From positions 1-64,000 of the IMG/VR virus record IMGVR_UViG_3300037847_004938: a DNA stretch of 64,000 bases; one strand, 5' to 3'. The notes below the pieces were generated by a model. That model had not been told where the DNA came from, ran no database searches, and saw only the letters and a list, made by a program, of their open reading frames with translations. The stretch comes from a virus. This document shows positions 1 through 64,000 of this stretch, one piece after another (within the stretch, counting starts at the first letter, position 1; every line of letters starts with the position of its first letter). The position numbers and the translations under genes are program-made.

Positions 1-719
1 CTACAGGTCAATTAGTCAGCAAACAATTTATTGTAACTCTAGAAAGACCAACAAGTGGTAAGTTTCCATATGCTGACACAATGCATCAAATGATAATCAA
101 AAACGATAAACTTCAAGTCACAAATGTACATAGTCCTGAATTTAAAAATTGCTTTGTTCTTGACAGTACAGGTGGTATCTTGTATGGTTATGATACAGGT
201 ACACCTCTACCAGCTTCAAACACTCAAGGTGGAGAAATAAGTGACGATGATGATGAAATGGTAATATTTGCAGACGGACAAGAAGTTCCTCTTGAAGACT
301 GTTCATTCTGCGAACATGATGAATGTTATTATCACAGCGATGACTGCTACTACGTTGAGGCTGACGACTGCTGCTATCATGCAGATTATATTTATTGGGT
401 TGGAGATTATGCATATTACACAGAAGGAGATTACGATGACCATGTATGGTCAGAATGCGAACAAGCATATTTATGGACTGATGACTCAACAAGCTTTTGC
501 AATGAAGACAACAATCACATTGATTATGCACCATGTGATGACGTTCGTTATTGCGAATACGATGGTGTACACTATCATGAAGAAGACGCCTTCTATTGCG
601 ACGTAATGGAAGACTATTGTCACAACAACAACACAATAAATATAGAATACAATGACGAAGTATATGAAGTTGCAAATTGGTGCACATACGAAGACGTTGC
701 AGAACATTATCAAAACTAA
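1..719 (+). CDS. Cys/Asp/Tyr-rich acidic protein, 5' end outside window
   Basis: The reading frame is open to the left edge of the window, so the gene begins upstream; the ATG at 81 is probably internal. The first part looks like a globular domain. From about residue 70 after the ATG the protein becomes extremely rich in Asp, Glu, Tyr, Cys and His, with irregular units such as CSFCEHDECYYH, DDCYYVEADDCCYH and YCEYDGVHYHEED. Paired cysteines and histidines suggest bound metal, perhaps zinc-ribbon-like repeats, but I recognise no named family. It heads a run of early + strand genes. Function unknown. Confidence 0.75.
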   Translation, partial: TGQLVSKQFIVTLERPTSGKFPYADTMHQMIIKNDKLQVTNVHSPEFKNCFVLDSTGGILYGYDTGTPLPASNTQGGEISDDDDEMVIFADGQEVPLEDCSFCEHDECYYHSDDCYYVEADDCCYHADYIYWVGDYAYYTEGDYDDHVWSECEQAYLWTDDSTSFCNEDNNHIDYAPCDDVRYCEYDGVHYHEEDAFYCDVMEDYCHNNNTINIEYNDEVYEVANWCTYEDVAEHYQN

Positions 720-730
720 AAATAACAGAT

Positions 731-820
731 ATGAAAAAAAGAATTATGAATTTTTTATTACGTATGTGGCTAACTATATGCGTAGTATTTATTATATTAT
801 TGGCTATTTATGGAAAATAA
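731..820 (+). CDS. 29-residue single-span membrane microprotein
   Basis: A short frame starting MKKRIMNFLLRMW, followed by a hydrophobic stretch (TICVVFIILLAIYG) and ending in Lys. The basic N-terminus and single hydrophobic segment fit an inner-membrane microprotein. Its last codons overlap the ATG of the next microprotein at 810, which suggests translational coupling. No homology is claimed; support is composition and the overlapping gene chain. Confidence 0.5.
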   Translation: MKKRIMNFLLRMWLTICVVFIILLAIYGK

Positions 821-920
821 AAACAATAAGTACGAAACTAAAATGAAAATGCTAGCAATTTCTTATATAGGACTTTTTCTAGTATTTCTTTATTTAATTA
901 TCAAAACACATTTATTATGA
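810..920 (+). CDS. 36-residue single-span membrane microprotein
   Basis: The frame begins MENKNNKYETKMKM and runs into a hydrophobic segment (AISYIGLFLVFLYLII). It overlaps the preceding microprotein by 11 bases, and its stop overlaps the next start as ATGA at 917-920. This three-gene overlapping chain (731, 810, 917) makes a real gene more likely than chance. Function unknown; small membrane proteins are common among phage early genes. Confidence 0.5.
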   Translation: MENKNNKYETKMKMLAISYIGLFLVFLYLIIKTHLL

Positions 921-1321
921 AACGTATTGATAAATCGTCACAATCATTAAATGCGACGCGACAAAATTCGACAGGCGCGACGCGACAAAATTCGACAGGC
1001 GACAAAGTGCGAAACGGCAGTTCGTGTGTGCAGCGAGTATGCACAGATCCTGATCGGATGGAGGAAATACAGGTAAAAAACGCGACATTCAGAAGCACAA
1101 AGGTTGTTATGTCTGCAAAACAAGACCTTTCCAGCTCAGTGCGCAAGGAAGTTCCAGGCGAAGAGCATCACCAAACAGCAAAGATTGCGACATACATGAT
1201 ATTAGTTTGCTTCGTGTCGTTCCTTTTGCTGTCCCTTCTGGGTTGTGCGACTCAAAAAGCGTACACTGAACCACATGAATTTAACAACTACCCCCCTCAA
1301 AAAGTAATACATATAACTTGA
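917..1321 (+). CDS. Putative membrane/lipoprotein with duplicated N-terminal octapeptide
   Basis: 134 residues. A hydrophilic N-terminal 90 residues precedes a hydrophobic segment (about residues 93-110) that ends in a lipobox-like LLSLLGC. An in-frame ATG at 1196 would give a 41-residue protein beginning directly with this signal, which looks like a complete small lipoprotein, so two starts are possible. The upstream part contains the octapeptide ATRQNSTG twice in tandem. Local GC is well above the neighbours (about 53% by hand count at 961-1020), which suggests a recent insertion or expansion. A lysis or surface role is conceivable but not shown. Confidence 0.6.
   Translation: MKRIDKSSQSLNATRQNSTGATRQNSTGDKVRNGSSCVQRVCTDPDRMEEIQVKNATFRSTKVVMSAKQDLSSSVRKEVPGEEHHQTAKIATYMILVCFVSFLLLSLLGCATQKAYTEPHEFNNYPPQKVIHIT
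953..1000 (+). repeat. Perfect 24-bp tandem direct repeat
   Basis: Positions 953-976 and 977-1000 are identical. The unit holds GCGACGCGACA, then an AT core, then TTCGACAGG. It encodes the duplicated ATRQNSTG of the surrounding gene and is built from the GCGACA/TCGACA words that are frequent in the early genes. Confidence 0.9.
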
Positions 1322-1354
1322 TTAATAAACAATAATTTCTTAAATTTGTTAAAA

Positions 1355-1618
1355 ATGAATATACCCGATTATTTACATAGCGAACTCTTGCATAAGAAAA
1401 AAAACGACAAGGTGTTTCAAAAAACATACAACGCAATCAATGACTTAACAGACGCAATCACAATCATGGAAATGCGACAGGCAGGACTAGATTCGACCAT
1501 GCGACAGGATAATGCGACAAAAAAGCTCTTTTCCGATCTTCAGCATCACAATGCGACAATTATCAGCAAACATATAATAGATATAGTAAACTATACAATA
1601 CATAATTTTGAAAAGTAG
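1355..1618 (+). CDS. Unknown early protein, 87 aa
   Basis: I place the start at the ATG at 1355, after an A/T-rich leader; a TTG nine bases earlier is also in frame. The product begins MNIPDYLHSELLHKKKND and looks helical and charged. It contains four ATGCGACA words and one TCACAATCAT, the highest density in the window. It ends overlapping the next gene by 11 bases. No family recognised. Confidence 0.6.
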   Translation: MNIPDYLHSELLHKKKNDKVFQKTYNAINDLTDAITIMEMRQAGLDSTMRQDNATKKLFSDLQHHNATIISKHIIDIVNYTIHNFEK

Positions 1619-2000
1619 AAAAGACAAATTGCTAAAGGCATGGGATATTATACAGAGTAAAAAGTCAAAAAAGCTAGTTTTTGAGGATACTTCTTACTTT
1701 TATAAAAGTATTTGTATAAGTAAACTCGACAACAGAATGGAGATATTCGACATAGCAACCGACATATACAGACCGCTATCCGACAAAGAACTAGACTCAC
1801 TTTTAAAGATAGGAGTCGACAAATTCGCAACTCAACTACAAATTAAAAACACACTAGACGCAATAGCACTAAACAGAAATATGTTTCATATTGCAATTGC
1901 AAAAGGCAGTCAAAAAGAAAAAGAATTTTTCTTCCGTAAAACAATGAGAAGAATAAAAAAATTACGCAAGTTATTAGGATATAAACAAATATTTGCGTAA
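1608..2000 (+). CDS. Unknown basic early protein, 130 aa
   Basis: The open frame begins at a TTG at 1608 that overlaps the end of the previous gene. No in-frame ATG occurs before about residue 44 (NRMEIF), so either TTG is the start or the N-terminus is shorter. The C-terminus is strongly basic (MRRIKKLRKLLGYKQ), which suggests nucleic-acid contact. It is followed by a short A/T-rich leader before the recombination genes. No family recognised. Confidence 0.6.
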   Translation: MKSRKDKLLKAWDIIQSKKSKKLVFEDTSYFYKSICISKLDNRMEIFDIATDIYRPLSDKELDSLLKIGVDKFATQLQIKNTLDAIALNRNMFHIAIAKGSQKEKEFFFRKTMRRIKKLRKLLGYKQIFA

Positions 2001-2029
2001 ATTCGTTAATAACCTTTAATTTTATTTTT

Positions 2030-2437
2030 ATGAAAACAGATAAACTAAGAGTTTTATACAAGAAGTATGAACTAGAAAAAGATGATGTCTTTAAACATCA
2101 ACACTACATTATTATCACACGAAGTGGCATCGACAAAATCCAGGCGAAGGAGGCGATTACCATCAATTATGACGTCATAGAGTGCCAACCTAACTTCTGT
2201 GTCGTCAAAGCTTCAGCTGCAGCTGGGTCAAACAATATACAGACATTCGGGTCAGCGTTAAAAGGTACGTCGCATAGAGATGGCAATTGTAACACTTGGT
2301 ATGTTATGGAAATGGCAGAGAAACGCGCCATGAGTAGAGCAGTACTAAAGCTAACAGGTTTCTATGAGTTAGGAGTATTTGGAGAAGATGAAAGCGAAGA
2401 TTTTAAAAGAGGTAATGAGGTATGGAAAAAACAATAG
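2030..2437 (+). CDS. Putative recombination-associated protein (possible annealing partner)
   Basis: 135 residues with a conserved-looking C-terminal segment: GSALKGTSHRDGN, then MEMAEKRAMSRAVLKLTGF, then an acidic GEDESEDF. Similar MAEKRA-xx-RA-LKL segments occur in phage and prophage proteins encoded next to exonucleases. The downstream overlapping gene (16 bases) is a PD-(D/E)XK exonuclease, so a role in single-strand annealing or in loading the nuclease is a reasonable inference. I cannot assign it to a named annealase family. The start follows a typical TTTAATTTTATTTTT leader. Confidence 0.65.
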   Translation: MKTDKLRVLYKKYELEKDDVFKHQHYIIITRSGIDKIQAKEAITINYDVIECQPNFCVVKASAAAGSNNIQTFGSALKGTSHRDGNCNTWYVMEMAEKRAMSRAVLKLTGFYELGVFGEDESEDFKRGNEVWKKQ

Positions 2438-3147
2438 AAAAGTTAAAGTCCGACAAACATTATTACGGCAAGTTTGGTAAAAAGTTTTTATCAAACTCAG
2501 ACATATACGATTTACTACATAATCCAAAAGAGTTTCAACAACCAAAGGAGGCGAATGTCAACTTTGAATTTGGCAAAGCTTTTCATGAAATGATTATGTT
2601 CGGGACAGTTCCAACTTACGTTGAAGCTAGTTCAAGGCGAACAAACATATATAAAAATGCTTGTGCAGACAACAAAGTAGATATGATGCTCCTGGACAGT
2701 GAGGTTGAAGAGCTTACAAATGCAGTCGCCAAAGCTAAAGACAATGAGTTTGTCGCGAAATTACTAGCCCGTGCTGATCTGAACTTTGAGGTTCCGAATG
2801 TTGCAGAACTTACAGATAACAAGATCCAGTGGAAGTGTAAAGCCGACATAGTAACTGATGATTGCTTGTATGACATCAAAACATCAAGTAACCTCAAGGG
2901 TTTCAAAGCGTCAAGTCGTGCATACAATTACGATTCACAAGCTTACATTTACTCGACAATGTTTCAGAAGCCAATGCGTTTTCTGGTTGTAGAAAAGAAG
3001 ACAGGGTGCGTAGGACTGTTCGATGTGTCGGATGAATCATACTTAGCAGGTCAGGAAAAAGTAGAAAGAGCAGAACAAAATTACATAACATATCACCTTA
3101 AAAAGACTGATAAGTTAGACAACTTCATGGTTTATGGAGAGATATAA
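2422..3147 (+). CDS. PD-(D/E)XK exonuclease, RecE/YqaJ-like
   Basis: 241 residues with the order of motifs of phage recombination exonucleases: an early helix GKAFHEMI supplying a conserved His, then IQWKCKADIV with an Asp, the DIKT lysine motif, and the QxxxY helix YDSQAYIYS. Such enzymes digest dsDNA 5' to 3' to give single strands for annealing and help process replication intermediates. It overlaps the putative annealing partner upstream, and an SSB-like gene lies shortly downstream, giving a compact recombination module. Confidence 0.85.
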   Translation: MEKTIEKLKSDKHYYGKFGKKFLSNSDIYDLLHNPKEFQQPKEANVNFEFGKAFHEMIMFGTVPTYVEASSRRTNIYKNACADNKVDMMLLDSEVEELTNAVAKAKDNEFVAKLLARADLNFEVPNVAELTDNKIQWKCKADIVTDDCLYDIKTSSNLKGFKASSRAYNYDSQAYIYSTMFQKPMRFLVVEKKTGCVGLFDVSDESYLAGQEKVERAEQNYITYHLKKTDKLDNFMVYGEI

Positions 3148-3232
3148 ATACAAACAGGAAAACGATGGACGTCCTGAATTTTTAATCTTACTAATCATCA
3201 TCGTTTGGTTAGTTTATTTAATTTTATTTTAA
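3134..3232 (+). CDS. 32-residue membrane microprotein
   Basis: The ATG lies inside the end of the exonuclease gene (14-base overlap). The product has a charged N-terminal half (MERYKYKQENDGRPE) and a hydrophobic C-terminal half (FLILLIIIVWLVYLILF). Its stop falls one base before the start of the SSB-like gene. This fits the pattern of overlapping microproteins in the early region. Function unknown. Confidence 0.5.
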   Translation: MERYKYKQENDGRPEFLILLIIIVWLVYLILF

Positions 3233-3233
3233 T

Positions 3234-3566
3234 ATGAGTACATTAATTTCAGCGTCAATTAAAGCTTCAGAATTGAAGAAGATTGACCAAACTAAAATCA
3301 TTAAAGGAGAAAAAGATAATTATATACCTATCACTATTTCAGTTAATGATGAAAGTAAATTTGGTAAAAACGTTTCTATCACTATTGCACAAAGCAAAGA
3401 AGAAAGAGACACACAAACACCAAAACATTACTTAGGTAACGGCTCAGTCATTTGGACTGACGGCAATATTGTAAAAGGTCAAAAAGATGATTCACAATCA
3501 CCTATGCCAAATGCGACAAAGAGTGCAGATGCGACAAGCTTGGGTGTTGATGACTTACCTTTCTGA
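3234..3566 (+). CDS. ssb: Single-stranded DNA-binding protein-like
   Basis: 110 residues, shorter than cellular SSB. The first 75 residues could form a small beta-rich fold (IPITISVNDESKFGKNVSITIAQ). A Ser/Ala/Thr linker follows, and the protein ends in DDLPF, close to the acidic DDDIPF tail by which SSBs recruit replication and recombination partners. Position between the exonuclease and the replication genes supports the call. The linker carries one TCACAATCA and two ATGCGACA words. A hairpin terminator lies just downstream. Confidence 0.65.
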   Translation: MSTLISASIKASELKKIDQTKIIKGEKDNYIPITISVNDESKFGKNVSITIAQSKEERDTQTPKHYLGNGSVIWTDGNIVKGQKDDSQSPMPNATKSADATSLGVDDLPF

Positions 3567-3576
3567 AAGTTCAATG

Positions 3577-3600
3577 CCCCTCGCAAGAGGGGTTTTAAAC
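3577..3600 (+). terminator. Rho-independent terminator after ssb-like gene
   Basis: A perfect 6-bp stem CCCCTC/GAGGGG encloses a GCAA tetraloop and is followed by TTTT. It sits 10 bases after the stop codon and would separate the recombination genes from the replication genes, though the T run is short, so read-through is likely. Confidence 0.75.
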
Positions 3601-3609
3601 CTAAATGTA

Positions 3610-3849
3610 ATGGAAAATATCTTAAAGCTTATGAAAACCTTTTTGGTTATGGGCAAAATGACAGAAACAGACGATACTCCCATAGAAGAAAAAGTAAAGT
3701 ATCGTCAGAGAATAGTCTTCGCTACTATGAAGAAACTTATTCCAGAATGGAAACAACCTCCTGATTGGTATATGCTTAGTAATGAAGAAAAATTAAGAAG
3801 ACTTGAATATTTAGAAAAAGTCTCAACACCTATAAAATATGAAGAATAG
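3610..3849 (+). CDS. Unknown protein, 79 aa
   Basis: The start is taken at the first ATG after the terminator (MENILKLMKTF). The product is rich in Lys and Glu and probably helical, with a Trp-rich centre (PEWKQPPDWYMLSNEEKL). It overlaps the DnaA-domain gene by 11 bases, so it probably belongs to the replication operon. No family recognised. Confidence 0.6.
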   Translation: MENILKLMKTFLVMGKMTETDDTPIEEKVKYRQRIVFATMKKLIPEWKQPPDWYMLSNEEKLRRLEYLEKVSTPIKYEE

Positions 3850-4384
3850 TATATTATATAAAATAGCAAAAATAGTCGCTGATCGTTTTCAAGTTGATCC
3901 AAAGTTCATTTTTGAAGACACTCGGCGACATGCTGTGACGGATGTCAGAGCAATATTTCACTTTATGTGTAACAAATACACCAAAGAAAGATTGCGAGTA
4001 ATAGGGCAATTTAGTCATAAAATGGGCAGAAAAGAACCTCATCATCATGCAAGTATTGTTTATGCAATTAAAAAAGTAAAAAGTTTGTATGAGGTAGATA
4101 AAGATTTCAAAGAACATGTTGATGCAATTTCAGAAGTTATAGAAAAGCAATTAACATATGATAAGTTTGTTTCAAGAAAAAATGCGACAACAATATCAAA
4201 CATAATTGAAAGAATCTTTTATGAAGATGATTACGAGTTCCTAACTTACCTAGATTTATTGGTAGATATGCTTTACGAACATAAAGACAAAGAAATAATT
4301 GAAAACTTAATTAAGACTCTGAAGGAAAACAATGAAGGGCTACATAAAGCTACACAGAACGATTCTAGATTGGGAGTGGTATAA
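3839..4384 (+). CDS. DnaA domain IV-like DNA-binding protein
   Basis: The N-terminal 85 residues match the C-terminal DNA-binding domain of DnaA: the helix DVRAIFHFMCNKYT, then LRVIGQFSHKMGRKEPHHHASIVYAIKKV, which corresponds to the DnaA-box recognition signature (GRDHTTV in bacteria). No AAA+ ATPase precedes it. The remaining 95 residues are helical and unassigned. It overlaps the winged-helix initiator by 53 bases and precedes the primase-helicase, which points to origin recognition or modulation of host DnaA boxes. Confidence 0.75.
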   Translation: MKNSILYKIAKIVADRFQVDPKFIFEDTRRHAVTDVRAIFHFMCNKYTKERLRVIGQFSHKMGRKEPHHHASIVYAIKKVKSLYEVDKDFKEHVDAISEVIEKQLTYDKFVSRKNATTISNIIERIFYEDDYEFLTYLDLLVDMLYEHKDKEIIENLIKTLKENNEGLHKATQNDSRLGVV

Positions 4385-5021
4385 GGACACAAACACAAAA
4401 ATACTTTTCATACACTTACTGTTAAACGCATGTTTTGATAGGTGTAAGTTTATGGGTGTTTATATGTTGCGTGGTCAATACATAACCTCAATGTCAAGAC
4501 TATCCAATGAGCTTGGGTTGACAAGTAGACAATTACGTACCGCTATATCGCGATTAAAAAAAACAAAAGAAATCAATGTAAAAACTACAAATAAGTTTAC
4601 TTTGTTTACTGTATGTAATTATGAAAACTATCAATTTGAAGAGCAAAGAAACAATGCGACAATACTAACTGAATCACACAACGATTCATATTATAACGCA
4701 TGTATTAAAAATGCTATTTGGTTAGAACAAGTTTGCGTCAATCAAAAATTAAATAAAGAACAATTAGAAAAAGCTCTAGAAAAGTTTAATAATTATTTAA
4801 ATCTTACAAATGATTTTAAATCAAATTTAAAACAATACAAAAGTCATTTTATAAATTGGACTAAATACAATATAAAAACTATAGCTAAAAGTTCTGGAAC
4901 ATACCAATGGAAATGGAAAGGGCAAGCTGTAAAGCATGGAACTAAAACTGATTTAGAAAAAGATAAAAGTATATTTGATAAGCCTGGTTTTGAATTTAAA
5001 ATTTTAAAAAATGGAAATTAA
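4332..5021 (+). CDS. Winged-helix replication initiation protein
   Basis: 229 residues. The N-terminal 115 residues follow the pattern of phage replication initiators of the DnaD/O type: LHRTILDWEWYKDTNTKILF, RGQYITSMSRLSNELGL, RQLRTAISRLKKTKEI and the beta wing NKFTLFTVCNYENYQ. The C-terminal part is helical and Lys/Trp-rich and may contact the helicase. It is sandwiched by overlaps between the DnaA-like gene and the primase-helicase, so it probably helps load that enzyme at the phage origin. Confidence 0.75.
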   Translation: MKGYIKLHRTILDWEWYKDTNTKILFIHLLLNACFDRCKFMGVYMLRGQYITSMSRLSNELGLTSRQLRTAISRLKKTKEINVKTTNKFTLFTVCNYENYQFEEQRNNATILTESHNDSYYNACIKNAIWLEQVCVNQKLNKEQLEKALEKFNNYLNLTNDFKSNLKQYKSHFINWTKYNIKTIAKSSGTYQWKWKGQAVKHGTKTDLEKDKSIFDKPGFEFKILKNGN

Positions 5022-6795
5022 CGGATACGAAATAGACACTTATAATATATATGGGCTAGACACAAGGGCTAATAAATCGACATGCCCAAAGTGTTCGCAC
5101 ACACGAAAAAAGAAAACCCAAAAGTGTTTAATGTTAGATTGGAAACGAGGTCTAGGAACTTGTCAGCATTGTGGAGTTGTGTTACAATTACACAGTTACA
5201 AAAATAGACTAGAGCCAAAAGTTTATATAAAACCACAACCTATAAAAAAAATCACAATCATTGACAAAGTCGTCAAATGGTTTGATGGTAGAGGTATTTC
5301 TAAAAAAACTTTAGATGATTTAAAAATATCAAATGGCAAAGAGTTTATGCCACAAGAAGGCAAAGACATGAATGTAATTCAATTCAATTATTACATTGAC
5401 AACGAACTCATAAATGTAAAATATAGAGATTCAAAAAAGAACTTTAAATTATATAAAGGAGCACAAAAAACCTTTTATAACATTGATTCAATTAAAGACA
5501 AAGATACTTGTGTTATTGTAGAGGGGGAAATAGATGTAGCATCTTATCATGAGGCAGGTGTTACAAATGTAATAAGTGTACCAAATGGTTTTGTCGCGAC
5601 AGGGCAGGTAAACCTAGACTACTTGACGGATTTTTATAGTTATTTCGAGGGTATGGACAAGATCTATTTAGCTTTGGATAATGATCAAGCAGGCGAAAAT
5701 GGAAAGAAAGAACTTATAAGGAGATTAGGTTCTGACAAAGTATATATAGTTGATTTACAAGAATGTAAAGACGCAAATGAATTTTTATTAGAATATGGTA
5801 AAGAAAAATTAAAAGAAACGATTATAAACGCAAAGCCATGCCCAATAGAAAATGTAGTAAGAGTTTCTGACATACTAGGTAAACTAGATAATTTTTATAA
5901 AAACGGAATCAAGAATGGGTACAAAATTGGTCTGGATGGGTTTGATAATATTTTCTCGACATACACAAAACAATTCCTTGTTGTGACGGGGTTTCCGTCA
6001 AGTGGTAAATCAGACTTTGTAGATCAAATGACTATTGGATACAACATGATGTATGGATGGAAGACAGCATATGCTTCAACAGAAAACTTCCCACAATATT
6101 TACATGTAGATAAACTAGTGCGGAAACTTTATGGCAGAACACCAGACTATGAAGACACTAAAAAGAAAGATTGGATAAATTGTGTAGAACATATAAACAA
6201 AAACTTTTTCTTTATTGATTATGAAGAGGGTTTTGATTTAGATAAAGTACTTACCAAAGGGGAAGAGTTAGTCAAAAGATTAGGTATAAGGTGTTTAGTT
6301 ATTGACCCATATAATAAAGTAAGAGATAAACAAAATTTAAATTTAAGTATAACAGACTACACAAATATATATTTAAATAAAATAGATAACTTTTGTAAAA
6401 AAAATGACGTAGTTTGCATCTTGGTTGCACATCCAACAAAGCCGCAGTCAGATAAAGGTAAACTTATTGAACCCACATTTTACGACGTAAAGGGTGGTGG
6501 TGAGTTCTATGACATGAGTCCACATGGTATTCTAGTTCATAGAGATTATGACCAGGGGCTTGTAAAGGTTAAAGTTTTAAAAGTAAAATTTTCTAACTTA
6601 GGTGAAAATCAAGCTCATGTAAATTACGGGTGGAACGTAAACAACGGTAGGTATACTAAAATTAAAGAAGGTAATCCTACTTGGGACAACTCTAATTGGC
6701 TTGATTCAAAAAACAACCCTTTTGAAATTACAAAAAGTTTAGATATAGAGTTTGAAAAATTATCACAATCATCGGAAGAAAAGCTACAATTTTAA
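5011..6795 (+). CDS. Bifunctional DNA primase-helicase, T7 gp4-like
   Basis: 594 residues with the full domain order. A zinc ribbon has C25-x2-C28 and C51-x2-C54. A Toprim domain has VEGEID near residue 170 and LALDNDQAG near 220. A DnaB-type RecA fold has Walker A GFPSSGKSD near residue 327 and Walker B CLVIDPYN near 428, followed by VAHPTKP (the H motif). The enzyme unwinds DNA and makes primers at the fork. It overlaps the initiator by 11 bases. The length is typical for phage primase-helicases. No DNA polymerase lies in this window. Confidence 0.93.
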   Translation: MEINGYEIDTYNIYGLDTRANKSTCPKCSHTRKKKTQKCLMLDWKRGLGTCQHCGVVLQLHSYKNRLEPKVYIKPQPIKKITIIDKVVKWFDGRGISKKTLDDLKISNGKEFMPQEGKDMNVIQFNYYIDNELINVKYRDSKKNFKLYKGAQKTFYNIDSIKDKDTCVIVEGEIDVASYHEAGVTNVISVPNGFVATGQVNLDYLTDFYSYFEGMDKIYLALDNDQAGENGKKELIRRLGSDKVYIVDLQECKDANEFLLEYGKEKLKETIINAKPCPIENVVRVSDILGKLDNFYKNGIKNGYKIGLDGFDNIFSTYTKQFLVVTGFPSSGKSDFVDQMTIGYNMMYGWKTAYASTENFPQYLHVDKLVRKLYGRTPDYEDTKKKDWINCVEHINKNFFFIDYEEGFDLDKVLTKGEELVKRLGIRCLVIDPYNKVRDKQNLNLSITDYTNIYLNKIDNFCKKNDVVCILVAHPTKPQSDKGKLIEPTFYDVKGGGEFYDMSPHGILVHRDYDQGLVKVKVLKVKFSNLGENQAHVNYGWNVNNGRYTKIKEGNPTWDNSNWLDSKNNPFEITKSLDIEFEKLSQSSEEKLQF

Positions 6796-6811
6796 AGACA
6801 TCTCAGAGATT

Positions 6812-7012
6812 ATGAGTAAAGTATTTGAACACAATATTAAAATTTACCCGAAAGTTTATGATAAAAAACATTTTAAAATTGAAATAGATTTTAATGGAAG
6901 AAAAAAACTAGGTGATATTATTTATAATTGGAAAACAGAACAGAAAGAAATGCAAGAAAAAATAAGAGAGTTATATTTAGAAATTTATGAAAGAATACAA
7001 AAAAGGAAATAA
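6812..7012 (+). CDS. Unknown small protein, 66 aa
   Basis: I start at the ATG at 6812 (MSKVFEHNIKIYPKVYDK); a TTG at 6752 inside the primase-helicase gene is in frame but less likely. The second half is helical and charged (EQKEMQEKIRELYLEIYERI). It overlaps the following gene by 26 bases. No family recognised. Confidence 0.55.
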   Translation: MSKVFEHNIKIYPKVYDKKHFKIEIDFNGRKKLGDIIYNWKTEQKEMQEKIRELYLEIYERIQKRK

Positions 7013-7298
7013 AACATACGTATACGACGCAAACTTATTAGAGTTTCAATATGAGACATTTAAAAAAATGTCAAATAAAGAATTTGTAGAAAATATTATA
7101 GATGCTTTACATTATGCTTGTTATGTTTCTTGGTTAAACAAGCTTAATACAGATCAAACATTAGCAGACAACGGAATCATACATGAATTGGTACATTTAA
7201 CTAAAAAAGAAACAAGGCAATACCAAAATGTATCAGAAACAAGAAAAAAATTTAACAAAATGTTAAAAGTATCAAAAAAAAACTATAATTTTAGTTAA
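6987..7298 (+). CDS. Unknown small protein, 103 aa
   Basis: The product starts MKEYKKGNKTYVYDANL and has a central helix-rich segment with HYACYVSWLN and a basic C-terminus. It is part of the tightly overlapping replication operon. No family recognised. Confidence 0.6.
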   Translation: MKEYKKGNKTYVYDANLLEFQYETFKKMSNKEFVENIIDALHYACYVSWLNKLNTDQTLADNGIIHELVHLTKKETRQYQNVSETRKKFNKMLKVSKKNYNFS

Positions 7299-7310
7299 CT
7301 TAGCATTAGA

Positions 7311-7691
7311 ATGTCAGACAAACCAAAAAAAATAATACAATTCAATAAAGCTTTTGACATTCCTATTAATAAAAAACCAACTTTACTTAACAGTAAAGAA
7401 TATAATTTAAAATATAATCTACTTAAAGAAGAACTAGACGAATACTATGAAGCTTGTGTAAATGGCGACATAGTAGAGGTTAGTGATGCGATTGTCGACA
7501 TGTTATACGTTTTGTACGGGTTTGTCGTACATCACGGTTTGTCTAATGTCATCGACGAAATGTTTGATGAAGTACACAAATCTAACATGAGTAAACTTGA
7601 AAACGGAAAAGTTTTGAGAAGGTCAGACGGAAAGATTTTGAAAGGGTCTGAGTTTTTCAAACCAAACTTAAACCAATATATAAATGGATAG
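7311..7691 (+). CDS. MazG-like nucleotide pyrophosphohydrolase
   Basis: 126 residues with the all-alpha NTP-pyrophosphatase pattern: LLKEELDEYYEA (EExxE) on one helix and VEVSDAIVDMLYVLYG (ExxD) on the next, the acidic residues that bind magnesium. Related enzymes hydrolyse (d)NTPs or ppGpp-like alarmones, and many marine phages carry one. The downstream sequence NMSKL-x-NGK-x2-RRxDGKI is typical of the phage HisE/MazG-like group. It overlaps the next gene by 8 bases. Confidence 0.8.
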   Translation: MSDKPKKIIQFNKAFDIPINKKPTLLNSKEYNLKYNLLKEELDEYYEACVNGDIVEVSDAIVDMLYVLYGFVVHHGLSNVIDEMFDEVHKSNMSKLENGKVLRRSDGKILKGSEFFKPNLNQYING

Positions 7692-7920
7692 AGAAGAGCT
7701 AGATATTTGGATTGATAAAGTTCTTGGGTATAAAACCTGGAGCGATAAGAAAAAAATAGATTCTTTTTTAGAATATGACTGTAATATGTATACAAACTTA
7801 GGGATTGATTCCACAAAGACAGAAAGGCTTGAAGTAAAACGAAAGTCAAAAATATTATACAAAGCAGTTGCTAAAGTAAATGAGTCTATGGGAAAAAAAC
7901 TCCTGTATTATATGGATTAA
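7684..7920 (+). CDS. Unknown protein, 78 aa
   Basis: A charged, helical product (MDREELDIWIDKVLGYKTW at the start) with no recognised motif. It overlaps the MazG-like gene, and its stop lies one base before the next ATG. Probably a nucleotide- or replication-linked accessory gene by position only. Confidence 0.6.
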   Translation: MDREELDIWIDKVLGYKTWSDKKKIDSFLEYDCNMYTNLGIDSTKTERLEVKRKSKILYKAVAKVNESMGKKLLYYMD

Positions 7921-7921
7921 T

Positions 7922-8092
7922 ATGGCAATTACATCACGTGAGCGGTACATTACTAATGCATTCAACAAAATGCATGGTAAGCTTGACTCTGCTTTCGAAG
8001 ATGTTTTTGACGGAGAATTCGAAGAGTGTAAGAACACAATCAATTCATTGATTTATGATTTAAAAGATTTTAAAAAATCAATGGAGACATGA
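7922..8092 (+). CDS. Unknown small protein, 56 aa
   Basis: Start chosen at the ATG at 7922 (MAITSRERYITNAFNKM), directly after the previous stop. The product is acidic in the middle and looks all-helical. It overlaps the metallophosphoesterase start by four bases (ATGA). No family recognised. Confidence 0.55.
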   Translation: MAITSRERYITNAFNKMHGKLDSAFEDVFDGEFEECKNTINSLIYDLKDFKKSMET

Positions 8093-9186
8093 AAAAAAGA
8101 GTACGTATTACACCTGAAGAAGCACAAGCACTTGGCATAAAAGCAAAGCCAATTGAAAAAGGTAGAAGAACTTTTAGAACCTATCTTACATCAGACCAAA
8201 GAACCCAGCTAAAAGAAATAAAACACAAAGGAGTCGTTGTTTTTTGTGAAGAAAGAGGCATAGATTTCAATAGTGTAAAAGAATATTGGGATAAGACAAA
8301 AGAATATTCTATAAGGGTAAGACCAGAAGTTCTCTCTTATTCTGATATATGTGAAGATATAATTAAGGAAATGGATAAACATTCTCCTAATTATAAAACC
8401 ATAAAAAGAAAAAAGCTAAAGAGCCCACACTTATTAGTGTTGGATCCCGCAGACATACACATAGGTAAACTTGCAACGAGTTTTGAAACAGGTGAAGCTT
8501 ATGATCAAGAAATAGCAGTGCAAAGAGTAAGAGATGGGGTTGAGGGAATATTAAACAAGTGCTATGGGTTTGATTTAGAAAAAATAGTTTTAGTTATAGG
8601 AAACGATATACTACATATAGATACACCAAAAAGGCAAACTACGTCAGGAACTCCACAAGATACAGATGGTATGTGGTACGAAAATTTTATGAAAGCAAAG
8701 TCTTTATATGTAGAAATTATTGATAAGCTTATAGCTATTTGTGATGTACATGTAATGTACAATCCTTCTAACCATGACTATACTAATGGATTCTTTTTAG
8801 CTGACGTAATAAAATCTTGGTTTAGAAAAACAAAAAACGTAACGTTCGATACAGCAATTACACATAGAAAATATTACAGGTACGGAATGAATTTAATCGG
8901 CACAACGCATGGTGATGGTGCGCGTGTCGCGAATTTACCATTGTTGATGGCAGTAGAATCAAAAGAATTTTGGGCAGAATGTCGACATAGATACATATAT
9001 ACACATCACGTACACCATAAAAACGCAAAAGATTATACTGGGGTGACAGTAGAAAGCCTAAGGAGTCCGTCATCAGCTGACTCATGGCATCATAGAAACG
9101 GATATCAACATAACCCAAAAGCTATTGAAGGTTTTGTTCATCACCCTGAACACGGTCAAATAGCTCGATTAACACACATCTTTTAA
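8089..9186 (+). CDS. Calcineurin-like metallophosphoesterase
   Basis: 365 residues. After a 115-residue helical N-terminal part, the metal-binding motifs appear in order: DPADIHIGK, GNDILH, NPSNHDY (the GNHD motif), THGD and YTHHVHH. This is the two-metal phosphoesterase fold, used in phages for DNA or RNA end processing or for nucleotide phosphate removal; the substrate cannot be deduced. Its stop shares bases with the next start (TAATG). Confidence 0.85.
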   Translation: MKKRVRITPEEAQALGIKAKPIEKGRRTFRTYLTSDQRTQLKEIKHKGVVVFCEERGIDFNSVKEYWDKTKEYSIRVRPEVLSYSDICEDIIKEMDKHSPNYKTIKRKKLKSPHLLVLDPADIHIGKLATSFETGEAYDQEIAVQRVRDGVEGILNKCYGFDLEKIVLVIGNDILHIDTPKRQTTSGTPQDTDGMWYENFMKAKSLYVEIIDKLIAICDVHVMYNPSNHDYTNGFFLADVIKSWFRKTKNVTFDTAITHRKYYRYGMNLIGTTHGDGARVANLPLLMAVESKEFWAECRHRYIYTHHVHHKNAKDYTGVTVESLRSPSSADSWHHRNGYQHNPKAIEGFVHHPEHGQIARLTHIF

Positions 9187-9359
9187 TGGAAGAATGGACA
9201 CAAATATCATTCTCTTTCTTTTGGCCTCATGAAGCAATGCTTATAGGATATGAAATGGTGGAACCAAACGATACCCAACATTGGTATAGTTTTATGTTAC
9301 ATTGTTTTTTTTGCACACTTAGATACGAATGGGGCTACGGAGATAGGCCTTATTCATAA
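9186..9359 (+). CDS. Small conserved-looking protein, 57 aa
   Basis: The ATG overlaps the phosphoesterase stop. The product (MEEWTQISFSFFWPHEAML at the start, then MLHCFFCTLRYEWGYG) is rich in aromatic residues and has a CFFC pair. The balanced composition and the stop-start overlap argue for a real gene. Function unknown. Confidence 0.55.
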   Translation: MEEWTQISFSFFWPHEAMLIGYEMVEPNDTQHWYSFMLHCFFCTLRYEWGYGDRPYS

Positions 9360-9366
9360 TTTTTTG

Positions 9367-9374
9367 TATATTTG
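9367..9374 (+). promoter_or_regulatory. Bacteroidetes -7 promoter element TATATTTG
   Basis: Exact match to TAnnTTTG, the -7 element of Bacteroidetes primary-sigma promoters. It lies in the only sizeable gap of this region and about 110 bases before the next ATG. I see no convincing -33 TTTG at the usual 19-base spacing. Confidence 0.55.
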
Positions 9375-9380
9375 TAAAGA

Positions 9381-9467
9381 GTTTATCATCTAGAGTTCTT
9401 ATTAGTCGTATCGCTCTAGATAAGTTTTCATTGTAAAAACCCTTGCTAAACAGTGGGGGTTTTTTTA
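9381..9467 (+). ncRNA. Candidate small structured RNA ending in a terminator
   Basis: Just after the promoter element, TTAT-(CAT)-CTAGAG at 9383-9395 pairs with CTCTAGATAA at 9414-9423, a 10-bp stem with a 3-base bulge and an 18-base loop. It is followed by a terminator-type stem AAAACCC/GGGTTTT with a T run (9436-9466). A transcript of about 90 bases would be complete before the next gene. It could equally be an attenuating leader for the gene at 9481. Confidence 0.45.
9436..9467 (+). terminator. Rho-independent terminator
   Basis: AAAACCC at 9436-9442 and GGGGGTTTTTTT at 9455-9466 form a stem of about 7 bp with a 12-base loop and a run of seven T. It lies 14 bases before the next ATG, so it ends the upstream transcript. 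Confidence 0.7.
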
Positions 9468-9480
9468 TTACTTTTACATT

Positions 9481-9969
9481 ATGAACATCGAAGATAAATT
9501 TTATTGCAGTAGGGAGCCAGACGACACAGAAATCATAGTCATTAAAAACTTATTAAAAAAAATAGATTTAAAAGGATATTTAAATGATAATTTTATTTAT
9601 GTGTTGTTAGAAGAAGATGAAGGAGGATTTGAAATATTATCATTTGAAAACGACTATGTTTTTATAGCTTCAAAAGAATTAAATGTTCCTAACAAAATGG
9701 CTATAGAATATTTAATCGACAAAGTGGAGATTGATCAAGCGTATAACGAGCTTTTATTTGATACCAAGATAGGGTCTTTTAAAAAATATAAAACAATAAC
9801 AAAAGAAAAGCTAACTAGAAAAGGTCTCATGAGACAGTATTCTAATTATGATATATATGCTTCAAGCAAAAAAGAAGCAACGCAAATACTTAATAAAATA
9901 GGGGTTTTTAACTACCTTAGCATTGAAGATGTATCGAAGAAGAAAAAAAAGACAGATAACGAGACATAA
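9481..9969 (+). CDS. Unknown acidic protein, 162 aa
   Basis: Starts MNIEDKFYCSREPDDTE after a TTTTACATT leader. The first 80 residues are acidic, and the C-terminus is Lys-rich (SKKKKKTDNE). It overlaps the nuclease-like gene by 41 bases. No family recognised. Confidence 0.65.
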   Translation: MNIEDKFYCSREPDDTEIIVIKNLLKKIDLKGYLNDNFIYVLLEEDEGGFEILSFENDYVFIASKELNVPNKMAIEYLIDKVEIDQAYNELLFDTKIGSFKKYKTITKEKLTRKGLMRQYSNYDIYASSKKEATQILNKIGVFNYLSIEDVSKKKKKTDNET

Positions 9970-10387
9970 AAAAACTAAGATTGATGGTATAGAATTTCAA
10001 TCTAAGCTAGAGTCACACATGTATCTTCTTTTAAAATCACACAAAATTCCAAGCAAATACGAAGGGACAAAATTCACAATCATTGACGGCTTTCAGTTGC
10101 CTTTTAGTTCTTATGAAAAAACTCCAAAGAAAAAGTTTCTGCATGATAAAGGTCATAAAAAAATATTACCTATAACGTACACTCCTGATTTTGTAGATAC
10201 ACAGAATCCACCAAGATTTATTATTGAATGCAAGGGTAATCCTAACGAAAGATTTCCTTTGGTCTGGAAGCTTTTTAAACGCTATCTAACGATAAATAAT
10301 ATACACGCTGATCTGTTTGTACCAAGGAATCAAAAAGATTGCTTAGAGGTTATAAGATTGATTAAGGAAAAATATTTTATTTCTTAG
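9929..10387 (+). CDS. PD-(D/E)XK-type phage nuclease (DUF1064-like)
   Basis: 152 residues from the ATG at 9929 (a TTG two codons earlier is also in frame). A basic N-terminus leads into IDGIEFQSKLESHMYLLL, giving the conserved Glu helix, then ITYTPDFVD and RFIIECKGN, matching the D...ExK active site of Vsr-related phage nucleases. Likely roles are junction resolution or host-DNA breakdown. Its end overlaps tail to tail with the giant - strand gene. Confidence 0.65.
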   Translation: MYRRRKKRQITRHKKTKIDGIEFQSKLESHMYLLLKSHKIPSKYEGTKFTIIDGFQLPFSSYEKTPKKKFLHDKGHKKILPITYTPDFVDTQNPPRFIIECKGNPNERFPLVWKLFKRYLTINNIHADLFVPRNQKDCLEVIRLIKEKYFIS

Positions 10388-13300
10388 GGACTTTTCTTCT
10401 TTTTCTGTTTGCGTCTAAGTCTTCAAGATATCTCCATACTGTAGTTTTCATCATTGGATCTTGTTCAGATTGAGGTGTTCCTGAAGCAGCAGACCTAGTT
10501 GTGTTCACATATTTTTCTAAACCTCTCTCCATCCTATCTAAATATCTAGTTATTTCTGCAGCAGGCACTCCTGGTACTTGACCTGTTGCCAACAACATTC
10601 TAGTTACAACTAAAGTTGCTATAGTTTTATCTATCTTTTGGTTTATCAACTCATGTCCAGTTCCAACGTATTGAGTTTGTTGAATTCCTGGAGGCACAGT
10701 TTTTGTAATACTATTGTCCTCTAATAATTGAAAAGCGCTTTCTACTTTAGATAACTGCTCACCTGCAATTCCATACAGACCCATATGCTCAGAGAAAAAT
10801 TCAAACATTTTTTGTGGTGTTGTTAGTTCATCAGAAAACAAATCTTCAGAAGCATATTCTAAAAATATATTTTCATCTACTAAATTATATGTTTTAGCTA
10901 CGTGGTTTATAGTCGCAAACATAGCTGTATTAGCAAACTCTGGTAACACTACAGGGTTTAATGTTCTAATAACATCTTGAACAATTCCCTGCATAATATT
11001 ATTATTTTTTGGAGTTAGATTTGTTTTATTGGTAAAAGTGTTACCAAACTTTTGTAAGTCTTGTAATGCATCGTGTACTCCAGGTGCTCTATAATCTAAA
11101 TATGCTTTGTAATATGCGTTGACAGCTTCCATAGAACTTAAGTCTTTTAAAGGATCAAGTTGGCTAAACTCTTTGTCTAAGTACTTCATAAATTCAGGGT
11201 CATCTATCGGCATTCCACCAAAGATTCCATCCTGTGTAAGCATTTCATTTATAGGGCCTCCATATCTTTCAATTTCGTCTTCATCAAATCCTAATAAAAC
11301 ACTTGCTAAAGTTCCGTACATTGCAGATTGTAATGTAACTTTTAATCCTTGGAATGTGGTGATTTCAGTCATAATACCTGACATAGCTGCTCTTGCTTCT
11401 CTTTGTTGATCAGCAGGAACATTCGGATCGTTAGCTATAGCATATTGTACCCAATAGTTTGTTTTTGCATTCAAACCAAATTTTGCAAAGGGCATAAAAG
11501 TTCTCAATGCATTTTTCATTACTGAGTTTTGATCGCTTCTATAAATTCCAGCTTCTGACAAATCACCAGACGGTCTCATCAATTCTTTAACCAAGGCATC
11601 GGCGTAATTAATAGCTTCCTTGTCGGGATTTTCGTTTTCTTTAGCCCACCAAGCTTGTCTTTCTTTTGATCCCTCTGGATACTTAGCGCCATTTTTAATT
11701 TTATAATCTAAATAATGTGCTTCAAACGAAGCGTTTGCTGCCGCTTTATCTGCTTTTGCTAAAAATAATTCTAAAGAAAGCTCTGTGTTTCCTTGTATTT
11801 TTTTCATCAACTGGTCAAACGTATAAGACCCCCCGATTCCATACTTTCCAAAAACACCTGCATCTATATTAAGAGCTGTAGCGTAATAACTTATGTCTCT
11901 TGAAGTATCCTGTTCTAAAGGTAACTCTGCTTTTATAGAGTTTCTTAAAGCGGTTTGAGACAAAGCATAAATGTTTGACTTGTCTCCTTGCCCAAATAAA
12001 TCCTGTATTAATCTTCCTGCTATTGTTTTAGCTTTTGTTCCATTTGATGCTTCTGCTAAGTAAGCTGGGAATAAAAACATTTTTTGTGATAACAATCTTT
12101 TTGCTTCAGGTGAACTTACTCTAATCATATTGTTACCTACCGCACTATAAAACTGTTGTGTTGGTTGTGGTAAGCTCGCTAAAGATACAGCAGAAGCTAT
12201 TGATAAACCTGTGCTCACAACTTGATTTACTTTTTCATTTAATGTTCTTTCTACATCTAAACCAAATATATTAGCATCACCATAATCTGTATATGGGTTT
12301 CTACCTTTGTTAACTTCATAGTTGAAAGCTTTTAAAAACTGTTCACCATATAACGCTTTAAAGGTTGCGAAATCTTTTTTACTAGAAAATTGTTTTGCAA
12401 ACAAAGGATTGTTAAATAAACTATACATTGTCATGACATCCTGCCTAACACTAGCGTCCATGTCGCTACCTTTTAAAGCATGAAATGCATTCTTAAAATA
12501 GTCACCAAAGTTTAATCTATATCCTGCATCTATATAACTATCTGGAACGGTAGCGTATTGTAGGGATCCAGCTGTGTTTATTTTACCTCCTGTTAAGTCT
12601 GCAGTAGGATCTTCATACTGCATTTGATCGAGTGCGTCTTTATCTAATTTTATTGGCTTTACAAATAAAGGCATATAATTCTCAAAGTTTGTCCACTTTT
12701 GTCCAAAGCCATCTACTCTTGATTTTGCATCACCTTGTCTTTCTTTAAACAATTCTCTTATTTTATTAACCACATCAACATTATAACTGCTTGCTAAACC
12801 AACCACATCGTCATAAGAAGTTGCAGTTTCTATTTTTAGCTTGTCCATAACTGTTTTTAGTTGCTCATATCTACTTTGATAAATTTCTTTGTTTTTAGTT
12901 GCTCCATCTGCCTCATCTTTTCTTCTTTGCAACTCTAATAGTAAGTTCTTTTTATACCTTTCAAACTCCGTTATACCATCTGTTTTATCTAAATTAACTC
13001 TTCCTAGTCCTGAAAGTATAGACATTTCAATATCATCATATATATCTACTTTTCTTTTAACATTTTCTTTAAAGCCTAGTTTAGATAAACTTCTTCTAAT
13101 ACTTGGACCTCCTTTGCCTTTAAAATATAAATCAACTAATTCATTATACAAGCCAGAGTTTCTCTGTGTAACTGCAGCGCTCTTACCCATTATTCTTTCA
13201 TAAAGATTTAAAAAAGGAGCTGCTATGTTTTTATCTCTAATTAATAAGTTCTTTAGAACATCAAGTGTAGCAATGTTTCTACTTGCAGGGTCGTTACCAG

Positions 13301-16300
13301 GAAATAAAAATGGTACACTATATTGACCTGCATAGTTTTGTAAAAGCCATGCTAAATTTTTATTGCCAGTAAATATGTCAATAGGAGCGTCAAGTTGTGT
13401 TGCTATTTCTGTTGCTATACCATAAGCATCTACAATAGAATTCATTCTTTGGAATTGAAAAGCTCTATCATCTTTATCTAATGTTTGACCTTCAATTGGT
13501 CTTGTTGCAGAACCGTTTATTTCTTGGAAAAATTTTATGACAAATTTCCTGTCTTGATTACTAAGGTTTTGCATAAACTCATTGTTTCCAAACTTGTTAT
13601 ACTTAGATATCTTGTCTACAATTTCTTGAATCTTATTTCTTTTATTTACTTTAGCTTCTAGCTCTTTTGTTGTGTCTATATTTTCTTCTCCATCTTGTTT
13701 TTCTAAACCTTTAGTTGATTCCAATATACTTATCTCACTAATCAATCTATCTAGACTTAAATCTATCTGGTCTGAAAGATTAAATGTTTTAGAAAACTCA
13801 GGATCTAAATCTGCTGTAAATAAACTTGCAGGGTCAATATTACCATATGAAGGTGCTATTAAAGGCTCTATCTTAGGTAGCTCTTCGTTTTTGTCTTTCT
13901 TATTTTTAACATCTCTTAAATAATAGTCTGCTGCTTTATCTTTAATTATTCTGGCTAATTCCTTTTCGCTTAAGTTCTGACCCCTTATTTTTTCGTCATT
14001 ATAAACTTCCATATAGGCATCATTATAGTATTTAGCTTTCATGTCTGGTGATAAAAACTCGTAAGCACCTTTGGTTTCAAGTCCTGAAACTATTTCATAT
14101 AAAGAATTTCTAACTAAATTTAAACTTTCTAAAGCCTCTGCTCTTACAACAGAAGTTTGTGTAGTGTTTGCTATTGTACGTTCATATCCTGCCATGCTAG
14201 CTAACCCATCTAAAAATCTTATCTTATCTTCTCTAGACATTTTTTTAATAAGGTCAGCTCTATTTTTTTCTATTCCTTGTAGGTCTATTTTAGTATCTTT
14301 CAAGTAGGTATCAGCCCATTTATAAAATTGACTTTTCTGTATTTGTTTATCTGTTTTGCCTTGAGCTTTTTGGTCTTGTATATAAGTGTTTAAAGATTGT
14401 TTTACATTTAAAAAAGTATCTGCAAGCTTATAATACTCACCAGTACCTATATTGTTTGATATGACATTGTCGGCTGCATTACTTAAGTTTATGTTTGAGG
14501 ATATTCTTAATCCACCTGCCATACCCATTGAACTAAATGCTGTAACAGCTGATGTTTCTTTTACGATTTCTGCAAATTCATCATAACTAAATTCTCTCAA
14601 TCCAAAGCCAGATTCAAACATGTATTGAAAAGTGGCAATTAAATTTTCTTCTGCAAGCTCATAACCTACCGCTTTTAATTCATATTGATAAAGCCTGTTT
14701 AAACTTGCGCTATATCCTTTGTCAAATCTAACGGCATATTGTTCAGCTAATTTTCTAGCATTTTCTGCGGTCTGTAAATCTTTAGGAATTTTAGATCTTT
14801 TCATCCACTCGAACTGTCTAAAATACCTCATTGTAAATGCAGCAGTTAGAGCTGTTTCTATACTTGCGTTACCTAAAGAGTATGCTCGTATAGCCCAGTC
14901 TGTTGTGTCCATCATGTTTAATTCTGTTTCTGTCAATGCAAATCCAGAATCTTCCATTCTTTCCATATTCTCTCGTCTTTGATTGAACCCATATAAGTTT
15001 TCACCATATGAATTTACCCCTACAAGAGCAACACCTAGTTTTGGATTAACCATAAAAGCTGCTATGTAAGGTAAAGACTCTGAAAAAGGTTGGTTTGCTA
15101 GAGTCATAAACTCTAATAAATCAGATGCATCAGTAACTTTCGTAGACCACTCAGGCAAATACTCTTCCCTTAAATCCTCTGCATTTTGTTTTGTGAAAGG
15201 ATTAGTTACTAAACTTAAACCAGGGCCTCCAGGCAAAGCAGGACCTCCTAACACCAAAGGTTTATTAACTATAAAGTTAGCTAAATTTCTATCCATACCT
15301 GTAGCAATCAAAGCATCTTTCATAATTTCATTCATACTACCACCTATATCTACCATTTCGATACCTGCTCCTTGTATTAAGTTTTCAAACCACTCATATG
15401 TTCTATCTAGACTATTGGTAAACCAATTTTTATGACCCATTATTCCATCAAATCCTGTTTCGTTTCTGTCATATAAAGCTTGTGCACGCTCAATAATTGG
15501 CGCTAAAATCCCATAATCATTTGGGTTCCCTATCTTGACATCTATCCTATCCATTCGGACATCGTTGTTTAATGATGGGTCAGTAATAATGTTATATAAT
15601 TCTTCATATGTTGATGGTCTTCCATCTATAGTAATTCCATCTGTAGGAAAGTGATCATTTACATTGACACCTAAAGAACCCATATCTTCAAAAGCTACTC
15701 TAGCAAAAGGCCCGTGTAAAGGGAACTTTTTATAGTTGTCATTTATTCTCATAGCAAAACCTACATTTCTTGATGCTAAGTCAACTCTATCTCTTAACTT
15801 CAAAGCATAATGATCCAAAGCTTTGTTTAATAAATCTCTTTTTGTATGTCTATTTCCAGAATGATCTAAAATAATATCATCTAAATTATCTGATAAGCCT
15901 AAAATTCTATGAAAACCATCAAACCCTGTGTTAATACCAAAATCATATTGATATTGTAATGTATCAAATAAACCACCCTCTTTGTCTAGTTGCATGTTTT
16001 TTGGCAACACTATCTCGACACCTTCTCCTTTTTTTGTTGATTTTATTTCATCTCTCATAGCATTGAGAAACTTCATAATTTTCATTGGGTCATATAAACG
16101 CTCATCGTTTAGAGATCTTTCTGCGCTATATAAATCTTCAACTTCAAAATCAAAACCAGGCAACTCAGCAGCAATGTCCACAATCATTCTGTTCTCTACT
16201 GGAGACAACTCTGTCATATTATAAAAATGATCTCTCAATACATATATAGGAGCTTCAGCGTTAAGAAAATTCTCTGCTAAATTTACTATAGGTGTGTCGT

Positions 16301-17399
16301 TTAATGTAGCTGCACTAAACTTTACCTTAAACTCTTGAAATTGTTGTGTGTAAACCTCTGGTCTTATGTAGTTGCCTAAAGTTGGTGAAAATCCTAATAT
16401 TTTTGTTGGGTCTTCACCTATCTGTTTTCCTACTAACTCAACAAGCTTTTCTTTGCTTATACCCGCTACTGATTGATGAAATAAAGGTTGAGTAAACATT
16501 TCTTCTCCCATAGAGTTAAAAAGAACAATCGAATGTCTTTCTGGAGCAAATGGTGAAGCTTTTTCTATTTTTGGTTCTGCTCTGTATCCAAACTGCCCAA
16601 ACTTTTTATTAAATATTTCTACTGCGTTAACAGCGTCATTGAATATAAACTCAACACCCAACCCATCAATCATTCTGCCAAAACTTCCGTCTTTTCTAGA
16701 ACTAAAATTATAAGTAGGGTTGTCTTTGTTTTTTACGTAATCTTCATATTTAAAAACATGTTGATATAAATCATTGTCATTAAATATTTTTAAGTTTTCT
16801 TCTCCTACCTGAGCTTCTTTATATTTTTCTGGGTTTAGGTTTTTTTGTTTATTTATATACTCATTAGTCCTTTCAAATATTATTCTATCAAATTTAGAGT
16901 CTACTCCTCCACTTATACCTCTATAATCTTCTGGCTTAAATGTTTTTTCTGGAGCTTCTACTTTTTCTACAACCTCAACACCTTCAGTCCCAACAGCTTC
17001 ATCTGGTAAATCTACATTTGTAAGTGCTTCAAACTCTTTTTTCTTAGCCTCATCTAATATGTAATTTGTTTTAAGTTTTAATCTTTTCTTTTCTTCAGCA
17101 TCTAAATCTCGAAAAGAATTAAATACACTATCTAGTTCTTCGTCTGAAGGTATATCAATACCAGCATACAAAGATTCATTTTGTATTCTTTTTTTAAAAT
17201 AATTAAAATTACCCTTACCCTCTGCAAAAGCTGTTTCAATAACAGGAGCAACATTCATTTTGATATTATTAGTCTTGTAAAAATTATTTAAATAATTAGA
17301 TATTTTTACTTTACTAATTATAGGGTCTACCAATATAGGGTCTTGTGGGTCTATACTATTGTTTTGTGTAGTATTTTTGATTGTTGGGTCTCCATTCAT
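10377..17399 (-). CDS. Giant internal virion / ejection protein, 2340 aa
   Basis: The largest frame near the end of the structural operon, mostly soluble and helical, with some hydrophobic stretches in the middle (around residues 735-830: VLGGPALPGGPGLSL, SESLPYIAAFMVNP). Position after two other internal-protein candidates parallels T7 gp14-gp15-gp16, where the last and largest is ejected into the cell and forms part of the DNA channel. I see neither a lysozyme motif nor the DxDGD motif of a phage RNA polymerase. Function assigned by size and position only. Confidence 0.65.
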   Translation of the reverse strand: MNGDPTIKNTTQNNSIDPQDPILVDPIISKVKISNYLNNFYKTNNIKMNVAPVIETAFAEGKGNFNYFKKRIQNESLYAGIDIPSDEELDSVFNSFRDLDAEEKKRLKLKTNYILDEAKKKEFEALTNVDLPDEAVGTEGVEVVEKVEAPEKTFKPEDYRGISGGVDSKFDRIIFERTNEYINKQKNLNPEKYKEAQVGEENLKIFNDNDLYQHVFKYEDYVKNKDNPTYNFSSRKDGSFGRMIDGLGVEFIFNDAVNAVEIFNKKFGQFGYRAEPKIEKASPFAPERHSIVLFNSMGEEMFTQPLFHQSVAGISKEKLVELVGKQIGEDPTKILGFSPTLGNYIRPEVYTQQFQEFKVKFSAATLNDTPIVNLAENFLNAEAPIYVLRDHFYNMTELSPVENRMIVDIAAELPGFDFEVEDLYSAERSLNDERLYDPMKIMKFLNAMRDEIKSTKKGEGVEIVLPKNMQLDKEGGLFDTLQYQYDFGINTGFDGFHRILGLSDNLDDIILDHSGNRHTKRDLLNKALDHYALKLRDRVDLASRNVGFAMRINDNYKKFPLHGPFARVAFEDMGSLGVNVNDHFPTDGITIDGRPSTYEELYNIITDPSLNNDVRMDRIDVKIGNPNDYGILAPIIERAQALYDRNETGFDGIMGHKNWFTNSLDRTYEWFENLIQGAGIEMVDIGGSMNEIMKDALIATGMDRNLANFIVNKPLVLGGPALPGGPGLSLVTNPFTKQNAEDLREEYLPEWSTKVTDASDLLEFMTLANQPFSESLPYIAAFMVNPKLGVALVGVNSYGENLYGFNQRRENMERMEDSGFALTETELNMMDTTDWAIRAYSLGNASIETALTAAFTMRYFRQFEWMKRSKIPKDLQTAENARKLAEQYAVRFDKGYSASLNRLYQYELKAVGYELAEENLIATFQYMFESGFGLREFSYDEFAEIVKETSAVTAFSSMGMAGGLRISSNINLSNAADNVISNNIGTGEYYKLADTFLNVKQSLNTYIQDQKAQGKTDKQIQKSQFYKWADTYLKDTKIDLQGIEKNRADLIKKMSREDKIRFLDGLASMAGYERTIANTTQTSVVRAEALESLNLVRNSLYEIVSGLETKGAYEFLSPDMKAKYYNDAYMEVYNDEKIRGQNLSEKELARIIKDKAADYYLRDVKNKKDKNEELPKIEPLIAPSYGNIDPASLFTADLDPEFSKTFNLSDQIDLSLDRLISEISILESTKGLEKQDGEENIDTTKELEAKVNKRNKIQEIVDKISKYNKFGNNEFMQNLSNQDRKFVIKFFQEINGSATRPIEGQTLDKDDRAFQFQRMNSIVDAYGIATEIATQLDAPIDIFTGNKNLAWLLQNYAGQYSVPFLFPGNDPASRNIATLDVLKNLLIRDKNIAAPFLNLYERIMGKSAAVTQRNSGLYNELVDLYFKGKGGPSIRRSLSKLGFKENVKRKVDIYDDIEMSILSGLGRVNLDKTDGITEFERYKKNLLLELQRRKDEADGATKNKEIYQSRYEQLKTVMDKLKIETATSYDDVVGLASSYNVDVVNKIRELFKERQGDAKSRVDGFGQKWTNFENYMPLFVKPIKLDKDALDQMQYEDPTADLTGGKINTAGSLQYATVPDSYIDAGYRLNFGDYFKNAFHALKGSDMDASVRQDVMTMYSLFNNPLFAKQFSSKKDFATFKALYGEQFLKAFNYEVNKGRNPYTDYGDANIFGLDVERTLNEKVNQVVSTGLSIASAVSLASLPQPTQQFYSAVGNNMIRVSSPEAKRLLSQKMFLFPAYLAEASNGTKAKTIAGRLIQDLFGQGDKSNIYALSQTALRNSIKAELPLEQDTSRDISYYATALNIDAGVFGKYGIGGSYTFDQLMKKIQGNTELSLELFLAKADKAAANASFEAHYLDYKIKNGAKYPEGSKERQAWWAKENENPDKEAINYADALVKELMRPSGDLSEAGIYRSDQNSVMKNALRTFMPFAKFGLNAKTNYWVQYAIANDPNVPADQQREARAAMSGIMTEITTFQGLKVTLQSAMYGTLASVLLGFDEDEIERYGGPINEMLTQDGIFGGMPIDDPEFMKYLDKEFSQLDPLKDLSSMEAVNAYYKAYLDYRAPGVHDALQDLQKFGNTFTNKTNLTPKNNNIMQGIVQDVIRTLNPVVLPEFANTAMFATINHVAKTYNLVDENIFLEYASEDLFSDELTTPQKMFEFFSEHMGLYGIAGEQLSKVESAFQLLEDNSITKTVPPGIQQTQYVGTGHELINQKIDKTIATLVVTRMLLATGQVPGVPAAEITRYLDRMERGLEKYVNTTRSAASGTPQSEQDPMMKTTVWRYLEDLDANRKRRKVPKK

Positions 17400-17400
17400 C

Positions 17401-19239
17401 TTATTGTAATTCTTTTAAAACCCTCATCAAAGCATAGGCATATTTGTCGTTTGTATCTTCGTTGATAGATCCAGGTCCTTTTTTAAACTGAGAGTCTGCT
17501 TCTTCTTTAAATCCTGGATAACTTTTATATAACTCATCATAAATCTTTTGCGCTTGTCCTGATTTAGCAAAACCGTATGTCTGTACTATGTTTGTTCTTT
17601 TCATAGAAACATCCATAGAATCATCCACGTCTTGTTCTCCAGCTTGTTTTCTATATTCACTAGTTTCTGTTGAACCTCCAATTAAAATAACAACTCTGGA
17701 CTCTCCGTCTACCTCTTTCATCATGTAACCAATTCTGTCTATAGTTTCGAATTGTCCACCGTTCATTGTTTCAAGGTTAAATTCTGTTTTATCTGTACCT
17801 GTTCCACCAAGGAATACTTTTGAAAAGTTATTTGATTGATTCTTATACAAATTAGACTCTATATCATCCGAATTATACCAATCTACATTAGGCTGTCCAC
17901 CTTCTAAAATTTCACCTACATCATTCCATGTGTTAAGAGTATTTGTGTAACTCATATCTTGATTACCTAAATTTATTACATTTTGATATTTAGATCTTGT
18001 TACTTCATCAATACCTTTTTGACCTATTGTGTCAGACATAAGTTTTTCTAAATTCACACTAGCCATAACATTAGCAGTTACGTTTTTGCTTTCTCCTTTA
18101 CCTATTACAATATTATTAAATGGTTGTAAGAATTCGTTGTCTACATCTCCACCACCAGCTCTATCTTTATTCATTACATTTCTGTAATCAATATCTAATG
18201 CTGTGTATGCAGTTTGTCTTAAATAAGCACGAGCTAATTCTCTTTGGTCATCTGATATTAAGTAATTACCTTTTTCATCTGTGTCAAGTGTAAATAAATC
18301 ACCTTTTCCAAATTTTATGTAATCTCCATTTTTATCAAAATACTGATCTATAACAAGAGCATCTACTTCTGATTGGCCTTTTTCACCTGTATAGCTTTTA
18401 CTCCAACGAGCTCTTGCTCCTCTCGCGTCATACAAGACACCAATAAGGTCTGCGTCGGTATATCCTTCTATTAATTTTTCTATTGTATTTCTAACTTGAG
18501 GATCTGCAGCATGGTCTCTAGCGTATTGTAATATTTGACCATTAGTTACATTTACTTGATTTGTGTCTTGCTTTGCCCTGTCTCCAATAACATTTTGTAT
18601 TGTGTCTGCCCAATCATCATTATTAAATCCAACAATGCTTTCACTGTGTGGATTTACAGAATCATGTAAAGACCTTTCAAGTTTTCCTAATCTTAAAATT
18701 CCATCTTTATCGTAGTATTGATAATGATGTGTAAAGCTAAGTCCATTACCGCCATCAGTCAGATGTGTCCATCTTTTAACATTAGAATTCATGTTTCTAG
18801 CCATACCAAAATAACCTGACTCAAACTGGTCAAGCTCAGCTCCACTTATTTCACCGTCTTCAAATCTTTTCTTTTTATCCTCATAATTTTTTCCTATGAT
18901 TTCTGTGCTGTTCACAATCATATTGGCCTCAGAAATAGCAGCATTTGTAATTCTTGTTGCTTCTGACCTAGATATTTCACCTCTTGCATTTGCTTGATGT
19001 GCAGCAGATATTCTTTGTCTTAATAAAACTCCTGATTCATTAAACATTTTATCTGCATCATTCAGCCCAGTTAGACTAATTTTATCTAGCTCTGCTCCTA
19101 AATTTGCAAGCTCTTCCGCCCTTGCAGCTCTAACTTGACCTTTAATCTGATTGACTTGAGCCATGCCTTGTGTGTATTGCACAGCTAAATTTTGCAAATT
19201 ACTTTGTGGTGCTTGATATAATGTTTGTCCGTTTGCCAT
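17401..19239 (-). CDS. Internal virion protein candidate, 612 aa
   Basis: Begins MANGQTLYQAPQSNLQNLAV, then a long Ala/Glu/Arg-rich helical region (about residues 30-130). The rest is mixed and rich in Asp, Asn and Gly. It lies one base upstream of the 2340-residue gene, in the position of T7 gp15. Recognition is by order and composition, not by motif. Confidence 0.6.
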   Translation of the reverse strand: MANGQTLYQAPQSNLQNLAVQYTQGMAQVNQIKGQVRAARAEELANLGAELDKISLTGLNDADKMFNESGVLLRQRISAAHQANARGEISRSEATRITNAAISEANMIVNSTEIIGKNYEDKKKRFEDGEISGAELDQFESGYFGMARNMNSNVKRWTHLTDGGNGLSFTHHYQYYDKDGILRLGKLERSLHDSVNPHSESIVGFNNDDWADTIQNVIGDRAKQDTNQVNVTNGQILQYARDHAADPQVRNTIEKLIEGYTDADLIGVLYDARGARARWSKSYTGEKGQSEVDALVIDQYFDKNGDYIKFGKGDLFTLDTDEKGNYLISDDQRELARAYLRQTAYTALDIDYRNVMNKDRAGGGDVDNEFLQPFNNIVIGKGESKNVTANVMASVNLEKLMSDTIGQKGIDEVTRSKYQNVINLGNQDMSYTNTLNTWNDVGEILEGGQPNVDWYNSDDIESNLYKNQSNNFSKVFLGGTGTDKTEFNLETMNGGQFETIDRIGYMMKEVDGESRVVILIGGSTETSEYRKQAGEQDVDDSMDVSMKRTNIVQTYGFAKSGQAQKIYDELYKSYPGFKEEADSQFKKGPGSINEDTNDKYAYALMRVLKELQ

Positions 19240-19241
19240 TT

Positions 19242-20153
19242 TTAAAATATTGATTTATCACCAAAGTTTTTACCAAGTGGGTTTATAAACCTAAATACAT
19301 TACCTCCAACAGTTCCTCCAGGAACTACATTTCTTCTTGGAAATAAAGAGTTAGGCCCTCCTGTTATGTTTAAATTATAATTTAGACCTCTAAATACATT
19401 GCCTGCAGATGTACCTCCAGGTACAACTCCCCTATTTGGGAATAAAGAACCTGGATTGTCAAAATCAAAGAGTGTTTTAAAAGGACTGTTTTTTGATAAC
19501 TGTGTTGGTGCATTAGTTACTACCTTGGATGGAGGTGTTGGTGGGGGTGTAGTAGGAGGTATAGTTACTGAATTACCACCAGCATTTCTTTGTGATTTAT
19601 TATAAGCTCTCATAGATTTTACATCATCAAAACCTCCTTGAGCAGCAGCCATTTCCTGTGCATTACCTGCAGCTATAGCCATTGATGCGGCTCCCTCTAA
19701 AGCAGATTGTTGCATTTGCTCTCCTGCGTTTATTTGTGAAATAGCCTCATTCCTTCTAGCTTGGTTTCTTTCAAGCAATTGTCCTTGTATTCTTACCTCA
19801 TCTCCTGCTCTAAGAGTGTCAGCTTGAAAATCTTTATCTAATATACTATTAATACCTTGTAATTCAACTTCGTTTATGTTACCCTGAGAAGCGTTTATAA
19901 GACCCATAGCAGAAGCCGCATCCATTCCTGAAGCTACGTCCGCAATTTGTCCCATCCTTCTGTTTGTTTGAGCAAACATAAGTTCTTCTCCTCTTATACT
20001 AGGGTTAAGATTAGCATAAGCGTTTTTTAATTCAACATCTCTTAATTGATTTAATTGTCGTCTTCCTGCGCTTGCCATCTTTCCACCACCCATAAAACCC
20101 TTTATAGCTGATGCTCCGCCTAGAATCATTCCAACTGTAGTTAATAAAGGCAT
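19242..20153 (-). CDS. Internal virion protein candidate with Gly-rich hydrophobic N-terminus, 303 aa
   Basis: The N-terminus (MPLLTTVGMILGGASAIKGF) resembles the membrane-active start of T7 gp14-like proteins. An Ala/Gln-rich helical body follows (residues 30-175). The C-terminal 100 residues are Pro/Gly/Asn-rich and hold two copies of a segment of about 23 residues, SLFPxRxVVPGGTxxGNVFR. First of the three genes that end the late operon. A promoter-like TATATTTG precedes it. Confidence 0.6.
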   Translation of the reverse strand: MPLLTTVGMILGGASAIKGFMGGGKMASAGRRQLNQLRDVELKNAYANLNPSIRGEELMFAQTNRRMGQIADVASGMDAASAMGLINASQGNINEVELQGINSILDKDFQADTLRAGDEVRIQGQLLERNQARRNEAISQINAGEQMQQSALEGAASMAIAAGNAQEMAAAQGGFDDVKSMRAYNKSQRNAGGNSVTIPPTTPPPTPPSKVVTNAPTQLSKNSPFKTLFDFDNPGSLFPNRGVVPGGTSAGNVFRGLNYNLNITGGPNSLFPRRNVVPGGTVGGNVFRFINPLGKNFGDKSIF

Positions 20154-20174
20154 AATATCAATTTTTTAATTACA

Positions 20175-20182
20175 CAAATATA
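20175..20182 (-). promoter_or_regulatory. -7 promoter element TATATTTG
   Basis: On the - strand, 22 bases upstream of the 303-residue protein start, inside a 35-base gap. Matches TAnnTTTG; no -33 element at the standard distance. Confidence 0.45.
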
Positions 20183-20188
20183 CAAAAT

Positions 20189-20968
20189 TTACAAGTAGCT
20201 CTTAACAGCTTCACTACCTACTGAGAATAACTCTGCATTACCAGTAGATCCATTACTCAATGTCACACTGCAATAGTATCCTCTAATACCTCTAGATTCT
20301 GGCGATGGATCCTTTGCAACAAACATAAAATTACCGACAGACGGGCTAAAGGTACTTGAGTTGTCGGGTGCACTAGTAATTTGCACGACATCACGTGTAA
20401 GAGTATCTGTAGCGTCATTGTCTAATATATCGTTAATAGTTCCAACTAATCTAGTCTGTCCAGAATTAAAATACAAATTATCTACACCGCTCGTTAATAT
20501 TTGGTTCGATACGTCTAAATTAAATCTGTATCTTGTGCTGCTTACAATCTCTACTAATTGACCAATACCCACAATAGTAAGCTCATTAAAATTAAGTCTA
20601 CTACCTGATTGTCTTATATAACCTGATCTATAACTTTCATAAGCTTCAAATTGTGTCTCACTTATAGAACCACTTTCCATATCTGTAGATAAAACAGCAC
20701 TCCAGTTTTGTTGTGATGTTTCTAATATTAAGTTTTTAAATAATTTAACATCTGAAGGAGATTTGTTTACTGATAAAGTAATTTCACAACCATCTGTTTG
20801 ATTATAAAATCTTGTTCTTTGAGAGTTTGAATCATGCTCATACAAATTTCCACTATCAAAAGTATAAAACTTTGTACCTACACGTGTCATCCATTCAGGT
20901 GTGTATGAGTGAAACGAAGTCCATCCGCTCACTCCCTCATCATATGTTATTGTTTTTTTATCTGGCAT
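20189..20968 (-). CDS. Tail-associated structural protein, 259 aa
   Basis: Beta-rich product with TITYDEGVSGWTSFHSYTPE and TRVGTKFYTFDSGNLYEH at the start, a type of segment seen in large podovirus tail stabilisation proteins, as if split from such a protein. It lies directly downstream of the 1798-residue gene. Function by association: tail tube or knob. Confidence 0.6.
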   Translation of the reverse strand: MPDKKTITYDEGVSGWTSFHSYTPEWMTRVGTKFYTFDSGNLYEHDSNSQRTRFYNQTDGCEITLSVNKSPSDVKLFKNLILETSQQNWSAVLSTDMESGSISETQFEAYESYRSGYIRQSGSRLNFNELTIVGIGQLVEIVSSTRYRFNLDVSNQILTSGVDNLYFNSGQTRLVGTINDILDNDATDTLTRDVVQITSAPDNSSTFSPSVGNFMFVAKDPSPESRGIRGYYCSVTLSNGSTGNAELFSVGSEAVKSYL

Positions 20969-20971
20969 AAT

Positions 20972-23900
20972 CTAGTCGTCTTTTATTATTGGCCAACCTA
21001 ATGCACCATTGTTGTCAAATCCTAAATCTTTTAATTCGTTTGTTACATGATATAAATAATAATATTCCCATTTATCAAACCTATCACTTGAACTTCCTGG
21101 TTTATATGGGGCAACAGAATTATTTAAAGTTGATCCTGAAGAAACTACCGCATCTTCTATATCATATGTAAAACCTAAGTAATTTGTCGAACCTGAAGCA
21201 TAATCATTTAAGCCACTTGTTCCGCTAAAATTACCAGTACTTCCTTGTACAGCTTGTAAATAAGCTTTAAACCCACTGTTATTAGCGCCTTCTACTTGAA
21301 ATACAACCCCTCTATAAAAATTATTATTTGATGAGTTTAAAGTATTTATTCTACTCCTTAAAGTTGCAATATCTGTAGCATGACTTCCTTGTATTTGTCC
21401 ATCTGCAGGGTTGTCATGATAATCAGCGCCCTGACTTCCTTGAGCTTCATCTTGGAATAATAAGAAAACAACATTATCAGCATCAGCAGGGAAATTATTA
21501 TGACCATTACTTAAGAAATCATTTACATCGTTATCAGATAGTGCAGCCCATGTTCTTTCGTTAGACCAACTAGTAGAGTTATTATTATCATCTTCATAAA
21601 CAATACTCACATGGCTATCATAAGCATCACTACCATTAGTAGCGTTATTAGTATTACCACTCGATGCAGTTCCTCCAGTAGCATATAAATCCTGTAATAC
21701 AGCTTTTAAAGAGTTTGTTTGCATTTCTCTTAATGCAATCAAAGTGTTGTTCATGGAACCTGATGCGTCAAAATATATGTATATGTAAGTATTCTGTGTT
21801 ATAGCCAAAGCTTGTGTTGTTACCGTACAAACAGCTTCACAAGTACCACCTCTACTAACTTTATATGTAAATGTGTCTGTTAAATCAGCACCAGCTGTAT
21901 GCGAGTATGTTATGCTAGTCGTCGGAGATCCACTAACAATAGTGGCAGTTCCGTTGCTTGGTGGGTTTTCTATTGTTAAAGTGTAAGGACTAGGTATTGT
22001 GTCATTACTAACTACATTAACTGTTGAAGAACCTCCATTAGAGATTCCTGTTATTGCATCACCCACTAAGACAGGTAATACATCTCTGTAATCATAAACT
22101 ATAAACAGGTTTTCATTTGTGTTACTTCTGTTAAAAGTAAATTGTAACACATTCTCTTCCATAGAGGTTGTTTCAGAATTAGTAACAGATCCAGAAAAAT
22201 TAGCATTAGTTAAAATATCCGAAACTGTTGGGTTTGCAGATGCAGTAATCCAATATCCTAAATCATTACAAGGATTAAAATCTCCAGTATGTGCTTGTTT
22301 GACACGCAAAGAAGAAATGGTTACTGTGTCGCCATTTTGTGGTATGGCTGTAGTCCCCATGTCTCCAGAAAACGTTTCAAATCTAGTTGTACCTGAAGCA
22401 TCAAATGTGTCTGTAACCTCATTAAATACATTAACACCAGAATTTTTAAACCTGTTTATTATTGTTTCATTTGCTTGGTAAGCGTCGTTAACTACAAGTA
22501 TAGTTACATTCATAGTTTCTGGTTCAGGACATTGGTTGTGTATTGTTACATACGCAACAGATGATTGATTTTCTGTTGGAGCTGCTGTTATAGTTATAAC
22601 TGCTGTAGGGTCACTTGATGGATTTGCTCCAAATGTTAGATTACCAGAACCAAACAAACCGTTATGGTTTGTCGTGCTGCCATTATAGTTTATTGATATA
22701 TTTACATTAGCCGCAGAGACATTATAAGCAAGTGTATGCGTTCCAGGCTGTGTTACTTTTAGAGTATAGGTGTATGTTTGGCTAACTCTAGCGGTAATTT
22801 CTGAATTACACGTTGTTTCTGCTGCTGCAACAGTTTTAGCTGACTCACCTGGCGTTAAAACGTATTGATTATGTTTTGGATCATAACCTCCTGGATTAAA
22901 ATGATTTCTATTAGCGTACAATGTGCTCTTGAAATAAGATTTCATTCCTTGTGCTGATATTGGAGTTATTCCTTGTTGTCCTAACCTCAAAACAGCACCC
23001 CTATTTGGATCTGCAAAATATAAACTGTTTTCGTACGAAGCAAAACTTTCAGGTGATAACCCTATTCCATACTCTCCTGTAAAAGGAACGTCTTGCCCTA
23101 ATACTTGTTCTATTTGCGTTAAACTACCAGTTCCGTCTGGTGCATTTATAATGTTTTTTCCATACAACACTTTTGATACTCTATCTTCTTGAAAAACAAT
23201 TAAGTCTGATTCTCTACTATGGACTCTTTGAACAGAACCATATTTCATATCCATAAATTTTGTAATACCTCTACTAGCATTAAACTCATTTAATGTATTG
23301 TATGCGTTATTCTCGTTAAATCCTCCGCTATATATTAGTTTATTTCTACTTTCTAATCTCTCAAAACCTTCTAATAAAGTAACATTTGGTCTTGTATCAA
23401 TATCTAAATATGGTTCAAACCTATCATCTCTTACTGAAATACTTTCTACTGCATTACCAAAACTAAAGCAATTACCAAAGTTTAATTGTGTTATGGCAGG
23501 CTGTGAGTTTGATTGATTTTGTTCTGAACCTTGATGCAATCCACTTTCAATATTGAAGGTTTCATCAGTTTCATAATATATATCACTGTTTAATTCCATT
23601 GGGTCTGTTTCAAATATTGTAATACCATCAACCAATATAATATCAAGCTTACACGTAAGCCTTCCTCTTTCAAAAAATGCTGTATGCTCTGAAGGTTCCA
23701 CATGGAGAAGAAATCTATCTGTCCATGGAGCTCCTAATGGATGTGCTTGTTTTACTGTGAAAAAATGAAACCCATCTTCTGTAACAGGGTTTGTATCGTC
23801 TTGCGCAGGTATAAAAAATTTATTTACTGTTTGACCTCCATAATCACCTATATACCCTGAATTTGAAGAAGAGGTTGTAAATGATGTTTTGGCCCATGTT

Positions 23901-26368
23901 GTTTCTGCGTCTGCCCACAATTCAAACGCGCTTACAGTATTGGAAGAAGTATATGTGTTTTGAACTGTATATTTCTTTTTAAAACTAAAAGAATCATCTT
24001 CGTTGTATCCATCAAAATGAAAATCAAACTCTAGTATAGAGCCTGGATTCAACGTTTGATCGTCATACGCATTTCCTGCTGCATTTAATACCTGTAAAAA
24101 ACCTAACTCTTTTTCTCCTCCTGCTGCATAGAAACCCATAACTGGCTGTGGGTTTTCTTTTGGTAAAATAACTTTTATAACACCAGATTTAGCAAAACCC
24201 AAAAACTCAGAATTGTCATATGATATAAAATTATTTGGATTCCAATCCATTTTAAAACCAGAAGGTTTAATTTTCATATATACCCCCGCTCTTTCCACAA
24301 CAGGATTTCCAGCAGGATCATCATTACCCTCTATCCATCCTTCTTGTGCATTCAATGCGTCTTGAGCGCTTTTGTTTTCAACTGCTAGTACCTTACATTT
24401 TACTAAAGAATTTAAAGGGCCTGTATCATCTGATTTCACAATCAACATTGTACCTGCCTCAACTTTTCCTATATTATTACCCTCTAGTGAAACCCATCTA
24501 TAAATTCCTTCTTCATAAAATATAGTAGCGAATATATTGTAGTACACTTCTTTATTTTGTTTTACAAAAAACTTGTATCTATTAGCCCAATAAGGTGGTT
24601 TACTGTTTATTGTTATTTTTGCTCTGTTTTGGTTTTCAGAATCAGACACGGGTACAAAAATTTCCGAGTTTCCTGATGACTCACTTTCTTTTGGTAGTAG
24701 AACTGAAGAATATCTCCCAAATTCATCTAAATAAACTATACCAAATTCATAACTTCTATTTGATTTTAACGATAAAGAGCTATTTAATGTAGTCCATCTT
24801 GCTTGTACCGTATTTTGCCAAGTAAATTGGTTTTCAAGCTGTGTAGTTACATTATCTGTTGTATCTGAAGGTGTAGTGTCTACTGTAAAAGTAATTTTTG
24901 GAGCTTTTATTACAACTGTTGTACTGGTACTAGTATGTGTAAAATTTCCATAAGATGTAAGCGTGTTATTTAAAGGAACTGTGACTGTAGCTATAGAAGC
25001 AAAATTAGCAGTTAGTGTTCCCATAAATGTTGTCCAGTCATCTGAAGCTAAAAATGAGCTCAAACCACTGTAAGTTTGTGACAACACCACTCCTGCTGTA
25101 AAGACTGCGGTTCCATTTCCGTAATCTTGACTTAAATAACTTGCAGACGGCGATGTTAATTCTATATTTATAATTAATTCACTATCTACTGTAAAAACAA
25201 TATCTGTAAAAGTTATAGTCAATTCAGTACTATCACCGCTTGTGTTAATAGATGTCGTTAAAAAATCTCCTGCAAAAGACGTTGATACGTGTTCTACATT
25301 AAAATCTAATTTTAAAGGTAGTTCGTCAGTTGAGTTTTCAAGCATATCATATTGAGATGTTGTATTTCCAAAAACTATCCTGTCTTTTATAAAATCTTGC
25401 GTCTTAGCTGTTAATGGAACATCATCAAATATTCTAAATACCTCATCTTCTGGTAATGCTTTAAAAATCATTCTATTTTTAAACTGATATGTTTTACTCA
25501 TATCATGTCCGAAATCACTTTCTTTTTTGTTTATAGTGTCAATTACATATACAGTATTGTGTTTTGTATTTTTAAAACAAATATCTATATCTGTTACCCT
25601 ATCATCACCAGTATTATAAGTAATATTAAAACCATTATATATTCCAATCATACCCTTGTTTTCCATTGTACCATAATCAATACTAAATCCACCTGGGTTA
25701 AATTGATAATTAGAAAAAGAAGATAATGCTGAATACTGATTATCTAGATATTTATATCTATAAGCAAAAGCAAAAAATTGCTCTTGTATTTGGTTTTCTT
25801 TTTTTGTTGTTGTAAAAAACGGTCTTACTGTAGGAGCTTTTGCAGGAGGTTTTCTGTATAAAGATATATCATCTTCAAAAAAACCATTTTCACCATAAGT
25901 TATAGCTCTCTCTACGTTTACAAGCTTAGGGCTATTTTTACCATCTGTAAATAAAAGTATAGTTTCTTTTTTACTTACGTTATATATAACATTTCCATAA
26001 ACTTTATACTGAGCATCAAAACCTAAAACGTTTGTTGCTGCAGACCTAGTATCTTTTAATATTGTTCTTGTAGCTTGTGATCTAATATCGTATTCAAATA
26101 TATATCCATGATTAAAAGCATTTGTTACAAACCAATATATTTTTTCATTAGACTCGTCAGGAACAGCTCCTATACATCGAGGCCCTGTACCTGCGCTTAT
26201 GTTTGTTAGTCTTGTGTTTCCTTCTTCGTTTTGTATAGCACCAGCGTCCCCATCTCCTGTGTTTACAACTCTTATATTCAGAGCATCAGTATATTCACCC
26301 TCTGGGATTAATCTTTCGTCGAAATCTTTATTCATTCGACCTTTAGAAAATACGTTTTTTAATTTCAT
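20972..26368 (-). CDS. Giant tail stabilisation protein with C-terminal VWA domain, 1798 aa
   Basis: The N-terminus (KGRMNKDFDERLIPEGEY, then TDALNIRVV) is the hallmark of the tail stabilisation/hub proteins of crAss-like and related podoviruses. The body is beta-rich. Around residues 1435-1520 an Ig-like domain occurs (STVNVVSNDTIPSPYTLTI). The last 270 residues form a von Willebrand A domain with the metal site DASGSMN near residue 1533. The fused VWA domain suggests metal-dependent adhesion at the tail. It is followed after 3 bases by the 259-residue tail gene. Confidence 0.75.
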   Translation of the reverse strand: MKLKNVFSKGRMNKDFDERLIPEGEYTDALNIRVVNTGDGDAGAIQNEEGNTRLTNISAGTGPRCIGAVPDESNEKIYWFVTNAFNHGYIFEYDIRSQATRTILKDTRSAATNVLGFDAQYKVYGNVIYNVSKKETILLFTDGKNSPKLVNVERAITYGENGFFEDDISLYRKPPAKAPTVRPFFTTTKKENQIQEQFFAFAYRYKYLDNQYSALSSFSNYQFNPGGFSIDYGTMENKGMIGIYNGFNITYNTGDDRVTDIDICFKNTKHNTVYVIDTINKKESDFGHDMSKTYQFKNRMIFKALPEDEVFRIFDDVPLTAKTQDFIKDRIVFGNTTSQYDMLENSTDELPLKLDFNVEHVSTSFAGDFLTTSINTSGDSTELTITFTDIVFTVDSELIINIELTSPSASYLSQDYGNGTAVFTAGVVLSQTYSGLSSFLASDDWTTFMGTLTANFASIATVTVPLNNTLTSYGNFTHTSTSTTVVIKAPKITFTVDTTPSDTTDNVTTQLENQFTWQNTVQARWTTLNSSLSLKSNRSYEFGIVYLDEFGRYSSVLLPKESESSGNSEIFVPVSDSENQNRAKITINSKPPYWANRYKFFVKQNKEVYYNIFATIFYEEGIYRWVSLEGNNIGKVEAGTMLIVKSDDTGPLNSLVKCKVLAVENKSAQDALNAQEGWIEGNDDPAGNPVVERAGVYMKIKPSGFKMDWNPNNFISYDNSEFLGFAKSGVIKVILPKENPQPVMGFYAAGGEKELGFLQVLNAAGNAYDDQTLNPGSILEFDFHFDGYNEDDSFSFKKKYTVQNTYTSSNTVSAFELWADAETTWAKTSFTTSSSNSGYIGDYGGQTVNKFFIPAQDDTNPVTEDGFHFFTVKQAHPLGAPWTDRFLLHVEPSEHTAFFERGRLTCKLDIILVDGITIFETDPMELNSDIYYETDETFNIESGLHQGSEQNQSNSQPAITQLNFGNCFSFGNAVESISVRDDRFEPYLDIDTRPNVTLLEGFERLESRNKLIYSGGFNENNAYNTLNEFNASRGITKFMDMKYGSVQRVHSRESDLIVFQEDRVSKVLYGKNIINAPDGTGSLTQIEQVLGQDVPFTGEYGIGLSPESFASYENSLYFADPNRGAVLRLGQQGITPISAQGMKSYFKSTLYANRNHFNPGGYDPKHNQYVLTPGESAKTVAAAETTCNSEITARVSQTYTYTLKVTQPGTHTLAYNVSAANVNISINYNGSTTNHNGLFGSGNLTFGANPSSDPTAVITITAAPTENQSSVAYVTIHNQCPEPETMNVTILVVNDAYQANETIINRFKNSGVNVFNEVTDTFDASGTTRFETFSGDMGTTAIPQNGDTVTISSLRVKQAHTGDFNPCNDLGYWITASANPTVSDILTNANFSGSVTNSETTSMEENVLQFTFNRSNTNENLFIVYDYRDVLPVLVGDAITGISNGGSSTVNVVSNDTIPSPYTLTIENPPSNGTATIVSGSPTTSITYSHTAGADLTDTFTYKVSRGGTCEAVCTVTTQALAITQNTYIYIYFDASGSMNNTLIALREMQTNSLKAVLQDLYATGGTASSGNTNNATNGSDAYDSHVSIVYEDDNNNSTSWSNERTWAALSDNDVNDFLSNGHNNFPADADNVVFLLFQDEAQGSQGADYHDNPADGQIQGSHATDIATLRSRINTLNSSNNNFYRGVVFQVEGANNSGFKAYLQAVQGSTGNFSGTSGLNDYASGSTNYLGFTYDIEDAVVSSGSTLNNSVAPYKPGSSSDRFDKWEYYYLYHVTNELKDLGFDNNGALGWPIIKDD

Positions 26369-26369
26369 G

Positions 26370-27257
26370 CTACTTTATCCACTTATTTCTACCTTTCAGT
26401 AATTGAGTTAATTCACCCAATTTTATAGAATTTAGTCTGATTTTAGCATTTCTTAATGAAGCAGAAGCTTGTTTTTGTGCTCTTCTTACAATGAATTCTT
26501 GTACGCCAAATTTACCTTTTAATATTGTAGACATTAAGTAGTCATACATAAAAGTTTCTGCTAGTTTGTGTATTTTAATTTCTGTTTCAGCATATCCATA
26601 CAATCCATCAGATACATATTCTATAATAATATTTTTTCCTTTTAAATTAGAACTGAATAATATAAACCCTTGGTTTTTATCTATCAAATAACTTCCGTTA
26701 TGATTTGCAGAGCCTGTATCCATTCCATATCGTTTCCCTACTATTTGTCCAGTTGGCTCATCTACTTTACCTTCTGTTCCTTCTCTCCATTTATCTTCTA
26801 TTACAGGAGTACCTCTTAAAGCATTTCCATCTCCATCAAAAAGAATGTCGGCTGTTTCTGTCCCTTCTTGTAAATAAGATTTTGGTGTAGATGAATTAAA
26901 ATTTTGATTTACATCATGTACCATTCCATCTGAGCTTACGTAGCCCACTTTAACTAAGCTTACAAAATCATGCGGTAAAGGGATTTTTAATGTGTCAGGT
27001 ATTTCTAATTCGAAACCTTCTATCTCTCTTAACGCATCATAATGTAGTTCTTGTATTGCTCTTTTTGCATGAAATATTACTTCATGTCTTTCAACTTTAT
27101 TAATTACTTTATCGTCACCAACGTAGGTCAATAAAAAGTTGTTTATTATGTCATCTAACAACATGTATTGATATGTTCCCCAATTATCATTGTTTGGGTT
27201 ATCTCCACTATTAGTGTAATATTCTCTTTGTGTTATATGTTGTCCTATCGTTGGCAT
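26370..27257 (-). CDS. Head-tail connector / ring protein, 295 aa
   Basis: The N-terminal part (MLLDDIINNFLLTYVGDD, HAKRAIQELHYDALREIEG) and the C-terminal helix ending LTQLLKGRNKWIK resemble ring or tail-tubular proteins of marine flavobacterial podophages. It is adjacent to a second ring-like gene and to the stabilisation protein, the usual order of portal-proximal tail parts. Confidence 0.65.
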   Translation of the reverse strand: MPTIGQHITQREYYTNSGDNPNNDNWGTYQYMLLDDIINNFLLTYVGDDKVINKVERHEVIFHAKRAIQELHYDALREIEGFELEIPDTLKIPLPHDFVSLVKVGYVSSDGMVHDVNQNFNSSTPKSYLQEGTETADILFDGDGNALRGTPVIEDKWREGTEGKVDEPTGQIVGKRYGMDTGSANHNGSYLIDKNQGFILFSSNLKGKNIIIEYVSDGLYGYAETEIKIHKLAETFMYDYLMSTILKGKFGVQEFIVRRAQKQASASLRNAKIRLNSIKLGELTQLLKGRNKWIK

Positions 27258-27259
27258 AA

Positions 27260-28024
27260 TTATGTATTATCTTTTTGTAGTTCTACTGATTCCTTATTAT
27301 CCATAGCTGAAACAACTTCTGGCTCTCTTATTGCTAATCCTGAATACTTACATATTTTAATAATTAAATCTACTTCATCATTTTCTGATATTTCAAAGTT
27401 AGTTGAAGAAGCTTGGTTGTAAACAGGGTCTCCGCTTACTGTAGTATAACCCCATATAGGATCAACAGGTTTTCTTAAATAATTACATATTAATGATGTT
27501 TCAACGACATTATTAACTGTTTGAGGTGTAGTTCCTGTGTAGTTAATGCTAAGAGGTCTAGCATAGATTTGATTGCCTTGCCTGTAGAATACAGGATATG
27601 TTACTGAAGGAACATTTAAATTACTATTCATAATCATATCAAACTTACTTTTTGGTATTTCTTCTAAAACTCTTCCGTTGTATGTTAAATTAATTAACTT
27701 GTAATAGTTTGATGGTAGTGTAAAATAATCTCTAGCTTCTCCGACACTCGCTGTATTATTATCCTGTACGTCGGTATATTCCAAAGTAGCTGAGGTAGAA
27801 AAAACATCTATCTTATTTCTTACTTGCAGAGCCATATCACCATAACCTAAACTTCTCTTTCTTGTATTCTGAAGTTGTGTTTGTCTTGCAAACTCACTAA
27901 AATACGACTCAAAAATCTCTAACTGAGCTAATTTTGCGTAATGGTTGTACTCTAATGGTGATATATACCCTCTGTTGTCTTTGTTTAATAAAAACAACAC
28001 TGTATTTCTTACACTGTTAATCAT
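27260..28024 (-). CDS. Ring / tail tubular protein A-like, 254 aa
   Basis: Begins MINSVRNTVLFLLNKDNRGY, followed by LEIFESYFSEFARQTQ and a beta-rich centre (YFTLPSNYYKLINLTYNGR). This arrangement is typical of podovirus adaptor or gp11/TTPA-like proteins that bind under the portal. It follows a terminator and opens the tail gene cluster. Confidence 0.65.
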   Translation of the reverse strand: MINSVRNTVLFLLNKDNRGYISPLEYNHYAKLAQLEIFESYFSEFARQTQLQNTRKRSLGYGDMALQVRNKIDVFSTSATLEYTDVQDNNTASVGEARDYFTLPSNYYKLINLTYNGRVLEEIPKSKFDMIMNSNLNVPSVTYPVFYRQGNQIYARPLSINYTGTTPQTVNNVVETSLICNYLRKPVDPIWGYTTVSGDPVYNQASSTNFEISENDEVDLIIKICKYSGLAIREPEVVSAMDNKESVELQKDNT

Positions 28025-28044
28025 GAGTATATTTTTTACAAAAA

Positions 28045-28077
28045 TAATAAAAAAAGGGGCTCAATATATGAGACCCC
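28045..28077 (-). terminator. Terminator between capsid-associated and tail genes
   Basis: Read on the - strand, GGGGTCTCA and TGAGCCCC form a stem with one bulge, followed by TTTTTTT. It lies 30 bases past the stop of the 260-residue gene and would reduce transcription into the tail genes. Confidence 0.8.
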
Positions 28078-28106
28078 TCTTTCCCCTTTCACAGTTTCTT
28101 CTAGTT

Positions 28107-28889
28107 TTATAACTTATTTACTAAATTTTGCATTACATCTAGCCCTACGTCTGTTTTGAAGAACATTCCTAGTGCGGAGTATATGTTTTCTCCATAAGGG
28201 ACAACTAAAACTTTTTCGCTTGGGTTATCTGCCCAAACAACTGTTCTTCCATCGTCTTTAATAGATAACAAACCTTCTTCAACAGCTCTCACTGCTAAAT
28301 TTCTAAGTTTTAAATTTTCATCATTCAATAAATCTAAAAACTCTTTAGGATTTTGTCTAGCATAAATAATCATATCTCTTCTTAATTCAGAAGATGTCAT
28401 GTTGCTTACATTTTTACCTTTGTTTACAACCCTAGCAATAGCTTCTAAATCTGTGATATCTAAATCTTTTGCTGCTACCTGAGCGTCCAATGAAGAAGTA
28501 AGTGTTTCAACCTCTTCTCCTGCTGTCTTCTCAGCATCAAACTCATAAAACTTACCATTAAACTCTGGATGTAGATATAAAAATTTAGCAAGGTTTGTAT
28601 TATATTCTTCTACGATTAATTTACCATTTTCAAATATAATTGGTTCAACTGTTGCTAAACCATCTTGCTCATCCACAAATGGAGATATTTGATTAGTAGC
28701 CCATCTAAGAGCTCTATTCATTTGTCCATCAAAATGTGTTAACGGTTTTGTATTAGAGTGTTTAACTGGTAACATATACCTTAACGGTGTTCTGTTGCCA
28801 CTTAAAATAAATATTCTAGTTTTTACTTCTAGTTGCGGAAATACAGAATCGTATCCGCTTTTACGTGTAGTAGTTTTACTTTTTGCCAT
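28107..28889 (-). CDS. Capsid-associated structural protein, 260 aa
   Basis: Begins MAKSKTTTRKSGYDSVFPQL. A mixed N-terminal half with RFLIVEEY-like strands is followed by an all-helical middle (TSSLDAQVAAKDLDITDLEAIARVV) and a C-terminal WADNPSEKVLVVPYG segment. It lies immediately after the major capsid gene and between two terminators, so it is probably made in quantity, for example as a head auxiliary protein. No named family recognised. The leader TTTAATTTTAATAAAATG is shared with the gene at 38046. Confidence 0.55.
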   Translation of the reverse strand: MAKSKTTTRKSGYDSVFPQLEVKTRIFILSGNRTPLRYMLPVKHSNTKPLTHFDGQMNRALRWATNQISPFVDEQDGLATVEPIIFENGKLIVEEYNTNLAKFLYLHPEFNGKFYEFDAEKTAGEEVETLTSSLDAQVAAKDLDITDLEAIARVVNKGKNVSNMTSSELRRDMIIYARQNPKEFLDLLNDENLKLRNLAVRAVEEGLLSIKDDGRTVVWADNPSEKVLVVPYGENIYSALGMFFKTDVGLDVMQNLVNKL

Positions 28890-28911
28890 TTTATTAAAAT
28901 TAAATTAAATT

Positions 28912-28950
28912 AAAAAAAAAGAGAATAGGGAGCCGTAGCTCCCTTCTCTC
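28912..28950 (-). terminator. Strong terminator after major capsid gene
   Basis: On the - strand a near-perfect stem GAGA-AGGGAGC / GCTCCCTATTCTC with a TACG-type loop is followed by nine or more T. Placed just past the capsid stop, it fits control of high-level capsid mRNA. Confidence 0.85.
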
Positions 28951-28958
28951 ATTAAATA

Positions 28959-30347
28959 TTACTGCATTAAGATGAAGTTATTAGCTCCCATAACGCATAA
29001 TGCTCTTTCTGATAAGAAATGAACTTGCATTGCATCAAGATCACTGCTCATACCAGCTGAACCAGCTGAACCTGTTACCCAAGACTTATACTTTCTATCT
29101 TCAGATGCAGATTGTCTGTATCTTACGTGTAAGAAAGGTCTTTGAGCGTTTTGACCAAGAACTTGATCATAAACAGTCATAGTACCTGCAGGGACAATGA
29201 TACCATCAACACCACCTAGTTTTCCTCTAGTTGTAGCGTCGTTTAAGTATTTCCAGTCACTCTTATAGAAATCATATCCTATTCTAAAGCCAGTAAATCC
29301 AAGATTTAATGCCATGTCTTCGTCGTTGTCAAATAGACCGTAAGAACTAGTTGAAGCTCCACTATTGTTTTGAGCTGCTAATACTTTGTCAATATCGAAT
29401 CCAGTTGATCTGTTTACGAAGATTACATTTTCTTGAATTGCACCTTCTTTGTCTAAAACTTTAGCAATGTCCTCTAGGTCTTGTCTTGCGTCAATTGTAC
29501 CTGAAGAAACGTTACCGTTGTTTTCTACTTCATAGAAAAGACCTTTAGTACCTTTGAAACCACTAGATGCAGCAGCTGAACCTGACGCAGCAGGAACACC
29601 TTCTACCATAGATAATTCTAGGTAATCTTCAAATCTTAATCTACTTTCATGCTCTGATTTTAAATACCAAAGGTATCCAGAAGCTCCATTTTCTGTAGTT
29701 ACTTCAACCCAGCCAATGTGAGCCATTTCAGAACCTGATACTTCATATTTTTCTTTGATAATGATAGGGTTGTTTTCTTTTGCAACGAAATCAGCCTCAT
29801 AAGAACCTGACATTCCGTTTGTACCCTTTTTGAATTCAGAACCATAAACAAACATACTTACTGCATTAGTAGCAGAAAAACCACCAGATGCAACAAGAGT
29901 TGCTAAATTCAAACATTTTACATCAATAGCATCAGCTCCAGAAGCGTCAGTTACAATTGCATGTAACGTAGGTCCTGTACCGTCTGTTTTCTTGATGATA
30001 ATAGTTTGATTGTTTCTAAAATTATGTCCAGTTACAGCGATAGTATCACCATCAGTGATAGTACCTTCTGCTTGGATATGTAATCTTCCTTGCTCGCTCC
30101 ACTTAATTAAGTCAGAAGTACAAGGAATCTCAGCTGATACCATTCTTAAAAAAGAAGCTACAGATCTATTTCCGTATTTTTCAAACTCCTTTTCATAAAG
30201 GTCTGGTAAGTATTGCTGAGCAAATGTGTAATCACTACTGCCTAGGTAAGATGTGTTTTGCAACGCCTTCCCTGGTGCAGGAGTTAATGAAGTAGATCCG
30301 CCAACACCTGACGATCCACTTGCGTCAAAATTAATACTTTGTGCCAT
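28959..30347 (-). CDS. Major capsid protein, 462 aa
   Basis: Placed after portal and scaffold. The segment SDYTFAQQYLPDLYEKEFEK followed by RSVASFLRMVSAEIPCTSD fits the N-arm of HK97-fold capsids of crAss-like podoviruses. The C-terminus has MQVHFLSERALCVMGANNF, a pattern of the same group. Ala/Gly/Ser-rich composition and GC above the neighbours fit a highly expressed protein. It has its own strong terminator. An inserted Ig- or beta-like segment lies around residues 95-165. Confidence 0.85.
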   Translation of the reverse strand: MAQSINFDASGSSGVGGSTSLTPAPGKALQNTSYLGSSDYTFAQQYLPDLYEKEFEKYGNRSVASFLRMVSAEIPCTSDLIKWSEQGRLHIQAEGTITDGDTIAVTGHNFRNNQTIIIKKTDGTGPTLHAIVTDASGADAIDVKCLNLATLVASGGFSATNAVSMFVYGSEFKKGTNGMSGSYEADFVAKENNPIIIKEKYEVSGSEMAHIGWVEVTTENGASGYLWYLKSEHESRLRFEDYLELSMVEGVPAASGSAAASSGFKGTKGLFYEVENNGNVSSGTIDARQDLEDIAKVLDKEGAIQENVIFVNRSTGFDIDKVLAAQNNSGASTSSYGLFDNDEDMALNLGFTGFRIGYDFYKSDWKYLNDATTRGKLGGVDGIIVPAGTMTVYDQVLGQNAQRPFLHVRYRQSASEDRKYKSWVTGSAGSAGMSSDLDAMQVHFLSERALCVMGANNFILMQ

Positions 30348-30372
30348 TTTTAATAATTTTTAAAATTTAAAC

Positions 30373-31542
30373 TTACTTTTTACTTTTTATTTTCAATCCA
30401 CGACCAAAATCATTTGTGTCTTGCAACACTCTAAACTTGGGTCCTGGGGTAGATGTGTCTACATTAGTACGAACATTCATGTTGACGTTTTTTCCATCTC
30501 TAACTACATCATTTACCGCATCTGCTTTGCCTTGCTCGTAAAAGAACTTAGCATAACCTAACGGGTTCATAGCCATAGATAAAGCAGTATGATAGTCTTT
30601 TGCATTTGTTAAATTTCCGTCATCATCAAGATACTTGTTTATAAAGTTGCTTAAATCAGATTGAGCATTAACAGTTTCTTCAACGTTTTTTGGTTTGTAA
30701 GTTAATTTTTTGTCACCTACATTGAATTCAAAACCTTTGAACTCGTCGTTAAAATACTTTTTAGTATTGTTTGTAAAAAACTCTCTACGCTTATCGTCAA
30801 TCGCTTGCGCTTTTGTCGACTCATCATTGTATTGCTTATAAAAATCTAAAGCTTTCTTATAATCCTCAGGAACATTCTCGGCACTTGACTCAAGAGGAGT
30901 ATGGTATTTTTCCCTTATATTACTAAAGTAATCTTTAGCCTTCTGCAATTCTTTTTTCATCGCTAGAGCTTTACTCTTTTTAGACCTTTCCTCTTCATCT
31001 TCAGATACACCATAAGTGTCCTCAAGATAAAATTCAATGTCCTCATCAGAGTATTCAGGATTTGTCTGAGCAAGATAATTTCCTATTAAAGAAATATCAT
31101 CCATTTCATCAAAATTCTGTTGCGCTGCTACGAAGTCTGCTAAACCTCTTTTTGTATCTTTATTATACTCAAGATATTTAATAACCTCTTCAGGCAACTC
31201 TAACTGGTTCTCATTATTTTTAAGAACGTCTTTTAATTGACTTTCGTCAATATTATAAGTGGACGCTAAATAGTCCTTTATAATACTTTGTTTATCAGTT
31301 AGCTCATCAGATTTTTCACTGATTTCAGGAGCTTCCTGCTTTTCTTGAACAACCTCTTCTTTTTCTTCTTTCTTTTCCTCTTTAGGTTCTTCAACAATTT
31401 CTTTTTCCTCTACTACAGCTTCTTGTTTTTCAGCGACTTCTTTTTCAGCTGCAGTTTTCTTTTCTTGATGCTCCTTTTGAATTTCTTCAGGAGACTTACT
31501 CATGTCTACTTTGAAGTCTACTTCTTCTTTGTTTTTATTCAT
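30373..31542 (-). CDS. Capsid scaffold protein, 389 aa
   Basis: Highly charged. The N-terminal 90 residues are mostly Glu, Lys, Val and Ala in coiled-coil-like runs, followed by helices with many Asp and Tyr and a basic tail (GRGLKIKSKK). This composition and the place between portal and major capsid genes are typical of podovirus scaffolds. A TAAATTTG promoter element lies 25 bases upstream. Confidence 0.75.
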   Translation of the reverse strand: MNKNKEEVDFKVDMSKSPEEIQKEHQEKKTAAEKEVAEKQEAVVEEKEIVEEPKEEKKEEKEEVVQEKQEAPEISEKSDELTDKQSIIKDYLASTYNIDESQLKDVLKNNENQLELPEEVIKYLEYNKDTKRGLADFVAAQQNFDEMDDISLIGNYLAQTNPEYSDEDIEFYLEDTYGVSEDEEERSKKSKALAMKKELQKAKDYFSNIREKYHTPLESSAENVPEDYKKALDFYKQYNDESTKAQAIDDKRREFFTNNTKKYFNDEFKGFEFNVGDKKLTYKPKNVEETVNAQSDLSNFINKYLDDDGNLTNAKDYHTALSMAMNPLGYAKFFYEQGKADAVNDVVRDGKNVNMNVRTNVDTSTPGPKFRVLQDTNDFGRGLKIKSKK

Positions 31543-31566
31543 AATTGATTAAATTAAATTTTTATA

Positions 31567-31574
31567 CAAATTTA
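31567..31574 (-). promoter_or_regulatory. -7 promoter element TAAATTTG
   Basis: On the - strand, 25 bases before the scaffold start, in the short gap after the portal gene. It could drive scaffold and capsid. Matches TAnnTTTG; no -33 match. Confidence 0.45.
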
Positions 31575-31584
31575 TATAAAATTT

Positions 31585-34185
31585 TTACACGTTTTTGCCA
31601 CCCTGCATTTTTGACATCAAAGCATTCATCATTGCTTCGTCTTGTGCTGGAGGAGCACCTTGCCCAGTGGGTGGTTGCATTTGTGGCATTGCTTGCGTTT
31701 CTCTTTGTTGAGGTGGTTGCATAGGCATTGCTGTTGCGGTAGGAGATGGTGATCCGCCTAAAATTCCACCACCTGAAGCCTTCAACATATCTAGTTTATT
31801 GCCTTTTGGTTTTGTAAAGTTTTTTGGAGGACCTCCTTGTTTTCTTTGTGTTATTAACTCACTTTGTTGAGTAGCTTGAAGCTCAGTTCTTTGGTCTTTT
31901 CTATCTTCTCTGTTTGTTTCTCTATCTTTAAGACCTTTTGACTCCATGCCTTTTATTTTCATTTCGTACTCATACTTAATTTGCATAAGCTCTAAGTCTT
32001 TTTGTTTTTCAGCTTCTAGTTTTTGCAATTCTAATTGAGCTTTTAATTGCATCAATTCAGATTCACTTTGTGTTTTTAACTGTGACTCTTGCATTCTTCC
32101 TTCAGAAGCTTTTTGAGCAGCTTGTTGATTAGCTTGAGATTGCATCTGAATATTTTCTGCATTCTTTCTTTTATCAGCTTGCTCTTTTCTTTTCTTTTTA
32201 ATTTTCAATAATTGATTAGCTAGCGTGTAGTTTTTTACTTCTCTTACATCTATAGCATCAGATAAGTCTATCATTTTTGCTGCAATAGCTTGTTGTATAT
32301 TTTGTTCTAACTTACCTTTTTCTTCTTCATCTGGCTCTAACTCTATGAATATTCCAAAGTCATGTAAATGCATATCACCTATTTCATTAATGATTTCAAA
32401 ATTGTTCTTTCCAATCATCATTGCAAAATCCTCTGCAAAATCAGAATACATCAATATATCTGATATTCTACACGAAATTGCTTCACATAATCTTTTAGTT
32501 AACTGCACTCCAGATAATAAAACATGTCTAGTTGCTGTATTGGAATTTAATGCGGCTAATTTTTGTAACCCAACTAAAGCATTCTTGTCTGGCATACTGC
32601 CATCTCTTGCTTCGTTTATACCAGTAACAGAGCGTATCATATTTAACTGATAGTTATACATAGTAATTAAACTTTGAATCTTTGCGTTAGAGCCACTACT
32701 AGTTAATTCTTGTATTGGAACTCTTGCATTATTAAATTCACCGTCTTCTGTAAAACTTCTACCGATAACAGAACCAGTTTGGAAGTACATTGATAAAGCT
32801 TCAGATGGATTATAAGAAGCTCCATTTCCTAAATCTACACTATTTAAACCATCTGCGTCTATAAATACACCATCTGGTATCATTTTAGAAACAACTTGTT
32901 GTAGTTTTAAATGAACTAACTGTATTTGATCTGCAAAAGGAATCATTCTTTTAACTAAAGAATCAATATGACCTTTATCCATTTTAATAGCAGACACTAG
33001 ATATGGTGGTAAAGAACTTTGAAAAGCAGATTTTGGTCTAACTTGGTTTTCCATTAACTGCCATTTTAAAAGCCTATTGGTTCCTAAAACCATTACACCT
33101 TCATACCACACATCAATTCTTCTGGCTACTTTTTTAAATTTAGCGTTTTCAGAAGCAGGTGGGTTAAATCCAGATTCTTTTTTTAATGCTTTTTCTCCAC
33201 CGTTAACAGTAGATTTTACTTTATAAATAATTTCTTTATCTGTTTTGTAACAGAAATATAATAACGATACATTTGATTTATCTATACCACTATTAGTTTG
33301 TAAATTTATTGTACTTCTATATCCGTCATGTCTTCCTGCTAACTTTGAAATTTCTTCTATTTCTTCTTGTGTTAGATTTGGATTTATCTTTTTTATTTCT
33401 CCAATATGTACAGATTTGACTTCACCAAAATAATAACAATCTCTAAAGTTTGGATCTTCAGTTTGTGAATAAACTAAATTTATTGGGTCTACATACTCTA
33501 CTTTGACACCTTCATGTGCATTAAAAGAATGTTTTACTGCCGATATACCTAAAACTACATTATCCTCATCTACTCTTCTTTTTATTTCATCGTAGTTATT
33601 AATTTCTAACAAAGTGTCTATAGCCGTTTCTTGTGCAACCTCTACACCTTGTTTATAAGATAGCTTCATGTATAAATCTAATTCCTGTGGTGATTGCGGT
33701 CTTTGATCTTCTGCAAAGTTGTATGCATCTACACCTGTACCTGCTTTTATAATATCTAGTACAGGGGCAGCAAGCATATCTGCTTCCATTTCTAATCTAT
33801 AAGCCTCTCTGAAACCACTTGATATTTGATCTACAGCTTCTACGTCTACTTTGAATAATCTGTTAGATATGCCATTTACAACTATATCCACAAACTTTGG
33901 AATAATAGGAACAGGAGTCCAATCAAGATTTAAATAAGATAAGTCACCGTTGATTGCTAATTCGTTTTTATATTTTTCTATAGGCTGTTTACCTCTTGCA
34001 TATAAACGTCTGTTTAAATATTCCGAACGTATTTCTCCATACAAAGAACTTCCGTACTCTCTTGAAAACCATTCTGATTCAATAGCTTGACCTACTCTCA
34101 ACCCATACTCATAGGTTGATTTTTCTTCGTCTGCTACAAATTGATTAGGGAAACCGCCTCCTCCACTATATTTGTTTTTAGCCAT
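31585..34185 (-). CDS. Portal protein, 866 aa
   Basis: Large portal-type protein directly downstream of the terminase. Visible features are the wing/stem region with DADGLNSVDLGNGASYNPSE, ELTSSGSNAKIQSLITMYNY and MIRSVTGINEARDGS, a motif of portals from crAss-like and marine podophages. The last 200 residues are Gln/Met/Lys-rich coiled coil and low-complexity, ending in a Pro/Gln tail. The length fits the 700-900 residues of this group. Confidence 0.85.
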   Translation of the reverse strand: MAKNKYSGGGGFPNQFVADEEKSTYEYGLRVGQAIESEWFSREYGSSLYGEIRSEYLNRRLYARGKQPIEKYKNELAINGDLSYLNLDWTPVPIIPKFVDIVVNGISNRLFKVDVEAVDQISSGFREAYRLEMEADMLAAPVLDIIKAGTGVDAYNFAEDQRPQSPQELDLYMKLSYKQGVEVAQETAIDTLLEINNYDEIKRRVDEDNVVLGISAVKHSFNAHEGVKVEYVDPINLVYSQTEDPNFRDCYYFGEVKSVHIGEIKKINPNLTQEEIEEISKLAGRHDGYRSTINLQTNSGIDKSNVSLLYFCYKTDKEIIYKVKSTVNGGEKALKKESGFNPPASENAKFKKVARRIDVWYEGVMVLGTNRLLKWQLMENQVRPKSAFQSSLPPYLVSAIKMDKGHIDSLVKRMIPFADQIQLVHLKLQQVVSKMIPDGVFIDADGLNSVDLGNGASYNPSEALSMYFQTGSVIGRSFTEDGEFNNARVPIQELTSSGSNAKIQSLITMYNYQLNMIRSVTGINEARDGSMPDKNALVGLQKLAALNSNTATRHVLLSGVQLTKRLCEAISCRISDILMYSDFAEDFAMMIGKNNFEIINEIGDMHLHDFGIFIELEPDEEEKGKLEQNIQQAIAAKMIDLSDAIDVREVKNYTLANQLLKIKKKRKEQADKRKNAENIQMQSQANQQAAQKASEGRMQESQLKTQSESELMQLKAQLELQKLEAEKQKDLELMQIKYEYEMKIKGMESKGLKDRETNREDRKDQRTELQATQQSELITQRKQGGPPKNFTKPKGNKLDMLKASGGGILGGSPSPTATAMPMQPPQQRETQAMPQMQPPTGQGAPPAQDEAMMNALMSKMQGGKNV

Positions 34186-34190
34186 AGTGT

Positions 34191-36416
34191 TTATGATATA
34201 ATTTTACTAACAAATCCTTTATTGTTATATCTTGCAAAGTTAAGATTTATTTGATTATCTTTTTTGTGAACAACTTTTTGTGTAGAAAAGTTTGCCATGA
34301 TAGCAAAACCTGAACTTACAGTGGCATCAAAGCGTGTTCTATTATTAATATCGTAATTAGACCAGTCCAAAAGCGTTCGGTTAAAAAACATATTTCCACA
34401 AGAGCCAAAGTCTATATCTTCGTCATTTACTATGACCCCTACATGATTCTGTATATAAGCTTCTATATACTCTGCGTGAGCTGAAATTACTGCTGATGAC
34501 GAAGGAATACCTCCTAATTCTTTTTCTGCTTTAGAAAGCACATTTCTATGCTTATCTGGTCTGTTTAAAGAAAACGCTCTATATCCTCTTTCTTTTAAAT
34601 AATACAAAAGCCTGGGCTTGTTGTTCTCTACTAATATAGGCATTCCATAAAAATGTAAAGCCATTAATACATCTTCATAAAATATTTCTGCTGTTGGGGG
34701 TCTAGATATATACTCTAAAAAAAATGAATTTGTAGGGCCTTCTTCTAGATGAAATTTAGTCATACCATGTAATGATCCTTTTGAACCACTACCATGCACT
34801 GTGCCAGATATATCATAAGAGTCACATCCGAAACTACCAATATGTGCATTTCCTGGTATTTTCCTAACTCCTTTATGTATTACGTTGTTAGCAAGTGATA
34901 AAGGTGGTGTCCAACTAGTAACAAACCTACCGTTATTATCAGGAACCCAAATAACCTCAGTATCCCTAACTCCATTTTTCCAAACAAACGAACCTTTTGT
35001 AAGGCTGGTTTTGATAGCAAAAGAATCATTGTAATCAATTTGTTCGTATATTTTTGTTAAGTTAAATATAGTGTTTTTAGATTCATCACGAAACGCATGT
35101 GATTCTGTTCTAGGAAATTGTCTATAGAATTCATTTAAACCATCTTGGTCTTTTTTTAAACCTTCTACTTCATTTTCCCAATGACCTATTACACCATTTT
35201 CTATAATATCTCCATAAGGTCCATAAGTTTCTTTTTCAGGGTTTTCAAAAACAGGCATACCGTATTCATCTATAAATCCTTCGTAATTCCATTCCATTGG
35301 TATAAAAAACGAATACAATCCTGAGTTTGTTTGTCCATTTTTATTTCTTTCTAAAACATTAGAGTTTTCATATAGCTTTTTAAAATTATCTCCCCCTTTG
35401 TCTAAAGCATTAGATGTAGAACCCATCATACATTTACCTATAATTCTACTACCTAGTCTTAATGTTGTTTTCGTTACTCTCCAGTTATTTAATATATTAT
35501 CAGGCCTCTCCCATTTACCAGATTCATCATGTACTAATAATTTAAGTTTTTCACCGTCGTATGAGTTGTCTCCTGTGTTTTTCCAGTCGATGGTTGTATC
35601 GAGCCCTGTGAGCTCTTCAGGCTTGTTGGAGGTGGAGGTAAGTTTCCTTCTGGTAAGTTTAGATGCGGGAACTCTGTACGCCAATTCCGTTTTGGGTCTA
35701 TCCATTCCGTCTTGTATAGGTTTGAAGAAGAAAGGATAGTTAACTGATATTGGGACGACTTTATCCGTGAACATTTTCTTCGCATCGGCACCAGATTTGG
35801 ACAATATCCCGAAGCGTGAATCGGAAGATATTGTGGCAAGGTTGACAGTTTCCCCCGATGCCATAAAAGAAAAGCCTGAACGTCTGTTTTTGAGATAGCA
35901 CATTCCATAACTTCTGCTGTCCGCTTTGCAGGCTTCCCAAAAAATGAAGAATAATCTATTGGCCTCTCTAAAGTCTGGGTTCCCAACGTCAATCTTAGAC
36001 CACTGCAAGTACATATAGTGAGTGCCAGTAATGTAAGTAGGCACACTCTTATTATAAAACCAAAAACCTTGTTCTCTTTTAACAAATTCATTTTCGATAT
36101 AATCTATGTATTTATTTTTAAAATCCTCTGGATAGTCTCTCCAGTCAAATATTGTTTTAATTCTATTTAACTCTTTTGGGTATGGAGTAACTTCCCACTT
36201 ATTTTTATCAAATCTATGTATTTTTTTTGGTTGTTTTGGTAAAGCTATTCTTAGGTTTTGTATTTGGTATATATCACCAATCAAACCTGTTTTAGAAATA
36301 ACAACGACATCATGTTCTTTGTTATACCCATATTTCCACTTTTTAGATTTGTTTAGTTTTTTTATAACATCAAAATCTATTGGGGTTACTTTAGCATATA
36401 AACTTTGTTCGTACAT
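34191..36416 (-). CDS. terL: Terminase large subunit, 741 aa
   Basis: The ATPase domain has the P-loop-like LKNRRSGFSF near residues 175-185 and Walker B LLVHDE at 293-298, followed by the coupling motif MMGSTSN. The nuclease domain begins near residue 535 with SFGCDSYDISGT, whose Asp would bind metal. The length matches terminases of crAss-like and related podophages. It packages DNA into the prohead with the portal encoded six bases downstream. The stretch 35581-36060 is unusually GC-rich (about 43% by hand count). Confidence 0.9.
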   Translation of the reverse strand: MYEQSLYAKVTPIDFDVIKKLNKSKKWKYGYNKEHDVVVISKTGLIGDIYQIQNLRIALPKQPKKIHRFDKNKWEVTPYPKELNRIKTIFDWRDYPEDFKNKYIDYIENEFVKREQGFWFYNKSVPTYITGTHYMYLQWSKIDVGNPDFREANRLFFIFWEACKADSRSYGMCYLKNRRSGFSFMASGETVNLATISSDSRFGILSKSGADAKKMFTDKVVPISVNYPFFFKPIQDGMDRPKTELAYRVPASKLTRRKLTSTSNKPEELTGLDTTIDWKNTGDNSYDGEKLKLLVHDESGKWERPDNILNNWRVTKTTLRLGSRIIGKCMMGSTSNALDKGGDNFKKLYENSNVLERNKNGQTNSGLYSFFIPMEWNYEGFIDEYGMPVFENPEKETYGPYGDIIENGVIGHWENEVEGLKKDQDGLNEFYRQFPRTESHAFRDESKNTIFNLTKIYEQIDYNDSFAIKTSLTKGSFVWKNGVRDTEVIWVPDNNGRFVTSWTPPLSLANNVIHKGVRKIPGNAHIGSFGCDSYDISGTVHGSGSKGSLHGMTKFHLEEGPTNSFFLEYISRPPTAEIFYEDVLMALHFYGMPILVENNKPRLLYYLKERGYRAFSLNRPDKHRNVLSKAEKELGGIPSSSAVISAHAEYIEAYIQNHVGVIVNDEDIDFGSCGNMFFNRTLLDWSNYDINNRTRFDATVSSGFAIMANFSTQKVVHKKDNQINLNFARYNNKGFVSKIIS

Positions 36417-36697
36417 TACTTTGATCTTCTTTCTGCAAATCCAGAAAACGCTTTTTTCTTTTCTTCTTTTGGCTTGCCGTCTATCATAGCTTTTTCTTCT
36501 TCAATACGATTGAGTATTTCAAAAGCATCAAATATTGCAAGTTTTTTTGTTGCAGCTGCATTCTTTAATCTGTCTGCTGCTAATTCGTCATCAGGGTCTG
36601 GTTTTATTATTTCTTCTTCAGCTACTTTAATAAGCTCCTTAACAGCCTCATGACCAGCCTTTATAATTCTTTCTTTTATTTCATTTACGCTTTTCAT
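36416..36697 (-). CDS. Possible terminase small subunit, 93 aa
   Basis: A short helical protein (MKSVNEIKERIIKAGHEAVK; LAADRLKNAAATKKLAIFDA; basic C-terminus) sharing one base with the terminase start. Size, helical make-up and position fit a small terminase subunit or packaging adaptor, but no helix-turn-helix is clear. Confidence 0.45.
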   Translation of the reverse strand: MKSVNEIKERIIKAGHEAVKELIKVAEEEIIKPDPDDELAADRLKNAAATKKLAIFDAFEILNRIEEEKAMIDGKPKEEKKKAFSGFAERRSK

Positions 36698-36971
36698 TCT
36701 CTAATTCTTTTTGTAAGTTGGCTAAGGCGCGCCATGCAACCTTTGCAGAGTGGCGCTGTCCATCATCATCTATTTTTCCAGCGTCTATCAAATGCCTAGC
36801 CAATGCATCTAATTCATCTGTTGATTTTTTTCTATCCCAATGTAAAGGTTTATCTGGATGATGTTGTTGATTACCTGCTAAAGATACTCTTGCAACCTCC
36901 ATTATTGCATCAGGAAAATACTTTAAAACACCTGTATATACTGGTGTGTCTTTTCTTTGTTTTGCTTTCAT
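36681..36971 (-). CDS. dNTP pyrophosphohydrolase-like protein (DUF5664-like), 96 aa
   Basis: The sequence IMEVARVSLAGNQQHHP, then LHWDRKKSTDELDALARHL and VAWRALANLQKELE, matches the small phage family annotated as the dATP/dGTP diphosphohydrolase N-terminal domain. This suggests nucleotide-pool control. It overlaps the next gene by 17 bases. The enzyme activity is inferred from the family name and has not always been tested. Confidence 0.65.
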   Translation of the reverse strand: MKAKQRKDTPVYTGVLKYFPDAIMEVARVSLAGNQQHHPDKPLHWDRKKSTDELDALARHLIDAGKIDDDGQRHSAKVAWRALANLQKELENEKRK

Positions 36972-36975
36972 AAAG

Positions 36976-37536
36976 TTAATTTAAAATTGTACATATATCT
37001 CTTGTCATCATTCTGTATAGTTTTTCATTATTAATTTCAAACTCATACTCACTGTCTTTTCTAAAATTAACTTTACTCCCTTCTTCTACTCCAAGCTCCT
37101 TTAGTTTTTTGTTTGAATATACAACTACACCTGTATTTTCCTCTAAACCTTCTTGATGTAAATATTTATTTTCTAATTCAGTGGGTTTTACAAAACAGTA
37201 ATCATCTACTGAATGCCACTTGTTCCCGTCATGATATAAATAAAATTGATATGGATCTATTATGTATATATCCCCTTTAAAATAATTAGGAGACTTCCTT
37301 GGCCTACCTTTCATGTCATAATATATTCTAAATACATTATGATGAACAACCAACGTGTCTCCTTTCTTTATTTCTCCTTTATAATATGATGGGATTTCTA
37401 TAACCTCTGCAAATCTATTGACATGCATATGGTTTGATATATCGCTGTTCACAATCATTTTCTGACCAGCAAGCTCTATTTCGTTATTGTAGTGTGTTCC
37501 TTTAGCTTTTATTAAAAAATAAAAAGGAGATTTCAT
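36976..37536 (-). CDS. GroES/Cpn10-like protein, 186 aa
   Basis: The first half has a Cpn10-like order: VIEIPSYYKGEIKKGDTLVV, then HHNVFRIYYDMKGR. The second half has GVVVYSNKKLKELGVEEGSK followed by YEFEINNEKLYRMMTRDICT, resembling the GroES C-terminus. It may be a double or decorated co-chaperonin partnering the phage GroEL. It lies far from the GroEL gene, among head genes, which suits a capsid-folding role. The family call is by eye and uncertain. Confidence 0.45.
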   Translation of the reverse strand: MKSPFYFLIKAKGTHYNNEIELAGQKMIVNSDISNHMHVNRFAEVIEIPSYYKGEIKKGDTLVVHHNVFRIYYDMKGRPRKSPNYFKGDIYIIDPYQFYLYHDGNKWHSVDDYCFVKPTELENKYLHQEGLEENTGVVVYSNKKLKELGVEEGSKVNFRKDSEYEFEINNEKLYRMMTRDICTILN

Positions 37537-37760
37537 CAGAAGTCTATATTAAACTCTATAGACGCGGGCATATTTTTATTAAACTCTTTCCATTGCTTCA
37601 CTTCATCGCCTCTTTGAATATATATAACATAAGACTCTTTTTTCTTATCATATTCAATTAGATGAATTACATAAGTAGAATTCAATACACTTTGTCCAAC
37701 GATGTAGTGCATTGAGCTACCTTTATAGTCCGCTCCTATGGAAATTTTACGAATTAACAT
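37536..37760 (-). CDS. Small conserved-looking protein, 74 aa
   Basis: Compact beta-type sequence (KISIGADYKGSSMHYIVGQ; VIHLIEY; WKEFNKNMPASIEFNI). The gene shares one base with the next and overlaps the coiled-coil gene upstream by 14 bases. I have the impression that similar sequences recur in marine flavophages, but I cannot name a family. Function unknown. Confidence 0.6.
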   Translation of the reverse strand: MLIRKISIGADYKGSSMHYIVGQSVLNSTYVIHLIEYDKKKESYVIYIQRGDEVKQWKEFNKNMPASIEFNIDF

Positions 37761-38046
37761 TTTCCTCTGGTTTTTCTGGCAGAGGAGTTATAATACCAGT
37801 TTCTAAACTTAAATTACCCTTACCGTATTTTTCTTCCAGGGCTGTCATTTTTGTTTTTAGCGTTTCTGCTAATTTATGTAACTCACTTACAAGAGCAAGC
37901 TTGTGAGCTTCCATTGCCCCAATCTCTAACTGTAAACCTTGTTGTGAACCTCTGATACTTTTGAGCTCTTTTAAAGACTCGTCGTCAATTTTTATTTCAC
38001 TACTGACCGCAATGTCTTCCATTGTCTTTTCTTTGTTTTCTGCCAT
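37747..38046 (-). CDS. Coiled-coil protein, 99 aa
   Basis: Mostly helical, with heptad-like runs (ESLKELKSIRGSQQGLQLEI; LVSELHKLAETLKTKMTALE). The leader TTTAATTTTAATAAAATGGC is the same as that of the 260-residue capsid-associated gene. Probably a structural or assembly helper; no family recognised. Confidence 0.55.
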   Translation of the reverse strand: MAENKEKTMEDIAVSSEIKIDDESLKELKSIRGSQQGLQLEIGAMEAHKLALVSELHKLAETLKTKMTALEEKYGKGNLSLETGIITPLPEKPEENVNS

Positions 38047-38072
38047 TTTATTAAAATTAAATTAAAAATATT

Positions 38073-38432
38073 TTATTCTTCTACTGGATCTGGAGCTTCT
38101 TCTTCTGGAGCCCAAGGCATCTCAGCTTCTACGTTTTTAGGTGTAACTAGTTCAGATATTTTTTCTGCAATCATTTCATTCATGTGATCAGTAGGGTGAT
38201 TTGCTTTTGCCCACTCAATCACATCTGCCTCTTTTAAGTCTTTGAGATCTGTAAAGTTATCTTTATCAGGAGAGCCTACTGGGCATGCTCCATAAAAAGT
38301 TGCGCTGTTTTTTTCTTCTGTGTCATCAGTTCCAGTATACTCAAAGTTAATATGAGTAATCACATCCGACAATCCGTCGAGCGAAGGAGCCTTTTTCAAA
38401 GCCGTGATTTTCCATTCATATGTTATAGCCAT
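38073..38432 (-). CDS. Conserved phage protein, 119 aa
   Basis: Begins MAITYEWKITALKKAPSLDG and continues with a DVITHINFEYTGTD strand pattern; the C-terminus is acidic and Pro-rich. Proteins with this start are common in marine phages and are of unknown function. A TAACTTTG element lies 31 bases upstream, so it may begin a transcript into the packaging genes. Confidence 0.6.
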   Translation of the reverse strand: MAITYEWKITALKKAPSLDGLSDVITHINFEYTGTDDTEEKNSATFYGACPVGSPDKDNFTDLKDLKEADVIEWAKANHPTDHMNEMIAEKISELVTPKNVEAEMPWAPEEEAPDPVEE

Positions 38433-38462
38433 AATTATAATTGTTAAGTTAAACTAATTTGT

Positions 38463-38470
38463 CAAAGTTA
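38463..38470 (-). promoter_or_regulatory. -7 promoter element TAACTTTG
   Basis: On the - strand, in the 55-base gap before the gene starting at 38432. Matches TAnnTTTG; no -33 match. Confidence 0.45.
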
Positions 38471-38487
38471 ATAAAAATTTCTTTATA

Positions 38488-39009
38488 TTAAACTGAGATG
38501 CTCTTAAATAATATAGGAATTATTATCTTACCTTCTTCTTCTAAATGATTTTTGTAGTTGTTTTCTAAATCAGATACTATTTCATCTGTAATATCTTCAT
38601 GTCCCCACCATAAATCTATTAATATAAGGTCATATTTTTTATCGGGTGTATAGCTATATGCATCATCTTTTATTACATTTATAGAGTCATCTATAAAATC
38701 TATATAATCAATTAATTCTTGATTATTTTCTACTACATCTACTACACTACATTCTTTTTCTACCTTTAAAGTTTCTGGTACTAAACCTAAACCTAAACCT
38801 AATACTAAAACTTTATCATAAGTAAAATCCTTATATAATTCATTTACTTTTTCACAGTCTTTACAGTCACCTAACATTACAGTAGCATATAATTCGACGT
38901 TATCAATACTTGTTTTATCGTTAAATTCTAGTATACTAACACCATCTCGCTTTACAACATTAAAAGATGTTCCAGAATATTCTTTTATTTTATCTTCTTG
39001 TATTTTCAT
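38488..39009 (-). CDS. SAM-dependent methyltransferase / spermidine synthase-fold protein, 173 aa
   Basis: The Rossmann motif I appears as KVLVLGLGLGLVPETL, motif II as DVVENNQELIDYID with the acidic residue, and later DDAYSYTPDKKYDLILIDLW as in spermidine synthase-like or class I methyltransferases. The product is short, lacking the N-terminal strands of a full aminopropyltransferase. It sits between fibre and head genes. Substrate unknown; DNA, protein or polyamine modification is possible. Confidence 0.65.
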   Translation of the reverse strand: MKIQEDKIKEYSGTSFNVVKRDGVSILEFNDKTSIDNVELYATVMLGDCKDCEKVNELYKDFTYDKVLVLGLGLGLVPETLKVEKECSVVDVVENNQELIDYIDFIDDSINVIKDDAYSYTPDKKYDLILIDLWWGHEDITDEIVSDLENNYKNHLEEEGKIIIPILFKSISV

Positions 39010-39018
39010 ATTTTTATA

Positions 39019-40908
39019 TTAACATCCACTTGCATCGTAGTTACTAACAACACCACTACTATTTACATAGAAATAACCACCACTTGTTGACCCACTACTT
39101 GTTCTAAGAGGTGCTCCATACCATTTGTTACCACCATTAGTACTATTCATTAAGTTTAAGTTATTATCATAAACTTGAGTACCGTTGCCAAATGTTCCTG
39201 TAAATCTAATAATAGTATTCTGCGTTTGGAAACAAGCAAATAAAACCTTGTTATGTGGTCCACTGACATATCTAGTTACATATGATGATTGAGTTGCTTG
39301 TTGTTGAACAGCTCCATACGAAGTACCAATACTGTTTGTGGCGTAAGCTCTAAAGTAATAAGTAGAAGCGGATGCTAAACCAGTAACAGCTCTACTATAA
39401 CTACCTGTCGTATTAAACGTACTAGGATGAGGTGTAACTTTTGTAACACCAAATGCACCTATTGTAGGAGTTGAAACAGCGTTTGAGTATACAAATCCTT
39501 TATCTGTTACGGTAGCATTTCCAGTACTAGTCATATTACCATTAAACGTCATGCCATTAGAACTTATACTTGAAGCTAAATTAGTTACAATACCTGGAGC
39601 TGTAGCGCTAGTTGTAGTTACAGCTTCAATATCACCATATGATGTTAAACCACCACCATTACTAGTAGTAGCGTACGCTCTATAATAAAACGTAGTTGAA
39701 TGTGGAAGGCCTGTTACAGTGCTACTAAAAGCAGCAGTACCAGATCCTAAAGAACCTGTGTCTGTAACACCACTAACACCTTTTCTTAAATTTACATTAG
39801 TTGTTGCTCTTACAAAACCTTTTGCTGTAACACTTAAACTATCATTAGCTACATCACCATTCATTGTAAAACCTCCAGCTGTTACATTTGTTTCAGCGTT
39901 GGTAGTAACACTAGGAAATAAACTTTCTATATCATTACATATAGTGTTTATAAACGTTGCAATATTACTTGGATCATGATTACTGTTAAAACTACCGCCA
40001 GTATTATCTGCATAACCTTGATATATACCATGAACAGATTGAGGATGCGTACCACTATCACTTATAGAACCACATATCATAATTGTAATATTATTGGCAA
40101 CTGCGTTAGCTGATAATGTACCCATTTTATTATACTCTTCAGCACCATCAAAAATATCGTCACCATCGCCATCAGGCGCGTTATCTGTCATTAATATTAT
40201 CATTTTATTAACGCCAGATCTAAAAGCGCCAGCAAAGTCATGGTTAATAACTCTATCTATAGCTGTATCATTTGGTTCTGGCCCTCCTTCACCATAACCC
40301 AACTCCATACTCGTAGCGCTATTACTGTTTTGGTTTAAATAACTTATTTTTGTATCAAAGTCAGACTTATTTGAATGTGCAAGTGGTACTATAGCTGCGA
40401 GATATACATTTGAATCTACACCACCAATAAATTTATAAGATGAACTTAGGTTAGCCACAACAGTGTTATTACCGCTCCAATAACTAGGTTGATTATCGTC
40501 TTGATCTATTAGCACAGCCGCTAGCCTATAATCACCACCAGATCTTTCAACAACCTTGTTTGTTATAGTAGCTACATGCGTTTTTAAATCTTCCATGTCA
40601 TCATCCATTGATCCAGTATAATCAATTAAAAATACTACATCCATAGCTAAATTACATGGAATCGGTTCAAAGTCATGGTCATAAGCGTAGAATTCAGACA
40701 TTGCATGCCCAGCATTACTGTCTGGTAAATTAGGACTATGAATGTTTAGATTTATATTCCCACCACTCGAATCATCATTACCATCATCACTTAAACCTCG
40801 TAAACTAAAAGTATTTTCACCATCTGCATTATTAGCGGTGTAATCACCCTCGTTCTTTTCAGAAAAGATTTTTAATAGGCTTAACTGCCCTGAACCTGGA
40901 ACAGCCAT
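39019..40908 (-). CDS. Fibre-like virion protein with VWA and FN3-like domains, 629 aa
   Basis: The N-terminus (MAVPGSGQLSLLKIFSEK) is of a type seen at the start of marine phage fibre proteins. A von Willebrand A domain spans about residues 86-330, with a MIDAS-like DYTGSMDD at 96-103 and the later TDNAPDG. It is followed by two or three fibronectin-type repeats (residues about 335-545; TFYYRAYATTSNGG, TYYFRAYATNSIGT). Probably a receptor- or polysaccharide-binding tail protein. It shares one base with the 2511-residue fibre gene. Confidence 0.75.
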   Translation of the reverse strand: MAVPGSGQLSLLKIFSEKNEGDYTANNADGENTFSLRGLSDDGNDDSSGGNINLNIHSPNLPDSNAGHAMSEFYAYDHDFEPIPCNLAMDVVFLIDYTGSMDDDMEDLKTHVATITNKVVERSGGDYRLAAVLIDQDDNQPSYWSGNNTVVANLSSSYKFIGGVDSNVYLAAIVPLAHSNKSDFDTKISYLNQNSNSATSMELGYGEGGPEPNDTAIDRVINHDFAGAFRSGVNKMIILMTDNAPDGDGDDIFDGAEEYNKMGTLSANAVANNITIMICGSISDSGTHPQSVHGIYQGYADNTGGSFNSNHDPSNIATFINTICNDIESLFPSVTTNAETNVTAGGFTMNGDVANDSLSVTAKGFVRATTNVNLRKGVSGVTDTGSLGSGTAAFSSTVTGLPHSTTFYYRAYATTSNGGGLTSYGDIEAVTTTSATAPGIVTNLASSISSNGMTFNGNMTSTGNATVTDKGFVYSNAVSTPTIGAFGVTKVTPHPSTFNTTGSYSRAVTGLASASTYYFRAYATNSIGTSYGAVQQQATQSSYVTRYVSGPHNKVLFACFQTQNTIIRFTGTFGNGTQVYDNNLNLMNSTNGGNKWYGAPLRTSSGSTSGGYFYVNSSGVVSNYDASGC

Positions 40909-43900
40909 TATTTTATTTGTTTTTTAAGTTCTTCTATTTCAGCTTTTAAATCTTTAATAGCCTCAATTAAATAACCTGTTATGTTACCATAAGCTACAGC
41001 TTTATATTCACTTTCGTTATTTACTAGTTCTGGTGCTACTTTTTCTAATTCTTGAGCTATAACACCGCTACCTTGTTTATTATCTTTAGTAAAGCTTACT
41101 CCTCTCATTTCATAAACTTTAGATCCATCTAAGGTTTCTATGTTTGTTTTAAGTCTTTCATCTGAATAAGCTATTACATCTGCTGTTGCAGTTACACTAC
41201 CACCAAACGTAGCATTACCTGTACCGCTTATTTTTAAATCGTATCTTGAGTCTGTTGTATTGTATACAACAAATCCTTGACTATCAACACTTATCTCCCA
41301 ATCATCATATGATGGTGGAGTGAATTTTATTTGACCTCCATCATTATCAAGCTCTATATCTCCAGCTACTTTTAATGATGTACTTGTACTACCTGGGTCT
41401 AAATAATAACCTGTGCTATCTATATCAATAAACTTTTTAGTGTAAAAAGTACCACCTTGATGAAACTCATGTGTATATTGTCCACTGTTACCAGTTTTTA
41501 CTTGTAGTCCATCACCACTTCTTATTAATTTAACATTTGTATCTCCATCATTGCTAGCAAAACAGAAGTTTGGCTCACTACCACCTTCAGCAGACATAGA
41601 TGTACCAAATATTAATTTATGTTCGTGAGTTGTACTAGTTGATGCTGTACTAGTAGGGTTTGTAGAAATACTTATTTCACTAGATAGAGCTTCAATAGTA
41701 AAGTAATAAGTAGCAGCATTAGAAGAACCAGATTTATAAGACATGGTATATTGACCATTACTATCACCTTCTACTTTTATAACTCCATCAGTGTAGTTAC
41801 CACACGATGATGTTATGTTTACATCTTGATGATGATTAACAATAATTTGAGCTGTAAAAGCTCCAACATGACTATTACCATGTGATGTACCTGTAACTTT
41901 TACTACACTAGCTAACTGACTATTATCAGTTGTTATTTCAAAAACTCTAACATAAGAGTTACTAATAGAAGCTGTACAATATTTTCTGTGTGGTGTTGTT
42001 ATTGGTTTTGGGAAAGTAACTTTTTGAGTTGATCCATCAATAAGAATAGCATCTGTATTATCAGTTTGCAATATTAAACTATTTCCTGTTGTAGTTCTGA
42101 TTGTACCAGAACCACTAGTAAAGCTCATTCTTCTACTTGAACCATTTATATTTAAATCTGTAGTTCCTTCAATATGAACATCTCCTGTTATAGACATTCT
42201 ATGTGATCCTCCAGCATAAAAAACTTGAGTATCAGAGCCACTAAATCCCCAGTATGTATTAAGATCTCCTTTGTGTCTTATATAATCATCAATATGTATT
42301 TGATTCAGTATTGAATCACTCGCTGGATTTACAAGATAATTAGTATTATCTGCATCGTAATATACAGGAGAATCTATCCTGGTTTTAGCTATATATCTTT
42401 GAATTCTTCTAGTTTGTGCATCTGTTATTTTATATATTTCAGAACTTGCTAAATACCAAGTAAACACCTCATTAGCACTACCGCCATTTACATAAATATG
42501 GCCACCACTACTGAAAGACCCACTATCACCACAATGTGATACTCTTACATACCATTCAAATTTACCTGTACCAGCATTATCAGTTAAGAAATAAGATGTT
42601 TTATTAGTACCTTGAGCATTTTCAGCTATTTCAAATGTTTTACCTGTTTCTAGTTTAGCTTGGAATACTTGTACAAAAGTCTGATTGTTTGCAGCACTTA
42701 TTGTTTGATAGAAACCACCACGTCCAGGGCTTGTATTGTTACCATTATTGTAAATTCTTATAACCTTACCAGATGAATTTGGTGCTATTTGATTTAACGT
42801 TGTTCCATCTTCTTCGTGAAAATGTTGAACACCTGAACCGCCTTGATTATTATAAACATTAACACTATTACTACCATCTACAAAATCTTCATCTCCATAA
42901 ACAGCTGTTCCTGCACCTCTAACGAATGCTGCTATTGGATTCCAAGGACCTCTTTGTGTAGAGTTGTTTGGCATATCTAATACCTTATAACCATCTATTT
43001 CTAAAACACCTGCGTTGATTGTACTATAAGTGAGAGTACCATTAACCGTTATATCGTTAACAGTTAAGTTGTATAAATTACTACTACCATTTGGATTTAA
43101 AATATAACTGGTATCTGCTGAATCATAAAATTGAGGAGCTCTCCAGTCATTATTAGCCGTACAAACACCATTTGCAGCTAATGTTACATTATTTGAACCT
43201 GATGAATTTCTAACAAAGACTCCATTGGTTGTTTGCATATACCAATAATCACTATGATATTGTATCTTACCTACTTGTTCACCACTCCAAGTATGACTAT
43301 CAGCGTGCCATGCACCTGTTGTTCTAAGTGATGTGGTTGCTGCAGGATCTATATATCTATTGGTGTTGTTTGTATCATAGAATATAGGCGCTCTATGAGA
43401 ACCTATCACAATCATATTGCCTAGACCATCTAAATGACCTTTTTCTACATAACTACCAGATGCCTTACTAACATAATACCATCCTTCATCAGCAGCGTCA
43501 GCGTGCTCTACAAATGTCATTTGGTGACCACCTGTAATAGCCAAAGTACTTTGACCAGTTGTAACTTTTCCTCTCAAAGTTATGAAATGGTTATCATTTC
43601 CATAACCTGCAATTAGCCCATAAGTATTAGTACCACCTGTATGAAGGGTAAGCCTACCCGTTACAACATCTAACGTGCTGTCAACAGTAGTAGCGCCATT
43701 TAAATAAGTTGTTCCGTTATTATAAAAATCATACGAACCATGAACACTAGTGCTTTTCACAGCAAACTTACCTGATGTGTTACCACTATCCATATCCATG
43801 TGGTCAACTACACTCGTGCTTCCTGGATTTACATAAAAAGCTGTATTATTTGAATCGTAGAATATAGGTGCATAAAAATTACCTCTATCAACATATAGTC

Positions 43901-46900
43901 CTCCTGCAGATTCTAATCTTATAGTTGTTTTAGAACCTGTAGCATATGAGTCAGTAGTAGATAAATACATTCTAGTACCATAACTACCATCTGTTCTTAC
44001 ATATATTCCCCCTTGTGCTGTAGTTCCAGAACTACTATCAGAAGCACCAAATGTTATTGAGCCTCCACCATGATCTGTAGCTACATTGGGATCTATGTGT
44101 ATGGATCCTTTTCCTGTACCTTGTGTAGTAGCATCCCAAACTGTACCATCGTGTACATCTAACTGTCTAAGAGAACTTCTTGATCCTGGATTAGTAAAAT
44201 AGGCAGTATCATTTGAATCATAGAATATAGGTGCTAACATTTCTGTTCCAGCTTGTATATATGCAGAATAAAATCTACCATGAGTTTGTAATGTAGTTGA
44301 AGTAACAAGATTAAAATTAGTCGTAGGGTTTTTTGTAAAATAAGAAGTGCTTGTAGTTTGTGCTATATTCCAATCACCAATCCAGTCTATAGCTGTGCTA
44401 TAAAACTCAGCACCATGTACTTTATGAACATGAACAGTAGCATAACTCCATGTTGACGTTGTTTCACCAATAGCAATACATCTTCTTTCATTACTTCCAT
44501 CATTTCTTCTACCTAGATAAATAGGTTTACTCATAGAGCCTATAACTCTAACACCAGCATTATACCATTGTGTAGTACTAGTATTACTATTACCTCCACT
44601 ATTCCAGTTATGACCACCGACTATAATTTTAGTGGCATGATCACTACTATATTCGTATACGTCTATTTCCATATACATCATATCGTAGTTGTTTAACGTA
44701 CCAGGTAAATCAATTACAATCTGACCTGTTGTACTACCACTACCGCTCCATAATGCGTTTTGACCTGGGTATGCAATTTTAGGATAAGCATCATCACCTA
44801 TCCCTAAATGACCATGCACTACAGTTTTATCAGTCATAGCATTACCTAAAATAGTATTACCTGTAGCAGTTATACTACCTATATTAACTAAATTCCTGCT
44901 GGAATCCATTACATAGGTACCGTTTAACTGATATGATGACATATTAGAATTAGATGCGTGTACAGTACCAGCTGCTCTTATTGATGTTCCTGTATTAGCA
45001 AAGTCTCCGTAGTACGTTGTATCGGCTGAATCATAGAATATTGGAGCTCTTTTGGATGCTTCAGAAAATGAATTACCACTGCTATCAAAGAATGTTCTGT
45101 TTGTACCACCACCACCAGGTCTTATTTCTAAATTACCACCATTATTTGTAGCAAAATCCCAAGTTACACTGCCATTGTCTTGAAATCTTACGTAAGACCA
45201 GCTATCGTTAGAGTCTAGTTCAATTCTAGCGTAAGAAGAACTATCAATTCTGAAACCATCGGACCTTGTTGTTTTAAATTGATTGTCTTGACCATCAATG
45301 AGAGTAGATGACAAGTATAGCTGAACACCTGTAGCAGCTCTGAAGCTCATGGTATCATTACCATGGTTATAATATATTTCTCCCGCGTTGTCATCAGCAT
45401 TATCACCAAATGCTATAACACCATATTGTTTACCATTACCTCTTAATGTAATACCAACACCATCAGATGCTGAATTACCACCTAATATTACTAAGTCTTC
45501 TGCGTATGAATATCCTTGACCATCTGGGTCAGTTGTGTTTATACCTACTTTTCCAGTTAAATGTAAATCACCTGACTCTTCAAGAGTTAATAAAGTTCCA
45601 CTAGAGCTTCCTAAAGTAGCAGCACCAATTGAAAACTTATTTGTACCATTATTATTAGTATCTATGTTAATTCTTACATCACCGTAAGAGTTTAATGTTA
45701 TATTATCGTTATAAGATTCATCTTTTGTAGATGTTATTGAGTGCTGGAAATTTGTTCCGTAGCTATCACTATCCCATGTAAAAAACAAACCACCAAATCT
45801 GTATAGTTTAGAAGATTCATTATTTACATATCTACCATAAATATGATCAGTAGTTACTACTTCACCTACAGTTAAAGAATTTATATTAGTAGCACTAGCT
45901 GGATTAACATAATAACCAGTGTCATTGTGATCATAAAATATTGTACCTCTTAATGATCCAGTTGCTTTAAAATCACCAAGTATAAAACTACTACTAGCAT
46001 CTCCTGAAAATCTAGCAAACTCTACTTTATTATTTTTATTATATAAATGTAAAGTACCAGCACTAGTACTATCATTATTAATCCACATTTTCCAAGATTC
46101 CCAAGCAGAAACCATATGTGTACTAGCACCACCAAACGTAATGTGATCTTCGTTATCTGACCATATATTTAATTTTGATCTAAACGTTGTAGAGGTTGCA
46201 GTTGTAGCATCTAAGCCATAGTCACCTCTTCTATGTGGATATATAGATATTGATCCATCACCCACAACAATATCATCATCAGCGTATTCACCATTATTAC
46301 TACTACCAGATGTGAATGATCCAACTCTTACTTGAGAGCCAGATGTATATAGTCTTATATCACCATTATTTTTTACTGTTAAACCATCACTATCTATTCT
46401 TACTCTATCGCTATTACCAGTTCTAAGATCAATTTGATCTCCACTATTAGCTACGTCAATCATTCTTCTTACACCGTTCTCACTAGACCACGCCCACCAT
46501 GTAGATATATTAGTACCATTACCAAACCCAAAACCATCAGTTGAATTTTTTGCATATATAGCGTTATTTTCTAAAGTACCGCTATCCCAAGCTACAGGTA
46601 TTCTTACCTTTAAGTTACTTGTAAGCGTACTAGTATCAGCTATAAGCCTATCACCACCACCTACATGTAATTTCCACGAGTCAGCGCCATTAAATCCAAA
46701 ATAAGTATTAGTATCTCCTTTGTGAACTATATAATCATCTAACTCAATGTCATTCATTACGCTAGTACCTGATGGATTAACATAATAAGATGTATTATCA
46801 TAATCATAAAACAAAGTTCCTCTTATATCAGAGTTACTTACTATTCTACCATAACTAGATATCGTTGCGCTATCTAAATGTGCATATGCTCCATTAGTGC

Positions 46901-48443
46901 TAAAAACAAATCTATTACCATCGTCTATTCTTAAAACTCTTGTATCACTACCACCATCTCTAGCTGTTGTAAAATCAACAGCCAATGCATCATTTTCAGC
47001 TTTGATTTTAAAGTAATCATCGCCACTACTACCTCTTGTTTTTTGCCATACCATATGCGGCTCATACGCTTTAGCTGTAATTACTGTAGTGTCATTATCT
47101 TCTACTAGTAAACCATTACCTAAATTTAATTGACCACTACTAACTGTAATATTAACATTTGAGGTTAAACTATCTCCGTCTGACCATATTGCTAGTCTAT
47201 TAGCGGCACCTGTTCCATCTACATCTCCTCCAGAAACACTACCCCATTCTAATGTAGTTCCAGACGAAGGCACCTTTAATACTTGCCCTGCGCTTCCCAT
47301 TGTTTTAGGGAATATATATGCACCATTGAATTTTATGTTTTGACTATTATCTATAAATAAAGCTTCTGTTCCCGACACACCACTCGCTCCTGTTTGGAAT
47401 TTAAGACCTCCTTGTCCATTTACAGACATTATAGCTGTGGATGTCTCTACACCTAAAGCCCCTCTATTTCCACCACCGTCTGATAAAAATAAATAAGGTT
47501 GTATTGTATTAGTAGTTGTATCATGGTTTTGTAAGTATAAAACAGCTGCGGTAGTTGAATTACTTCTCATAGCTGAAATACCAGACACATCTAATTTAGA
47601 AGACCCTGTTTGTAAATCACTAGTTGTATTTAATCTAAATTTATTAACTTGGCTAGTTCCATCAGGGTCTACATAATATGCTGTATTAGATTGAGCATAA
47701 TACGCTGCACCAAAATAACTGAAACTACCCAAATACATATTACCATATCCATATAATCTCCTATTATTATCTATCTGTAACGCTGTCCATGCCGAAGGTA
47801 TAGATGTACCTACTGTACCGTCTGTATCACCTCCTGACGAGTTTTCTGGCTCATCTACATAGAATGAAATTGTTTTATCACTACCACTACTACCACCTTT
47901 AAATTCTATACCTGCTACGTTACCCCAATTATTATTTGCTGCATTACTTGCTCTTTTGTAATTAGTGCCATCAAATCTTAAATTAGTACCTACCCATGAT
48001 CTCCATACTCCTTGTGTTGTAGACCATATTGATACATTTCTAGAATATCCAGCTGCCATGCCTTGACCACCAATACTAAATAAATTGTTACCATCTGATG
48101 ATGATACAGGGTCTGATTGAAATTGTTGATATGTTTGAAGCGTAGCTCCTTTTATAGATAAATCACCTTCAACACCTACATCACCATAAAACGTAGCGTG
48201 CTTAGCGTTATTAATTATTAAAGCGTGATTATTGTAAGTTCCATTAACAGCTACTCTAAAATCAGCGCCCCATCCTTGTAAGAATACAGATGAAGAATCT
48301 TTTAATTCTATCTGACCAATACTGTTACTGCCTTCGCTTATTTTGACGTAATTATTTCCATCATTAACCGTTAATACACCATCAACTAGTGTCAGATTAC
48401 TGCTAGATTCTAAACTTACATCTGAAAAGAATTTTTGTGCCAT
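40908..48443 (-). CDS. Giant tail fibre with intramolecular chaperone, 2511 aa
   Basis: Starts MAQKFFSDVSLESSSNLTLV. The shaft holds about ten copies of a motif of about 20 residues of the form (I/V)FYDxxnTxYYvnPxsxS. The C-terminal 95 residues are a Peptidase_S74-type chaperone: YSDERLKTNIETLDGSKVYE, then GVIAQELEKVAPELV, then a coiled coil. Such domains trimerise the fibre and cut themselves off at the Ser of SDERLK. This is probably the main receptor-binding fibre. Confidence 0.88.
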   Translation of the reverse strand: MAQKFFSDVSLESSSNLTLVDGVLTVNDGNNYVKISEGSNSIGQIELKDSSSVFLQGWGADFRVAVNGTYNNHALIINNAKHATFYGDVGVEGDLSIKGATLQTYQQFQSDPVSSSDGNNLFSIGGQGMAAGYSRNVSIWSTTQGVWRSWVGTNLRFDGTNYKRASNAANNNWGNVAGIEFKGGSSGSDKTISFYVDEPENSSGGDTDGTVGTSIPSAWTALQIDNNRRLYGYGNMYLGSFSYFGAAYYAQSNTAYYVDPDGTSQVNKFRLNTTSDLQTGSSKLDVSGISAMRSNSTTAAVLYLQNHDTTTNTIQPYLFLSDGGGNRGALGVETSTAIMSVNGQGGLKFQTGASGVSGTEALFIDNSQNIKFNGAYIFPKTMGSAGQVLKVPSSGTTLEWGSVSGGDVDGTGAANRLAIWSDGDSLTSNVNITVSSGQLNLGNGLLVEDNDTTVITAKAYEPHMVWQKTRGSSGDDYFKIKAENDALAVDFTTARDGGSDTRVLRIDDGNRFVFSTNGAYAHLDSATISSYGRIVSNSDIRGTLFYDYDNTSYYVNPSGTSVMNDIELDDYIVHKGDTNTYFGFNGADSWKLHVGGGDRLIADTSTLTSNLKVRIPVAWDSGTLENNAIYAKNSTDGFGFGNGTNISTWWAWSSENGVRRMIDVANSGDQIDLRTGNSDRVRIDSDGLTVKNNGDIRLYTSGSQVRVGSFTSGSSNNGEYADDDIVVGDGSISIYPHRRGDYGLDATTATSTTFRSKLNIWSDNEDHITFGGASTHMVSAWESWKMWINNDSTSAGTLHLYNKNNKVEFARFSGDASSSFILGDFKATGSLRGTIFYDHNDTGYYVNPASATNINSLTVGEVVTTDHIYGRYVNNESSKLYRFGGLFFTWDSDSYGTNFQHSITSTKDESYNDNITLNSYGDVRINIDTNNNGTNKFSIGAATLGSSSGTLLTLEESGDLHLTGKVGINTTDPDGQGYSYAEDLVILGGNSASDGVGITLRGNGKQYGVIAFGDNADDNAGEIYYNHGNDTMSFRAATGVQLYLSSTLIDGQDNQFKTTRSDGFRIDSSSYARIELDSNDSWSYVRFQDNGSVTWDFATNNGGNLEIRPGGGGTNRTFFDSSGNSFSEASKRAPIFYDSADTTYYGDFANTGTSIRAAGTVHASNSNMSSYQLNGTYVMDSSRNLVNIGSITATGNTILGNAMTDKTVVHGHLGIGDDAYPKIAYPGQNALWSGSGSTTGQIVIDLPGTLNNYDMMYMEIDVYEYSSDHATKIIVGGHNWNSGGNSNTSTTQWYNAGVRVIGSMSKPIYLGRRNDGSNERRCIAIGETTSTWSYATVHVHKVHGAEFYSTAIDWIGDWNIAQTTSTSYFTKNPTTNFNLVTSTTLQTHGRFYSAYIQAGTEMLAPIFYDSNDTAYFTNPGSRSSLRQLDVHDGTVWDATTQGTGKGSIHIDPNVATDHGGGSITFGASDSSSGTTAQGGIYVRTDGSYGTRMYLSTTDSYATGSKTTIRLESAGGLYVDRGNFYAPIFYDSNNTAFYVNPGSTSVVDHMDMDSGNTSGKFAVKSTSVHGSYDFYNNGTTYLNGATTVDSTLDVVTGRLTLHTGGTNTYGLIAGYGNDNHFITLRGKVTTGQSTLAITGGHQMTFVEHADAADEGWYYVSKASGSYVEKGHLDGLGNMIVIGSHRAPIFYDTNNTNRYIDPAATTSLRTTGAWHADSHTWSGEQVGKIQYHSDYWYMQTTNGVFVRNSSGSNNVTLAANGVCTANNDWRAPQFYDSADTSYILNPNGSSNLYNLTVNDITVNGTLTYSTINAGVLEIDGYKVLDMPNNSTQRGPWNPIAAFVRGAGTAVYGDEDFVDGSNSVNVYNNQGGSGVQHFHEEDGTTLNQIAPNSSGKVIRIYNNGNNTSPGRGGFYQTISAANNQTFVQVFQAKLETGKTFEIAENAQGTNKTSYFLTDNAGTGKFEWYVRVSHCGDSGSFSSGGHIYVNGGSANEVFTWYLASSEIYKITDAQTRRIQRYIAKTRIDSPVYYDADNTNYLVNPASDSILNQIHIDDYIRHKGDLNTYWGFSGSDTQVFYAGGSHRMSITGDVHIEGTTDLNINGSSRRMSFTSGSGTIRTTTGNSLILQTDNTDAILIDGSTQKVTFPKPITTPHRKYCTASISNSYVRVFEITTDNSQLASVVKVTGTSHGNSHVGAFTAQIIVNHHQDVNITSSCGNYTDGVIKVEGDSNGQYTMSYKSGSSNAATYYFTIEALSSEISISTNPTSTASTSTTHEHKLIFGTSMSAEGGSEPNFCFASNDGDTNVKLIRSGDGLQVKTGNSGQYTHEFHQGGTFYTKKFIDIDSTGYYLDPGSTSTSLKVAGDIELDNDGGQIKFTPPSYDDWEISVDSQGFVVYNTTDSRYDLKISGTGNATFGGSVTATADVIAYSDERLKTNIETLDGSKVYEMRGVSFTKDNKQGSGVIAQELEKVAPELVNNESEYKAVAYGNITGYLIEAIKDLKAEIEELKKQIK
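40990..47740 (-). repeat. About ten FYD-x-NP repeats in fibre gene
   Basis: Repeated protein motif with FYDSNDTAYF/YYVNPGSTS variants, recurring at irregular intervals of roughly 100-400 residues. It appears as AATATAGGTGC or AATATTGGAGC-like words on the + strand (for example near 43382, 43862, 44225 and 45037). The DNA copies are similar enough for recombination between them. Confidence 0.7.
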
Positions 48444-48453
48444 TTCATTTAAG

Positions 48454-50271
48454 TTACATTACTTTCTGTATCAGAACTCTATAATCATCGTCTGTTACTG
48501 AACTAGCAAATGCAACTTCAACTGTGCCGTTTGTTGGTCTTGTGATATCGACATGCACCGTATCGTATGTAGGAGTTCCTGCTGAAATATCAACTACTTG
48601 AACTATAACATCAAAAGACGCTAGGCCATGTGTTACCGTGTAAGTGTTACTTGATTTTGTGACAGATGACTCTCCTGCATCAAGATCAACAGCAAAACCT
48701 GTTGCTGCTATCGCGGTATCAACATGGGCTTTTAGCCCTGCTGGCGTAACAGCTCTAGCTGTATCTGTACCAGTAGTAGCCTCTGTGTTTGTTGCTAATT
48801 CAAGAGCTCCTCTTTTTGTTGTTGTTCCTTGAACAACGTTAAATTCTAATTGGTTGGCAGATGGGTTTGTAATTGTAACCCCGCCATTTTCTGAAGTTGT
48901 ACTTAAAAATTCTACCGCTTCAGTACTTGCTACAGATGCTCCACCTGAAGTATTACTTCCGTCTAATTTTAAATTCCAACCTACATAGTTATCAGCTCCA
49001 CCTAAATCCGCAAGAGTTAATGTTCTTGTAGTGGCTGCTGTAATTACACCATCAGTTAAAGTTATATCATCTATAACTGTTGCTCCTGATGTTGTTATAT
49101 CTGTGTCTGTTCCAATTGTTGGGTTGTATTCACCTGTTATTGGAATATTGTAATATGTTGATCCGTCATTAGTAAATTTCCATCTATCTGCACTTTCAAT
49201 CCATTCTAATGAAACGTTTGTTGCCGTTCCTCTTTCCACAAGAATACCCGCATTTTCTGATGGGGTTCCTGTTTCATTACTGTTTAACGTAATTATATTA
49301 TCTTCTATTAATGTAACTTCAGAAGTTTTAGTTGTTTGAGAACCTGAAACTGTTAAGTTTCCATTAATAGTAATATTACCACTAAATGTTCTTGCTCCAC
49401 CAATAGTATCTTTAAGAGTGAATGTAATTGCCTCTGAACCTTCTGTTGTGGTTTCTGTAATTGTAATTGCATCATCATCTCCCGTAAACGTTACCGCGTC
49501 ATCATCTCCAGAACTTGCGTCTAATTGTAAGACTGCTGTATTTGCTCCGCCTGCTGCAACTTTTAAATCATATGTTGTGTTATCAGATGCTGGTACTGTA
49601 ACTGTCTTTGTATTTACTCCCGTAATGTGACCTCTTGCATTTGATGTTATACTATCAATTGCTGTAAATGTAGCACCATAAGCTGGACTTGCACTTGATG
49701 TTGTGTTACTTCTTGAAACATCTGCGTGACCAATAGTTAATGTGTCTGTTGCTGAAACTGTTACTTCTATTTCATCAGTTTTAGAAACAGTTAATGTGTT
49801 TCCTGAAGCAATAGCTTGTGGTGTATTACTTCCATCTGTAATACTCCATCCTGAATAAGATGCTACTGAATTTGTTGTAACTCCTGTTATTCTACCTTGT
49901 CCGTCTACTGTAATAGCTGGAATTGCTGTAGCTGAACCATGTGTTCCAGAAACACCTGATATATCTGTCAGTCCTAAAGTAACACTGAATGCGCCGCTTG
50001 TTGCTGATGCACTTCCTGCTTCTACTTCTAAACCTGTTCCTGCATTAACAGTTACAGATGAAATATCTCCTGAACCATCTAGTGTAACCCACTGGCTTCC
50101 GTTTGATGAACTACCATTGTGGAACTTAATAGCATTATCTGACGAGTTGTATATTACTCTACCTTCATAATCCGCGCCTACGTATGTAGGATCTGAAGAA
50201 ACGACATCTAATTTTGCGTTTTTTAATTCTAGGTTTTCTAGAGAAATATTATGTAAAAATTTTATAGCCAT
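48454..50271 (-). CDS. Tail fibre / adaptor protein, 605 aa
   Basis: The N-terminus (MAIKFLHNISLENLELKNAK) resembles that of the 2511-residue fibre, suggesting a shared attachment module. The body is Ser/Thr/Gly-rich and beta-type, with GSGDISSVTVNAGTGLEV and VEFLSTTSENGGVTITNPS, as in phage fibre shafts. The C-terminus (DVIVQVVDISAGTPTYDTVH) ends in a short globular domain. Neighbours are all fibre genes. Confidence 0.7.
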   Translation of the reverse strand: MAIKFLHNISLENLELKNAKLDVVSSDPTYVGADYEGRVIYNSSDNAIKFHNGSSSNGSQWVTLDGSGDISSVTVNAGTGLEVEAGSASATSGAFSVTLGLTDISGVSGTHGSATAIPAITVDGQGRITGVTTNSVASYSGWSITDGSNTPQAIASGNTLTVSKTDEIEVTVSATDTLTIGHADVSRSNTTSSASPAYGATFTAIDSITSNARGHITGVNTKTVTVPASDNTTYDLKVAAGGANTAVLQLDASSGDDDAVTFTGDDDAITITETTTEGSEAITFTLKDTIGGARTFSGNITINGNLTVSGSQTTKTSEVTLIEDNIITLNSNETGTPSENAGILVERGTATNVSLEWIESADRWKFTNDGSTYYNIPITGEYNPTIGTDTDITTSGATVIDDITLTDGVITAATTRTLTLADLGGADNYVGWNLKLDGSNTSGGASVASTEAVEFLSTTSENGGVTITNPSANQLEFNVVQGTTTKRGALELATNTEATTGTDTARAVTPAGLKAHVDTAIAATGFAVDLDAGESSVTKSSNTYTVTHGLASFDVIVQVVDISAGTPTYDTVHVDITRPTNGTVEVAFASSVTDDDYRVLIQKVM

Positions 50272-50283
50272 CTTTCAATTTTT

Positions 50284-50991
50284 TTAGTTAAAATATGCAT
50301 AGCCCGCAACGTTTTTGCCAAATCTTATTGTTACATTGTTAGCGTCATCATATTCAATCTTCCCCATTATTTTATGTCCTTGGTCATCTACTATCGTTAC
50401 GCTCGGTTTTTTATTAAGCGCGTGTTCCATTGTCCAAGTAGCTGACGGTGTTGCTTGTTCAACCGCTTTATGCTTATCTAGGTCGTCAAACCTAAACAAC
50501 AACAAAGATAATAAATAATCTTCTTCATCTTGTAGGCTTCCATTTCCACCCTTGAACACAACTGCAATATCGTACAGGTCTGTATTGTTTGTATTTTGCG
50601 TAGAACTATTCCATTCAAATACACCAAACTGAGTTGGGTCATTAGCTTTTTGTAATAAAACTAAACTTTTTTCTATTGTTTCATAAAAGGAGTTTATGTC
50701 TACAGCTGCTGCTGATTTTTTATGTAGCTGAATAGTAGATATTGTAGAAAAAGCTACTGTTGCTCCTTGATCTACTGGCAGTTTTATAAACCCATACGTT
50801 TGTGTATTATTAGAAGGTCTAATAAATTTAAATCTAGAACCAGTAGTTTCTACAGATCCACTTTTGTTTAAGAAATCAGTTATATCTGATATTTTATAAT
50901 TTCTTGTATGGGTTCCTGCAGAATCAGTTCCGATAACCTTATCATTCTTCGTAACATTAGAGTCTAACGCATAAGTGCTAATTCTTGCCAT
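50284..50991 (-). CDS. Fibre-associated virion protein, 235 aa
   Basis: The N-terminal ISTYALDSNVTKNDKVIGTD matches the start of the 85-residue protein at 55584-55841 (ISTYNNDGTVEAADKLIGTD), so both probably share a virion-docking peptide. The C-terminal domain (PSVTIVDDQGHKIMGKIEY) looks like a small receptor or knob domain. It follows a TATCTTTG promoter element. Confidence 0.6.
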   Translation of the reverse strand: MARISTYALDSNVTKNDKVIGTDSAGTHTRNYKISDITDFLNKSGSVETTGSRFKFIRPSNNTQTYGFIKLPVDQGATVAFSTISTIQLHKKSAAAVDINSFYETIEKSLVLLQKANDPTQFGVFEWNSSTQNTNNTDLYDIAVVFKGGNGSLQDEEDYLLSLLLFRFDDLDKHKAVEQATPSATWTMEHALNKKPSVTIVDDQGHKIMGKIEYDDANNVTIRFGKNVAGYAYFN

Positions 50992-51009
50992 TATAATTTT
51001 TTATATATG

Positions 51010-51017
51010 CAAAGATA
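51010..51017 (-). promoter_or_regulatory. -7 promoter element TATCTTTG
   Basis: On the - strand, 19 bases before the 235-residue fibre-associated gene. Matches TAnnTTTG; no -33 match. It would drive the fibre genes. Confidence 0.45.
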
Positions 51018-51035
51018 ATATTTTAATCAAAGTGA

Positions 51036-51170
51036 TTATCTGCCTTGTCCTCTATATCTCTTCTGGTAGTTTCTGCTACTCACGCATTTTGAAGATTTTG
51101 TTTTTGCGTGGACTCCAGGTCTTTTCTTTCTTTTGGCTTTTACGTATGGCTTATATATTATTCTAGCCAT
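51036..51170 (-). CDS. Small basic protein, 44 aa
   Basis: Product MARIIYKPYVKAKRKKRPG, then VHAKTKSSK and a C-terminal NYQKRYRGQGR. The ATG overlaps the end of the thioredoxin-like gene by 8 bases. The RPGVHAKT...RGQGR pattern looks like small basic proteins of other phages, as far as I recall. Possibly DNA-binding or packaged in the virion; function unknown. Confidence 0.6.
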   Translation of the reverse strand: MARIIYKPYVKAKRKKRPGVHAKTKSSKCVSSRNYQKRYRGQGR

Positions 51171-51483
51171 CCTTTTTTAATTCATAAACAAGGTCTTGAA
51201 TAAATTTACTATTTACATCAAGTTTAAAATCTAATCCTGCTTGAAAAGTTCTAACTATTTTACCGTTTTTTTCTATGAGTATTACAGGAACAGATTTTAT
51301 TTGACTCTTTAATTTTGGACCTTGGTCTTCAAGCCAAGCGTAATCATATTTGCATCCTCTTAGATTTTCAAGATATAATGTATTTTGCTGATTCCACTTA
51401 GCGTTTATTTGCACTACTCTTATTTGTTGGCTATAACTACTATAGCTGAAAAATAAGAATAAAATTAAAATTAATTTTTTCAT
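51163..51483 (-). CDS. Secreted thioredoxin-like protein without CxxC, copy 2
   Basis: 106 residues with a clear signal peptide (MKKLILILFLFFSYSSYSQQ). A thioredoxin-like order follows: VVQINAKWNQQN in place of the usual A-WCxxC, then a helix, and VPVILIEKNGKIVRTF with the cis-Pro strand. With no catalytic cysteine pair, it cannot be a normal oxidoreductase. It is translationally coupled (4-base overlap) to the TM-coiled-coil gene upstream, and the same pair occurs at 54213-54859. A periplasmic lysis role is plausible. Confidence 0.65.
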   Translation of the reverse strand: MKKLILILFLFFSYSSYSQQIRVVQINAKWNQQNTLYLENLRGCKYDYAWLEDQGPKLKSQIKSVPVILIEKNGKIVRTFQAGLDFKLDVNSKFIQDLVYELKKDG

Positions 51484-51788
51484 CTTTTATAAACTTTGTC
51501 TTCTAATTCTTTTATTGATTCTTTATTTTCTAGTATATCTTCTTTTAATACTTCTGTTGATTTTTCTATTTGTATAATAGTACTCCTAACAAGTTCATCT
51601 TTTAATTGAAACTCCATTTTTTGAACAAACTCTTCACTACTAAAGTTATCAATCTTACTATTCATTTCTTGTATTTCTCCTTGTAGAGTAAACCACATAC
51701 TAGCCAGTGCTATTACACCACCCACCAACATTCCTATTGTTTTTAAATCTAGTTTTACCTCTGTGTCTTCACTAATTTTTTTTGCCAT
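51480..51788 (-). CDS. TM plus coiled-coil protein, spanin-like, copy 2
   Basis: 102 residues: a cytoplasmic N-terminus (KISEDTEVKLDLKT), one membrane span (IGMLVGGVIALASMWFTL), and a periplasmic coiled coil to the end. This is the architecture of an inner-membrane spanin. It follows the holin gene and overlaps the thioredoxin-like gene by four bases. A paralogue lies at 54554-54859 (KISENTNVQLDLKTIGMLIA). Confidence 0.6.
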   Translation of the reverse strand: MAKKISEDTEVKLDLKTIGMLVGGVIALASMWFTLQGEIQEMNSKIDNFSSEEFVQKMEFQLKDELVRSTIIQIEKSTEVLKEDILENKESIKELEDKVYKR

Positions 51789-51811
51789 CGTTTTTTATTT
51801 TATGTTCACAA

Positions 51812-52273
51812 TCATTGTTTTTTAAAAATGCTCGTTGCTTTTTCTGTCGTCCTTCCTCCGAAATAAGCTAGAACAACAGCCATCATCACCTTCTCAAAAG
51901 TGTCATTCCAAGTAACACCTATGTTAAAAGGAATTGATTCTACGCTGTCTAATATGCCTGCTAATGAAAAAATAGTTATACACCAAACTAAAACCAGCGG
52001 ACGCACATTCTTCGAAAGCCATGAATCGCTAGCAGCGTCTGCTTGCCATCTGTTAGTTATAGATTCAATCTCTTTATTCTGTTGTTCGTAAATTAATTGT
52101 TGAAGTTTAATTTTATCTTCATTACTTACATCAGATTTACCTATTGCTGCAATTGCTTCTTTAGGACTTGTAACACCTTGTAACACACTACCAAGAGTTG
52201 GGTTTATCATACCAGCAGCTCCTAATAATAGTTTACCTACAGTTGTGTTTTTAAATTTCTTCTTGTCGCTCAT
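51812..52273 (-). CDS. Holin, 3TM-type
   Basis: 153 residues. The segment RWQADAASDSWLSKNVRPLV is the signature before the membrane part of the phage 3TM holin family, followed by VLVWCITIFSLAGIL and VMMAVVLAYFGGRTTEKA. An N-terminal hydrophobic segment (KLLLGAAGMINPTLGSVL) could be the third span. It overlaps the endolysin gene by four bases. It makes holes in the inner membrane to time lysis. Confidence 0.8.
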   Translation of the reverse strand: MSDKKKFKNTTVGKLLLGAAGMINPTLGSVLQGVTSPKEAIAAIGKSDVSNEDKIKLQQLIYEQQNKEIESITNRWQADAASDSWLSKNVRPLVLVWCITIFSLAGILDSVESIPFNIGVTWNDTFEKVMMAVVLAYFGGRTTEKATSIFKKQ

Positions 52274-52740
52274 ATTACCATGTATTTAGTTTTTCCATCT
52301 TCTTTATATGCCTTCAAACATCTATTTCTGTTTTTTTGTGCATCTACATATGAAACGTGAACCCAAGCTGGGTTTTGATCCGTTCCAAATTCCCAAATCA
52401 TTTGATCATAATCAAGATTTGCTTTTATCCAATCAAACATTGCCGCATTAGAAGCGTGACCATAAACATCATCTATATCTATCGCTTGACCTTTACAATG
52501 CTGAGATTTTGTAGAACCTCCTATAGCTTTGTTAAGTTCTGGCGATCTATAAAAAGAATTAATCTTTATAGGTCCGCCCACCCAATCCCTCAAAGGTTGA
52601 AAAATCATTTCTGCTACAGTCATCATGTTTCCAAGATGTTCATCCGTAGGGGTGTTGTCTATCCCTCTCCTCTTTGCTGTTTCAGAGTGGATAGCTTCAT
52701 TATACGATACATTTTTTGATAACTTATCCATTATCAACAT
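52270..52740 (-). CDS. Endolysin, peptidase M15-type
   Basis: 156 residues; an in-frame ATG nine bases later (MDKLSKNVSY) may be the true start. The zinc-site pattern of M15 D,D-/L,D-peptidases is visible: KINSFYRSPELN, STKSQHCKGQAIDIDD (HxxxxxxD) and NPAWVHVSY (the final H). It would cleave peptidoglycan cross-links. It lies directly upstream of the holin. No signal peptide, so it relies on the holin. Confidence 0.88.
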   Translation of the reverse strand: MLIMDKLSKNVSYNEAIHSETAKRRGIDNTPTDEHLGNMMTVAEMIFQPLRDWVGGPIKINSFYRSPELNKAIGGSTKSQHCKGQAIDIDDVYGHASNAAMFDWIKANLDYDQMIWEFGTDQNPAWVHVSYVDAQKNRNRCLKAYKEDGKTKYMVI

Positions 52741-52779
52741 CCATTACAAAATGGGCAATTAAAATCACATTCCATATTT

Positions 52780-52920
52780 TTATTTTTTAAGTGCTCGTTT
52801 TACTGCTTTAGCTTTCGCTTTTATCTTATTAGCTTTAGCTATTATTATATCATCCACGGTAGTTTTACTCCATAATAAAACCCACATGTCTTTCCAATAT
52901 TCTTTAGTTAATTTCCACAT
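52780..52920 (-). CDS. Small basic protein, 46 aa
   Basis: Product MWKLTKEYWKDMWVLLWSKT, then an Ala/Lys-rich helix to the C-terminus. It starts two bases downstream of the outer-membrane protein stop. The Trp-rich amphipathic half could lie on the membrane. Location in the lysis block suggests an accessory role. No family recognised. Confidence 0.5.
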   Translation of the reverse strand: MWKLTKEYWKDMWVLLWSKTTVDDIIIAKANKIKAKAKAVKRALKK

Positions 52921-52921
52921 A

Positions 52922-54211
52922 CTATCTTAATGTTATATTTAATCCAAAATTAGTTTGAAATAGTTCTGACTCCCAGAACTTTGTATATTCTCCCTCTACA
53001 AATATACCAAAGCTTTTGCTTACTTTCCAGCCGAACATTAATCCAGCTTGATAGTCTGACCACTGCTCTGGCGTTGAATCTTTTCTTAAACCTCCTTTAC
53101 CCCAATTATTTCTATTAAGATAATTAAAATCATCATCTCCTTTTAAATACTTGTGGTAAGGTAAAATCCAATTTCCATAAGCATGAAGCCAAAAATTTCT
53201 TTTATAATGATAAAAATCAAAACCTGCTATAGGTGCAATCTCTGCGTACGGATCAAGAGTGTCAAATATTTCTTGATTGTATCTATTCATCAAATCTCCA
53301 AACACTTCATCTCGAAATTGTAAGTCTGAATAAGCTACAATATTACCCTGTTCATCTCTCCATATCCAATCATACATTGTGTTTCCTGTACTTATATCTG
53401 TATAAGAAGTAAAGTGATCACTATAACCGTATTCGTATCCAAGACTGTACCAAGGGTTTGCAGTATATTCATTACCAAAATCATCTACCGCTATTTCATT
53501 CAGCCATATTTCAATTGGGTTATATCCATAAGCTTTTTGATGTGTACGATATATAGCGCCTGCAGATATACTAAACTTCTTACCTATAGGTAATCTAGCT
53601 CTAACTTCTCCAGACAAGTATTCGAAACCCACATTTCCAGACTCTCTGTTCTCAAATTTTACAATATGGTACTTACCTGTGTGTCTTACAAAAACTCTTT
53701 TATTGTTAAACTCATCACCATCTCTTCTTTCCTTTTCCCAGTGTAATAAATATTCTAAACCTTTGACTGCTGCAGTAGGTGCAGATAAACCAACATTACT
53801 TTCAGTTCCGTTGTAAAAGTTGTTTTCTTTAATTTCATATCCAAACCTTGCTAACTTTCTAATTCCTATTCCATATCTGTAATCAAATGGATGATAAACT
53901 GTTTGGTCTATTACCTCTGGTATTGCATATAAATCATCTGGGTCAGTTCTTACAAAATACTCTGAATTTTCTATTTTTGCGTTTCCTACATTACCTGCTG
54001 CGTAAAATGTTCCATACTTAAGAAAATCATCGTATAGCTGATTAAAAAAGCTCTTTGCTTTATATTTTTTTACAATCTTGTTTTCTAATTTTTTATCTGT
54101 GTCAATAACTTGAGCTGTTAAAGTTGAGCCAAATATCATAATCATAAAAAACACTACTAAAAATAATAATGCTTTTGAAGTAAACTTTTCTGTGGTTTCT
54201 TTTCTATTCAT
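52922..54211 (-). CDS. Phage-encoded outer-membrane beta-barrel-like protein, 429 aa
   Basis: A signal peptide (about residues 13-33, ALLFLVVFFMIMIFGSTLTAQ) precedes a body of alternating polar and aromatic strands rich in Tyr, Trp, Phe and Gly (SGEVRARLPIGKKFSISAGA; GLMFGWKVSKSFGIFVEGEY), ending FQTNFGLNITLR. This is the make-up of an outer-membrane barrel. It sits in the lysis block behind a secreted thioredoxin-like gene. Possible jobs are outer-membrane disruption, receptor masking or superinfection exclusion. Confidence 0.7.
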   Translation of the reverse strand: MNRKETTEKFTSKALLFLVVFFMIMIFGSTLTAQVIDTDKKLENKIVKKYKAKSFFNQLYDDFLKYGTFYAAGNVGNAKIENSEYFVRTDPDDLYAIPEVIDQTVYHPFDYRYGIGIRKLARFGYEIKENNFYNGTESNVGLSAPTAAVKGLEYLLHWEKERRDGDEFNNKRVFVRHTGKYHIVKFENRESGNVGFEYLSGEVRARLPIGKKFSISAGAIYRTHQKAYGYNPIEIWLNEIAVDDFGNEYTANPWYSLGYEYGYSDHFTSYTDISTGNTMYDWIWRDEQGNIVAYSDLQFRDEVFGDLMNRYNQEIFDTLDPYAEIAPIAGFDFYHYKRNFWLHAYGNWILPYHKYLKGDDDFNYLNRNNWGKGGLRKDSTPEQWSDYQAGLMFGWKVSKSFGIFVEGEYTKFWESELFQTNFGLNITLR

Positions 54212-54212
54212 A

Positions 54213-54557
54213 TTAAAACTTGCTTTCTATTATTTCATCAATTTCTTTTTCTAGAAGATCTACTGTATCTTCTGGTAACTTAAGTGATATACCACTTTCT
54301 ATTCTAATAACCTCTTCTCCATCATTATATAATATAATTGTTGGGAGGTATTTAATTTTTTCTTTCTCAAACACTTCTTTTTTTTCTACTATAGAAAAAG
54401 TATAAATGTTATAATCATCAAATATTTTTAGAGATATTTCTGCCTCTTTAGTAAAAGGAGCGCTGAATTGAACTATTGATATTTCGTCTTTAAAACTCTG
54501 ACCAAAAGCATTAGAGGTTAGAATTAAAAAAACAATAATATTAATTAAGGATTTCAT
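54213..54557 (-). CDS. Secreted thioredoxin-like protein without CxxC, copy 1
   Basis: 114 residues with a signal peptide (SLINIIVFLILTSNAFGQ), a thioredoxin-like core (ISIVQFSAPFTKEAEISLKI) lacking the cysteine pair, and YLPTIILYNDGEEVIRIESG with the cis-Pro strand. Divergent paralogue of the protein at 51163-51483 in the same coupled arrangement. It lies one base upstream of the outer-membrane protein gene, which suggests joint periplasmic action. Confidence 0.6.
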   Translation of the reverse strand: MKSLINIIVFLILTSNAFGQSFKDEISIVQFSAPFTKEAEISLKIFDDYNIYTFSIVEKKEVFEKEKIKYLPTIILYNDGEEVIRIESGISLKLPEDTVDLLEKEIDEIIESKF

Positions 54558-54859
54558 CTCTGTTTGCTTATTTCATAGAGCCTTTCATCCATTTTTTTCA
54601 ATTGTTCTTTTATTTCACCAACATCCTCTTTTACAGAATTAACGTCTAATTCAATTTTTTCTACTGTACTTCTGACTAATTCGTCTTTATATTGAAACTC
54701 GATTGAGCTTACTTCAGGTTCTGGCAACTCCCTAGCTTCTTGAATTTGAGCTTGAAGGGTAAAGTATGTTCCTGCAAGCATTACCGCTCCAGCTATTAAC
54801 ATACCTATTGTTTTTAAATCTAATTGTACATTCGTGTTTTCACTAATTTTTGTCGCCAT
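54554..54859 (-). CDS. TM plus coiled-coil protein, spanin-like, copy 1
   Basis: 101 residues from the ATG at 54859; a frame extension of seven codons upstream is unlikely. It has KISENTNVQLDLKTIGMLIA, then one membrane span and a coiled coil. It is clearly related to the protein at 51480-51788, including the KDELVRST segment in the coiled coil. It overlaps the thioredoxin-like gene by four bases, exactly as in the other pair. Confidence 0.6.
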   Translation of the reverse strand: MATKISENTNVQLDLKTIGMLIAGAVMLAGTYFTLQAQIQEARELPEPEVSSIEFQYKDELVRSTVEKIELDVNSVKEDVGEIKEQLKKMDERLYEISKQR

Positions 54860-54860
54860 G

Positions 54861-55106
54861 TTATTTCTTTTTTCCTCCACCTCTAGCTCTATTGGATTTT
54901 TGTCTTTCTAATACCAACCTGCCACTTCGGTGTGAGCAATCTAACTTGTCACCTTTTCGTGACTTTTTGTTTTTCCTATTAAATAAATTACATTCGACTC
55001 TTTTTCGCACAGCTTCTTTTTTCTTCTGTGCTTTAGCACTTGATTTTCTGTGCTTTTTTCGAGCTTCAGGGTTATCTCTGTAATATTTAGCTGTTCTACT
55101 TAACAT
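54861..55106 (-). CDS. Small Lys/Arg-rich protein, 81 aa
   Basis: Begins MLSRTAKYYRDNPEARKKHR and ends RLVLERQKSNRARGGGKKK, with the DKLDCSHRSG segment between. The pattern YYRxNPEARKK...DxSH...NRAR looks like a small conserved phage protein and is vaguely similar to HNH-linked zinc proteins. Nucleic-acid binding is likely from charge. Function unknown. Confidence 0.6.
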   Translation of the reverse strand: MLSRTAKYYRDNPEARKKHRKSSAKAQKKKEAVRKRVECNLFNRKNKKSRKGDKLDCSHRSGRLVLERQKSNRARGGGKKK

Positions 55107-55114
55107 AGCTTCCT

Positions 55115-55267
55115 TTATTTATAAGGAAACATCCTGTTAAGTGAATCTCTACGTTCTGCACAGCCACAGTCTTTTCCCATTTTTTTTGAAATAGTGTCTA
55201 CAACTTTCTTAACTCCAGTTGCAGTTGTAACTTTTTCAATAGTATCTCCTAAACCTCTACTTTTCAT
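55115..55267 (-). CDS. Small protein with Cys-x-Cys, 50 aa
   Basis: Product MKSRGLGDTIEKVTTATGVK, then KVVDTISKKMGKDCGCAERR and a C-terminus MFPYK. The CGC motif suggests metal binding. It lies in the run of small basic genes, and a TAAATTTG element ends five bases before the ATG, so its mRNA would have almost no leader. Function unknown. Confidence 0.55.
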   Translation of the reverse strand: MKSRGLGDTIEKVTTATGVKKVVDTISKKMGKDCGCAERRDSLNRMFPYK

Positions 55268-55271
55268 AATG

Positions 55272-55279
55272 CAAATTTA
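55272..55279 (-). promoter_or_regulatory. -7 promoter element TAAATTTG
   Basis: On the - strand, directly before the 50-residue gene. Matches TAnnTTTG; the distance implies a leaderless or near-leaderless transcript. Confidence 0.4.
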
Positions 55280-55293
55280 ATAAAAATATGATA

Positions 55294-55584
55294 TTAATAT
55301 TTACCTTGCCTGCTCTTTGGCGAAGACTTTGTAGAGCCTCCTTTTCCTGCCCAAAGCTTTTTACAAGCCCAATATCTTGCACTCAATTTATTTGTAGCAG
55401 ATGAACATTTATGTCTTGCTTTGAATGATTTTCTTGCTTTGTCTGAATAGTTATGTCCATAACCTTTTGCTCCGAAATGAATTATCTTTTCTTTTCCGTT
55501 TGCACAAGCCTTAACCATCTTTTTTTTGCCCGCTCTATCACTAGGACGAACAACGTTACATTTCATTTTTGCCTTGTCTGCCAT
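55294..55584 (-). CDS. Small basic Cys-containing protein, 96 aa
   Basis: Features are MKCNVVRPSDRAGKKKMVKA, KIIHFGAKGYGHNYSDKARK, FKARHKCSSATNKLSARYW and a Gly/Ser/Lys tail (RQGKY). The HFGAKGY...ARHKC...SARYWACKK order resembles a conserved small protein of phages and giant viruses. Probably binds nucleic acid. Its start shares one base with the stop of the gene upstream. Confidence 0.65.
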   Translation of the reverse strand: MADKAKMKCNVVRPSDRAGKKKMVKACANGKEKIIHFGAKGYGHNYSDKARKSFKARHKCSSATNKLSARYWACKKLWAGKGGSTKSSPKSRQGKY

Positions 55585-55841
55585 TACGATACTCTTATTT
55601 TAACTACACTTCCTGTTCTGTATAAACCATTTACTGGTACATTTCCTGCTGCAGCAGCTGTATCATCAGCATAATCAGCTAATCCAGTTATAGATGGTGA
55701 AGCAAACATAAAAGACTCTAAAGCTGCAACGGTATAGTTTTTTGTTTTACCACCATCAGCACCAGATGATCCGTCTGTTCCAATTAACTTATCTGCTGCT
55801 TCTACAGTTCCGTCATTGTTATATGTACTAATTTTTGCCAT
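55584..55841 (-). CDS. Small virion-associated protein, 85 aa
   Basis: The N-terminal ISTYNNDGTVEAADKLIGTD is shared with the fibre-associated protein at 50284-50991. Ala/Asp-rich middle and a short beta C-terminus (GLYRTGSVVKIRVS). Probably a small capsid or tail decoration with the shared docking peptide. Confidence 0.55.
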   Translation of the reverse strand: MAKISTYNNDGTVEAADKLIGTDGSSGADGGKTKNYTVAALESFMFASPSITGLADYADDTAAAAGNVPVNGLYRTGSVVKIRVS

Positions 55842-55847
55842 AATTAT

Positions 55848-56099
55848 CTATTTAGTATAATTTTTTGTTACTTTTCCAGCTTTAGTGTTACTAACCACTG
55901 TTTTACCTTTTCTGCCTTCTCTTTTCTTTTTTCTGGCAGTTTTAGCTCTTTCTGCTTTAGACATTGACCTAGCCTTTGCTAACGGCAAACATCTGTCGGG
56001 GTTCTTTTTATCTTTACTAGTTCCACATGCTCCTTTTATAGAACCATCAGAACCTATACGAACCCACTTTTGATCTCGCCATTTTTTTAGCTCGCCCAT
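55848..56099 (-). CDS. DUF5872-like small basic protein, 83 aa
   Basis: The segment WVRIGSDGSIKGACGTSKDK, then NPDRCLPLAKARSMSKAERA, matches the small DUF5872-type phage family. The C-terminus is very basic (ARKKKREGRKGKTVV). Function unknown. The start overlaps the stop of the Lys-rich micro-gene upstream. Confidence 0.65.
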   Translation of the reverse strand: MGELKKWRDQKWVRIGSDGSIKGACGTSKDKKNPDRCLPLAKARSMSKAERAKTARKKKREGRKGKTVVSNTKAGKVTKNYTK

Positions 56100-56185
56100 T
56101 ATCCTTTTTTCTTTTTTCCTTTTTTCTTTTTTTTCTTCATGACCTTTTTCTTCTTAGGTCCGTATGTTGCGCTTCCGTATGGCAT
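56099..56185 (-). CDS. Lys-rich microprotein, 28 aa
   Basis: Product MPYGSATYGPKKKKVMKKKK followed by Lys/Gly to the end. About 16 of 28 residues are Lys. The stop is coupled to the next start. Could neutralise packaged DNA or bind RNA. Support is the overlap and the fit with the neighbouring basic genes. Confidence 0.45.
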   Translation of the reverse strand: MPYGSATYGPKKKKVMKKKKKKGKKKKG

Positions 56186-56209
56186 AATTTCTAATTTTTA
56201 ATATTAAAC

Positions 56210-56371
56210 TTACTTTTTCTTTTTACTGCCCTTAGCGTAATTAGGGTCTTTGCAATATTTACTAGCCGCCATGTTTGCATACGCAGACGGATATGTATCA
56301 AAAGTTCTTTTTGCCCAGGCTATACCAGCTGCACAAATCTTATTGCCTTTTTTCTTTTTTTCCTTTGCCAT
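56210..56371 (-). CDS. Small basic protein, 53 aa
   Basis: Product with KICAAGIAWAKRTFDTYPSA and YANMAASKYCKDPNYAKG between Lys-rich ends. The AWAKRTF-x-YPSAYAN-x-AASKYC pattern is, to my recollection, a small DUF6321-like phage family. Two cysteines may bind metal. Function unknown. Confidence 0.6.
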   Translation of the reverse strand: MAKEKKKKGNKICAAGIAWAKRTFDTYPSAYANMAASKYCKDPNYAKGSKKKK

Positions 56372-56373
56372 AA

Positions 56374-57270
56374 TTAAAATGTTGTTTTTACTCTTTCTGG
56401 ATATGTTCTTCCATAAGGAGTGTTAAACCTGTTTTGAAATTTTTTATAGCTTGTGTTCTGACCTCCAGCTACAACACTTCTAGTTTTCATAAAAGAAATG
56501 TTTCTTGCATTATATAAGCCTCCTGTATTTTGGTTGCCCATTGTTATATTAGCTTTTTTATTGGATTGATTCAGTTTTGCCTGTGTATCAAAGTTTTTGT
56601 ATGACTGAAATATAGGATTTGCAAAAGTTGTTGGTTTACCACCATAATGCAAGCCTGTTCCTATTTGTCTGTTGCTCTTTCTGTTTTGTATAGCTCCTTT
56701 AAAATAAGATTTTTGTCTTACGTTAGCGGCTTTACCACCAATTCTGCTTGCTATCTTTTCTACTTTTTCAGTGTATTTCTTTCCTACTTTAGTAGCTTTC
56801 GTTTGTAGCCTTGTTAGTTTCTTTTGACTTACTGAGCCTGGATTCATAACGGCAGACAAGTATTTGCCATACGCTTTTTGTACTTTAGGAGTAAACCTGC
56901 TTGTAACTTTTCCTATTTTCTTTTCACCTTTAGCTATAAGTTTTTCAGATTTTACATAGCCTTTTTGAATTGTTTTAAAACTTTTTCCATAATGTTTTAA
57001 TCCTTTATTTACAGCAGTTAGATGTTTTTGATTCATTACTACACCTGTACCGCTCTGTCTTCTTCGTGATTGGGCTGTATTATTAGTTCTTAGATAGTAA
57101 CCTCCTTGTCCAGAAGCAAAGTTTCTTCTGACTTGTTGATTTGCTTCATTTAACCTTACACCTTGGTTGTGAAAACTAGTAGGTAAAGCAGGATTTATAA
57201 AAGCTTGATTTCTTCTAATGAAGTTTTTACTTAGTCCTGTATTTCGAAATGGACTTTTACCGTTTGACAT
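56374..57270 (-). CDS. Lys/Arg/Asn-rich protein, 298 aa
   Basis: I use the ATG at 57270 (MSNGKSPFRNTGLSKNFIRR); a TTG at 57303 would add 11 residues. The protein is strongly basic throughout, with a helical Lys-rich middle (residues about 85-190) and Gly/Asn-rich ends. Largest of the basic cluster; possibly a virion DNA-condensing protein. A TATCTTTG element lies 31 bases upstream. Confidence 0.6.
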   Translation of the reverse strand: MSNGKSPFRNTGLSKNFIRRNQAFINPALPTSFHNQGVRLNEANQQVRRNFASGQGGYYLRTNNTAQSRRRQSGTGVVMNQKHLTAVNKGLKHYGKSFKTIQKGYVKSEKLIAKGEKKIGKVTSRFTPKVQKAYGKYLSAVMNPGSVSQKKLTRLQTKATKVGKKYTEKVEKIASRIGGKAANVRQKSYFKGAIQNRKSNRQIGTGLHYGGKPTTFANPIFQSYKNFDTQAKLNQSNKKANITMGNQNTGGLYNARNISFMKTRSVVAGGQNTSYKKFQNRFNTPYGRTYPERVKTTF

Positions 57271-57300
57271 ACCTTTAAATTTTTTTCGTTTATTTTGTAA

Positions 57301-57308
57301 CAAAGATA
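57301..57308 (-). promoter_or_regulatory. -7 promoter element TATCTTTG
   Basis: On the - strand, between the basic 298-residue gene and the oppositely oriented regulator gene at 57322. Matches TAnnTTTG and could start the transcript through the small basic genes and the lysis block. Confidence 0.45.
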
Positions 57309-57321
57309 AATAAAAATAACA

Positions 57322-57801
57322 TTGAATATTTTGGATAAAAAAGATGTAAATCTAAACAAACGCGGAAAGCCACGATTACAACCAAGAGAAAGAAAATACA
57401 ACTTTTTAAAGTATTTGAGGGTAGTAAAATATTATATCCGTAAAAAGTATAACATTACTTCTTCTGAATTAGATATGCTTCTTTATTTGTATGATGTTCC
57501 TTTTTTTAGAAAAGATGAATTCAATTACTATGAAAACTCTATGTCTTGGGATAAAAGAAGATTTTATAGAATGGTGCAAGAGGGTTATATCAAAGAGTGG
57601 AGATCTGGAGGCACAAAGCTTGGTAAAAGTAAACTTTATGAATTGACACAGAAATCTAAAACAATTTGTTCTAACATGTACAAAAAGCTTATGAAGGAAG
57701 AATTAATATCAGAGGACCCTAGATCAAATCCAATATTTAAAAAACAAACGTATACTGACAAAATTTATAAAAACATTATAGAAAAAATGAACTCTAAATA
57801 G
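57322..57801 (+). CDS. Winged-helix (MarR-like) regulator candidate, 159 aa
   Basis: The only + strand gene inside the 50-kb late block. Start is a TTG at 57322; no in-frame ATG precedes the conserved part. KRGKPRLQPRERKYNFLKYL leads into ITSSELDMLLYLYDVPFFRK, then SWDKRRFYRMVQEGYIKEW and KSKLYELTQKSK, the pattern of a MarR-type winged helix. It is divergent from the 57270 gene and its end overlaps the 57794-58540 gene tail to tail, so it is well placed to control the late promoter. Confidence 0.6.
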   Translation: MNILDKKDVNLNKRGKPRLQPRERKYNFLKYLRVVKYYIRKKYNITSSELDMLLYLYDVPFFRKDEFNYYENSMSWDKRRFYRMVQEGYIKEWRSGGTKLGKSKLYELTQKSKTICSNMYKKLMKEELISEDPRSNPIFKKQTYTDKIYKNIIEKMNSK

Positions 57802-58540
57802 CATCTTCATATTTTTTGACTGCTTTCTTTAAAATACTATAGTCTCTGATTGATGTTAATTTTTTAAGTTGTCTCATTCTGACTCTGTTTCCACCCTCCG
57901 TGAGTTCATCTATAGCTTCAATAGCTTTAGATATTAAATTTGTTTCTTTTATAATTACATTTAAATCCTGAATTTTTTGAATTACATTATCGTCAAAATA
58001 CCACTTAACCATATATCTTGATGTTTTTGCAACCTCTGCCACTTTACTTATAGTAATTTTTATATTATCCTGCCATAGTTCTTGCACTATGTTATCTAAG
58101 TATTGTTTTGCTGGTCTTTGTTTACTGCTTATAAGATTTCCTACTATTTTCATTTTCTCTTTTCTATCTATTCTTTTAGAAGGATTAAATATGATTTTTC
58201 TTTTTCTAGCGCAATAAGGAACTTTATTTTGCTCTGATACCACTAAAACCATGTTTTCAACTCTTACCTTGCCATAGGTTCTAATAATGTGGCCATTACT
58301 TCTGTCTGATAAATCTAAAAAAAGCTTTATCATTAATGGTATATCAAAGTCAGGGTTGAGGTATATAAACTTTTCAGCTATATATTGAAGCTCTTTAAAC
58401 GAATTTATCTTTCGTGTAGTTCTATATAGCCTGTAATAATTAACACCTTTTGGAAAAAACAAGTAATCTTTACCGTCAAAGCGGAAATAAGACTCCATGA
58501 TAATCCTGTGTTTGTTGTAATCAAATAACGGAATTAACAT
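57794..58540 (-). CDS. Unknown protein with HTH-like segment, 248 aa
   Basis: Begins MLIPLFDYNKHRIIMESYF; a second ATG at 58498 would avoid the 20-base overlap with groES. The middle part has ITISKVAEVAKTSRYMVKWY, resembling a helix-turn-helix. The C-terminus is helical and basic. Similar proteins accompany the MarR-like gene in some flavophages as far as I recall. Function unknown. Confidence 0.55.
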   Translation of the reverse strand: MLIPLFDYNKHRIIMESYFRFDGKDYLFFPKGVNYYRLYRTTRKINSFKELQYIAEKFIYLNPDFDIPLMIKLFLDLSDRSNGHIIRTYGKVRVENMVLVVSEQNKVPYCARKRKIIFNPSKRIDRKEKMKIVGNLISSKQRPAKQYLDNIVQELWQDNIKITISKVAEVAKTSRYMVKWYFDDNVIQKIQDLNVIIKETNLISKAIEAIDELTEGGNRVRMRQLKKLTSIRDYSILKKAVKKYEDAI

Positions 58541-58799
58541 CTTTCATGGTTACTACAACGTCTTGTTCTCGTATAGCTTTGTATTTCTCACCTTTTACTC
58601 TTAGGTCAGAACCAGCTACCTTATCAAAATAAACAAAACTACCTGGCTCTACTTCTTTTACTAAGTCGCCTACAGTTATTACTTCGCCAATTATATATCT
58701 AATGTTTAAATCTGATTGTTCTGTAATAATTAGTCCTAATTCATTTTTTTGAACTACCTCGTCATCTTTAATAATTATAAAGTTTCCTACTGCTTTCAT
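58521..58799 (-). CDS. groES: Co-chaperonin GroES, 92 aa
   Basis: Cpn10 features: NFIIIKDDEVVQKNELGLII with the mobile loop region, IIGEVITVGDLVKEVEPGS, VYFDKVAGSDLRVKGEKY and EQDVVVTM at the end. The length is normal for GroES. It forms the lid of the chaperonin and works with the phage GroEL encoded one gene upstream. Its start shares one base with the stop of the 70-residue gene. Confidence 0.85.
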   Translation of the reverse strand: MKAVGNFIIIKDDEVVQKNELGLIITEQSDLNIRYIIGEVITVGDLVKEVEPGSFVYFDKVAGSDLRVKGEKYKAIREQDVVVTMKDVNSVI

Positions 58800-59011
58800 T
58801 AGGTTTGTGGTAATTTTGGTGCCCTATTATAATTTACATTAGGTTTCTTTTCATCATCAACATTCCATTTGGTAATTACCTGACCTTCTAGGTCTATTAC
58901 AGTATATCCTTGTTTTGCTAAAAGCTTTATCGCTTTATTGATTTCTTTTGCTTGTTCCCTAAAATGACTGAAAATTTGATTTTCAAAAGGGTGGTGATCA
59001 TGTATTGCCAT
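58799..59011 (-). CDS. Unknown small protein, 70 aa
   Basis: Product begins MAIHDHHPFENQIFSHFREQ and includes AIKLLAKQGYTVIDLEGQVI. It is inserted between groEL and groES with single-base spacing, so it is cotranscribed with the chaperonins. No family recognised. Confidence 0.6.
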   Translation of the reverse strand: MAIHDHHPFENQIFSHFREQAKEINKAIKLLAKQGYTVIDLEGQVITKWNVDDEKKPNVNYNRAPKLPQT

Positions 59012-59013
59012 AA

Positions 59014-60618
59014 TTATTTATTTATTTCTTCTTTTTTTATTCTTTTATTTGAAACAACGCAAGATGTTGTTAAAATAACACCTGCAACTGATGCTGCGTT
59101 TAAAACTGCGTTCTTTGTTACTTTGAATGGATCTATAATGCCTGCTTTATACATATCTGTAAATTTTTTGTTTTTTACATCATATCCATAATTTAACCTA
59201 CCTGCCATACAAACTTTATATGCAGGTTCTGGATTCTCTCCTGAATTTTCAACTATCTTCCTGAATACATCAGAAAGCGCATCAAATACAATATTATAGC
59301 CTACCTTGAAAGAATCGGAAGAGCTTCGAGGGGCTTTTTTGCGATTTTTTTTCTTAGTAGCATTTAACAGAGCTGCTCCTCCACCAGCAACTATACCCTC
59401 TTCTAAGGCTGCTTTTGTTGCATGGATGGAATCATCAACCCTATCTTTCTTTTCTTTAAGCTCTACATCTGAGTTACCTGCTAATTTTATAGTAGCTACA
59501 CCTCCAGCTAGTTTTGATAACCTATCTTTTAGGTGCCACTTATCAGATTTATTCTTTGTAAGCTTTATTTCATTGGTTAGCCATTCAATTGTTTCTAGCT
59601 TTTTTGGATTCTCTTCACCTTCAAACACTAAAATTGTCTCATTTATGTCTGAAATCATGGTTTTACACGTTCCAAGGTAGCTAGAATCTATATTTTGTGC
59701 TGAATCACCAGATAATTCTGAAATTATACGAGCTCCTGTCATCAAACACAGGTCTTCGAGTAATTCAAACCTCTTAATTCCTATTCCTTCTGGTGTGATA
59801 AAGTTTGCAGTTAAGTTTTTCTTGTTAATATTCTGTGTAATAAACAATTTTACCCTATCATCAAGCTCAGATATGATTAAAAGTGGTCTTTTTTGCTTAA
59901 TTGATGCTTCAAAAGCAAAATGTAGTCTTTCGTGCATGTCAATTTTAGTATCACTTATTACAATTAGTGGATTTTGAAACTCAACTGTACGTTTTCTTAG
60001 ATTATTGACAGAAAAAGGAGTGCCGTAGCCTTTTTTGATACGTGTACCATTAGTAATTTCAGTATAATCTTCGTTTGTGGAGGACTCGTCCATAGTAACT
60101 ACCCCATCTTTACCTACTTTATTGTAAGCATCTGCAATCATATTACCTAAATACGTGTCTCCATTTGCTGAAATCGTCGCTACTTCTACCAGACTAGCTT
60201 CGGTGACGTCTTTTTTGTTTTTTTCCAAAATTGACACCACATCTTTTGCAGCTTGTTCTATACCTTCTTTAGCTTGAGTCACATTATCTATCATTTCCAC
60301 TTCTTCAAAACACCTATCTATGATCGCTTTTGCTAAAACACACGACGTAGTTGTACCGTCACCAGCTTCTGTCGCCGTTTTTTGGGAGGCTTGACGTAAA
60401 ATACTAACACCTAAGTTTTCTACAGGGTCTGATAATACTATACTGTTTGCAACAGTTACTCCGTCTTTAGTTACGTGGGGGGTTCCAAATTGGTCTTCGA
60501 TAATTACTGTTCTACCAGATGCTCCAAGAGTGGAGGCTACAGCTTCAGATAATATATCTATACCCTTTTTAAGGTTATAACGGCCTTCAGAACCAAAGGA
60601 TATGTTCTTTTCTATCAT
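59014..60618 (-). CDS. groEL: Chaperonin GroEL, 534 aa
   Basis: ATP-site motifs are present: TLGASGRTVII, KDGVTVA, TEAGDGTTTS at 83-92, and GIVAGGGAAL near residue 412. The apical domain is more divergent than in hosts. The C-terminus ends KKEEINK and lacks the Gly-Gly-Met tail of cellular GroEL. It folds phage proteins, most likely the capsid. A second MATG-like start is not seen; MIEKNISFGSEGR is taken. Confidence 0.93.
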   Translation of the reverse strand: MIEKNISFGSEGRYNLKKGIDILSEAVASTLGASGRTVIIEDQFGTPHVTKDGVTVANSIVLSDPVENLGVSILRQASQKTATEAGDGTTTSCVLAKAIIDRCFEEVEMIDNVTQAKEGIEQAAKDVVSILEKNKKDVTEASLVEVATISANGDTYLGNMIADAYNKVGKDGVVTMDESSTNEDYTEITNGTRIKKGYGTPFSVNNLRKRTVEFQNPLIVISDTKIDMHERLHFAFEASIKQKRPLLIISELDDRVKLFITQNINKKNLTANFITPEGIGIKRFELLEDLCLMTGARIISELSGDSAQNIDSSYLGTCKTMISDINETILVFEGEENPKKLETIEWLTNEIKLTKNKSDKWHLKDRLSKLAGGVATIKLAGNSDVELKEKKDRVDDSIHATKAALEEGIVAGGGAALLNATKKKNRKKAPRSSSDSFKVGYNIVFDALSDVFRKIVENSGENPEPAYKVCMAGRLNYGYDVKNKKFTDMYKAGIIDPFKVTKNAVLNAASVAGVILTTSCVVSNKRIKKEEINK

Positions 60619-60777
60619 AAAAAATCAATTTAATTATATTCTTCTTTTTATTCTTTTTAATATATCTATATATATAATATATTTATGCTTGTCGTTTTTT
60701 TACACACCAGAAAATTATGTTCAAAAAAAGCGCTGTAAGTACCTAACAATCAGTCATTTGTGTTTGACACCTGTTTG
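60619..60777 (-). other. Leader region upstream of groEL
   Basis: No gene seen. The part next to groEL is nearly pure A/T with alternating TATATA, which could unwind easily. The word CGACAAGCA (- strand) occurs at 60686-60694 and again at 60783-60791. No TAnnTTTG or clear terminator. Confidence 0.4.
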
Positions 60778-60924
60778 TCACTTGCTTGTCGCGTCATCTT
60801 GTCCAGTTTTTGTTGGAGTAATTGTATATATAATCTTGGTGCGTTCTCCAATTTCATACGAACAATTTCTCGCATCAGGGCTAAACTCAACTTGTCCATA
60901 GCTATCTGTTGTATAGTTAAACAT
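60778..60924 (-). CDS. Small protein, 48 aa
   Basis: Starts MFNYTTDSYGQVEFSPDARN and continues CSYEIGERTKIIYTITPTK; polar and beta-prone. A TATATTTG element ends five bases before the ATG, giving an almost leaderless mRNA. It is the first gene upstream of groEL on the same strand. Function unknown. Confidence 0.5.
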   Translation of the reverse strand: MFNYTTDSYGQVEFSPDARNCSYEIGERTKIIYTITPTKTGQDDATSK

Positions 60925-60928
60925 ACTA

Positions 60929-60936
60929 CAAATATA
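60929..60936 (-). promoter_or_regulatory. -7 promoter element TATATTTG
   Basis: On the - strand, immediately before the 48-residue gene; may be the first promoter of the leftward late block. Matches TAnnTTTG; no -33 match. Confidence 0.45.
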
Positions 60937-61069
60937 GGGAAAAAGATTTAATGTGGCGCATTCCTGTAAATAGTTACACACTAATTATATTAGTTAGATC
61001 TATTTTACTTTTTAGGCCACGAGATATACCTAGCATTTGGGCAATACTACGTTATACACACATACTATC

Positions 61070-61174
61070 TTATACAAAACTACTTTTTTTTACCCTACCC
61101 CCTATCCGCCACCTTATAGCTTTCTCAAACTTTTTAGCTTTTTTGTACTCGTTGTAGGCTTTCTCATATCTCAT
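61070..61174 (-). CDS. Small basic protein, 34 aa
   Basis: Product MRYEKAYNEYKKAKKFEKAI, then RWRIGGRVKKSSFV. It is helical and basic. The same frame is open for 11 codons upstream of the ATG through a GC-rich leader (reading NPEGLDPESAS), which has a natural protein look. This leader contains the competing CCCC/GGGG segments at 61187-61205. It could be a leftover of a host-derived element. Function unknown. Confidence 0.4.
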   Translation of the reverse strand: MRYEKAYNEYKKAKKFEKAIRWRIGGRVKKSSFV

Positions 61175-61186
61175 CGAAGCGGACTC

Positions 61187-61518
61187 GGGGTCAAGCCCCT
61201 CGGGGTTTTATATTTTCTCTCTCATTCACAATCATTCGATAGCCAACCCTATCCCCTTGTTATTATCAAACAAACTATCACCATTGGTCTCGCGTCTTCC
61301 ATGAATATGGTCAAGTGCCAAGCTTTGAATCGTTCCGATTCGTGGTGGTTCCTCACCACACTTCCCATTCGAACGCGGTTCGCTTCGCTCGCTTTGCCCT
61401 CACTTCGCAATGTACTTTGTGTTAGTCAACACAAGTTTTGCCTGCCGCAAAACACGCTGACATTGCTTCTCGACTCGCGCAGATATATTCACTTCGTTCA
61501 TTTCTGCGAGGGAACCTC
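61187..61518. other. Hairpin-rich noncoding region between divergent gene blocks
   Basis: Perfect inverted repeats: GGGG/CCCC/GGGG (61187-61205), GAATCG-TTC-CGATTC (61327-61341), GTGGT/ACCAC (61345-61359), CGAAC-GCG-GTTCG (61370-61382), TTGTGTT-AGTC-AACACAA (61417-61434), GTTTTGC/GCAAAAC (61435-61453), CGCAGA/TCTGCG (61478-61508) and GAGG-GAA-CCTC (61508-61518). GC is higher than average, with many CTTCGCTCG-like words. It could be a structured RNA or a replication or packaging origin. An open + frame crosses it but does not look like protein. Confidence 0.55.
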
Positions 61519-61815
61519 TGCTCGTCTCGGTGTATTGCCGCTAAATATATATATACAAGTTTGGCATTCACCCATCACAATCATCAACACAACTGTTACC
61601 GTTCATTTGTATTCCGTTCTTTCATATATTTTTTATATGTAAACATTTACAATATTCAAATACAAGTTTGTAAATTCTCTAAGTACATTCTCGTATACAC
61701 TCGAATGCCCTTCGGGTTGGTTCAAATTTTTATTCTAAAAATTATGACATCAATACTTGTTCATTTAAAACTTCTATTTGGTCAGCGCCCCATGTTTAAT
61801 TTAAAAAATAATTAT
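61519..61815 (+). other. Intergenic leader before first rightward gene
   Basis: No convincing gene. It holds one TCACAATCAT at 61575, A/T-rich runs (ATATATATATAC at 61546 and a TATATTTTTTATATG palindrome-like stretch near 61625), and a small CCC-TTC-GGG hairpin at 61708-61716. The rightward promoter is probably here, but no TAnnTTTG was found on this strand. Confidence 0.4.
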
Positions 61816-62442
61816 ATGAAAACTTCTTACAAATCGGTTCCAGTTGTTTGTTCAATAATTGGTACCAAAACTCGTAAATCTATGTACATCTACAATGTTA
61901 AATCATTAAATGGAGATACAGTCTATCAAGATAGATATGTACCTGTCAAATGGGGTAACAACGTAACTATTGAATGGGAACGCACAACTGATGAGTTCGT
62001 TCAGTTTCCACTATCATTGGCTCGTCCAATTATGATAATTCCTAAATTCAATGAAATTGGTGTATCAAACATATCACAATCACGTGTCAATGGTAAAGTT
62101 CAATCTTACTACGAGATGACTGATAGATACATTGTCTACATACCTATGTGGTTATTTCTACCACAGAAAGATGACAATGGTAACAACAAACCAAATACAG
62201 GTTTCAAAACTAAATACACTAAAGTGTTACCTAAAGCAGATGATGATTTATTTATCAATGATGATTCACCTTACACAATTGCTGAAGATATTGCTTACAA
62301 ATCAGAGCAAGACCTAGCATTTGATTACAGACCATCTGCTGACAAAATGTTATCAGGTTTAGAATTCGAAAATGATTCTCTAGCCCAATGGGAAATAGAT
62401 AATCCAGAGTTTGCTAATGACGATAACTTACTGTTTAATTAA
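61816..62442 (+). CDS. Unknown early protein, 208 aa
   Basis: I start at the ATG at 61816 (MKTSYKSVPVVCSIIGTKTR) behind a TTAATTTAAAAAATAATT leader; the open frame extends further upstream but through noncoding-like sequence, and ATGs at 61744 and 61793 are alternatives. The N-terminal 150 residues look globular and beta-rich (VKWGNNVTIEWERTTDEFVQ). The C-terminus is acidic (FENDSLAQWEIDNPE, ending DDNLLFN), similar in style to SSB tails. Function unknown. Confidence 0.7.
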   Translation: MKTSYKSVPVVCSIIGTKTRKSMYIYNVKSLNGDTVYQDRYVPVKWGNNVTIEWERTTDEFVQFPLSLARPIMIIPKFNEIGVSNISQSRVNGKVQSYYEMTDRYIVYIPMWLFLPQKDDNGNNKPNTGFKTKYTKVLPKADDDLFINDDSPYTIAEDIAYKSEQDLAFDYRPSADKMLSGLEFENDSLAQWEIDNPEFANDDNLLFN

Positions 62443-62445
62443 TTC

Positions 62446-62467
62446 AACCCTTCGGGTTTATTATTTT
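62446..62467 (+). terminator. Weak terminator AACCC-TTC-GGGTT
   Basis: A perfect 5-bp stem with a TTC loop (62446-62458) followed by TATTATTTTATG-type A/T sequence, four bases after the stop codon. The T run is interrupted, so termination is probably partial. Confidence 0.5.
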
Positions 62468-62491
62468 ATGAATCTTTTGATTCTTTACAAA

Positions 62492-62559
62492 AAACTATCG
62501 AGTAACAAACAGCTTGGGTTTTGATAGTTTCCCAAGTTTAACCAACCACAGTAGTGGTT
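62492..62559 (+). promoter_or_regulatory. Structured leader with two exclusive stems
   Basis: AAACTATC (62492-62499) pairs with GATAGTTT (62523-62530), while CTTGGG (62513-62518) pairs with CCCAAG (62531-62536). Because the stems interleave with no connecting loop, they cannot both form. A third stem AACCAC-AGTA-GTGGTT (62544-62559) ends 15 bases before the ATG at 62575. This looks like a switchable 5' leader or attenuator. Confidence 0.5.
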
Positions 62560-62574
62560 CTAAATTTTATTATT

Positions 62575-62880
62575 ATGAGTAAATCATTACAGTCACCCGT
62601 AGGCGTGACATTCACAATCAAGATGGAAACCGATAAGGCTTTCATAGTAGAAGACTTGCAAATTATGGGCAAGCCGTACATCTCAAGTACTAACCTACCT
62701 AAAATGTACGTCGACAATATCAAGACTGACAAAGACGGTGTTACAACTGCTTCTGTTGAATCTTGGATTATCGAACAGAGATACGATGAATTGTATTCTG
62801 AAGACGCTAACATCAATGCTCAAAAATTACTGAGCAAAAAGTTTAGTTCTGCCGAGGTCGAGCAATTGCCTTGGGATTAG
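62575..62880 (+). CDS. Unknown early protein, 101 aa
   Basis: Starts MSKSLQSPVGVTFTIKMETD after a structured leader; acidic C-terminus (SSAEVEQLPWD). The mix of beta N-terminal part and helical C-terminal part looks like a small globular protein. It carries a TCACAATCA word. No family recognised. Confidence 0.65.
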   Translation: MSKSLQSPVGVTFTIKMETDKAFIVEDLQIMGKPYISSTNLPKMYVDNIKTDKDGVTTASVESWIIEQRYDELYSEDANINAQKLLSKKFSSAEVEQLPWD

Positions 62881-62889
62881 TTAACAAAT

Positions 62890-62944
62890 ACGAGTTGAAT
62901 CTGACTAAGTTTCGTAATTGTAGCAACGCGTCGCTACTTCTCGT
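62890..62944 (+). promoter_or_regulatory. Hairpin leader before 62961 gene
   Basis: ACGAG (62890-62894) can pair with CTCGT (62940-62944), enclosing GTAGC (62920-62924) paired with GCTAC (62933-62937). The sequence then runs TTTTATTT to the next ATG. It is the second structured leader in this region. Confidence 0.4.
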
Positions 62945-62960
62945 TTTTATTTTCACAATC

Positions 62961-63134
62961 ATGACAATGTCTAAGTACATCATCAAAAATATGGTTGACA
63001 GTCTGACTCAGACTAAAGACGACAACGTTGAATCTCTAGCTAAGCTAGATACTTTTGACGAACAAGTAAGAATTGTAAGAAGATTTCTTATAAATCAACG
63101 TAAGTTTTATATCAACCGTCAACAGGATGATTAG
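62961..63134 (+). CDS. Unknown small protein, 57 aa
   Basis: ATG at 62961 lies at the end of a TCACAATCAT word; an ATG two codons later is equally possible (MSKYIIKNMVDSLTQTKDDN). Helical and charged, ending QRKFYINRQQDD. Function unknown. Confidence 0.55.
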   Translation: MTMSKYIIKNMVDSLTQTKDDNVESLAKLDTFDEQVRIVRRFLINQRKFYINRQQDD

Positions 63135-63243
63135 GGACTATGTGCCGATATCATTCTACAGACGTAATGCAAATTATAGCAAATGCATTCGCAAGTGTCA
63201 CTCGCACCAGGATAATCCATGGTAGGTTTGACAGCGTCTACTT

Positions 63244-63315
63244 GGCCCTTTCGTCTAATGGTTAGGACGTTACCCTTTCACGGTAAAAATAGTGGTTCGA
63301 TTCCACTAGGGGCTA
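63244..63315 (+). tRNA. tRNA-Glu (anticodon UUC)
   Basis: Complete cloverleaf: acceptor GGCCCTT/AGGGGCT with two G-U pairs, D arm beginning GTCTAATGGTTAGGAC, anticodon stem TTACC/GGTAA with loop CTTTCAC (anticodon TTC at 63277-63279), and T arm GGTTCGATTCC. The 3' end reads ACA, so CCA is probably added. It decodes GAA/GAG, common in this AT-rich genome. Confidence 0.93.
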
Positions 63316-63317
63316 CA

Positions 63318-63413
63318 ATGCGTAATAACCTTGAGTTCACATTACGTATAGTCAATGATTTGGACAAGCTAAGAACGGACACGGTAGCTAGCATTAAATC
63401 CGTAAAAAGATAG
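63318..63413 (+). CDS. Small protein directly after tRNA, 31 aa
   Basis: ATG lies two bases past the tRNA discriminator base. The product MRNNLEFTLRIVNDLDKLRT ends SIKSVKR. Plausible helical microprotein, but the evidence is only an open frame and composition. Confidence 0.35.
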   Translation: MRNNLEFTLRIVNDLDKLRTDTVASIKSVKR

Positions 63414-63482
63414 ATAACCTAGCGTTCACTATCACTTGTCCTTATTGTTGCATTTTACTAACAAATTGTTTAAATTTATATT

Positions 63483-63782
63483 ATGAAAACTAAAACACTT
63501 CCGACAGGTATCGTTACTACTCAACGCAAAGTAGGTAAAAAAATTATTATTGACGTCAAACGTCCAAAAACATCAAAGACTGTAACACGCTTACAAAAAC
63601 TAGTGGTTGGTTTTTTGTTTAGTTTGGCTTATCTCGGAATATGTGGTTCGACTTATCTCGTCTACATGGACCTCTTTTCAAGAGCTCTTGGGTTGATATT
63701 TCTTCCACTATTCCTTGGTAAGATTTATGTCATCACAATCATGGGATATCACATGTTTCATGAGTTTAAAAGAAATTGGTAA
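63483..63782 (+). CDS. Two-span membrane protein, 99 aa
   Basis: Basic N-terminal 40 residues (MKTKTLPTGIVTTQRKVGKK) precede two hydrophobic spans (VVGFLFSLAYLGICGSTYLV and ALGLIFLPLFLGKIYVITIM) and a short C-terminus. Preceded by TTTAAATTTATATT. Early membrane protein of unknown function, possibly host takeover or exclusion. Confidence 0.6.
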   Translation: MKTKTLPTGIVTTQRKVGKKIIIDVKRPKTSKTVTRLQKLVVGFLFSLAYLGICGSTYLVYMDLFSRALGLIFLPLFLGKIYVITIMGYHMFHEFKRNW

Positions 63783-63784
63783 TT

Positions 63785-64000
63785 ATGGAAACATTTATTA
63801 AAGAACAGCTTATACATCTAGTCGACAAAGTTCTATCGTACAACCGCGACATAGAACAAAAACATTTCGAAGAACAAATGGGTGTCGACCCAATCGACAT
63901 TGACCGTGTTGAATACGAACGTATACTAAACGAATCAAATCATATATTCAAATATATATATGCTCTTGAAAGATTAATCATACAAATAAAAGACAATGAA
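63785..64000 (+). CDS. Early protein, 3' end outside window
   Basis: ATG three bases after the previous stop; the frame stays open to the end of the window. METFIKEQLIHLVDKVLSYN then an acidic helix and KYIYALERLIIQIKDNE. Rich in GTCGACA/TCGACA words typical of the early genes. No family recognised. Confidence 0.6.
   Translation, partial: METFIKEQLIHLVDKVLSYNRDIEQKHFEEQMGVDPIDIDRVEYERILNESNHIFKYIYALERLIIQIKDNE

Follow-up and report, generated by a model that had tools for sequence, protein, structure and literature searches.

The window analyzed here is a stretch of 64,000 bp, comprising positions 1 to 64,000 of the 66,626-bp IMG/VR virus record IMGVR_UViG_3300037847_004938. It contains a group of minus-strand genes in which two gene pairs, each encoding a predicted membrane protein (A) and a predicted secreted protein (B), lie on either side of lysis genes, as follows:

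54554-54859, minus strand: A2, single-transmembrane (TM) protein (TM at about residues 17-35) with a charged, helix-favoring tail, the OMP-linked paralog (from the sequence)
54213-54557, minus strand: B2, predicted secreted thioredoxin-like protein without CxxC, overlapping A2 by 4 nt (Pfam Thioredoxin, 20.8 bits, below the cutoff of 23.5)
52922-54211, minus strand: OMP, 429 aa, N-terminal signal segment, predicted outer-membrane beta-barrel (AF2, Foldseek, VIA-align; 38-row family)
52780-52920, minus strand: sb, 46-aa Trp/Lys-rich small gene preceding the endolysin gene (conserved in 56 relatives)
52270-52740, minus strand: LYS, Peptidase_M15_3 endolysin (PF08291, 59.5 bits; phrog_894 endolysin, E = 1.2e-29)
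51812-52273, minus strand: HOL, predicted holin, GTA_holin_3TM-like (phrog_3427 holin, E = 2.6e-17; PF11351, 22.3 bits, just under the cutoff of 24.8)
51480-51788, minus strand: A1, second A paralog, downstream of HOL (sequence comparison with A2)
51163-51483, minus strand: B1, second thioredoxin-like B, with WNQQN replacing WCGPC and the cis-Pro motif SVP kept, overlapping A1 by 4 nt (AF2, VIA-align)

This layout agrees with an earlier note on the same DNA, which had placed genes for an outer-membrane barrel, a small basic protein, an endolysin and a holin between two minus-strand A-B pairs; Pfam and PHROG matches bear out the description, and both A/B junctions are ATGA overlaps of 4 nt. The same −4 overlap is exact in about half of ~300 A-B pairs in other contigs and is, therefore, not a chance feature of the window. 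In LYS, the motif residues S-x-H...D and W-x-H are invariant in the family alignment. The earlier note called the arrangement a duplicated cassette. The two copies stand, while a recent tandem duplication is ruled out by divergence and by the trees: A1 and A2 are 50% identical (E = 6e-31), B1 and B2 are 27% identical (E = 1e-6), and B2 falls in a seven-row clade (SH-aLRT 100) of pairs preceding an OMP while B1 lies elsewhere in the tree. Based on these positions in the tree, the copies are old paralogs, of which the A2-B2 cassette is tied to OMP and the A1-B1 cassette stands alone. With its start 1 nt past the end of B2, OMP is part of the B2 cassette and does not merely lie between the two copies.

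Outside the cassettes, the genes at 50284-50991 and 55584-55841 (minus strand) share a fiber-like N-terminus (MARISTY/MAKISTY...DK(V/L)IGTD) and make up another duplicated element on either side of the region. Genes for GroES (Cpn10, 36 bits; 58521-58799) and GroEL (Cpn60, 228 bits; 59014-60618) lie near each other on the minus strand of the window.

The A gene is present in at least 500 virus contigs. To avoid the bias of loci retrieved through A or B, we seeded loci with endolysin and holin genes. Among endolysin-seeded loci with at least 3 kb of upstream flank, 39 of 60 had A-B on the same strand no more than 3 kb away; for a distance of up to 6.5 kb, the count was 36 of the 45 loci with sufficient flank. 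The pair also recurs beside holins elsewhere, with A-B on the same strand and no more than 3 kb away in 36 of 58 holin-seeded loci. The absence of pairs near lysis genes in other phages, which the earlier note had named as grounds against its reading, was not what we observed; A-B lies near endolysin or holin genes in many of them. Of 50 large virus records, 46 contained A, and the same 46 contained B; A-B was on the LYS strand in all 36 records with both LYS and A-B. The gap between LYS and A-B was <1 kb in 20 and <3 kb in 24 of these 36 records, compared to means of 1.8 and 4.2 (maxima 10 and 13) in 10,000 random placements; these figures show association rather than probability because the placement test treats related records as independent and many records were drawn in by lysis or A-B queries. 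Counting against linkage, the gap was 16-42 kb in 4 of the 36 records.

The persistence of the module across replaced lysis genes is stronger evidence than these counts. In a 164-kb phage (L111), the OMP gene (O), A and B (O-A-B) are directly followed by genes for an endolysin with PG_binding_1 and Amidase_2 domains and a Phage_holin_4_1 holin; elsewhere, the module precedes a single-domain Amidase_2 (L024) or a DUF5675 protein (L139). Gene order varies (O-A-B-LYS, A-B-O-LYS, LYS-O-A-B and LYS-A-B-HOL), and the linkage persists. That A-B is linked to lysis genes, including non-homologous endolysins and holins, is well supported.

Members of the A family have one TM segment near residue 17, followed by a charged, E/K/I/L-rich and Pro/Gly-poor tail. 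Of 227 unique A sequences, 178 have an excess of K/R on the N-side of the TM segment and 8 have fewer there. Based on the positive-inside rule, these data support that A is a predicted type II inner-membrane protein with its N-terminus inside, i.e., with an i-spanin-like topology. The tail shows weak heptad periodicity (mean z 0.96); many i-spanins are without a predicted coiled coil (Kongari et al. 2018, PMC6139136). Cys is nearly absent from A (3 of 227 sequences), and the intermolecular disulfides reported for two-component spanins are, therefore, impossible in most A proteins. Some A members have weak PHROG matches to holin or holin/antiholin families, which would fit a generic TM/helix similarity. 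Short A paralogs in tandem with A-B (L042:5698-5997, L056:1895-2182 and L071:5698-5997) have an N-terminal DIDxDGKPD calcium-binding-like motif; such a motif is odd in a cytoplasmic segment, and the N-in topology, therefore, calls for caution. We also noted A-B-A loci (L004:6297-6614 and relatives) in which the place after the second A, where B is expected, is taken by a 105-aa protein with a heavy-metal-associated (HMA) domain. In Pelagibacter phage HTVC023P, a 119-aa ORF with a TM segment, a helical part and a His-rich linker lies directly before an M15 peptidase gene (L351:3636-3995) and is possibly a distant analog of A.

For B1, the AF2 model (pLDDT 86.5) has a thioredoxin fold and matches thioredoxins with a Z of about 10 and an rmsd of 2.1 in VIA-align. 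Relatives of B score above the Pfam Thioredoxin (PF00085) cutoff that B2 misses. By model and profile, B is accordingly predicted to be a thioredoxin-fold protein of the thioredoxin superfamily. As the earlier note had pointed out, both B proteins are without CxxC; among 219 distinct B relatives, none has CxxC at the active site either, and NxxN takes its place in 191 of them. A redox enzyme is ruled out on this count, and no oxidoreductase chemistry is expected for B from its sequences. Similarly, an outer-membrane lipoprotein is ruled out, as a lipobox was found in 0 of the 219 sequences; the signal of B is of the signal peptidase I type. The A-B pair alone, therefore, cannot bridge to the outer membrane as Rz/Rz1 does. 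Nearly all B signal peptides in this set end in a Bacteroidetes-like -Q.

The AF2 model of OMP (pLDDT 77) is an all-beta barrel, and its structural matches in Foldseek and VIA-align are outer-membrane barrels only (NanC, OmpG and CymA), the best being CymA/OmpG-like with a Z of 11.5 and a high rmsd of 5.8. OMP matched no Pfam family and nothing in a PDB sequence search. Based on the model, OMP is probably an outer-membrane beta-barrel. Its relatives are 31-71% identical to the copy in the window. In 31 of 31 records with an intact OMP (~430 aa), it lies no more than 2.5 kb from A-B and on its strand, and OMP adjoins A in 136 cases; in the sole record with an OMP match and no A-B, the OMP is a fragment at the contig edge. 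The lysis-linked unit is larger than the A-B pair and usually includes OMP. Against a fixed module, 15 of the 46 records with A-B had no OMP, although part of these 15 records may be fragments, and the A and B trees agree only modestly (Mantel r 0.30, 0/999).

A lipobox pattern search of the 64-kb window, with 2.6 kb of the record lying outside it, gave no plausible lipoprotein ORF. One of the two pattern matches was a fragment within GroEL; the other, an ORF of 38 aa, runs antisense to a long ORF. By the pattern used, the 64 kb searched, therefore, hold no canonical o-spanin or u-spanin. In other contigs, genes of two families that are largely lipoproteins, LP (58) and/or YF (26), were present in 81 of 199 loci with A, B and LYS, which rules out strictly lipoprotein-free lysis cassettes throughout the family; neither was present in the other 118, including the main A-B-LYS-HOL group. 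Some YF members are without the lipobox Cys. LP proteins (e.g., L293:1605-2039 and L057:7099-7488), whose genes usually adjoin LYS, have a lipobox, a Pro/Tyr/Asn-rich tail and the motif THVLAVTxxGDT; like Rz1, they are Pro-containing, low-complexity lipoproteins, and from their sequences LP is an o-spanin candidate. One LP member weakly matches the PHROG Cor superinfection exclusion family.

Among its 56 relatives, sb (52780-52920, minus strand; MWKLTKEYWKDMWVLLWSKTTVDD...) is most often found directly before the endolysin gene, and it is possibly a disruptin-like or accessory lysis peptide. In one contig (L338:4270-8100), a homologous M15 endolysin gene has no A-B; the genes flanking it encode two lipoproteins, two secreted proteins (one of 239 aa, the other of 470 aa, rich in Asp/Glu and with a C-terminus resembling a barrel) and a TM protein that contains a Pro-rich stretch. 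These neighbors are possibly an analogous replacement module; a CsgG-like reading of one of the genes had no Pfam support.

The module resembles known lysis systems in part. As in two-component spanins (lambda Rz/Rz1), an overlapping gene pair lies beside endolysin and holin genes, A has a predicted type II inner-membrane topology with a charged helical periplasmic tail, and B is predicted to be exported. Unlike in Rz/Rz1, B is a predicted folded periplasmic protein with a signal peptidase I-type signal and no lipobox, the outer-membrane part is probably a beta-barrel, A is nearly devoid of Cys and there is no significant sequence similarity. Unimolecular spanins (T1 gp11 and a u-spanin-like ORF of Bacteroides phage BS-TP3) occupy the same slot beside an M15 endolysin, but they are single lipoproteins with a C-terminal TM segment, and the window has no such ORF. 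In BS-TP3, this ORF (L349:4382-4915) adjoins the gene for an M15 endolysin homologous to LYS. U-spanins are the only spanin type reported for Bacteroidetes phages in a 2025 survey (PMC12596118). B shares the fold and the cis-Pro motif of the thioredoxin superfamily and differs from redox thioredoxins in its NxxN. Disruptins (phiKT) are described in PMC12819732; A-B-OMP is proposed to share with them the disruption of the outer membrane without a lipoprotein, and sb is a putative analog, Trp/Lys-rich and beside LYS, while A-B-OMP, unlike disruptins, is a multi-protein set.

The earlier note suggested that the pair may form a spanin-like system. Its linkage to lysis genes, the type II topology predicted for A, the predicted secretion of B and the lack of an o- or u-spanin in the window agree with this suggestion, whereas the idea that the pair by itself forms the bridge does not hold; the adjacent barrel is the likelier outer-membrane part. 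Our preferred reading, to which we give an even chance, is that A-B, usually together with OMP, is a lysis module that acts after the endolysin, disrupting the outer membrane of the host, and so fills the role of a spanin without a lipoprotein. We observed the lysis linkage, the conservation, the predicted folds and signals and the lack of a plausible lipoprotein in the window; contacts between the proteins, a bridge and membrane disruption are inferred. A would sit in the inner membrane, N-terminus inside, with its helical tail in the periplasm; B would be exported and, as a thioredoxin fold minus the redox cysteines, would serve as a protein-binding adaptor; and the OMP barrel would be the outer-membrane anchor. 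The endolysin would cut the peptidoglycan first, and once the mesh is gone, A-B-OMP complexes could gather in clusters, and the two membranes could be pulled together or fused by them. Where a phage has no barrel of its own, B would need to bind an outer-membrane protein of the host or another one of the phage. More tentatively, A-B-OMP could represent a new class of outer-membrane disruptor beside spanins and disruptins, i.e., a lipoprotein-free tripartite trans-envelope machine of inner-membrane helix, pseudo-thioredoxin adaptor and outer-membrane barrel that is widespread in uncultivated marine phages and works with several unrelated endolysins and holins; we regard this broader claim as possible but doubtful.

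For phages carrying LP or YF, the main rival is that A and LP are the i- and o-spanin. Generalized to the family, A would be an i-spanin paired in many phages with a separate lipoprotein o-spanin (LP or YF), B would play an accessory part as chaperone or adaptor, and OMP would have a different function; the phage of the window would have lost or relocated its lipoprotein. The i-spanin-like topology of A and the LP or YF genes in 81 loci, usually beside LYS, speak for this explanation. We nevertheless consider it unlikely, as the majority of loci have neither family, no ORF in the window is a plausible lipoprotein, some YF proteins have no lipobox Cys, and B, unlike the lipoproteins, accompanies A in every one of the 46 A-bearing records among the 50 large ones.

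It is quite improbable, in our view, that A-B instead regulates the holin or endolysin, acting like an antiholin in the manner of the periplasmic T4 RI; in that case, B would be a sensor in the periplasm, and OMP would sense or block superinfection. The position beside holin and endolysin genes, the layout of a single-TM protein plus a secreted protein, and the PHROG holin or holin/antiholin matches of some A members are in agreement with regulation, but these matches are weak, the constant barrel neighbor would be left unexplained, and the occurrence of the module with unrelated holins and endolysins is unlikely for a specific inhibitor. The module could likewise be an envelope-modifying or superinfection-exclusion moron, in which OMP blocks a receptor and A-B assembles OMP, its place near lysis genes merely reflecting the clustering of late genes; phage outer-membrane proteins of this type are known (lambda Lom and Bor), and the distance between A-B and LYS, sometimes several kb or more, would fit. 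Nevertheless, the linkage survives endolysin replacement and gene-order rearrangement, and OMP is strongly conserved, which is unexpected for an exclusion gene under receptor-driven change, and we find this explanation similarly improbable.

Bacteroidetes is a plausible host, on indirect evidence. Relatives are found in MAG contigs labeled Bacteroidetes/Flavobacteriaceae and also in contigs, possibly misbinned, labeled Woesearchaeota, Alphaproteobacteria and Maricaulis; the Bacteroidetes promoter consensus had 5 matches versus 5.5 expected. In tblastn searches of the INPHARED cultured phages, A1, B1, a divergent A and OMP had no match, and a divergent B matched only phage thioredoxins, weakly. 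The A and B profiles, in searches without a positive control, had no match in six cultured phages that have a homologous M15 endolysin. NCBIfam gave no useful matches, and we found no earlier description of an A-B-OMP module in the open-access literature.

In the survey by Kongari et al. (2018, PMC6139136), about 13% of Gram-negative phages have no recognizable spanin; these authors asked for alternative routes in spanin-less phages and pointed out that the role of o-spanin could fall to an outer-membrane protein, which their criteria would overlook. A-B-OMP is a concrete, conserved and lipoprotein-free candidate for opening the outer membrane in such phages, and it could explain some marine phage annotations with a holin and an endolysin but no spanin. 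If the preferred reading is true, it adds a non-redox use of the thioredoxin fold, and many uncultivated marine phages, probably of Bacteroidetes, may break the host outer membrane by means of A and B, often together with the barrel, without a spanin lipoprotein.
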